Origin: Lachnospiraceae bacterium
Lineage (GTDB): Bacteria; Bacillota; Clostridia; Lachnospirales; Lachnospiraceae
Assembly (NCBI GenBank): GCA_017427775.1
Contig: JAFRSD010000022.1
Span: 1 to 33,351 of the forward strand
Direction of reading: 5' to 3'
DNA length: 33,351 bases
Shown here: positions 1 through 33,351 of the stretch, piece by piece
Layout of the letters: every line of letters begins with the position of its first letter
How positions within the stretch are numbered: the stretch's first letter is position 1
Notes under the pieces: model-generated
The model's input: only the letters and a program-made list of their open reading frames with translations
Database searches by the model: none
What the model was told of the DNA's origin: nothing
Position numbers and translations under genes: made by a program

Positions 1-31
1 CCCCTCGGATTTGATACTTCCATTATACCAC

Positions 32-78
32 AAAAAGTGCCGAAAAGCCAGTAAATATAAGGCTTTTCGGCACTTTTT
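32..78. terminator. Long perfect hairpin, probable bidirectional terminator
   Basis: An 18-bp perfect inverted repeat (32-49 with 61-78) surrounds an 11-nt loop. A-run on one side and T-run on the other give a rho-independent terminator shape on both strands. It lies beyond two further hairpins downstream of the hydrolase gene, so it may serve a gene outside the window. Confidence 0.75.
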
Positions 79-95
79 AACCAACAAAAAAAGAT

Positions 96-124
96 AAGTC
101 CGAGGCGGTCTGTGCCTCGGACTT
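96..124 (-). terminator. Second hairpin of the terminator cluster
   Basis: 11-bp perfect stem (96-106 with 114-124) and 7-nt loop. On the minus strand it is followed by a T-rich run (81-95), fitting a terminator read from the hydrolase side. It may be a back-up to the hairpin at 140-169. Confidence 0.6.
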
Positions 125-139
125 TGTCTTCAGTCTGAA

Positions 140-169
140 AAAAATCCGCTGATCTCTCAGCGGATTTTT
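140..169 (-). terminator. Terminator of the hydrolase gene
   Basis: 13-bp perfect stem (140-152 with 157-169), TCTC-type loop and a T-run on the minus strand, starting 15 bp after the hydrolase stop codon. Typical rho-independent terminator. Confidence 0.85.
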
Positions 170-184
170 CTTTGCCTATCTCTT

Positions 185-1780
185 CTATCTTGTAAATTTG
201 CTCAAGAACAGCCATGCATGCTCGCACGTATGCACTCTGCACTCATGTCCCTGTCCGCTGATACTTCCGAGAGCCGTGCGGCATACGCCGTCGGTACTGT
301 CGAAGTATTCAACGGTCAGAACACTTCCGCGTGACGGATCATCGAAATGATCGGTCCGGTCTCCGTTAACACCCCAGATTTTATTCTCCCACGCTTCCTG
401 ATTCTCAAAGGTTACCGCATAAGGATTCTTCACACGGTTTACTTCGAACAGATACCGGATGCGGTCCCAGCACTTGTGCGCCTGGAAAGGAAGTTCCGGA
501 AGAGGCGTGATCTCGCCGCCCGCATAGAAAACGGGTACCGGAACGTTCTTGTTAATCTCACAGGGAGCCTTCTGGCCGTAAGAGTTATCTCCTACTTCAA
601 AAGTTGCATCCATCGGCGCAAGTCCGGCAAATACACCCGGATACTCCTGATAGAGATCCCAGGATTTGCAGCCGCCCATCGAGAATCCGCTCGCATAGAT
701 ACGGCTTGCGTCTACCGGATATTTCTTCTTAAGCTTTTCAATCAGCGCTACCATCTCGGTCGCCGTGCTGTTCAGATGGTTCTCGATCGCAATCAGCAGG
801 AAATTATGCTTGTGCGCTACCGAATACCAGCCGGAAACATTCGAAATATACATGGCGGAATCTCCGCCGCCGTGAAATGCGATCAGCATCGGAACCGGTC
901 CGTTATCAAGGAGTCCCTTATTGTAGTAAGCAAGGTAACCGACCTCATGCTCTGTTGTCCCCTTGTCATCACCCATATTATCTTTGGATGTCGGAAGAAC
1001 CTCAACGCATTCCTCACGGATCATGCCGAGTTCTTCAAGATTCGGCTCATTTTCCGTGTTTCCGCACCATCTCCTGTATTTTATCAAGAAGCTCTTAAAA
1101 TCGTCCGTATAGTCCGCCTGCGCTTTCACAAGCACCTTCTTACAGCCTCTCGAGAGCGCCATGTTTACATCCGCGCCGTTACCAATCGAGATTACGGGAA
1201 TATCGCTTCTCTTGACATCCGGCACGGCCGTTGCGCCGTTCAGGATGCAGCAGGCAGGCGTGATCTCGCCGGGTCCCCACAGAAACTCGCCGTTAACGGT
1301 CTGCAGGAGGTACTTTCCGATATAGTCAGCCGAAGCGCCGAAACCGTAAACATAAGTGCGGAATATCGCGCCGCGAATAAAGAATCCCGCCCATTCACCG
1401 GTAAAGCGGTTGCGCATCGTTACACAGCCGTCCTTAAAGTACTGATGAATCTTCGAATTGGCGATCAGTTCCTGATAAAGCGAAACGTCGGCGCCGCTCC
1501 AGCCGCCCTCCGCGGTCGGGTAGACAAATACGACACTGCTGTCATAGGAAGCTGCAATCTTCGCGAGTCCGCTCTGCTCCGCCCAGGCAATCGCCGCATC
1601 GGGGCTCTGCTCCTTTTCCTCGAGTACGATCAGATAAGGCGCGCCGAAGCCATAATTGATCACGTCACCGCGCAGATCATTGTCCGGCACATACACCTTC
1701 ACGCGGAATGTGTCATATTCCGCTTTCCAGAAGCGTCCGTTTCCCTTACGGATGACTTCCGGCATCTTGCCCATAGCCAT
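185..1780 (-). CDS. Large alpha/beta hydrolase, PHB-depolymerase/esterase-like, with a degenerate N-terminal half
   Basis: 531 residues. The C-terminal half (about 280-531) has a complete serine-hydrolase layout: oxyanion segment AFHGGGDS (301-308), nucleophile elbow GFSMGG (365-370, Ser367) and a late His-rich GHECRVHTCEHAW stretch (511-523) that could supply the catalytic His. This resembles the feruloyl-esterase/poly(hydroxybutyrate) depolymerase group. The N-terminal half (about 45-240) appears to be a second copy of the fold, with YVYGFGAS (143-150) where the nucleophile elbow should be but no G-x-S-x-G. No signal peptide is visible, so a cytoplasmic site is likely. The start is supported by AGGAGG 8 nt upstream. 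It lies 97 bp after the permease gene and may be the last cistron of the sortase operon or separately transcribed. The substrate cannot be told from sequence. Confidence 0.8.
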   Translation of the reverse strand: MAMGKMPEVIRKGNGRFWKAEYDTFRVKVYVPDNDLRGDVINYGFGAPYLIVLEEKEQSPDAAIAWAEQSGLAKIAASYDSSVVFVYPTAEGGWSGADVSLYQELIANSKIHQYFKDGCVTMRNRFTGEWAGFFIRGAIFRTYVYGFGASADYIGKYLLQTVNGEFLWGPGEITPACCILNGATAVPDVKRSDIPVISIGNGADVNMALSRGCKKVLVKAQADYTDDFKSFLIKYRRWCGNTENEPNLEELGMIREECVEVLPTSKDNMGDDKGTTEHEVGYLAYYNKGLLDNGPVPMLIAFHGGGDSAMYISNVSGWYSVAHKHNFLLIAIENHLNSTATEMVALIEKLKKKYPVDASRIYASGFSMGGCKSWDLYQEYPGVFAGLAPMDATFEVGDNSYGQKAPCEINKNVPVPVFYAGGEITPLPELPFQAHKCWDRIRYLFEVNRVKNPYAVTFENQEAWENKIWGVNGDRTDHFDDPSRGSVLTVEYFDSTDGVCRTALGSISGQGHECRVHTCEHAWLFLSKFTR

Positions 1781-1877
1781 AGTTTTATCCTCCTCATTAC
1801 ACTGCTTTTATCAAACACCCCTCGCGGGTATTTTACCTTCCCGATGTTCGCATCGAACGGATACCCGTCCGGCATTT

Positions 1878-2819
1878 CTATGGTGTCACGACAACGCTGT
1901 ACAGATACAGGATCAGCGGGATCGTCACGATACTTAGAAGCGTCGAGAGTCCGAAGATATGCGAAGCCGTCTCGACATCGCGGTTGAATTTCTTCGCGAA
2001 TAGAATCGTATTGGTCGCCGTAGGGCACGCCGTAACGATCATAATATACTGCTTGATCTCATACGACGCCGGCAGATACCGGAACACTAAGATCAGGATG
2101 CACGGGAACAGGATCAGCCGCAGAAATACGATATAGTAATTCCTGAGTCTTCGGAAACTTTTCAGGATATCCACCTTCGCAATCAGCATTCCCGCTACAA
2201 GCATCGCAAGCGGCGTATTCATGTTCGACAGGTAATTACACGTCTCGGTCACCGGCTTCGGGAACCGGATCTGCACGAAATAACAGAATAATCCGACAAA
2301 TACGCTGATGACCGTCGGATTCGCGAACAGCTTTAGAACCGTCTTCGGCGTGAATTTGATGCCATTTGCCTTCTGCAGGATGGCTACGCCGAACGTCCAG
2401 ACGGCAAGCTGGAACATCATCAGATAAGTATTGCTGAAGAACACGCCCGTCGTCCCGGCAACCGAAACAACAAGCGGGATTCCCATGAAGCCGTTGTTCG
2501 GGAAGCAGGCCGCGAACTGTTCGACATCGGCACGGTTCTTCTCACTTTTAATCCTTGCAAGAAACGAAACGATAATGCCGAGGCACATCGCAAGCGCTGC
2601 TACGCCAAGCGCCACAAGCAGATTTCTTGCCTTCTCGGCCGAATACTCCTCCTGATACGTCTTTAGGATCAGCGCCGGCGTTACGATGTATAAAAGTACC
2701 GTCGTCATGTCATCGGCCGTCTTCTCCGCAACAAAGCGGAAATGGTACAGACAGAAGCCAATCAGCATGATCAGGAACATGATAAACACCTGATTGGCAA
2801 GGGTAAGTGCAACATCCAT
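1878..2819 (-). CDS. AEC-family (auxin efflux carrier-like) permease
   Basis: 313 residues, strongly hydrophobic, with about ten predicted membrane segments in two halves, matching the usual length of bacterial AEC transporters (malate/organic-acid permease relatives). The middle contains CFPNNGFMGIPL (about 105-116), the conserved N-x-G-F-x-G-x-P segment of this family, and the second half has CPTATNT-type sequence. AAGGAG lies 11 nt before the ATG, and the gene follows the phosphoesterase-like gene by 18 bp, so the two are very probably co-transcribed. Bacterial AEC members export or exchange small carboxylates or amino-acid derivatives; the substrate here is unknown. Confidence 0.85.
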   Translation of the reverse strand: MDVALTLANQVFIMFLIMLIGFCLYHFRFVAEKTADDMTTVLLYIVTPALILKTYQEEYSAEKARNLLVALGVAALAMCLGIIVSFLARIKSEKNRADVEQFAACFPNNGFMGIPLVVSVAGTTGVFFSNTYLMMFQLAVWTFGVAILQKANGIKFTPKTVLKLFANPTVISVFVGLFCYFVQIRFPKPVTETCNYLSNMNTPLAMLVAGMLIAKVDILKSFRRLRNYYIVFLRLILFPCILILVFRYLPASYEIKQYIMIVTACPTATNTILFAKKFNRDVETASHIFGLSTLLSIVTIPLILYLYSVVVTP

Positions 2820-2837
2820 GAATCGATTTACTCCTTA

Positions 2838-3941
2838 TCAGCCGGCAAATGTGCCGGACGTATCCATCATTCCGTAATACCAGCCGGTAATACCGTCCTT
2901 CTTGATCAGATATCCGCGGCTTGTGGCGGCGATCACCGACACAACATCCCCGAGCGTTACGGGAATCTGGTAATCCGTGATGTCATCCGAATAGGTTACG
3001 CCGTCCTTTTTCGTAAGAAACGACGTCGGGATCCAGAAATTCCGGTCGGTTTTATCCTGCTTGCAATACGTAAAATCGTCCACCACGCGAAGCGGTATCA
3101 CGACATTATCGGCCGCTGTGATCGAATGGCTGTATTCTCCCGCCGGCTGGCTGTTCATCACCTTTGCCTTCGGAAGCGTATCCTCGTAGACGAACTCCGC
3201 CTTACGGATGTCGGGCTCACGCATGATCACGGCGTTCAGCTGCCCGTCACGTTTCTGCGAGATGCCGCCGTTCATGCACACGATCCTTCTCTTATGCACG
3301 ATATACGGGTTAGAATCGCGGCGGAAACGGTTGTAAAGCATCACCGGCCAGTATCCGACGAAGACGTATTTGTCAAAGGAAAAGCCCTTATCAAGAAACG
3401 CGTCGGCACGGATCACCTCGTTCGGATTCATATCCTCAAGCCGCCCCGGAAGGATCTGTGCATGCGCGAACAGGAAGTGTTCCGTCTCGATAATGTGCGG
3501 CATGGCGCAGACAAATGCGATTTCTCTCTCGTACAGTACCCGCAGCGACTGCTTTACGAAGAACATGTTCGTATCCGGCTTCAACTCGATGTTGCTGTTC
3601 ACGCACATATCGTAAATGAGTCCGCTTTTCCGTGAAAGAACATACCGCAGAAGCTCCTCATTACGGTCGTTTCGAAGCAGTTCCTTACAGATGATGTCGC
3701 GGTCGCCGAGAACCGTATAAACGGGATTGGTCGCCGCCAGTTCCATGACATGACGAAGCGTACGAAGACTGTCAGGGCCCTCTTCGACAAGATTGCCGAG
3801 GATAAAGAGCGCATCCTTCTTCGTATAGCCGATCTTGGCAAGCAGACGGGTAAAGGCTTCATCATTTCCGTTCAGGTCGCCGATGATAACGACTCTCTCG
3901 ATTCCCTCCGGCTGCACCGGACGCATAACAGTAACTGCCAT
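2838..3941 (-). CDS. Metallophosphoesterase-fold protein with degenerate metal-binding motifs
   Basis: 367 residues. The first 90 residues follow the PPP/Ser-Thr phosphatase motif order, but the key positions differ: GDLNG (21-25) where GDxHG is expected, GNLVEEG (49-55) for GDxVDRG, GDRD (79-82) for GNHE, and later VGYWPV where VFGHTP would carry a metal-ligand His. Catalysis as a normal two-metal phosphatase therefore looks unlikely. The C-terminal part (about 290-367) looks like a small beta-rich domain, perhaps SH3-like. No signal peptide or membrane segment is seen. AAGGA lies 7 nt upstream of the ATG, and the gene begins 8 bp after the sortase stop codon, so it is translationally close to the sortase. 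A regulatory or binding role is an inference. Confidence 0.75.
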   Translation of the reverse strand: MAVTVMRPVQPEGIERVVIIGDLNGNDEAFTRLLAKIGYTKKDALFILGNLVEEGPDSLRTLRHVMELAATNPVYTVLGDRDIICKELLRNDRNEELLRYVLSRKSGLIYDMCVNSNIELKPDTNMFFVKQSLRVLYEREIAFVCAMPHIIETEHFLFAHAQILPGRLEDMNPNEVIRADAFLDKGFSFDKYVFVGYWPVMLYNRFRRDSNPYIVHKRRIVCMNGGISQKRDGQLNAVIMREPDIRKAEFVYEDTLPKAKVMNSQPAGEYSHSITAADNVVIPLRVVDDFTYCKQDKTDRNFWIPTSFLTKKDGVTYSDDITDYQIPVTLGDVVSVIAATSRGYLIKKDGITGWYYGMMDTSGTFAG

Positions 3942-3949
3942 AATAATCC

Positions 3950-4900
3950 TTACTTTACTCTCTTACAAACAATGATCAGGCGGCCGTCCTCGACATAATG
4001 GTCGCAGGTTGACAGCGACAGGAGCTCGTCGCCCCAGACCGCGTCAAAGCCGCATGTATAAAGCGCACGCGAGCGCATCTCTTTCACGTAGGTGTTAAAC
4101 TGTTCCTCGGAAAGAACGCCGCCGTACTGGTAATATTTGAAAACTTTGTCGTCCTTCGCGTAAATCTTCGACCGGCACACATACATAACCTGATACACGC
4201 CGGTGCTGATCGCGGTATTGAAATAGACGTACGGATGCTCCTCCGCGTAGGCCTTGTCCTTATACTTCCGGAGCAGACCGAACGAGGTCCCGTCACGCAT
4301 ATCATGGCCGTACAGAATGTAATTGCGGCTCAGTCCGATCTTGGTCGCGCCGTCCATAAACGGCAGTCCGCGGACGTCATTCTTCTTATCAAGATTCCGG
4401 TTCAGATAATAATCATATTGCGATGGACAGAACATGACCGGATAAGACATCGTCGTGTCGGGGATCTCGATATAGCCGATGCAGTCACGGTTCTTTCCGA
4501 CCAGAACGGAATACTGCTCGCGCCATGTATCGGTAATCTCCTCCGTGAAGCTCGACACATACGCTACAAGCTCATGCTCCTCTTCATCGGGAAATACAAG
4601 GCGGTCGCGGTTCATACGGAGCGATTCCGCAAGATCCTCTTCGTTCTGCGAGATACCGCCGCCGATCTCTTCACTCAGGCGGCTCATCTCCTTCTTATAG
4701 CGGGCTCCCTTCACATAATACGAAATCAGCTGGAACGCGCAATAGAAAAAGATCAGGGCAAATACGACGAGCAGAACATCATAAATCCGGTTCTTTCCCT
4801 TCTTCGAAGCCTTTTCAGGCCGCACGGAAGCCTCGTCCGTCTCTTCGAGAAAGTCGTCCGATACCGTATCGTTTCTTTTCGTTTCGTCCGTTTCCGCCAT
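3950..4900 (-). CDS. Class B sortase
   Basis: 316 residues from the chosen start. A charged cytoplasmic N-terminus is followed by one membrane segment (about 41-60) and a sortase domain with His199 (ILYGHDM), Cys299 (LSLSTC) and Arg307 (EDGR), the full catalytic triad. The TLxTC-like motif close to the C-terminus and the helical insertions suit class B. An upstream in-frame ATG at 4948 has no ribosome site, whereas the ATG at 4900 has AGGGG 8 nt before it, so the shorter form is preferred. The enzyme cleaves a wall-sorting motif between Thr and Gly and joins the protein to peptidoglycan or pilin. The giant protein at 6975-18530 carries a matching N-P-S-T-G motif and is a candidate substrate. 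Confidence 0.92.
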   Translation of the reverse strand: MAETDETKRNDTVSDDFLEETDEASVRPEKASKKGKNRIYDVLLVVFALIFFYCAFQLISYYVKGARYKKEMSRLSEEIGGGISQNEEDLAESLRMNRDRLVFPDEEEHELVAYVSSFTEEITDTWREQYSVLVGKNRDCIGYIEIPDTTMSYPVMFCPSQYDYYLNRNLDKKNDVRGLPFMDGATKIGLSRNYILYGHDMRDGTSFGLLRKYKDKAYAEEHPYVYFNTAISTGVYQVMYVCRSKIYAKDDKVFKYYQYGGVLSEEQFNTYVKEMRSRALYTCGFDAVWGDELLSLSTCDHYVEDGRLIIVCKRVK

Positions 4901-4951
4901 GCTGTTTCCCCTGTCTTTAGAGACCGCCGGCACATTTTCCGGCAGCATGGA

Positions 4952-4980
4952 ATTATATTACCACAATTTCATGTGAAATT
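4952..4980 (-). promoter_or_regulatory. Possible sortase-operon promoter with inverted repeat
   Basis: On the minus strand a TATAAT (4952-4957) lies about 50 bp before the sortase start. Just upstream is a 16-bp inverted repeat with 7-bp arms (4965-4980) where a -35 box would be; no good -35 match is seen. This could be an operator or activator site, but AT-rich palindromes also arise by chance. Confidence 0.35.
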
Positions 4981-5051
4981 CCACTTATAAATCGGGCCGA
5001 AAAGGATAAAAAAACAGTAATATTCATATGGTATTTTCCGCAGCAATATGC

Positions 5052-5089
5052 TAAAATATGAGGCGATGAATTTTCTCAGATGAAAGGAG
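5052..5089 (+). promoter_or_regulatory. Probable promoter and strong ribosome site for the NifU-like/GGGtGRT operon
   Basis: An extended -10 like TGCTAAAAT has its hexamer at 5052-5057. No clear -35 exists, which is common with extended -10 promoters. AAAGGAG at 5083-5089 sits 10 nt before the ATG at 5100. The transcript leader would be only about 35-40 nt. Confidence 0.45.
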
Positions 5090-5099
5090 TTTTACTCGT

Positions 5100-5807
5100 A
5101 TGATTTATTCTCAGGAAGTAGAAAAAATGTGTACGGTTGCACAGGGCGTGCATCACGGTTGTGCCCCCATCCCTGAAGAAGCTAAGTGGATTCAGGCGAA
5201 GGAAGTAAAGGACATCTCCGGTTTCACTCACGGCGTAGGCTGGTGTGCTCCTCAGCAGGGCGCCTGCAAGCTGTCTCTGAACATTAAGGAAGGTATCATT
5301 CAGGAAGCTCTCGTTGAGACGATCGGCTGCTCCGGAATGACCCACTCTGCCGCTATGGCATCCGAAATTCTTCCGGGTCTCACCGTTCTCGAAGCACTGA
5401 ACACCGACCTTGTATGCGATGCGATCAACACCGCTATGAGAGAGCTGTTCCTGCAGATCGTATACGGTCGTTCCCAGAGCGCTTTCTCCGAAGACGGTCT
5501 TCCGGTAGGCGCAGGTCTTGAGGATCTCGGTAAAGGTCTCCGCTCTCAGGTTGGTACGATGTACGGCACTCTGAAGAAGGGTCCCCGTTACCTTGAGATG
5601 GCTGAAGGCTATGTTACCGGTATCGCACTTGACGCTAACAACGAAATTATCGGTTACAAGTTCGTTTCGCTCGGCAAGATGACCGACTTCATCAAGAAGG
5701 GCGACGATCCGAACACCGCTTATGCGAAGGCTTGCGGTCAGTACGGTCGTGTTGCCGATGCGGTTAAGATCATCGATCCCAGAACCGATAAAGAGTTAGA
5801 GAAGTAG
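5100..5807 (+). CDS. NifU/IscU-like iron-sulfur scaffold-type protein paired with GGGtGRT
   Basis: 235 residues. The region around 41-90 resembles the NifU/IscU scaffold fold: GWCAPQQGAC (47-56) and GCSGMTHSAAMASE (76-89) correspond to the first two cysteine loops of IscU. Cys106 could be the third ligand position, and Cys11, Cys21 and Cys212 are extra. The protein is longer than IscU (about 130 residues); the C-terminal about 100 residues have no domain I recognise. Databases usually label such genes iron-sulfur cluster assembly scaffold protein, but no isc or suf partner is seen here. It is followed after 12 bp by the GGGtGRT gene with a ribosome site overlapping the stop. Codons such as GCT, CGT and GGT are favoured, suggesting high expression. 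The actual function is unknown. Confidence 0.8.
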   Translation: MIYSQEVEKMCTVAQGVHHGCAPIPEEAKWIQAKEVKDISGFTHGVGWCAPQQGACKLSLNIKEGIIQEALVETIGCSGMTHSAAMASEILPGLTVLEALNTDLVCDAINTAMRELFLQIVYGRSQSAFSEDGLPVGAGLEDLGKGLRSQVGTMYGTLKKGPRYLEMAEGYVTGIALDANNEIIGYKFVSLGKMTDFIKKGDDPNTAYAKACGQYGRVADAVKIIDPRTDKELEK

Positions 5808-5819
5808 GAGGAAACGACA

Positions 5820-6830
5820 ATGGCATTATTTGAATCTTATGAGAGAAGAATTGACACGATCAATTCCGTATTGAACAGCTATGGCATCTCCTCCATCGAA
5901 GAGGCAGAAAAGATTACCAAGGACGCAGGCCTCAATGTTTATGATCAGGTTAAGAAGATTCAGCCGATCTGCTTTGAGAATGCTTGCTGGGCTTACACTG
6001 TAGGCGCTGCTATCGCAATCAAGAAGGGCTGCCGCAAGGCTGCTGATGCTGCTGCAGCAATCGGCGAAGGCCTTCAGGCATTCTGTATTCCCGGTTCCGT
6101 AGCCGACACCCGTAAGGTTGGTCTCGGTCATGGTAACCTCGGCAAGATGCTCCTCGAAGAGGACACCGACTGCTTCGCTTTCCTTGCAGGTCACGAGTCT
6201 TTCGCAGCTGCTGAAGGCGCTATCGGTATCGCAGAGAAGGCTAACAAAGTACGTAAGAAGCCCCTTCGTGTTATCCTGAACGGTCTTGGCAAGGACGCTG
6301 CTAAGATCATCTCCCGTATCAACGGCTTCACATTTGTCGAAACCGAGTACGATCCTTACACCAACACCGTTAAGGAAATCAGCAGAACCGCTTATTCCGA
6401 AGGTCTTCGTGCAAAGGTTAACTGCTACGGCGCTAACTCCGTTCCGGAAGGCGTAGCGATCATGTGGAAGGAGAACGTAGACGTTTCCATTACCGGTAAC
6501 TCCACGAACCCGACCCGTTTCCAGCATCCGGTTGCAGGTACCTACAAGAAGGAGCGCACCGAGGCAGGTAAGAAGTACTTCTCCGTTGCTTCCGGCGGTG
6601 GTACCGGACGTACGCTTCATCCCGATAACATGGCTGCTGGCCCTGCTTCCTATGGTTTCACCGATACGCTCGGCCGTATGCACAGTGACGCGCAGTTCGC
6701 AGGTTCCTCTTCCGTTCCGGCTCACGTAGAGATGATGGGTCTGATCGGTATGGGTAACAACCCGATGGTTGGCGCTACCGTTGCTGTTGCCGTTTCCGTT
6801 GAGGAAGCTGCTACCGCAGGCAAGTTCTAA
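5820..6830 (+). CDS. GGGtGRT family protein, function unknown
   Basis: 336 residues, recognised by the family-defining GGGTGRT motif (259-265), inside a conserved-looking SVASGGGTGRTLHPDN stretch. Other glycine-rich segments include GLGHGNLGK (101-109) and GVAIMWKENVDVSITGNSTNP (within 211-231). Cysteines at 51, 56, 71, 89, 118 and 202 could bind metal or cluster, but this is not shown. The protein appears soluble, with no signal peptide. AGGAGG lies about 7 nt before the ATG. The gene is the second and last of a two-gene operon with the NifU-like protein, ending at a strong terminator. The pairing of these families suggests a joint role, perhaps cluster-dependent; I know of no established biochemical activity. 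Confidence 0.85.
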   Translation: MALFESYERRIDTINSVLNSYGISSIEEAEKITKDAGLNVYDQVKKIQPICFENACWAYTVGAAIAIKKGCRKAADAAAAIGEGLQAFCIPGSVADTRKVGLGHGNLGKMLLEEDTDCFAFLAGHESFAAAEGAIGIAEKANKVRKKPLRVILNGLGKDAAKIISRINGFTFVETEYDPYTNTVKEISRTAYSEGLRAKVNCYGANSVPEGVAIMWKENVDVSITGNSTNPTRFQHPVAGTYKKERTEAGKKYFSVASGGGTGRTLHPDNMAAGPASYGFTDTLGRMHSDAQFAGSSSVPAHVEMMGLIGMGNNPMVGATVAVAVSVEEAATAGKF

Positions 6831-6855
6831 GAGATTAGATCACAACGATAATTTG

Positions 6856-6888
6856 AAAAAGGATGTCGGAATTCCGACATCCTTTTTT
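6856..6888 (+). terminator. Terminator of the GGGtGRT operon
   Basis: A perfect 22-bp palindromic stem (6861-6882) flanked by A5 and T6, 26 bp after the GGGtGRT stop codon. It would also work for minus-strand transcripts. Confidence 0.9.
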
Positions 6889-6903
6889 GTGTCTTCCGGT
6901 TGA

Positions 6904-6933
6904 AAAAGGGCCGTCCCAAAGGACAGCCCTTTT
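6904..6933 (-). terminator. Terminator of the giant surface-protein gene
   Basis: 13-bp stem with one mismatch on the plus strand that becomes a G-U pair on the minus strand, a short loop and a terminal T-run. It lies 42 bp after the stop at 6975. The gap between the convergent genes thus carries one terminator for each strand. Confidence 0.85.
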
Positions 6934-6974
6934 AACATTTTCTGATAACGTTTCTTAGTGATTACGTTAACCTC

Positions 6975-7094
6975 TTACGCTTCTGCTTCCTCTTCCTTAC
7001 GTCTCTTGAGGAGAAGAACGATGAAGCATGCAGCGGAACCAAGCATGATCATCATCAGTTTGCCGGCCTCGAACTCATCACCGGTGGAAGGATT
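6975..7094 (-). other. Cell-wall sorting signal (N-P-S-T-G)
   Basis: The codons for N-P-S-T-G-D are at 7077-7094. They are followed by a hydrophobic stretch with MIMLGSAACFIVLLL and a tail beginning K-R-R-K. This is the standard tripartite sortase signal, with Asn in place of Leu at position 1, a variation found with class B and clostridial sortases. Confidence 0.88.
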
Positions 7095-10000
7095 TACATC
7101 CTTCTGCTCAACGATCGTGAATTCAACCGTTACGCTTTCGCCGTCATCGAACAGTGCTTCAATCGTGTGCTTACCGATTGCCAGCGTCTGCAGATATTCG
7201 GGCTTGAGCGAGATGATAACGCTGCCGGCGCGGACGGTGTATGCTCCTGCGGGAACATCGCTTCCGTCAACTCGGAAACCTGCCGAATGCTCAATCGTCG
7301 TGTGGTCATCTACGTTTCTTGCAAACTCGAATTCCTTAACGGTCAGAGTATTGTGCATCCAGGTCAGATCGGTCGGAGCCTTCAGATAGTAGAATACCTT
7401 TACTTCAATCGTAAACTTACCGCTTATGAAGGAAGTGATATGGTAATTACCCTGATCCTCTGCACCGGTTACGGTAATGATATACTCGCCGGGTGTATTG
7501 CCTTCTTCACGAGTAATCTCGAAATCAATCGTGTCATCTCCGAACAGATCAGCCGAAATGGTAAGCTGTGGCTCGGAATCACCTTCCGTGATTGTAATAT
7601 CATCAGCCGTTACGGTAATCTCAGCAGGAACAATGTCTACATAACCGTCTTCTTCAACAATGAAGGTAACCTTCTTGAAGTTCGGATTATTGTTCGTAAA
7701 CTGGTCTGCATCGAGACCCATGTAGGATTTGCCTGCATTCTTGCCGGAAACCTCTGCATTACCGTTGAAGACGATATCGTCTTCTGTGTAAAGGTCGCTC
7801 GAGATTTCTACATCATAACCCGTTGCGCTCTTCTCGGTCGAATCATAAGAGCCTTCGAACTTATGGCCTTTAATCTTAACAATTACTTCGTCAGCTTCAG
7901 CAACCCGGATATAACCATCCGTTACGTCAAATGTTACATCTACGTTCTCATTGGTGTTCGTAAACATATCGGCCTTGAGACCCATATCGGTCGTACCGGC
8001 ATCCGTGCGCTTCGCTTCAGCGGTTCCGTCAAATGTGAAATCATTATCAACATCATAGAACTCGCATTCCGTCGTCGCGGTATAACCGGTCACGGTGTAT
8101 TCGATGTTCTTATAAGGCTGAACATCAAACTTACCAACGATCGTTACAGTAACGTTAGCCTTCACGATCTCCTGATAACCGTCTGCAGCGATAACAAATG
8201 TTACCTTGTCGAAGTTCTCGCTATTGTTCTCGAACATATCGGGCGTAAGACCCATGTTCGACATTCCGACAACCGTACGATTAGCCTCTGCAGTTCCCTT
8301 GAAGGTGAAATCTGCTTCGGTGTAAAGGTCGTTACTGAATGTTACATCATATCCGCTTACAGTGTGCTTTGTATTGTCATAAGCAGCGCTGCCGTTGTGT
8401 CCGGTAATCTCTACCGTCACATCGATCGGAGTGATCTTAAACGTTCCGGTTTCAAATGTTACTTCGTAGTTCGGATTAGCAGTTGCCTCAGCGGAAGCGG
8501 TAATCGTATACTCACCGACATCCTGACCAGCTGCACGGCTTACGCTGTAAACAGGTGCAACACCCTTTGCAGGTACGCCGGTTGCCTTTGCTGTAAGCTC
8601 AGGATCTGTAGCAGGATTGTTATCATAAGGCTTCGTCTTATCCTCAGCCTTAATCGTGATCTCTGCAGGCGTGATCTTGAACGTACCGGTCTCAAACGTT
8701 ACCGTGTAGTTCGGATTAGCAGTTTCCTCAGCGGAAACGGTAATCGTGTAATCTCCTGCATCCTGGCCTGCTGTGCGGCTTACACTGTAAACAGGCTGTA
8801 CGCCATTATCGGGAAGTCCCGTTACCATTGCGGTAAGTTCAGGATCCGTTGCGGTATCGTTGTCGTAAGTCTTCGTCTTATTGTCTGCTTTGATGGTAAT
8901 CTCAGCAGCCTTGATATTAAACGTGCCGTCTTCCGTTGTTACATTGTAGTTCGCGGTTTCAGCTACTGCTACATGAATCGGATACTCTCCGACATCCTGT
9001 CCTTCCTCGCGGTTGACCAGGACATTAACCGTATCGCCTTCAACAAGTCCGTCAAATACAACCGTAAGTTCAGGATCCGTCGAAGCATCGTTATCGTATG
9101 TCTTCTCCTTATCCTGTGCGGATACAGTCAGATCCTTCTTCTTGATCTTAAAGATTCCGCCTTCAAAAGTAATGTCGTAGTTCGGATTAGCAGCTTCCTC
9201 TGCGGAAACGGTAATCACATATTCACCTGCATCCTGGCCTTCCTCACGGCTTACGCTGTAAACAGGCTGTACGCCATTTGCAGGAAGTCCGGTTACATTT
9301 GCCGTAAGCTCAGGATCGGACGATGCATCGTTGTCGTAAACCTTAGACTTATCTTCAGCTTTAATCGTGATTGCCTTCTCGTAGATAGAAAACGTACCGG
9401 TTTCAAAGGTAACATTGTAGTTCGGATTCGCGTCTTCTTCTGCAGAACCGGAAATCACATAATCGCCGGCATCCTGGCCTTCCTCACGAGTAAGCGTATA
9501 ACTGATTGTTTCGGTTCCGACAGTTCCTATTACATCTGCTGTAAGAGCAGGATCCGTTGAAGGATCATTGTCATAATCCTTATGAACATCTTTCGGCGTA
9601 ACCGTTACATCGACAGCATTGATCGTAAAGGTACCATCGACAAATGTAATCTTATAGTTCTTATTCGAACCCTCATTCTCTTCGTAAGCAGTAATCGTAT
9701 AGGTTCCTGCGTTCTGGCCTGCCTCACACTTCAAATCGTATACAGGAGCAACTCCTTTCACCGGAACTCCGGTAACCTGAGCGCTGAGCACCGGATCCGT
9801 GGAAGAATCATTGTCATAATCCTTCGACTTGTCATCTGCCGCGATCGTAATTTCAGCCTTTTCGATTGTGAAGGTTCCGTTTTCGGTAGTAATTGTATAA
9901 TTCGAATACTCTTCGGCTGCAAGCGTTTCTACGCTAATTACGTATTCACCTGCGTCCTGACCTGCCTCGCGGGAGAGAATGTAACCAATCTCGTCCTCTC

Positions 10001-13000
10001 CGATCGTTCCCTCAACCGTAGCGGAAAGCTCGGGATCGGTCGCCGCATCGTTATCGTAAGTCTTGGTCTTATTATCTGCTTTAATCGTTACCGTTGCAGG
10101 AGTAATCGTAAATTTACCGGGTTCATATTCTTCATCAAATGAGTAGTTCCCGATTTCATTGATTGCAACATAAATATAATATGTTCCAACATCCTGATCC
10201 TCAGGTTCACGATAGAGCGTAAGCACATATGTGTCGCCATCAACCAATCCGATTACACTACCGGTAAGTTCCGGATCTGTAGAAGGATCGTTATCGTATA
10301 CCTTGAACTTATCGTCAATCTTAAAGGACAAGGTTGCGGGTTCAATGGAGAACCAACCGGATTCCGTCGTCACATTATAGTTCGGATTATCGGACTCATT
10401 TACCGTTACCGTGATCTCATAGGAATCAACATCCTGTCCTGCTACACGACTCAGGCTGTAAACAATCTCATCTCCATCCACAGCATTCGTTACGGTTGCA
10501 GTAAGTTCAGGATCAGTATTCGGGTTCTTATCATAAGTCTTGGTCTTATCAACAGCCTTAATTGTAATATCCCTGGGATTGATCGTGATTCCGCCGTCCG
10601 TCACTTCAAACGTAACTGTAAAGTTATTATTGGTATTGCGGAAGTTACCTGCGGTAAGTCCCATAGATGTTGTTCCAACATTCTTACCGGAAGCCGTACC
10701 TCCATTATCGAGACCGCAAGTGAAATCTGCCTCATCATAAAGACTATTGCTGATCGACGTTACATCATATCCGCTCACGGTGTGTTCGATGCCGTCATAA
10801 GTCTGCGTGTCAGTGTGTCCGGCAATCTTAACAACAACCTCAGCCTCAGTGATGGAGAATACACCACTTTCCGTCGTGATCGTATAGAAGGGATTGTCAT
10901 CGCTCCGCGCGGTAACCGTGATCGCATAATTACCAACATCCTGACCCTCTTCACGGCTAAGGGAGTATACAAGCTGAACACCGTTCTCCGGAAGTCCGGT
11001 TACCGTAGCGGTAAGTGCCGGATCAGTAGTCGTGGCATTATCATACACCTTAGTCTTATTATCGGCCTTGATCGTAATAGCCCTCTTCGTGATCGTGAAA
11101 GTACCGTGTTCGGTTTCGATATCGTAGTTCTGATAATCGTCGCCAATCAGCACAGAGATCTGATACTCTCTGACGTCCTGACCGCCGACACGTTCCAAAT
11201 TATATGTGATCGTATCGTTTCCAATAAGACCGGAAACCGTTGCGGTAAGCTGCGGATCCGAATTGGGATCATTATCGTATTCCTTGGACTTATTCTCCGG
11301 AACGATCGTAACCACCGCTTTATTAATCTTGAATATTGCGCCGATTGTATTGATCGTATAGTTCGGATTATCATCCGCCACCACAAGAACACCAATCTCG
11401 TATTCGTCTGCATCCTGGCCCTCAGCACGAGCTAAGGTGTAAGTCGGAGCAACACCGTTCTCGGGAACTCCGCTAACCTCAGCGGTAAGCGCAGGATCGG
11501 TGGACGCATCGTTATCGTAAGTCTTTTCCTTACTATCTGCTTTGATCGTAATCTCGGCAGGCGTAATACTGAAGATTCCGTCTTCAGTAGAAATCGTATA
11601 GTTCGGATTGGCTTCAGCGTCAACCGTAACCGTGATCGTATAACCGTTTACATCCTGGCCTGCTTCACGGGAAAGCGAGTAAACAGGTGCAACACCATTT
11701 TCAGGTAATCCCGCTATAGCTTCTATGGTAAGTTCAGGATCAGTCGTGGAATCATTATCGTATACCTTGGTCTTGTCCTCAGCCTTGATAGTGATTGCCT
11801 TCGGATTAATCGTGATACTTCCATCAGTCACTTCAAATGTTACATCAAAGTTGTTATTCGTATTGTGGAAGTTATCTTTGGTAAGTCCCAAATCAGTTGT
11901 TCCTACATCCGTACGACTAGCAGATATTTCGGCCGTAGGACCAAATTCGAAATCTGCTACCGAATATAGATTATTACTAATATCTGTTACTACATATCCG
12001 CTTACAATGTGCTCATTACCGTCATAAGTAACCGTTTCAGAGTTACCGGTAATGGTAACCGTTACGGAATCACCTTTCGTGATCTTGTAAGTTCCGTCAA
12101 CCAACGTTAACGTGTAGTTCGGATTGTCCTCCGCATCAGCAGATACAATGATATCGTACTCTCCCACATTCTGCTCATGATCACAATTCACCTCATAAAC
12201 AGGAGCAACGCCCTTCGCAGGCACATTATCTACCGTCGCGGTAAACGCGGGATCGGTGGATGTATTATTATCATACTGCTTCGTCTGATTAACTGCAGTA
12301 ATCGTGATTGCTGCAGGGTTAATCTTGAAGGTGCCTCCTTCAGTAGTTATAGTGTAATTCGAATAAACCTCAGCATCAGGAACCTCTACGCTAATGTCGT
12401 AGGATCCAACATTCTGTCCCTCTGCACGAGTCAAATTGTAAATCGGAACATCACAATTATCCGGAACACCTGTAACCTCAGCGGTAAGAATAGGATCATT
12501 ATCCGCATCATTATCGTATGTCTTCTCCTTATTCACTGCCTTAATGGTTACCGGTGCAGCAGTAATCGTAAATGTTCCAAACTGATAATCCTCAGCAATA
12601 ATATAGTTATCAAGTTCGACATCAAGATCAACATAAATATTATATGTTCCAACTTCCTGAGCGGCATTCGGATCTACAGGATCACGATAGAACGTGGGTA
12701 CATAAGTGTCACCCTCAACAAGTCCATCGACACTACCGGTAAGTTCCGGGTCGGTAGAAGGATTGTTATCATAAACCTTAGACTTATTCTCTACCGTAAT
12801 TGTCAAGGTTGCGGGTTCGATTGTGAACGTTCCGGGTACCGTCGTAATACTGTAGTTCGGATTTTCATCCTCAACGACATTAACAGTAATTACATAGGTA
12901 TCAGCATTCTGGCCCGGTTCACGGCTCAGCGAGTAAACGGGAGCAACACCATGCGAAGGTACACCATCTACCGTTGCCGTAAGATCAGGATCAGAACTCG

Positions 13001-16000
13001 AGTTCTTATCATATGTCTTGGAATTATCGTCAGCTGTAATTGTGATTTCAGCCTTATCGATCGTGATGCTGCCATCCGCCACAACAAATGTTACATCAAA
13101 GTTGTTGTTGGTATTGCGGAAGTCCCCTTTAGTAAGTCCCAAAGGCGATGATCCGGCATCCGTACGAGTAACCGAAATTCCGCCCTCGCGGCCAAATTCG
13201 ATATCTGCTTCCGTATAAAGAGAATTACTGATTGAAGTTACTTCATATCCGCTTACGGTATGCTCATCTCCGTCATAAGTAAACGTGTCCGAGTTACCGG
13301 TAATCTCAACAACAATGCCTTCCGGCTTTGTGATGGAAAATGTACCGGGCTGAACCGTTATTGTATAGTTCGGGTTGGAAGCTGCTTCTGCTGTTACAGT
13401 GATTGCATAATCATTTACATCCTGACCCTCAGCACGGCTAAGGGAGTAAACAGGTGCAACACCATGTGCAGGTACTCCTGTTACCGTTGCGGTAAGTTCA
13501 GGATCCGTTAAAGTGTCATTATCATATACCTTCGACTGATTATCCGCTTTGATCGTAATCTCAACAGGAGTAATCTCAAAAATACCATCCTCAACAGTTA
13601 TTGTATAGTTCGGATTAGCATTTGCTTCTGCAGTAACGGTAATCGTATACTCATCAACATCCTGACCCTCTGCACGGTTTAAACTGTATGTGGGCAGTAC
13701 ACCATTCGCAGGCTTTCCAGTTACCGTTGCCGTAAGTTCCGGATCAGTAGTTTCGTCATTATCATATACCTTCGTCGTATCATCTGCCGTGATTGTGATT
13801 GCAGCAGGCGTAATTGTGAACGTACCATCCTCAAAGGTAATGGTATAGTTCGGATTTGCACCTTCCTGTGCGGAAGCGGTAATCACATAATCAGCGACAT
13901 CCTGACCATCCACACGGGTAAGACTGTAAGAAAGAGCATCACCATTATCAGGTCGTCCTGTTACCGTTGCGGTAAGTTCAGGATCAGTTCCAGGATTGTT
14001 ATCGTAAACCTTCGTCTGATCATCTGCCTTAATTGTAATTGCAGCAGGAGTAATGCTGAAGGTTCCATCTTCAGTGGAAATTGTATAATTCTTATTGGCC
14101 TCTGCTTCTGCGTCAACCGTAACTGTGATAAGATAATCGTTTACATCCTGTCCCGGTTCGCGGCTCAGCGTGTAAACAGGTTCAACACCGTGTTCAGGCA
14201 AGCCTGTTATTTCTTTTATGGCAAGTTCAGGATCAGTCGAGGAATCATTATCATATACTTTTTCCTGATTCTCCGCTTTTATCGTGATTGCAACAGGATT
14301 AATCACCAGCTGAGCATCCGTTACGTTAAACGTAACATCATAGTTCGGACTTTCTGCTCTAAAGGTATCTTCGGTTAATCCCAAAGGATAAGTGCCGGCA
14401 TCTGTTCCTGTAACCATGACAGGATCCATATCTATGGTGACATCAGCAATCGAGAACAATTCTGAAGTCGATTCAAAATCAAATCCTTCAACACTGTGAG
14501 GATTTCCGTCATAAGGCAGCGTATCAGTGTGTCCGGTAATCGTCACAGTAACACTCAGCTGCGTAATCTTCTGATATCCGTCAGTAACTACAAACGTTAC
14601 GTTATCAAAGTTATCACTGACGTTAGTAAACTGTTCAGAAGCCAGACCCATATCTGCCTTACCGACATTCTGCTGTGTTGCAGTGGCTTCTCCGGAGAAA
14701 GTAAAGCAATCTCCCGTATATAAGGAATTGCTGAACTCTACATCATAGCCATTTACAGTATGGTCGATGCCGTCATAGACTGCAGAATTGTAATGTCCGG
14801 TAATCGTAACCGTAACATCAATGGGATTAATCTTCTGATAACCGTCGGTCACGTTAAATGTTACCGTACCGAAGTTTTGATTAATATTGGCAAACTGATC
14901 CTCATCCAGACCCATGTTGGAGGTTCCGGCATCGGTACGAGAGGCTTCCGCAGTTCCGCTAAATGTAAAGTCTGCCTCAGTATAAAGGTCATTACTAATC
15001 TCTACTTCATAGCCGGACACACTATGCAAATTACCATCATAATCCGTTGTATTATTGTGTCCGGTAATCGTTACCGTTACGTCAATCGTATTAATTGTTT
15101 GATAACCATCAGTAACGTTAAACGTTACCGTACCAAAGTTCGCATTCGTATTTGCAAACTGATCTGCCGCGAGACCCATGTTGGTTGTTCCGGCCTCGGT
15201 ACGAGCGGCCTGTGCGGTCCCACTGAATACGAAATCATTATCTACATCATAAAGATCAGAATCAGCAGTAGCGGTATAACCGGTTACAGTATGCTCCGCG
15301 CCGTCATAAGCACAGGCGTTGTTTGCTCCGGTAATCGTTACCGTTACATCAATTGGATTGATTGTCTGATAACCATCGGTTACATCAAACGTTACCGTAG
15401 CGAAGTTTGTATTCGTATTGGTAAACTGATCTGCAGCTAGCCCCATGTTGGTGGTTCCGGCATCGGTACGAGCCGCCGTAGCACTTCCGCCAAATGTAAA
15501 GTCAGCTTCCGTATAAAGGTCACTACTAATCTCCACATCATAGCCGGATACACTATGCGAATCACCATCATAATCTGTAGTATTATTGCGTCCGGTAATT
15601 GTTACCGTGACATTGATCGGATTAATCGTCAGATAGCCATCAGCAGCAATCACAAATGTAACTTCCTCAAAGTTATCATTCGTATTGGTGAACTGATCGA
15701 CAGTAAGGTCCATGTTGGTCGTTCCAGCATCGGTACGATTTATAAGATTAGTTCCGCTAAATGTAAAGTCATTCTCGGTATAAAGGGCATTATCAATCTC
15801 TACATCATAACCGGACACACTATGCGTTTCTCCGTCATAGTCCACAGCCTCATAGTGTCCGGTAATCGTTACCGTTACACCTGAAATCGGATTAATTGTC
15901 TGATAGCCATCAGTAACATTAAACGTTACCGTGTTGAAGTTAGTATTCGTATTGGTAAACTGATCTGCAGCAAGACCCATGTTGGTTGTTCCGGCATTGG

Positions 16001-18530
16001 TACGAGCAGCTTCTGCCGTTCCGCTAAATGTAAAGTCAGCTTCCGTATAAAGCGGACTGCTGAATACTGCAGTGTATCCGGACACGCTATGCTCTGCCCC
16101 ATCATAATCACACGCGTTGTTTGCTCCGGTAATCGTTACCGTTACATCAATCTTATCAATCGTCTGATAACCATCAGTAACTTCAAATGTTACTGTACCA
16201 AAGTTCGGATTGTTATTAGCAAACATGCCAGAAGTAAGGCCCATGTTTGTGGTTCCGAAATCTGTCCGAGAAGCCTCAGCGGTCCCCGTAAATGTGATAT
16301 CAGAATTTACATTATAAAGAGTCGAGTTGGCAGCGGCAGTATAACCGGTTACGGTATGCTCCTCGCCATCATAATCATCCGTACTATTATTACCGGTAAT
16401 CGTTACCGTTACATTAATCGGGTCGATCTTCTGATAACCATCAATTACATTAAAGGTAATCTTATCATTATCAAAGTTCGCATTGTTATTCGTAAACATG
16501 GATGCAGTAAGACCCATGCTGGTAGTTCCGGCATCAGTACGCTTCGCTTCTGCCGTTCCGCTAAACGTAAAGTCTTCCGCAGTATAAAGATTATTATTGA
16601 TGGACACCTCATATCCGGACACACTATGTTCTTCTCCATCATAGTCCGTAGTACTATTGTGTCCGTTAATCGTTACAACGATTTCATTCTCATATTCCGT
16701 GATTGTCTGGAAACCATCCGTAACGGAAAATGCAACATTCTCGAAGTTATCATTTGTATTAGTAAACTGATCTCCGGCGAGTCCCATGTTGGTGGTCCCG
16801 ACATCAGTACGTGATGCTTCAGCAGTTCCGTTGAAGGAAAAATCATCCTGCGTGTAGATCGGATTTGTGCTACTAAAATCATAATCGGACACACTGTGCG
16901 ATTCTCCGTCATAAGCAGTTGTGTTATTATGTCCGGTAATAGTAACCGCAGCAGTTGCCTTCGTAATCTTAAGGGCAACCGGATTCTCAACCTCTCCAGT
17001 GATTTCGTTGGATGTCACGCGTACACGAACAAGCTTGTCGCATACATCAGTCTCCTCAGGTGCAGTAGTCGACCATGCAGACCAGGTCGCACTCTCAGCA
17101 TTATCCTTAACGCTGTATTCTACAGTTGCCTCAACGCCATCCTCAATTTCTACAGTAATCGAATGGCTCTGCTTATCATATGTTCCTTCATATCCGGTTA
17201 AAGTCACATATTTAGGTATAGCACGATATACGGCAGTATATGTGATTGTATCCGTTGAAGAAATCTTCGGAAGCTGTTCGTCTTTACCATAAGTATTGGT
17301 TCCGTCCGACCAGCCGTCCCATACATATTCGTAAAGATCATCTGCAGGTTTTGTGGGCTCAGCACCATCATAAGACGGAATCGTACCACCAACTACACCG
17401 TTATCCGTTTCAAGCGTGGTCCCATTAGAATTCTTCCAAACCACCTTAGCTTTTTTCGATGATTTGTAAAGTTTCGCCTCATAATCCCGATGATACACTA
17501 CGGAATCGTTCGTTAATCCATCCCAATCAGAGTGATTGCCTCCGCCAACCCAACCTGCTTCGTCTTCAAACCAATCTGCATCATTATGAATTTTGTCCAA
17601 TACAGTAATTTTCTTGACGGTAACCTTATAGTAAGGTTCAAAATAATCATCTGCAGGTTGATAATTCGAATCCTTATAAATATATGATACGGAGCTGTTA
17701 TCCTTTAAAACAATATCGGAGAAATCATACTCCTCAGGACAAATTGTCTGGTAAAACTGAAAACCATAAACATCCTTATTAGGTTCGAGAGAAAAATTGA
17801 GGTTTTCTTCCGCAGGAATATAATTAATTGTTGAAGCCTGCGTCAAACGAAAATAATCTTTGTTTCCTGTAACGCCAATTACATTTAAGAAATTATAAAG
17901 ATTTTCTTCTGACGGTATCCCCCTAATGGTTTGAATATGATAATCACGATGATAACTCTTTCGAGGATCTAAACTAAACGCATTATCGGGTGTGACATAA
18001 TGATACCCCGACGCGCCAATCTTCTTTTTCACGGCCTTAATTGGCTCAACGCCGGTAACATAATACACACCGTTTATCGTATCCTGCGTATAGTTTGAAG
18101 GGTTAGCCAAATAATCGTCCAGATCATCTATATAAATATATGTGCCATCATAAGTTGCCGGTGCACTGTTGTGCGTAATGTAAAGAATCTCACCGGAGAA
18201 ATCATACGAAGCAGCTTCCAATATTTCATCAACGGGAATGTCTTTGCCTGTAGCATCACCAGAAAGTCCGGAAACATAATGGTCTAAGTCATATGACGTA
18301 TTAATATAGGTTCTACGAAGAATGCCATATTGATTAAGTTCGTTAACCTTAACAAAATTATACAGAACATACTCGTCGTCGTTCAGCCATTCATCGTCTT
18401 CCGCATACGCTGTTCCTACTCCTTTCCCCAAGCCGAGTGCGCTTCCGAGGTATGACAGATGGCCCTCTGTCAATACCATGCACAGGGCGAGGAAAAATAC
18501 CGTAATTCTTTTGATCAATGATTTCTTCAT
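6975..18530 (-). CDS. Giant wall-anchored surface protein with MBG/Ig-like repeats
   Basis: 3851 residues. Order: signal peptide (about 1-43, ending A-Y-A), unrecognised N-terminal region (44-355), an InlB B-repeat/Flg_new-like segment (about 360-437), an Ig-like unit with YEGTYDKQSHS (447-457), about 38 tandem modules (about 527-3710), a unique C-terminal domain, then N-P-S-T-G-D, a hydrophobic helix and the tail K-R-R-K. Type A modules (about 88 residues, 16 copies) carry ITGHNNTTxYDGxxHSVSGY and TDAGTTNMGL. Type B (about 80 residues, 22 copies) carry KVYDNDxSTDPELTATVTG and match the MBG_2 type. Such proteins are usually stalks or adhesins; the ligand is unknown. The reading frame is intact across 11.5 kb. 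Ribosome-site spacing is odd: GGGAG lies 20 nt before the ATG. A class B sortase 13 kb downstream along this strand is a likely partner. Confidence 0.93.
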   Translation of the reverse strand: MKKSLIKRITVFFLALCMVLTEGHLSYLGSALGLGKGVGTAYAEDDEWLNDDEYVLYNFVKVNELNQYGILRRTYINTSYDLDHYVSGLSGDATGKDIPVDEILEAASYDFSGEILYITHNSAPATYDGTYIYIDDLDDYLANPSNYTQDTINGVYYVTGVEPIKAVKKKIGASGYHYVTPDNAFSLDPRKSYHRDYHIQTIRGIPSEENLYNFLNVIGVTGNKDYFRLTQASTINYIPAEENLNFSLEPNKDVYGFQFYQTICPEEYDFSDIVLKDNSSVSYIYKDSNYQPADDYFEPYYKVTVKKITVLDKIHNDADWFEDEAGWVGGGNHSDWDGLTNDSVVYHRDYEAKLYKSSKKAKVVWKNSNGTTLETDNGVVGGTIPSYDGAEPTKPADDLYEYVWDGWSDGTNTYGKDEQLPKISSTDTITYTAVYRAIPKYVTLTGYEGTYDKQSHSITVEIEDGVEATVEYSVKDNAESATWSAWSTTAPEETDVCDKLVRVRVTSNEITGEVENPVALKITKATAAVTITGHNNTTAYDGESHSVSDYDFSSTNPIYTQDDFSFNGTAEASRTDVGTTNMGLAGDQFTNTNDNFENVAFSVTDGFQTITEYENEIVVTINGHNSTTDYDGEEHSVSGYEVSINNNLYTAEDFTFSGTAEAKRTDAGTTSMGLTASMFTNNNANFDNDKITFNVIDGYQKIDPINVTVTITGNNSTDDYDGEEHTVTGYTAAANSTLYNVNSDITFTGTAEASRTDFGTTNMGLTSGMFANNNPNFGTVTFEVTDGYQTIDKIDVTVTITGANNACDYDGAEHSVSGYTAVFSSPLYTEADFTFSGTAEAARTNAGTTNMGLAADQFTNTNTNFNTVTFNVTDGYQTINPISGVTVTITGHYEAVDYDGETHSVSGYDVEIDNALYTENDFTFSGTNLINRTDAGTTNMDLTVDQFTNTNDNFEEVTFVIAADGYLTINPINVTVTITGRNNTTDYDGDSHSVSGYDVEISSDLYTEADFTFGGSATAARTDAGTTNMGLAADQFTNTNTNFATVTFDVTDGYQTINPIDVTVTITGANNACAYDGAEHTVTGYTATADSDLYDVDNDFVFSGTAQAARTEAGTTNMGLAADQFANTNANFGTVTFNVTDGYQTINTIDVTVTITGHNNTTDYDGNLHSVSGYEVEISNDLYTEADFTFSGTAEASRTDAGTSNMGLDEDQFANINQNFGTVTFNVTDGYQKINPIDVTVTITGHYNSAVYDGIDHTVNGYDVEFSNSLYTGDCFTFSGEATATQQNVGKADMGLASEQFTNVSDNFDNVTFVVTDGYQKITQLSVTVTITGHTDTLPYDGNPHSVEGFDFESTSELFSIADVTIDMDPVMVTGTDAGTYPLGLTEDTFRAESPNYDVTFNVTDAQLVINPVAITIKAENQEKVYDNDSSTDPELAIKEITGLPEHGVEPVYTLSREPGQDVNDYLITVTVDAEAEANKNYTISTEDGTFSITPAAITIKADDQTKVYDNNPGTDPELTATVTGRPDNGDALSYSLTRVDGQDVADYVITASAQEGANPNYTITFEDGTFTITPAAITITADDTTKVYDNDETTDPELTATVTGKPANGVLPTYSLNRAEGQDVDEYTITVTAEANANPNYTITVEDGIFEITPVEITIKADNQSKVYDNDTLTDPELTATVTGVPAHGVAPVYSLSRAEGQDVNDYAITVTAEAASNPNYTITVQPGTFSITKPEGIVVEITGNSDTFTYDGDEHTVSGYEVTSISNSLYTEADIEFGREGGISVTRTDAGSSPLGLTKGDFRNTNNNFDVTFVVADGSITIDKAEITITADDNSKTYDKNSSSDPDLTATVDGVPSHGVAPVYSLSREPGQNADTYVITVNVVEDENPNYSITTVPGTFTIEPATLTITVENKSKVYDNNPSTDPELTGSVDGLVEGDTYVPTFYRDPVDPNAAQEVGTYNIYVDLDVELDNYIIAEDYQFGTFTITAAPVTIKAVNKEKTYDNDADNDPILTAEVTGVPDNCDVPIYNLTRAEGQNVGSYDISVEVPDAEVYSNYTITTEGGTFKINPAAITITAVNQTKQYDNNTSTDPAFTATVDNVPAKGVAPVYEVNCDHEQNVGEYDIIVSADAEDNPNYTLTLVDGTYKITKGDSVTVTITGNSETVTYDGNEHIVSGYVVTDISNNLYSVADFEFGPTAEISASRTDVGTTDLGLTKDNFHNTNNNFDVTFEVTDGSITINPKAITIKAEDKTKVYDNDSTTDPELTIEAIAGLPENGVAPVYSLSREAGQDVNGYTITVTVDAEANPNYTISTEDGIFSITPAEITIKADSKEKTYDNDASTDPALTAEVSGVPENGVAPTYTLARAEGQDADEYEIGVLVVADDNPNYTINTIGAIFKINKAVVTIVPENKSKEYDNDPNSDPQLTATVSGLIGNDTITYNLERVGGQDVREYQISVLIGDDYQNYDIETEHGTFTITKRAITIKADNKTKVYDNATTTDPALTATVTGLPENGVQLVYSLSREEGQDVGNYAITVTARSDDNPFYTITTESGVFSITEAEVVVKIAGHTDTQTYDGIEHTVSGYDVTSISNSLYDEADFTCGLDNGGTASGKNVGTTSMGLTAGNFRNTNNNFTVTFEVTDGGITINPRDITIKAVDKTKTYDKNPNTDPELTATVTNAVDGDEIVYSLSRVAGQDVDSYEITVTVNESDNPNYNVTTESGWFSIEPATLSFKIDDKFKVYDNDPSTDPELTGSVIGLVDGDTYVLTLYREPEDQDVGTYYIYVAINEIGNYSFDEEYEPGKFTITPATVTIKADNKTKTYDNDAATDPELSATVEGTIGEDEIGYILSREAGQDAGEYVISVETLAAEEYSNYTITTENGTFTIEKAEITIAADDKSKDYDNDSSTDPVLSAQVTGVPVKGVAPVYDLKCEAGQNAGTYTITAYEENEGSNKNYKITFVDGTFTINAVDVTVTPKDVHKDYDNDPSTDPALTADVIGTVGTETISYTLTREEGQDAGDYVISGSAEEDANPNYNVTFETGTFSIYEKAITIKAEDKSKVYDNDASSDPELTANVTGLPANGVQPVYSVSREEGQDAGEYVITVSAEEAANPNYDITFEGGIFKIKKKDLTVSAQDKEKTYDNDASTDPELTVVFDGLVEGDTVNVLVNREEGQDVGEYPIHVAVAETANYNVTTEDGTFNIKAAEITIKADNKTKTYDNDTATDPELTAMVTGLPDNGVQPVYSVSRTAGQDAGDYTITVSAEETANPNYTVTFETGTFKITPAEITIKAEDKTKPYDNNPATDPELTAKATGVPAKGVAPVYSVSRAAGQDVGEYTITASAEATANPNYEVTFETGTFKITPIDVTVEITGHNGSAAYDNTKHTVSGYDVTFSNDLYTEADFTFKGTAEANRTVVGMSNMGLTPDMFENNSENFDKVTFVIAADGYQEIVKANVTVTIVGKFDVQPYKNIEYTVTGYTATTECEFYDVDNDFTFDGTAEAKRTDAGTTDMGLKADMFTNTNENVDVTFDVTDGYIRVAEADEVIVKIKGHKFEGSYDSTEKSATGYDVEISSDLYTEDDIVFNGNAEVSGKNAGKSYMGLDADQFTNNNPNFKKVTFIVEEDGYVDIVPAEITVTADDITITEGDSEPQLTISADLFGDDTIDFEITREEGNTPGEYIITVTGAEDQGNYHITSFISGKFTIEVKVFYYLKAPTDLTWMHNTLTVKEFEFARNVDDHTTIEHSAGFRVDGSDVPAGAYTVRAGSVIISLKPEYLQTLAIGKHTIEALFDDGESVTVEFTIVEQKDVNPSTGDEFEAGKLMMIMLGSAACFIVLLLKRRKEEEAEA
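9612..12065 (-). repeat. Ten-module super-repeat, copy 2 (A12, B9-B12, A13, B13-B16)
   Basis: 2454 bp, directly abutting copy 1 and nearly the same length. Within each copy the order is A, four B, A, four B. Individual modules are more like their counterpart in the other copy than like their neighbours at the diagnostic positions, which indicates one block duplication rather than single-module copying. Confidence 0.75.
12066..14555 (-). repeat. Ten-module super-repeat, copy 1 (A10, B1-B4, A11, B5-B8)
   Basis: This segment pairs module by module with the next 2.45 kb. Diagnostic matches: B1 and B9 share the long YTISTEDG ending and a -TVDAEA- insertion; B5 and B13 share T-Y-D-K-N; B6 and B14 share DPELTGSV and GDTYV; B8 and B16 share the Cys before the -G-Q-N- or -E-Q-N- loop. 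Length is 2490 bp. Confidence 0.75.
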
Positions 18531-18874
18531 ATACGCTCTTATAAAGGGTTCTCCCTTCTCCTTTCAGAGAAAATTAATATCCACCTTTGATTATACATCA
18601 AAAGTCAAGAAAAATAAAGGTTTTTTGCACGATTTTATACGAAAATGCGCAGTATTTTTCTCTTATTCTACATAAATAGACAGATAATCTTGCAAAATAC
18701 GGTCGAAGTATAGAAAAAGCATGTTATTCTGATGCATATTCAAGTAAAAAATTGGTCCGTATAGAATTTGCTTGATTCTACTATTGAAGATTTTACGACT
18801 TCTTAGAATTCCGACTGCAATCATCCCATTCATTGAGCTATAAAACAGTTGTAGAATAAGACTCAAAACGTATA
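18531..18874 (-). promoter_or_regulatory. AT-rich leader of the giant surface-protein gene, no convincing gene
   Basis: This 344-bp gap is clearly richer in A/T than its surroundings. On the minus strand it holds a TATAAT (about 18588-18593) with only a weak -35, a TTGACT too close to be its partner, and two purine-rich ribosome-site-like blocks (GAAAGGAG, AAGGGAG) at 18553-18567. The second forms a small 5-bp hairpin (AAGGG, CCCTT). I cannot name a definite promoter. Confidence 0.4.
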
Positions 18875-18907
18875 AAAAGGGGATGTCCGATCCGGACATC
18901 CCCTTTT
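18875..18907 (-). terminator. Terminator of serS
   Basis: 15-bp perfect stem (GGATGTCCG core) with 3-nt loop and a T-run on both strands, 31 bp beyond the serS stop codon. It also separates serS from the giant-gene leader. Confidence 0.9.
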
Positions 18908-18938
18908 ATCCAAAAGAAAATCAATTGCTCAACAACCG

Positions 18939-20219
18939 TTATCTGAGTTCTGTCTTTCCACCCATATACGGTCTCAGCACTTCGGGAATCCGAACGGATC
19001 CGTCAGCCTGGAGGTTATTCTCAAGGAATGCGATGAGCATTCTGGGCGGAGCAACAACCGTGTTGTTCAATGTATGGGCAAAGTACTTGTTACCGTCAGA
19101 ACCCTGTACGCGGATCTGCAGGCGGCGTGCCTGTGCGTCACCGAGGGTGCTGCAGGAACCAACTTCAAAGTACTTTTTCTGACGGGGAGACCATGCCTCA
19201 ACGTCACAGCTCTTAACCTTCAGATCGGCCAGATCACCGGAGCAGCACTCAAGCGTGCGGACCGGAATATCCATGGAACGGAACAGGTCAACCGTGTTCT
19301 GCCAGAGCTTGTCATACCACTTCATGCTGTCTTCGGGTTTGCAGATGACGATCATCTCCTGCTTCTCGAACTGATGAATACGGTATACGCCACGCTCTTC
19401 GATGCCGTGCGCGCCCTTTTCCTTACGGAAGCAGGGAGAATAGCTCGTAAGCGTAAACGGAAGCTTGTCCTCAGGCGTGATCGTATCGATGAACTTACCG
19501 ATCATGGAATGCTCACTCGTACCGATCAGGTAGAGATCCTCTCCCTCGATCTTATACATCATGTTCTCCATCTCGGCAAAGCTCATAACGCCGCTTACCA
19601 CTTCACCGTGGATCATAAACGGCGGAACCACATACGTAAAGCCGCGGTCAATCATGAAATCTCTTGCATAAGCGATAACGGCGGAATGCAGTCTTGCGAT
19701 GTCGCCCATCAGGTAATAGAAACCGTTGCCGGCTACTCTTCTGGCAGCATCCAGATCGATTCCGTTGAACCGCTCCATAATCTCGGTGTGATAAGGAATA
19801 TCAAAATCCGGAACAACAGGCTCGCCGAACCTCTGGATCTCAACGTTCTCGGAATCGTCTTTACCGATCGGAACGCTCGGATCGATGATGTTCGGAATAA
19901 CCATCATGCGTTTCTTAACCTCTGCGGAGTACTCCTCCTCGAGTTTCTCAAGCTCAGCAAGGCGTGCGGAGAACTCGTTAACCTTAGCCTTCATGGCCTC
20001 GGCCTCTTCCTTCTTGCCCTGCGCCATCAAAGCGCCGATGGACTTACTGATCTTATTGCGGTCTGAACGGAGCTGGTCGGCCTCCTGCTTGGCCGCGCGG
20101 TTCTTGCGGTCCAGTTCGATGACCTCATCGACAAGAACCAGCTTATTGTCCTGGAACTTCTTTTTAATGTTGTCTTTTACTGCGTCCGGATTCTCACGGA
20201 CAAATCTGATGTCTAACAT
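18939..20219 (-). CDS. serS: Serine--tRNA ligase, divergent type
   Basis: 426 residues from the start beginning MLDIRFVREN, which has GAGGACAGG 4 nt upstream; an ATG 14 codons earlier lacks a ribosome site. The N-terminal coiled-coil arm (about 30-105) binds tRNA-Ser. The class II catalytic core has motif 2 as CFRKEKGAHG...GVYRIHQFEKQE (263-288) and motif 3 with HTLNNTVVAPPRML near the C-terminus. Two signatures differ from the usual bacterial enzyme: LIGTSEHSM (231-239) where LIPTAEVPL is typical, and HTLNNT instead of HTLNGS. This points to a divergent bacterial or archaeal-like branch also found in Clostridia. It charges tRNA-Ser with serine in the cytoplasm. It has its own promoter and terminator, and the short leader leaves no room for a T-box. 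Confidence 0.95.
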   Translation of the reverse strand: MLDIRFVRENPDAVKDNIKKKFQDNKLVLVDEVIELDRKNRAAKQEADQLRSDRNKISKSIGALMAQGKKEEAEAMKAKVNEFSARLAELEKLEEEYSAEVKKRMMVIPNIIDPSVPIGKDDSENVEIQRFGEPVVPDFDIPYHTEIMERFNGIDLDAARRVAGNGFYYLMGDIARLHSAVIAYARDFMIDRGFTYVVPPFMIHGEVVSGVMSFAEMENMMYKIEGEDLYLIGTSEHSMIGKFIDTITPEDKLPFTLTSYSPCFRKEKGAHGIEERGVYRIHQFEKQEMIVICKPEDSMKWYDKLWQNTVDLFRSMDIPVRTLECCSGDLADLKVKSCDVEAWSPRQKKYFEVGSCSTLGDAQARRLQIRVQGSDGNKYFAHTLNNTVVAPPRMLIAFLENNLQADGSVRIPEVLRPYMGGKTELR

Positions 20220-20276
20220 TTTCCTGTCCTCAGATGCTTCATATTTGGTACGGCAAATCACTTACCATACTTAAAA

Positions 20277-20305
20277 AGTATATCACAATGTATTGTACTA
20301 AACAA
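20277..20305 (-). promoter_or_regulatory. serS promoter
   Basis: Minus-strand TTGTTT (20300-20305), 17-bp spacer, TATACT (20277-20282) preceded by TG, an extended -10. Start of transcription would be near 20270, leaving a leader of about 50 nt. TACTAAACAA at 20296-20305 overlaps the -35 box. Confidence 0.7.
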
Positions 20306-20358
20306 GTAGAAAATGCCCCTTTTAATCGTGTTTTAATCATGAATTAATCAATAAACAA

Positions 20359-20387
20359 TTGCAAAAACGTAATGAATAAACTATAAT
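20359..20387 (+). promoter_or_regulatory. Promoter of the membrane-anchored orphan gene
   Basis: TTGCAA (20359-20364), 17-bp spacer, TATAAT (20382-20387), a near-consensus sigma-A promoter, with the start codon 58 bp after the -10 box. Confidence 0.75.
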
Positions 20388-20408
20388 ACAGATAACTTTT
20401 GAGAAAGA

Positions 20409-20433
20409 ATAAACCTTAAAAAGACAGGTTTAT
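20409..20433 (+). other. Leader hairpin before the orphan gene
   Basis: An 8-bp perfect inverted repeat (20409-20416 with 20426-20433, 9-nt loop) lies in the short leader, ending 2 nt before the GAAGG ribosome site. It might stabilise the 5' end or modulate translation; function is not shown. Confidence 0.35.
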
Positions 20434-20445
20434 TAGAAGGCGATT

Positions 20446-21306
20446 ATGTTGTTTCCTTTTCCGTTAATCATATTATTCATTATCATTGCAATCTCGTCGC
20501 GCAACGATCCGAACTCGCGAAGGAACCGCAGCCGCAATCCGTACTCGAACGGCGGATATTCCGCGCAGCAGCGCCGCCGCATGCAGCAACAGCAGATGAT
20601 GCAGCAGCAGATGCTCAATAACCTTCGCCAGATCCAGCGCCAGAACACCGGCAACGTCAATCCGTACGCGAACCCTTACCGCAACCTTCAGAACCCGTAC
20701 ACGACTTACGGCAACAGGAACATGACGAACTACGGTAATCCCGTTATGCCGCAGACGGTAGTACCGACCAACACGATCAATTCGTACGGTCTTCCGTCCG
20801 CTCCGAGAAAGCGCAGAAAGATTGTCAAGAAGTTCAGCGACCAGTACGGCTTGAATCTTACCGCGAACGATATCGAGCAGATTGTAAGCGCTTCCTACAT
20901 GAATACGAACTGGGCACGTGAGATCTGCTTCATGAACCGCAAATACGAAACCATCTACGAATGGTTCGGAACCGGCCTGCAGTGGCTGAAGGCTTATCTC
21001 TTTGCTTTTCCGATCCAGCAGATTTCTTCGGATTTCTCCATGCAGGAGCAGATCGTATTTGCCGCTTTCGACCAGGTCTTCTCCGACATCCTCTCCCGCC
21101 CGGGAATCACGGTTGCCGAAGCAATCTGGGAAATCAACGCGAAGTACTTCACGCAGTTTGATGAATCGACTTTCATGATCGCTTACCGCTTCATGGAAGC
21201 CAAAGGCAAGAAATACAATCTGAATGTCGGCCAGCTCGTGAAAGAGTCCGGTGACATCGACGATCTCTTATCCAAATACGAACAGACCGGTACGCCGGCA
21301 AGATAA
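20446..21306 (+). CDS. Unrecognised membrane-anchored protein with Q/N/Y-rich linker
   Basis: 286 residues, family not recognised. Residues 3-17 form a single hydrophobic helix followed by Arg-rich sequence, predicting a short N-terminal anchor with the rest in the cytoplasm. Residues about 20-125 are low complexity: a Gln/Met-rich stretch (46-56) and repeated NPY and YGN motifs. Residues about 126-280 look like a compact, mainly helical domain (FSDQYGLNLTANDIEQIV, several Trp and aromatic residues). GAAGG lies 5 nt upstream of the ATG. The gene stands alone with its own promoter and terminator. The layout (anchor, disordered linker, soluble domain) recalls scaffold or cell-envelope organising proteins, but I do not assign a function. 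Confidence 0.75.
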   Translation: MLFPFPLIILFIIIAISSRNDPNSRRNRSRNPYSNGGYSAQQRRRMQQQQMMQQQMLNNLRQIQRQNTGNVNPYANPYRNLQNPYTTYGNRNMTNYGNPVMPQTVVPTNTINSYGLPSAPRKRRKIVKKFSDQYGLNLTANDIEQIVSASYMNTNWAREICFMNRKYETIYEWFGTGLQWLKAYLFAFPIQQISSDFSMQEQIVFAAFDQVFSDILSRPGITVAEAIWEINAKYFTQFDESTFMIAYRFMEAKGKKYNLNVGQLVKESGDIDDLLSKYEQTGTPAR

Positions 21307-21309
21307 AAC

Positions 21310-21339
21310 AACTCCCCTGGAACACAGGGGAGTTTCTTT
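21310..21339. terminator. Shared terminator between the orphan gene and hisA-like gene
   Basis: 10-bp perfect stem (21310-21319 with 21325-21334) with a 5-nt loop and a T-rich tail on both strands. It sits in the 39-bp gap between convergent stop codons at 21306 and 21346. Confidence 0.85.
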
Positions 21340-21345
21340 ATGCTC

Positions 21346-22113
21346 TTATCTATTCACAAGTGCTTCATACGGGATGTCCCCGCCGAACAGCGACAACGCG
21401 CTACCAATCGTGTAATCAAGCCGCCCTCCGGATATTTCTTCTATCTGCTTTACATCCTCCAGCGAACGGATTCCGCCGGCATACGTGATTCGGCAGTTCT
21501 TCTTACATTTTGAAAGCATCTTGATCAGTGTCAGGTCCGGACCCTGCCGCTTTCCTTCCACGTCCACGCCGTGGATCAGGAACTCGTCGCAGTACTCCGA
21601 AAGTTCATTCAAAAGCGTCAGATTCACTTTGGTCTTTGTAATGTGCTGCCACCGGTCGGTCGCCACGTAGTAATCTCTTCCGACCTTCTTGCAGCTCAGA
21701 TCGATCACAAGATGCTCCCATCCGACCGCGTCACACATCTCCCGCAGGCGCTTTATGTCAAACTCTCCGTCCGGAAACAGAAAGCTCGTTACGATCACAT
21801 GACTTGCTCCATGATCAATATATTCCTTGGCGTTCCTGCTGTTAATTCCGCCGCCAATCTGAAGCCCGAACGGATACGTTTCAAGCGCCGCAATGGCCTG
21901 CCTTTTCGTCGCCGGAAAATACTCCGTCCCCTCTTTGTTAAGCAGAATAATGTGTCCGCCTTTTAACCGGTCATTGCGGTACATTCTTGCGTAATCCGCA
22001 GCGGAAAGCTCCGACACGAAATTCTCTTCGGCCGAAGAACCCGCGTCTTTCAGGGATCCGCCGACGATCTGCTTCACTTTTCCGTTATGAATATCGATAC
22101 ACGGTCTGAACAT
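21346..22113 (-). CDS. hisA: HisA-like isomerase of the eukaryotic (HIS6) type
   Basis: 255 residues, a TIM barrel. The opening FRPCIDIHNGKVKQIVGG (2-19), the segment NFVSELSAADYARMY (31-45), LQIGGGI (84-90), the HGVDVEGKRQGPD loop (181-193) and the late YAGGI phosphate-binding motif follow the fungal/plant HIS6 enzymes rather than the common bacterial HisA. Asp7 and Asp184 fit the general acid/base positions. The reaction would be ProFAR to PRFAR isomerisation in histidine synthesis. No other his gene lies in the window; it is the last gene of the nnr operon, 16 bp after rlmH, with GAGG about 7 nt upstream. A different sugar-phosphate substrate cannot be ruled out. Confidence 0.85.
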   Translation of the reverse strand: MFRPCIDIHNGKVKQIVGGSLKDAGSSAEENFVSELSAADYARMYRNDRLKGGHIILLNKEGTEYFPATKRQAIAALETYPFGLQIGGGINSRNAKEYIDHGASHVIVTSFLFPDGEFDIKRLREMCDAVGWEHLVIDLSCKKVGRDYYVATDRWQHITKTKVNLTLLNELSEYCDEFLIHGVDVEGKRQGPDLTLIKMLSKCKKNCRITYAGGIRSLEDVKQIEEISGGRLDYTIGSALSLFGGDIPYEALVNR

Positions 22114-22129
22114 GATTTCCTCACTAAAC

Positions 22130-22609
22130 TTATTTATGATACGGTTCGTTGCTTGAGATGCGGCACGCGCGGTAGACCTGTTCCGATAGGATCACACGCA
22201 TCAGTTGGTGCGGGAACGTCATATCGGAAAAGCTCAGCTTCCGGTCCGCTTTCTTAATAACCTCCGGTGCCAGTCCGAGCGACCCGCCGATAATGAACTG
22301 GATATGGCTGAAGCCGCCCAGTTTGATCTTTTCAATCATGCGGGCAAATCCGACCGAATCGGCCTTCATCCCGTCAATACATAAAGCAATCTTATAAGCG
22401 TCATCACTGATATGCTTGAGAATCCGCTCGCCTTCCGTAGCAAGCACCTGACGTTCTTCGGCCGGCGAGGCGTTATCGAGTGTCTTCTCGTCAGCAACCT
22501 CAACGATTTCCCAGCTTACATACCGGCTGAGCCGCTTCGCGTATTCCGCGAGGGCGTCCCGGTAGAACTGCTCTTTAATCTTTCCGACACACACAATCGA
22601 CATCTTCAT
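22130..22609 (-). CDS. rlmH: 23S rRNA (pseudouridine1915-N3)-methyltransferase RlmH
   Basis: 159 residues, the normal length for this SPOUT-family enzyme. It starts MKMSIVCVGKIKEQFY and carries the SAM-binding knot FIIGGSLGLAPEV (about 104-116) and the C-terminal FPHQLMRVILSEQVYRA plus P-Y-H-K tail typical of RlmH. It methylates pseudouridine 1915 in helix 69 of 23S rRNA using SAM. AGAAGG lies 8 nt before the ATG, 13 bp after the CBS gene, so it belongs to the nnr operon. Confidence 0.97.
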   Translation of the reverse strand: MKMSIVCVGKIKEQFYRDALAEYAKRLSRYVSWEIVEVADEKTLDNASPAEERQVLATEGERILKHISDDAYKIALCIDGMKADSVGFARMIEKIKLGGFSHIQFIIGGSLGLAPEVIKKADRKLSFSDMTFPHQLMRVILSEQVYRACRISSNEPYHK

Positions 22610-22622
22610 AAGGGGAACCTTC

Positions 22623-23471
22623 TCATTTTCCTTCTTTCTTAAGCGGTGTGATCTTCACCTGGTAAACCATCTTGTGTTTGCAGGAAAGGATGTCGAACAC
22701 ATAGCCACCGTATGGGATCACGGCCTTTTCGTTGTCGGCCGGAATATGGTCAAGGAGCGATGTCAGAAGGCCGTTCAGCGTTTCGAAATTGTCGCGGTCA
22801 TGCTCTGCCACATCAAGCTCCGGAAGCTTCTCCATCAGTTCCTCAAGCGGCATGCTGCCCTTTACGAACAGGGCGTCACCCTTCTTCTTCGCTACGACCT
22901 CTTCCTTGTCGTATTCGTCCTGGATATCTCCGACAATCTCCTCTAGGATATCCTCCATGCAGACGATTCCCGACGTCTGGCCGTATTCATCGATAACTAC
23001 CGCCATATGGATCTTCTTGCGCTGCATCTCGTCGAAAAGTGTGTCAAGAGGCAGAGTCTCAGGCACGCAAAAAGGCGCACGCGCGATCTCCGAAAGCGGT
23101 GTGTTCCGGTCTCCTTCCATATACGCGAGCATTACGTCCTTCAGATACAGAATGCCGATAATGTTATCGTTGGTCGTATCATAGAGCGGATAACGCGTAT
23201 AGTTACAGTGCAACATGTGATGAAGTGCCTTCTCCATCGAAGTGTCCTTTGAAATGGCATCCATCTTGCTCCGGTGTGTCATGATGTCCTTTGCCTGCGT
23301 ATCGGCAAATTCCATGATGTTCGAGATCATCTCGACCTCGCCCTCTTCGAGCGCACCCTGGTCCTTGTAATCGTTAACGATGGAGAGAATTTCTTCGTCG
23401 GTCTCCTCGTCCGTCTTCTGTTTATGGATCAGTTCCCGAAGTTTTCCGAGAAGTCCCTTGTTTTCTTCCAT
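22623..23471 (-). CDS. CBS-domain protein of the CorC/hemolysin-C type
   Basis: 282 residues. Order: short acidic N-terminus, DIMTHRSKM (62-70) opening a pair of CBS domains (about 62-185) with VVIDEYGQTSGIV in the second, then the CorC_HlyC transporter-associated domain (about 195-278). The DUF21 membrane domain of larger relatives is absent, so this is the soluble CorC-like form, which may bind adenine nucleotides and influence Mg2+/Co2+ export or associate with a membrane partner. No such partner is adjacent. AAGGAG lies 5 nt upstream. The gene sits between nnr and rlmH in the operon. Confidence 0.9.
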   Translation of the reverse strand: MEENKGLLGKLRELIHKQKTDEETDEEILSIVNDYKDQGALEEGEVEMISNIMEFADTQAKDIMTHRSKMDAISKDTSMEKALHHMLHCNYTRYPLYDTTNDNIIGILYLKDVMLAYMEGDRNTPLSEIARAPFCVPETLPLDTLFDEMQRKKIHMAVVIDEYGQTSGIVCMEDILEEIVGDIQDEYDKEEVVAKKKGDALFVKGSMPLEELMEKLPELDVAEHDRDNFETLNGLLTSLLDHIPADNEKAVIPYGGYVFDILSCKHKMVYQVKITPLKKEGK

Positions 23472-23493
23472 CTGGTCTCCTTTTCTTTATAAC

Positions 23494-23516
23494 GCATAAT
23501 CCGTAACGGATTACGC
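23494..23516 (-). other. Intra-operon hairpin between nnr and the CBS gene
   Basis: A 10-bp stem with a G-U pair on the minus strand and a 3-nt loop lies in the 72-bp gap. There is no T-run, so it is more likely an mRNA-stability or attenuation element than a terminator. Confidence 0.35.
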
Positions 23517-23543
23517 CGTCTTATCCGCAGTCCGGCATTCCGG

Positions 23544-25064
23544 TCATTTCAGCACCATTCCCACGGCGTCCGCAATATCTCCGGCCATGGTTCCGTACCG
23601 GCCGAGTTTCTCACGGCACAGGTCGCCCGCAAGACCGTGCACGAACACCGCCGTGCTCGCCGCGCGTTCCATCGGCATATTGGTTGCAGCCATCGCGCCG
23701 CACACACCTGCAAGAACGTCGCCGCTACCTGCAGTTGCCATCGCGTCGTTGCCGCTGTGATTCAGGTAGAAACCGTTCCGTCCGATCACCATCGAACAGG
23801 CGTCCTTCCAAACCCATACAAACTCGCAGTATTTGCGGATCATCTTGGCAAGAACAAGCGGATCCTCCTTCAGTTCCGCGACCGAAATGTTAAGAAGCCT
23901 GCTCATCTCACCGGGATGCGGCGTAATGATCGTATCGTCGGGGAGCCAGTCATTTAACAGGTTCAAGCGGTGTTCGGGGTCCATGCTCATCCCGTCAAGC
24001 CGCGCCGCAAGAATATTCAGTGCGTCCGCATCCAACACAAGCCGCTTGCCGTACTGGATCGCAAGATCTAAAAGTTTCTCAGCATCGCTGTCGGTTCCGA
24101 GCCCGGGTCCGATCACGATCACATCGTCGAAGCCCGCGAACGGATTCGCGTTACCATACACCTCTTCCCGCGTCGCCGAAACCGCCTCAGGACAGTTTGT
24201 GTGAAGCACGGAAAGCGCATGTTCGGTACTGACGACGCGAACCAGTCCCGCGCCGCTCCGGTACATTGCTTTCGCTGCGAAGACAGCCGCACCGGGCATC
24301 GAATCACAGCCCGCCACAAGAGAAATCCTGCCGAAGCTGCCTTTGTTTCCGTCAGGTCTGCGCTCCGGGATTCCGCAATCGGAAATCCCGTCAAATGTTA
24401 CATATTCAGGGATATCGTCAACCTCGGGAAGCCCAATATCCGCTACAATCACCTTACCGGCGTATTTGCGACCGGGATACAACAGGAGTCCGCTCTTCGG
24501 GTAGGAAAATGTGACCGTCACATCCGCCTGAAGTGCTCCTCCGAGCACCTTTCCGCAGGTCGCGTCTACACCCGATGGCATATCCACCGCAATCACCCTG
24601 GGACGCACCGCAAGACCGTTGATCTTACGGAAGCACACGGCGATATCATTGGACACATTCCGGTTCAAGCCGATGCCAAACACACCGTCGATGATGCAGT
24701 CGTATTTGCCGTATTCCGGAACATTGGAGATATGGTTATAAAGCTGATACGGATAGCCGTACGCTTTCAGCATGTCCCACTGCTCGCCAAGCTCCCTGCA
24801 GTTATGATTCGTATAAAACGTCATAAAATCGCACGAAACACCCCGGCCGAGAAGCAGCCGCCCGACAGCAACCGCGTCGCCGCCGTTCTTGCCGGCGCCG
24901 ACAAGAATCAGGACTCTCTGCGCAGCGCCTGTTTCCTTCACAACAGCCAGCGCGGCATGCTCCATCAGAAGCGCCGACGAGATACTGTGATTATTGATAA
25001 AGGATGACTCAAACGACTTCATCTGCTCTGCCGTAACGACTCTGTTTCCGAATCTCTCGCTCAT
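23544..25064 (-). CDS. nnr: Bifunctional NAD(P)H-hydrate epimerase / ADP-dependent dehydratase
   Basis: 506 residues. The N-terminal YjeF/NnrE domain (1-215) has GAGKNGGDA (56-64), DGVFGIG (126-132) and VDMPSGVD (160-167); the C-terminal NnrD domain (about 235-506) has SGAGLVRV, GPGLG (319-323), DADALN (345-350), TPHPGEMSRL (381-390) and GSGDVLAG (446-453). Together they repair damaged NADHX/NADPHX: epimerisation then ADP-dependent dehydration. The start with GGGAGG 6 nt upstream is preferred; the frame stays open 119 codons further upstream but runs into the ABC-F gene on the other strand. The usual GNNGGDG is GKNGGDA here, a small change in the epimerase loop. It is the first gene of the operon with the CBS protein, rlmH and hisA-like genes. 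Confidence 0.95.
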   Translation of the reverse strand: MSERFGNRVVTAEQMKSFESSFINNHSISSALLMEHAALAVVKETGAAQRVLILVGAGKNGGDAVAVGRLLLGRGVSCDFMTFYTNHNCRELGEQWDMLKAYGYPYQLYNHISNVPEYGKYDCIIDGVFGIGLNRNVSNDIAVCFRKINGLAVRPRVIAVDMPSGVDATCGKVLGGALQADVTVTFSYPKSGLLLYPGRKYAGKVIVADIGLPEVDDIPEYVTFDGISDCGIPERRPDGNKGSFGRISLVAGCDSMPGAAVFAAKAMYRSGAGLVRVVSTEHALSVLHTNCPEAVSATREEVYGNANPFAGFDDVIVIGPGLGTDSDAEKLLDLAIQYGKRLVLDADALNILAARLDGMSMDPEHRLNLLNDWLPDDTIITPHPGEMSRLLNISVAELKEDPLVLAKMIRKYCEFVWVWKDACSMVIGRNGFYLNHSGNDAMATAGSGDVLAGVCGAMAATNMPMERAASTAVFVHGLAGDLCREKLGRYGTMAGDIADAVGMVLK

Positions 25065-25104
25065 AGAAGCCTCCCGTTTTCTGTAATACACCCTAATTAA
25101 GCCT

Positions 25105-25133
25105 ATTATAAGAAAATGAACCATCTCCGTCAA
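25105..25133 (-). promoter_or_regulatory. Promoter of the nnr operon
   Basis: Minus-strand TTGACG (25128-25133), exactly 17 bp, TATAAT (25105-25110). Near-consensus sigma-A promoter, with the start codon about 40 bp downstream. Confidence 0.85.
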
Positions 25134-25150
25134 GGAGAAGCGCGAAGCGG

Positions 25151-25179
25151 TTGCATTTTCCGGCGTAATCCAGTAGAAT
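25151..25179 (+). promoter_or_regulatory. Promoter of the ABC-F gene
   Basis: TTGCAT (25151-25156), 17-bp spacer, TAGAAT (25174-25179), 42 bp before the ATG. It is divergent from the nnr promoter, with 17 bp between the two -35 boxes. Confidence 0.75.
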
Positions 25180-25221
25180 AGATAAGGCGCACGCGCCAGA
25201 TTAGGAAACGGAATTATACAC

Positions 25222-27141
25222 ATGATCTTACAGGTTAACAATATAAGCAAAGCGTTCGGCGAAGAGGTCGTTCTCAGTAACGTCAGCTTCCATATGAACG
25301 AGCACGACAAAGTTGCGCTCATCGGACGGAACGGTGCCGGCAAGACGACGCTTCTTCGGATCATCCTCGGGGAGCTCTCCGCGGACGAGGGCGAGGTTAC
25401 GATTGCCAAAACGACAACCATCGGCTACCTCTCCCAGCACCAGGACCTTTCCGGAAGCCGCACCATCTACGAAGAAGTGCTTTCCGCGAAGGAACACCTT
25501 GTGGAGATTGAGGCACGCCTTCGCGAGATTGAAGAAGAAATGAAGCACTTAAGCGGTGCGGAACTGGATAATAAGTATAAAGAGTACGAACGGCTTAACC
25601 ATACCTTTGAGCAGGAGAACGGCTATGCTCTCCGCTCCGAAGTGACCGGTATTATCAAAGGTCTCGGTTTTACCGAGGAGGAATTCAATAAGCCCGTTTC
25701 GGTTCTCTCCGGCGGCCAGAAGACCAGGGTCGCGCTCGGCAAGCTTCTTCTCTCGTCTCCGGAACTGATCATCCTCGATGAGCCTACCAACCACCTCGAT
25801 ATGGCAAGCATTGCCTGGCTCGAGAACTATCTTGCTCTTTATAAGGGCTCCGTTCTGATTGTATCCCATGACCGGTACTTTCTTAACCGTATCGTCAACC
25901 GAGTCGTAGAGATTGAATTCGGTCGGTCCATGATGTACGAAGGCAATTACGACGCATTTTACGAGAAGAAAGCCCAGGCCCGTGAGGCGCAGAGACGCCA
26001 GTATATGAACCAGCAGGCCTATATCAAGCACCAGGAGGAAGTGATTGCGAAACTCCGCTCCTTCAACCGTGAAAAGTCCATCAAGCGTGCCGAAAGCCGC
26101 GTAAAGATGCTCGAAAAGATTGAACGCGTCGAGAGACCGCAGGACGAGGAACAGGGCATGCGGATTCATCTTGTGCCGTGTGTGGAAAGCGGCAAGGACG
26201 TGTTAACCGTGACCGGACTTTCGAAGTCATTTCCCGGCAATCCGCTCTTCCATGATATCAGTTTTCTGATCAAGAAAGGCGAACGCGTCGCGCTTCTCGG
26301 GGAAAATGGAACCGGCAAGACGACGATGCTCAAGATCATCCGCGGTCTGATGCCTGCCGACTCCGGAACCATCCGGGAAGGTGCCAAGGTTTACATCGGC
26401 TATTACGACCAGGAACAGCAGAATTTTAACGAGGACAATACCGTCTTTGAAGAGATCAGCGACGACCATCCGGATATGAACAATACCGAGATCCGGAACA
26501 CACTCGCTTCTTTCCTCTTTACCGGTGACGATGTGTTCAAACCGATCCCGACACTGTCGGGCGGCGAGCGTGGACGTCTCTCCCTTGTAAAACTGATGCT
26601 TTCGGAAGCCAATTTCCTGCTTCTCGACGAGCCGACCAACCACCTCGATATCACCAGTAAGGAAATTCTCGAGGATGCTTTGAACGGCTATGAAGGAACG
26701 GTCTTCTACGTCTCCCACGACCGTTATTTTGTCAATAAAACAGCCACCAGGATCCTCGATCTGACACACGAGACCATTATCTCCTACGAGGGCAATTACG
26801 AGTCCTATCTCGAGCAGAAAGACCGTAAGGAAGCCGCTGCAGGGATCCTCAACGCCTCCTCGAACGTTACCGCTTCCAGCGAGCCCACTCAGACCGCCAA
26901 TAAAGCAAGCTGGATGGAACAGAAAGCAAAAGACGCCCAGGACCGCAAGATAAAAAACCGGATCGCGAAGCTTGAAGAAATAATTGCCGGTTACGAAGCA
27001 AAGCTTGCCGAAATCGATGAGGCAATGCAGGCTCCCGAGAATTGCACGAATTCCTTTGCACTTAACCAGTTGACCGAGGAGAAATCCAAGATCGAAGAAA
27101 CCCTCCTTGAGGCCATGACCGAATGGGAAGAACTAAGCTGA
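25222..27141 (+). CDS. ABC-F family ATPase (translation factor type)
   Basis: 639 residues, two ABC ATPase domains and no membrane segment. Domain 1: Walker A GRNGAGKT (35-42), LSGGQKTR (near 161), Walker B LIILDEPTNHLD (near 180). A charged linker of about 80 residues follows (REAQRRQYMNQQ...). Domain 2: GENGTGKT (near 360), LSGGERGR (near 445), LLLDEPTNHLD. The C-terminal 50-70 residues form a coiled coil. This matches the YdiF/Uup/ABCF group, which acts on ribosomes at the E site. Some members give antibiotic resistance, but nothing here marks this one as a resistance type. It is monocistronic, ending in a shared terminator. The ribosome site (AGGA, about 15 nt upstream) is weak. Confidence 0.93.
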   Translation: MILQVNNISKAFGEEVVLSNVSFHMNEHDKVALIGRNGAGKTTLLRIILGELSADEGEVTIAKTTTIGYLSQHQDLSGSRTIYEEVLSAKEHLVEIEARLREIEEEMKHLSGAELDNKYKEYERLNHTFEQENGYALRSEVTGIIKGLGFTEEEFNKPVSVLSGGQKTRVALGKLLLSSPELIILDEPTNHLDMASIAWLENYLALYKGSVLIVSHDRYFLNRIVNRVVEIEFGRSMMYEGNYDAFYEKKAQAREAQRRQYMNQQAYIKHQEEVIAKLRSFNREKSIKRAESRVKMLEKIERVERPQDEEQGMRIHLVPCVESGKDVLTVTGLSKSFPGNPLFHDISFLIKKGERVALLGENGTGKTTMLKIIRGLMPADSGTIREGAKVYIGYYDQEQQNFNEDNTVFEEISDDHPDMNNTEIRNTLASFLFTGDDVFKPIPTLSGGERGRLSLVKLMLSEANFLLLDEPTNHLDITSKEILEDALNGYEGTVFYVSHDRYFVNKTATRILDLTHETIISYEGNYESYLEQKDRKEAAAGILNASSNVTASSEPTQTANKASWMEQKAKDAQDRKIKNRIAKLEEIIAGYEAKLAEIDEAMQAPENCTNSFALNQLTEEKSKIEETLLEAMTEWEELS

Positions 27142-27207
27142 TTCCTTAAATAACCAAATGGTGTCGGACCATGTCTCTGATACCAATGCTACCGAAAACA
27201 AAGAAAC

Positions 27208-27247
27208 ACCCTTTCTCTGCATCGCTGCAAAGAAGGGGTAATTTTTT
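27208..27247. terminator. Shared terminator between ABC-F and GntR genes
   Basis: 14-pair stem with one mismatch around a TCGC loop, followed by T6 on the plus strand and a T-rich run on the minus strand. It lies between convergent genes and its T-run touches the GntR stop codon. Confidence 0.8.
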
Positions 27248-27926
27248 ACTTGTCCTGTGCCAGATTATGATTGTTGATGTTGCTGATCGTACGAATGATA
27301 TGCTCATGCGCCAGCTTCTCGGCAAGATCCGCGTCACGCTTGCGGATGGCTTCAAGCATTGCCTGATGCTCCGCATTCGAGTTCGCGGCACGCTCCGGAT
27401 CGGAAAGCGTGATCTTACGAAGGCTGTGCACATACTGATGATAGTCACGAAGCAGATGCCCTAAGATCTTACTGCCGCTCGATGCATACAACATCTCATG
27501 GAACTTCGAGTCCAGCTCAACGATCTGGTCGAAATGCTTCTTCTTTACGTGAAAATCTGCCAGATAGATAACTTCCTCAATCTCGTCGATCTGCTCTTCC
27601 GTAATGTTCTCGCACGCCCATCTTGCGCACAATCCTTCCAGGTAAGAACGGATCATGTAGATGTCGTGGATGTCCTTATTGGAAATGCCTGCAACATAAG
27701 CGCCTTTGTTCGGAATGATCTTTACAAGACCTTCCAGTTCCAGCTGTCTTAAAGCCTCACGGACGGGGGTACGGCTCACGCCGAGCTCCTCACCGATGGC
27801 GATTTCCTTTAACTCCTCTCCGGCTTCGTATTTGCCGGCAAGAATGTCCTCACGAAGCTTCGTGAAAACCATGCCCCGAAGGGAATATTTATCTGCGCTT
27901 TCTTTTGAAAATACCTGCTCGTCCAT
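27246..27926 (-). CDS. GntR-family regulator, FadR/FCD subgroup
   Basis: 226 residues. An N-terminal winged helix (about 15-80, with LGVSRTPVREALRQLELEGLV at 48-68) is followed by an all-helical FCD effector domain with the likely metal-binding set Asp139, His143, His187 and His209. Regulators of this group bind a small carboxylate or amino-acid-type ligand and usually repress neighbouring catabolic genes, but no such target is adjacent: the flanks are the ABC-F gene and the potABCD operon. AAAGGA lies 6 nt before the ATG. A palindrome over its own -10 box suggests autoregulation. The inducer is unknown. Confidence 0.92.
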   Translation of the reverse strand: MDEQVFSKESADKYSLRGMVFTKLREDILAGKYEAGEELKEIAIGEELGVSRTPVREALRQLELEGLVKIIPNKGAYVAGISNKDIHDIYMIRSYLEGLCARWACENITEEQIDEIEEVIYLADFHVKKKHFDQIVELDSKFHEMLYASSGSKILGHLLRDYHQYVHSLRKITLSDPERAANSNAEHQAMLEAIRKRDADLAEKLAHEHIIRTISNINNHNLAQDK

Positions 27927-27973
27927 AACTTTTCCTTTGTCCTTCTTTCATGCCTGTTTCGGCATACAGTAAG

Positions 27974-28002
27974 ATTGTATACACAGATACATAAAAAGTC
28001 AA
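27974..28002 (-). promoter_or_regulatory. GntR-gene promoter with overlapping palindromic operator candidate
   Basis: Minus-strand TTGACT (27997-28002), 17 bp, TACAAT (27974-27979). The perfect palindrome TGTATACA (27976-27983) covers most of the -10 box, where a bound repressor would block polymerase. Confidence 0.65.
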
Positions 28003-28015
28003 GAGCATCACATAA

Positions 28016-28047
28016 AAATCCCCTGCACCTTACAGTACAGGGGATTT
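28016..28047 (-). terminator. Terminator of the pot operon
   Basis: 10-bp perfect stem (28016-28025 with 28038-28047), 12-nt loop, T-run on the minus strand, 57 bp after the potD stop. Confidence 0.8.
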
Positions 28048-28103
28048 CTTCAATTCATAACGGCAAATACAATGCCCGTCTCACTGTCTTTCCGACAGGA
28101 CTG

Positions 28104-29153
28104 TTAGTTCGTCGCAACAACCTTGATCCAGAGCTCGGCAAGCTTCTTTCTCAGCTTCTCGTTGTCATGGAAGATCTCATCCTTCTCATAAGTACGGGGA
28201 AGGTAAGCTTCGTTGTCCGCATAGTCTCCGTCCTCAGCGGTCATCTCCTCGAGAACCTTCTTGTTCGGGGAAGCATAACCAACGGTCTGGGTACCGTCAA
28301 GGCACTGCTCGTAGTTCAGCATGAAGTTGATGAATTCGTTTGCAAGCTTGGGATTCTCGGCATTCTTCGGGATAACCATGGAATCATACCAAACGTTGGT
28401 GCCGCATTCAGGCGTATAGTAACCCATATCCGGGTTGTCGCAGATGATGTCAACGGCGTCGCCGGAGTAAACGATGGCAAGGTCCTTACGGGCAGCCTTC
28501 ATATTATCGATAACTTCATCGGTAACATAGATGGGCTTCGTCGTCTTGTTCATCTCGATAAGCCAGTTGTAAGCCTCTTCGATCTGTGCCTCATCCTCGG
28601 TATTGCAGGAATAGCCGAGAGACTTAAGGGCGATCATAAAGCCGTCACGCGCGCTGTCATACATGTAAACGCGGTCCTTGTATTTGGCGTCTTTGAAGAT
28701 GGCAAAGCCTTCTGCCTCAAGGTCGGACAACGGAACGGTCTTCTTGTTGTATACAATACCTACGGTGCCCCAGAAATAGGGGATTGAATAATCATTGTTC
28801 GGGTCAAAGGAAAGGTTCTTTACCTGATCGGCAAGATTGCCGATGTTGGTGATGGCATCCTTGTCGAGCTTCTGCAGATAATCTTCCGCGAGAAGACGCT
28901 CGATCGTGTAATCGGAAGGGATCAGCACATCGTATTTGTCTCCTGCCTGAAGCTTCGTATACATAGCCTCATTGGAATCAAAGTTTTCTACGATAACCTT
29001 ACAATTGAACTCTTTCTCAAAGTCAGAGATGACATTCTCCCCGAGATACTCGCCCGGAAGGAACAGCTTTAACTTCTCTTTCTTGCCGCCGCAGCCGGTC
29101 AGTGCGAGCAATGCAACAGCCAGAACGGAAATCATAACAATAACTTTCTTCAT
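28104..29153 (-). CDS. potD: Spermidine/putrescine ABC transporter substrate-binding lipoprotein
   Basis: 349 residues from the chosen ATG, which has GGAGG 8 nt upstream; an ATG five codons earlier lies inside that ribosome site. The N-terminus is a lipoprotein signal with lipobox L-T-G-C and the lipidated Cys at 21. The mature part is a type 2 periplasmic-binding fold with FLPGEYLGENVISDFEKEF, DVLIPSDYTIERL, IPYFWGTVGIVYNK and YYTPECGTNVWYDSMVIPKN, all typical of PotD. It captures polyamines outside the membrane and delivers them to PotBC. Last gene of the operon, 56 bp after potC, with a hairpin in the gap that may favour separate dosage. Confidence 0.96.
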   Translation of the reverse strand: MKKVIVMISVLAVALLALTGCGGKKEKLKLFLPGEYLGENVISDFEKEFNCKVIVENFDSNEAMYTKLQAGDKYDVLIPSDYTIERLLAEDYLQKLDKDAITNIGNLADQVKNLSFDPNNDYSIPYFWGTVGIVYNKKTVPLSDLEAEGFAIFKDAKYKDRVYMYDSARDGFMIALKSLGYSCNTEDEAQIEEAYNWLIEMNKTTKPIYVTDEVIDNMKAARKDLAIVYSGDAVDIICDNPDMGYYTPECGTNVWYDSMVIPKNAENPKLANEFINFMLNYEQCLDGTQTVGYASPNKKVLEEMTAEDGDYADNEAYLPRTYEKDEIFHDNEKLRKKLAELWIKVVATN

Positions 29154-29174
29154 TCTTCTTACCTCCATATATGG

Positions 29175-29194
29175 GAACAGGGATACCCCGGTTC
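29175..29194 (-). other. Small hairpin between potC and potD
   Basis: 8-bp stem with one mismatch (29175-29182 with 29187-29194) and a GTAT loop on the minus strand. No T-run. It could protect or process the potD mRNA, a pattern often used for binding-protein genes; not proven. Confidence 0.35.
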
Positions 29195-29209
29195 GTTCGA
29201 TTAAGCGGA

Positions 29210-30031
29210 TTACTCCGTCATCTGCGCCTTCAGGCGCTCCTCTTCGCGCTGGCGGCGTTTTGCGCCAATAGCCGAGAAGATATTGTAAAGGATCAGTCCG
29301 GTCGTGATCAGAACGATAACAACCGTGGAAAGCGCGTTGATCGAAGGGTTGGTTCTCTTACGCATCGTGTAAACAACGATGGAGATGTTGTTTACGCCGT
29401 TACCGGTCGCGAAATACGAAATAACGAAGTCGTCAAATGACATCGTAAACGCGATCAAAGCGCCCGAGATGATACCCGGCATAACCTGCGGGATAATAAC
29501 CGAAACAAGCGCGCGGATCGGTGTCGCGCCGAGGTCCATCGCGGCTTCCGCAAGGTTCGGGTCAAGGCTTCTGAGCTTCGGCATGATGCTCAGGATCACA
29601 TACGGAATACAGAACATGATGTGTGCTAAAAGCAACGTCACAAAGCCCTTCTCGATATGCAGCGCGCTGAAGAACATCAGCAGTCCGATCGCCGTAACGA
29701 TATCGGGGTTCATCATCGGCAGCTCGTTGACCTGTTCAACGCAGCTCCGCAGGATTCTGTGTGATTTGGAAAGTCCGATCGCGGTCAGCGTGCCGACGAT
29801 CGTGGCAACAAGCGTTGCGATCACGGCAATCACAACCGTATAGACGATACCCTGGATCATCGTACGGTCATTGGCCATCTTCTCGAACCATCTGGTCGAG
29901 AAGCCCGCGAACTTCGTCAGCGACTTACTGTCGTTGAAGGAAAATACGACCGTATACACGATCGGCGCATACAAAAAGATTACGAGGAGGACCATCAGAA
30001 TGGTTCCGAATATACGTTTCTTCGGTTTCAT
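29210..30031 (-). CDS. potC: Spermidine/putrescine ABC transporter permease PotC
   Basis: 273 residues, about six membrane segments. The EAA loop that contacts the ATPase reads AEAAMDLGATPIRALVSVIIP (within 160-185), and DDFVISYF follows, a PotC hallmark. It forms the membrane channel with PotB. The start is 1 bp after the potB stop codon, with AGGAGG overlapping the end of potB, indicating coupled translation. Confidence 0.95.
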   Translation of the reverse strand: MKPKKRIFGTILMVLLVIFLYAPIVYTVVFSFNDSKSLTKFAGFSTRWFEKMANDRTMIQGIVYTVVIAVIATLVATIVGTLTAIGLSKSHRILRSCVEQVNELPMMNPDIVTAIGLLMFFSALHIEKGFVTLLLAHIMFCIPYVILSIMPKLRSLDPNLAEAAMDLGATPIRALVSVIIPQVMPGIISGALIAFTMSFDDFVISYFATGNGVNNISIVVYTMRKRTNPSINALSTVVIVLITTGLILYNIFSAIGAKRRQREEERLKAQMTE

Positions 30032-30032
30032 A

Positions 30033-30863
30033 CTACGCCTCCTTCTTCTCGGTCACATCAACCTTCTTCGTAATGTACATGGAGAAGATGATGATAATAG
30101 CCATGATCAGGGAAATCGCACTTCCGAAGTTCCAGTCGCCGGAATGCAGGAAGTAGTTTTCAATAACGTTACCGACAAGCATGTACTGTCCGCCGCCGAG
30201 CATGTTCGGAATACAGAAGCTCGATACGGCAGGCAGGAATACAAGCGTGATACCGCTGATGATACCCGGAAGGGAAAGCGGCAAGGTAACACGTAAGAAA
30301 CTCTGGAAACGGTTCGCCCCGAGGTCGTTCGCGGCCTCTAAAAGGCTTCCGTCCATCTTCGTAAGCGAAGTATAGATCTGCAGGATCATGAACGGAATGA
30401 AGTTATATACCATACCGATGATAACGGCAAGTTCCGTATGCATCATATGGTAAGGTCCGAGCCCCATCCAGCCGAGCACCGTATTGATGATACCGTCATC
30501 CTCCAGAATTCCGATCCATGCATAGGTACGAACCAGCAGGTTGATCCAGGTTGGGAACGTAATGATCAATACCCAGCGCATCTTAAAGGTCTCGCTGCAT
30601 TTGGCGATATAATACGCCGGATAATATCCGAGCAGCAGACATACGATTGTTGTAATTGCGGCAACCTTCAGCGAACGAAGCAGAATCTCAAGGAACAGCT
30701 TGTCACTGAAGAACTTGGCGAAGTTGCCGAGCGTAAATTTGGTAGTAACGACATCATTGCCCTTTGTCGTAAACGCATACAGAAGAATCAGCAGCATCGG
30801 CGCAACGATCAGAACGAGCGCCCATACGATATAGGGATATGTCATTCTTCGAAACTGTTTCAT
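30033..30863 (-). CDS. potB: Spermidine/putrescine ABC transporter permease PotB
   Basis: 276 residues, six membrane segments, with TYAWIGILEDDGIIN and the EAA loop LEAANDLGANRFQSFLRVTLP (within about 175-196). It pairs with PotC as the heterodimeric channel. AAAGGG lies 6 nt before the ATG, 16 bp after potA. Length and motif spacing are normal for the family. Confidence 0.95.
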   Translation of the reverse strand: MKQFRRMTYPYIVWALVLIVAPMLLILLYAFTTKGNDVVTTKFTLGNFAKFFSDKLFLEILLRSLKVAAITTIVCLLLGYYPAYYIAKCSETFKMRWVLIITFPTWINLLVRTYAWIGILEDDGIINTVLGWMGLGPYHMMHTELAVIIGMVYNFIPFMILQIYTSLTKMDGSLLEAANDLGANRFQSFLRVTLPLSLPGIISGITLVFLPAVSSFCIPNMLGGGQYMLVGNVIENYFLHSGDWNFGSAISLIMAIIIIFSMYITKKVDVTEKKEA

Positions 30864-30879
30864 GTTATCCCTTTCTGCC

Positions 30880-32511
30880 TCAGCCGTTCTGTGACTTTTC
30901 CATGATATGGAGATCTTCCGGATCGAAGGTCAGACCGACAACTGCGCCGACCTCGGTCTCCTTGGTCGTATCCACGCGGTACTCGTAACCACGGGTCTTA
31001 AAGGTTACCGGATAGGAACCGGGAACCACATTGGCAGGGTCAAAGTCATATTCCACCGAAACGATCTCAACAGGGTTTCCGTCAACGAGGTCAAATGCCT
31101 GCGCGTTGGCCCAGATCTTCAGATCGGTTTCAAGCGCGATACTCTCCGCGATCTCATCGGCCTTTTTGAAGAAGTTAACCGCGTAAATCTCCTCTCCGTG
31201 CTCTTCCGCAACAAAGCGATTCGCCTCCTGTACGATCATATCGGCGGTGACACTTGTGCCCGCAGCGGTATGGAACGTAACCGGATAGCGGCCGTTCTTC
31301 ATACTCAGTTCATAGTCAAGGCGGGTAATGGAAATACGCTCGTCACTCGTCGGATCCCATGCCTGGGCGTCCGCACGGTCGATGATGAAAGCGTCCGCAT
31401 TTTCCGGATGTTCGATCATCTCGGATACGTCGTCCGCGTCCACATAGAAATCGTTGGCGCTCATCATTTCGCCGGCAGCCTCGTTTACAACAGGCTTATC
31501 CTCGGAAACGACCATTTCTACGGTAATGCTCGTACCGGCTTTGGTCTCGACTACTGTCTCGTAATGAACGCCCTTAAAGAGCGTGGAACGTACGATTCCG
31601 CGTAGCTTACCTTCCTTTACCGGAACGATGTCAAGGTCCTCGGGACGGATCACGACGTCAACCTTCTCATTGGTTCCGAATCCCGCGTCAACACAGTCAA
31701 ACTGACGGTCCTCGAACATAACCTTGTGGTCCTTGATCATCACGCCGTCAACGATATTGCTTTCGCCGATGAAGTTCGCAACATAGCGGTTCACCGGCTC
31801 GTTGTAAATGTCCGTAGGAGAACCGATCTGCTGGATCTTACCGTCCTTCATGATGACGATCTTATCGGACATCGTCAGTGCTTCTTCCTGGTCATGCGTT
31901 ACGAAGATGAATGTGATTCCTACTTCCTTCTGAATCTTCTTGAGCTCGCGCTGCATGCCCTTTCTGAGCTTTGCGTCAAGCGCTCCGAGAGGCTCGTCCA
32001 GAAGGAGAACCTTCGGTTCGTTTACAAGTGCTCTCGCGATAGCGACACGCTGCTGCTGTCCGCCGGACATCTCATGCACGCCGCGCTTTCCGAAATCCTC
32101 AAGACCTACCAGTTTCAGCATACGGGTAACCTTCTGATAGATGATATCCTTAGGTTCTTTTTTGATCTTAAGGCCAAATGCAACGTTATCGAAAACGTTC
32201 ATATGCGGGAACAGCGCGTACTTCTGGAATACCGTATTGAGATCTCTCTTATACGGCGGCAGATTCGCGATACTCTGTCCGTCGAAGATTACTTCGCCTT
32301 CGTCGGGCTCAAGGAATCCGCCGAGTATGCGAAGAAGCGTCGTCTTACCGCAGCCGGAAGGACCGAGCAGGGTAACAAATTCATTCTCATAAATGTCAAG
32401 ATCAATGCCCTTTAATACGAGCTGGCCGTCAAACTTCTTAACAATGTTCTTGAACTGGATCAGAAGCTTCGGCTTATCGGCCTCATGTTTTGCTTTCAAA
32501 TTGTCACTCAT
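30880..32511 (-). CDS. potA: Spermidine/putrescine ABC transporter ATPase with unusual double insertion
   Basis: 543 residues against about 350-380 for typical PotA. The ATPase domain is complete: Walker A GPSGCGKT (50-57), Q-loop Gln96, signature MSGGQQQR (148-155), Walker B LLLDEP (169-174), switch His206. The C-terminal regulatory part starts normally ([21 protein letters not shown], to about 323) and ends normally ([18 protein letters not shown], 520-537). Between them lie two tandem copies of a roughly 91-residue unit (326-416 and 418-507), absent from ordinary PotA. It energises PotBC from the cytoplasm. The start with GGAGG 8 nt upstream is preferred over an in-frame ATG 15 codons earlier. 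17 bp after the regulator gene. Confidence 0.95.
30991..31536 (-). repeat. Two tandem Ig-like units inserted in the PotA C-terminal domain
   Basis: Copy 1 (PotA residues 326-416) and copy 2 (418-507) align: [80 protein letters not shown]. The G-x-Y-P-V-T-F-x-T...G-T-S-x-T pattern is one I associate with Ig-like repeats of Gram-positive surface proteins, which is odd in a cytoplasmic ATPase. Confidence 0.8.
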
Positions 32512-32528
32512 TGCTGTTCCTCCGTTTA

Positions 32529-33062
32529 TCAGAAAATAGGCGGTGTGGAGATCCACAGTACCTTTGCTGTCTTGGTTGCTTTATTGGAAATGGAATGGTC
32601 TTCCCTGCCCTTCAGGTAGAACGTCTCGCCCTTTCGGACCGTACTCGCCTTCCCTCCGATGTCAAGAGTGACAATTCCGTCGAGCACATAGCCGAACTCC
32701 TCGCCGTTATGTGGGTTTACGACAAATGAGCTGCTCTTCGGGGGTATCTCTATAAGAATCGGCTCCATCTCATTCTTCTGTGAATTCGGAACGATCCAGT
32801 TGACAATGTAATCATCCTTCTCATCCACGAAGAAATCGTTCTTGTGAAATACGATCTTCTCCTGCTTCTCTTCGCCGAAGAACTCTCCGAGCGAACTTCC
32901 GAGTGCCTCGAGAATATCATTCAAAGTAACGATGGACGGCGATGTCAGATTTCTCTCCACCTGGGAAAGAAAGCCCTTCGTCAATTCACACCGGCTCGCC
33001 AGTTCCTCCAGTGTTAAGTTCTGGCGGACACGCATCTGCTTCAATTTATGTCCGATTTCCAT
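32529..33062 (-). CDS. XRE-family regulator with cupin domain, pot operon regulator
   Basis: 177 residues. The N-terminal helix-turn-helix (about 5-60, with [21 protein letters not shown] at 16-36) is followed by a small cupin (about 100-175; [12 protein letters not shown] and [15 protein letters not shown]). XRE-cupin proteins next to potABCD are commonly polyamine-responsive regulators, PuuR-like in layout. It is the first gene of the pot operon (17 bp before potA), so it likely controls its own operon. GGGAGG lies 8 nt before the ATG, and three related 13-bp boxes surround the promoter. The effector, presumably a polyamine, is inferred. Confidence 0.93.
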
Positions 33063-33084
33063 TCCGAACCCTCCCGTTTATGAA

Positions 33085-33097
33085 TACTAAACAAAAA
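33085..33097 (+). promoter_or_regulatory. Operator-like box 1 of the pot operon
   Basis: TACTAAACAAAAA on the plus strand, in the transcribed leader just before the ribosome site. Exact inverted partner of box 3 at 33179-33191. Confidence 0.5.
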
Positions 33098-33106
33098 ATG
33101 TGCAAA

Positions 33107-33119
33107 TAGTAAACCAAAC
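33107..33119 (+). promoter_or_regulatory. Operator-like box 2 of the pot operon
   Basis: TAGTAAACCAAAC, a diverged direct repeat of box 1 with 22-bp periodicity (two helical turns), located at the probable transcription start. Confidence 0.45.
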
Positions 33120-33126
33120 GACTATT

Positions 33127-33154
33127 ATTATACACGTCCCGCTTTGAAAAGCAA
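33127..33154 (-). promoter_or_regulatory. Promoter of the regulator-potABCD operon
   Basis: Minus-strand TTGCTT (33149-33154), 16-bp spacer, TATAAT (33127-33132). Transcription would start near 33120, about 58 nt before the start codon. Confidence 0.7.
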
Positions 33155-33178
33155 TAGAAAAATAGCATTTTATAAAAC

Positions 33179-33191
33179 TTTTTGTTTAGTA
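33179..33191 (-). promoter_or_regulatory. Operator-like box 3 of the pot operon
   Basis: Identical to box 1 on the opposite strand, about 25 bp upstream of the -35 box. Boxes 1 and 3 flank the promoter, which would suit a looping or cooperative repressor. Confidence 0.5.
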
Positions 33192-33247
33192 ATGGAAAAC
33201 ACCCCGAAATTGATATGTACCCAGAATCCTGGACACTTTATCTATGA

Positions 33248-33351
33248 TCAACCGAAACACATGGATGCTTCCCTGTATCTTGCAGGGGGCATCCATTTTG
33301 TTTTCGCCTGAATCCGCTCGTTGTTGTAGTAATCTATGTATTCTTTCAGGG
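33248..33351 (-). CDS. IS3-family transposase (OrfB), C-terminal 34 residues only
   Basis: Translating the minus strand gives a C-terminal end containing YIDYYNNERIQAKTKWMPP and then YREASMCFG before a TGA stop at 33248-33250. The Y-N-x-x-R-I-Q-A-K-x-K-W-M-P-P pattern is the conserved end of IS3/IS150-group DDE transposases. The gene continues past the window edge, so completeness and activity cannot be judged. Confidence 0.88.
   Translation of the reverse strand, partial: LKEYIDYYNNERIQAKTKWMPPARYREASMCFG
33261..33296 (+). terminator. Hairpin in the transposase 3' end, terminator-like on the plus strand
   Basis: An 8-bp outer stem (33261-33268 with 33289-33296) and a 5-bp inner stem (33271-33275 with 33283-33287), with a small bulge, are followed by TTTG TTTTC on the plus strand. 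It could stop outside transcription from entering the element antisense to the transposase. Confidence 0.4.

What the first reader, a model, noticed from the sequence alone, without database searches (positions are those of the whole stretch)
5100..6830. NifU-like plus GGGtGRT two-gene unit: an uncharacterised, apparently highly expressed system
The two genes are 12 bp apart, share one promoter and terminator, and use a much more biased codon set (GCT, CGT, GGT) than their neighbours, which usually marks abundant proteins. The first resembles an IscU scaffold with two of its cysteine loops but carries about 100 extra residues; the second has six cysteines in the first 202 residues and a glycine-rich GGGTGRT motif. 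No isc/suf machinery is nearby. A cluster-carrying enzyme or storage pair is a possible reading, but this is inference.
Basis: partly seen in the sequence, partly recalled or inferred. Interest (0 to 1): 0.75.

Follow-up and report, generated by a model that had tools for sequence, protein, structure and literature searches.

The report
Iron-linked NifU-like/GGGtGRT protein pair
Two neighbouring genes, found side by side wherever the DNA was long enough to tell, make abundant proteins of unknown function that published studies show falling sharply when iron runs out; they are probably an iron-sulfur handling complex of gut anaerobes.

Summary
Genes 5100-5807 (235 aa) and 5820-6830 (336 aa) lie 12 bp apart before a strong terminator, with codon usage like or beyond that of ribosomal proteins. 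They are an obligate pair: in 398 genomes each family occurs in the same 29, always adjacent; the pair also occurs in Bacteroidota, Actinomycetota and Vibrio. Protein 1 is a remote IscU homologue with three invariant cysteines (C49, C77, C106; 230 of 230 rows) in a non-IscU arrangement. Protein 2 is Pfam GGGtGRT. Its confident model (pLDDT 87) has no significant PDB match, and the GGGTGRT loop is predicted flexible. Published tables, hardly discussed by their authors, show both genes falling without iron in Bacteroides (11-13-fold) and Clostridium pasteurianum (up to 7-fold). In 293 genomes of the window's class, pair and ferritin tend to exclude each other (odds ratio 0.20, not fully corrected for kinship). 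Best reading: an iron-replete Fe-S reservoir or carrier complex; an ordinary Fe-S enzyme is almost as likely. Metal binding and complex formation are untested. Side finding: the GGGtGRT 3' end looks like an integration site for tyrosine recombinases.

The parts
5049..5057 (+). extended -10-like promoter element TGCTAAAAT (putative)
   Evidence: read; consensus scan found no full promoter; similar words enriched upstream of relatives
5100..5807 (+). NifU-like protein, 235 aa; remote IscU homologue with about 100 extra residues
5244..5246 (+). codon of invariant Cys49 (GxCAPxQG loop)
   Evidence: 230 of 230 rows
5262..5402 (+). IscU-like core, residues 55-101
   Evidence: hhalign of A4 with the genome's canonical NifU, E 3.4e-7; A4 profile against PDB IscU chains, E about 5e-5
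5328..5330 (+). codon of invariant Cys77 (ETIGCSG, in the position of the IscU FGCG cysteine)
   Evidence: 230 of 230 rows; alignments
5415..5417 (+). codon of invariant Cys106 (NTDLVCDAI)
   Evidence: 230 of 230 rows
5820..6830 (+). GGGtGRT protein (PF14057), 336 aa; helical N-terminal part plus alternating strand/helix part
   Evidence: AF2 pLDDT 87.4, pTM 0.87; no PDB match at E<=0.001
6594..6614 (+). GGGTGRT motif, residues 259-265, at the start of a segment of low model confidence (261-277)
6856..6888 (+). intrinsic terminator, 14-bp stem, AATT loop, T run
   Evidence: fold of 6831-6900, z -4.0

Best explanation
The two genes encode the subunits of one iron-regulated complex that holds and hands on iron-sulfur in iron-replete anaerobes. 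Shown: strict pairing, codon usage of abundant proteins, IscU ancestry, three invariant cysteines in subunit 1, none in subunit 2, strong iron dependence in two phyla (published data), and negative association with ferritin in the window's class. Inferred: C49, C77 and C106 ligate an Fe-S cluster (or nascent Fe-S) on the NifU-like subunit. Inferred: the segment between NTD and DAI, where IscU carries its LPPVK chaperone-recognition motif (recalled), has no counterpart, so the Fe-S is not passed on by the usual HscA route. Inferred: GGGtGRT docks on the NifU-like subunit and, through its many invariant His, Asp, Glu, Arg and Lys residues and a mobile glycine loop, binds an anionic ligand that caps, loads or releases the Fe-S. 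The unit would be a reservoir or carrier of Fe-S that many Clostridia have where others have ferritin.
For: Pairing: same 29 of 398 genomes for both families, all 30 places adjacent; 78 of 80 Lachnospiraceae-type loci (76 at the stricter ORF length), the other 2 with 40 and 46 bp before the contig end; 59 of 60 chosen loci of the class, the exception 6 bp from a contig end; 30 of 30 best-scoring loci, two of them with gaps of 374 and 445 bp; 8 of 8 examined plasmid-collection records in Bacteroidota, Actinomycetota, Bacillota and Vibrio. Abundance; both families named in metaproteomes (PMC11204068, PMC7035244, PMC12014591, PMC13041051; passages). Iron: BT0173-74 down 11 to 12.8-fold without iron, ferritin BT3823 down 2.7-fold (PMC10434189 Table 6, passages); C. 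pasteurianum GGGtGRT 7.1x (early) and 2.2x (late) higher with iron, two NifU-related spots 2.4x and 3.7x (early), 1.6x and 2.9x (late) (PMC5395762 Table 2, section read). Ferritin: 56 both, 93 pair only, 108 ferritin only, 36 neither of 293; the own genome has the pair and no ferritin match. Cysteines. No conserved metabolic neighbour (best clusters 24 of 136 loci).
Against: Metal binding and complex formation are untested. Fe-S enzymes in general also fall without iron (PFOR, hydrogenase and aconitase do in the same C. pasteurianum table), so the iron response does not single out storage. GGGtGRT is very strongly conserved (mean column identity 80% over 106 rows), more like an enzyme than a store. 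Ferritin exclusion is incompletely corrected for kinship: by family P 0.0017 with 20 of the 36 'neither' genomes unlabelled, 0.67 in the worst case. 56 of 293 genomes, and Bacteroides thetaiotaomicron, have both. No iron-regulator site is evident: the Fur pattern is not enriched upstream.
Confidence: 0.38

Rival explanations
1. A two-subunit Fe-S enzyme of central or protective metabolism: the NifU-like subunit carries a cluster, GGGtGRT binds the substrate near the glycine loop. Expression falls without iron because the cell saves iron.
For: 92 invariant positions in GGGtGRT over 106 rows including many charged residues; alternating strand/helix part with the best, non-significant Foldseek overlaps to nucleotide- or phosphate-binding enzymes (E 3.7e-3 and up); low model confidence at 261-277, as for a loop that orders on ligand binding; iron-dependent Fe-S enzymes behave alike in PMC5395762 Table 2.
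Against: No conserved metabolic gene next to the pair; negative association with ferritin is not expected of it; no substrate suggested by any search.
Confidence: 0.35
2. A dedicated assembly scaffold and its client or maturase: the NifU-like protein builds a cluster and passes it only to GGGtGRT.
For: IscU kinship and no counterpart of the normal hand-off segment; strict pairing.
Against: A scaffold should be catalytic in amount, yet both genes show codon usage of abundant proteins; GGGtGRT has no invariant cysteine to receive a cluster.
Confidence: 0.14
3. No Fe-S: the NifU-like protein binds zinc as SufU does, and the pair serves another process that is high in growing cells.
For: SufU-type proteins share the fold and bind Zn (recalled; SufU chains among the matches); high expression alone needs no iron.
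Against: Iron response of both genes in two phyla; the Asp of the IscU/SufU CGD motif (recalled) is absent.
Confidence: 0.08

Closest known systems
IscU/NifU-N scaffold (PF01592)
   Same: Core residues 55-101 align with the genome's canonical NifU (E 3.4e-7); C77 falls on the conserved IscU cysteine; three cysteines are invariant
   Different: Window protein below the Pfam cut-off (18 vs 22 bits); first cysteine moved, no APxCGD motif; no counterpart of the LPPVK-HC segment; about 100 extra C-terminal residues; no desulfurase seen beside it in the ORFs and none among the commonest neighbours (by eye); strict GGGtGRT partner
GGGtGRT protein (PF14057)
   Same: Full-length member, E 1.7e-189
   Different: Nothing seen. 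No function is shown for the family in the passages of the nine papers found; one lists it among software-predicted virulence factors (PMC9942572), which its spread in commensals and environmental bacteria does not favour
IssA thioferrate iron-sulfur store of Pyrococcus furiosus (PMC5524996, abstract and outline seen)
   Same: Proposed job: protein-bound Fe-S store
   Different: IssA belongs to the NifB/NifX domain family by its abstract; no sequence link to this pair was tested
Ferritin (PF00210)
   Same: More abundant with iron in Bacteroides; partly complementary distribution
   Different: Different family by Pfam; a ferrihydrite store, not Fe-S

Membership tests
IscU/NifU-N (PF01592) | Pfam gathering score | tested here: not met
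   18.0 vs 22 bits for the window protein; 16 of 16 family members match at E<=1, best 7.1e-6
IscU/NifU-N (PF01592) | remote homology to IscU | tested here: met
   profile vs PDB IscU chains E 4.8e-5; hhalign E 3.4e-7 over 47 columns
IscU/NifU-N (PF01592) | IscU fold | tested here: inconclusive
   own AF2 model too poor to use (pLDDT 49.9 from 4 rows)
IscU/NifU-N (PF01592) | three conserved cysteines in IscU register | tested here: not met
   three cysteines are invariant (230 of 230 rows), but only C77 aligns with an IscU cysteine
IscU/NifU-N (PF01592) | APxCGD loop with conserved Asp (motif recalled) | tested here: not met
   replaced by CAPxQGxxKL
IscU/NifU-N (PF01592) | LPPVK-type chaperone motif (recalled) | tested here: not met
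   NTDLVCDAI is continuous in 16 of 16 rows; no such segment
IscU/NifU-N (PF01592) | binds a transferable Fe-S cluster | not testable with these tools
   needs protein chemistry
GGGtGRT (PF14057) | full-length profile match over cut-off and GGGTGRT motif | tested here: met
   629 bits, 4-330 on 1-327; motif at 259-265
SIS sugar isomerase domain | profile similarity to SIS or SIS_2 | tested here: inconclusive
   SIS_2 score 22.9 on 10 columns only (40 shuffled controls, max 20.7); SIS 13.4, within controls; no SIS name among the 50 of 1274 Foldseek rows shown
Iron-sulfur store | holds many Fe and S per protein and releases them | not testable with these tools
   needs purified protein

The most novel reading that the evidence does not exclude
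The pair is a third kind of biological iron reserve beside ferritin and IssA: a highly abundant IscU-derived Fe-S storing and dispensing complex that takes ferritin's place in much of the strictly anaerobic gut flora.
Probability: 0.2. Interest if true: 0.9.

Novelty: new variant of a known kind. Interest (0 to 1): 0.62.

Why it matters
These proteins are repeatedly detected in gut and rumen metaproteomes and were found here in about half of the class of the window's genome (149 of 293), yet no function was found in the papers. The linkage, the iron response and the ferritin exclusion give one testable hypothesis. If right, it changes how anaerobes are thought to buffer iron, the element their energy metabolism depends on.

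Tried and rejected
SIS-domain idea for GGGtGRT: suggested by recalled motif likeness, weak in hhalign (10 columns, just above the shuffled controls), absent from the 50 Foldseek rows shown, dropped. Internal duplication in the NifU-like protein: hhalign P 0.4, dropped. AF2 of the NifU-like protein with 4 rows: pLDDT 49.9, not used. Fur box upstream: not enriched. A Crp/FNR-like palindrome TGTGANNNNNNTCACA is enriched (13 of 184 with at most 1 mismatch, 1.2 expected), and Rex-like sites too, but the window's upstream stretch has no close match (3 of 10 positions wrong for the palindrome; 6 for Rex and 5 for Fur), so no regulator is claimed. Rfam: nothing at gathering score in the window. Conserved third partner: none found; a 63-aa ORF between the genes of Parabacteroides matched no other locus held. 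Viral structure library: not completed.

Tallies that could mislead: the 237 and 230 alignment rows include loci that come from the same genome twice. The ferritin and pair searches used E 1e-8. Loci were found in viral contigs, so they over-represent integrations; L158/L165 are one contig and L177/L257 one genome. The 60 loci were chosen by me from 149 positives.

Full report
What is there. The window (contig 18 of a 2.63-Mb genome; the nearest relatives in the genome collection are mostly titled Lachnospiraceae) holds two + strand genes, 5100-5807 and 5820-6830, 12 bp apart. A 14-bp terminator hairpin follows at 6856-6888 (z -4.0). No consensus promoter was found; an extended -10-like element lies at 5049-5057. 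Codon adaptation against 20 ribosomal-operon ORFs of the same genome is 0.740 and 0.814; 74 background ORFs average 0.526, and 2 and 0 of them reach these values.

Identity. Protein 2 is a full-length GGGtGRT protein (PF14057, E 1.7e-189). Protein 1 is a remote IscU homologue: below the Pfam cut-off alone, but a family profile finds PDB IscU chains at E about 5e-5 and aligns to the genome's own canonical NifU at E 3.4e-7. That canonical gene, the genome's only NifU_N match, sits next to a desulfurase-like ORF on another contig (by eye).

Pairing. The NifU-like profile and PF14057 were run over the same draw of 398 genomes of the phylum: 29 hits each, the same 29 genomes, all 30 places adjacent. 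One genome (G207) has two pairs. In one (G341) the NifU-like gene is truncated. Of 80 loci from the genome collection (the best 80 of at least 586), 78 have the partner upstream, some cut by a contig end, and 2 have only 40 and 46 bp before the contig end. Of 60 loci chosen from 149 positive genomes of the class, 59 are paired and the other lies 6 bp from a contig end. Of the 30 loci that itself returned, all 30 have the partner upstream on the same strand, two with gaps of 374 and 445 bp. Eight of the ten matching plasmid-collection records were examined and all are paired: Parabacteroides (with a 63-aa ORF between), Phocaeicola, Bacteroides, two Persicobacter, Collinsella, Subdoligranulum and Vibrio. 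No other neighbour is conserved: the commonest clusters occur in 24 of 136 loci. The converse, NifU-like genes without GGGtGRT, was tested only in the 398 genomes (none).

Residues. In 230 NifU-like rows C49, C77 and C106 are invariant and C56 nearly so (227). C77 falls on the IscU FGCG cysteine; the first loop reads CAPxQG instead of APxCGD; NTDLVCDAI is continuous where IscU carries its LPPVK-HC segment (IscU motifs recalled; alignments). In 237 GGGtGRT rows no cysteine is invariant (172, 136, 156, 229, 231 and 219 of 237), while R98, H104, H125, E126, E132, R145, K158, D159, R166, E210, R233, H236, K243, R264, D269, D282, R286 and D290 are, and H302 in all 236 rows that reach it.

Structure. 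GGGtGRT was modelled from 106 rows at pLDDT 87.4, pTM 0.87: helices up to residue 112, then alternating strands and helices; residues 261-277, in and after the motif, are below 50. Foldseek finds no PDB match at E<=0.001. The best is 3.7e-3 to a phosphofructokinase with TM 0.23; UDP-GlcNAc 2-epimerases follow at TM up to about 0.29. So the overall fold has no close solved relative by this one method; the second aligner was not available. The NifU-like model was poor.

Iron. Papers that hold the word GGGtGRT: 9 in the library searched. I saw passages of all nine and one whole section of one. None of the passages shows a function; one lists the family among software-predicted virulence factors of Clostridium innocuum (PMC9942572). 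In B. thetaiotaomicron BT0173-74 (GGGtGRT, NifU) fall 11 to 12.8-fold in iron-depleted medium, P given as 0; ferritin falls 2.7-fold. The discussing passage seen mentions only NifU, under nitrogen regulation (PMC10434189). In C. pasteurianum GGGtGRT is 7.1-fold (early) and 2.2-fold (late) higher with iron, and two NifU-related spots are 2.4- and 3.7-fold (early), 1.6- and 2.9-fold (late) higher; the locus tags F502_05012 and F502_05017 are neighbours (PMC5395762 Table 2). Iron-dependent enzymes in the same table behave likewise, so the response shows an iron link, not a function. GGGtGRT was called highly expressed in vivo in several phyla (PMC11204068, passages).

Ferritin. The same 293 genomes of the class were searched for ferritin. 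Both 56, pair only 93, ferritin only 108, neither 36; odds ratio 0.20, P 1.2e-10 without correction for kinship. In the own family 12 of 13 have the pair and 1 has ferritin. Collapsed to 71 families (273 of 293 genomes labelled): 17, 17, 32, 5; P 0.0017. If the 20 unlabelled 'neither' genomes were 20 further families the effect would vanish (P 0.67). A within-family permutation gives 56 shared against 61.6 expected, P 0.0018, with the same gap in labels. This is a lead, not proof.

Judgement. Shown: strict pairing, expression signal, IscU ancestry, a distinctive three-cysteine set, iron dependence in two phyla. Inferred: Fe-S binding, physical complex, reservoir or carrier role. A reservoir or carrier explains the ferritin pattern, abundance, iron response and lack of pathway neighbours. 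An Fe-S enzyme better explains the extreme conservation of GGGtGRT. I rate them 0.38 and 0.35.

Integration site. Three sequence groups of tyrosine recombinase (PF00589 in the four proteins tested) lie within 1.5 kb downstream of GGGtGRT or of a 3' fragment of it in 29 loci; for scale, 163 loci have at least 1.5 kb downstream, not all 29 among them (viral-contig loci and a few repeated loci inflate the count). Four viral contig loci hold a 3' fragment (parts of residues 275-333) inside the contig followed by such a gene (L163, L164, L165, L170), and one contig carries the gene end and a second fragment (L158, L165). A conserved 3' end used as attachment site fits; exact att cores were not mapped. 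None of the passages read in the nine papers mentions this.

Noticed in passing
L163:4998-6760, L165:4998-6672, L158:1-2142, L018:8001-10377, L250:2604-4840: The 3' end of the GGGtGRT gene looks like an attachment site: duplicated 3' fragments and three sequence groups of tyrosine recombinase directly downstream, in viral contigs and in Clostridia-type genomes.
   Followed up: partly
window 6975-18530 (-) and 3950-4948 (-): A 3851-aa repetitive surface-type protein flanks the pair: MBG_2 domain in its last 500 residues (no family in its first 1000), tandem repeats of about 240 and 267 bp and an NPSTGDE..hydrophobic..KRRK tail. A sortase-domain protein (PF04203, E 1.6e-10) lies on the other side.
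   Followed up: partly
L114:1504-2873: In one genome (G341) the NifU-like gene is truncated at about model position 148 and runs out of frame into a GGGtGRT gene that lacks about its first 12 residues; the pair may be decaying there, or it is an assembly error.
   Followed up: no
L141 and L115 (second pair of genome G207): A divergent second pair in which otherwise nearly invariant residues change (H267 to N, H288 to Y, T262 to I), still adjacent: a natural variant for function tests.
   Followed up: no
upstream of the NifU-like gene in relatives, e.g. L036, L038, L066 (about 60 bp before ATG): A palindrome of the type TGTKANNNNNNTMACA is enriched just upstream of the pair in some relatives; the window's upstream stretch has it only with 3 mismatches. 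It could be the operator of an unknown regulator.
   Followed up: partly
L142:4800-4991: Parabacteroides has a 63-aa membrane-like ORF between the two genes; no similar ORF was found in the other loci held.
   Followed up: partly
L184 and L179 (class genomes G579 and G448): In two loci the gap between the two genes is widened to 445 and 374 bp; what fills it was not looked at.
   Followed up: no
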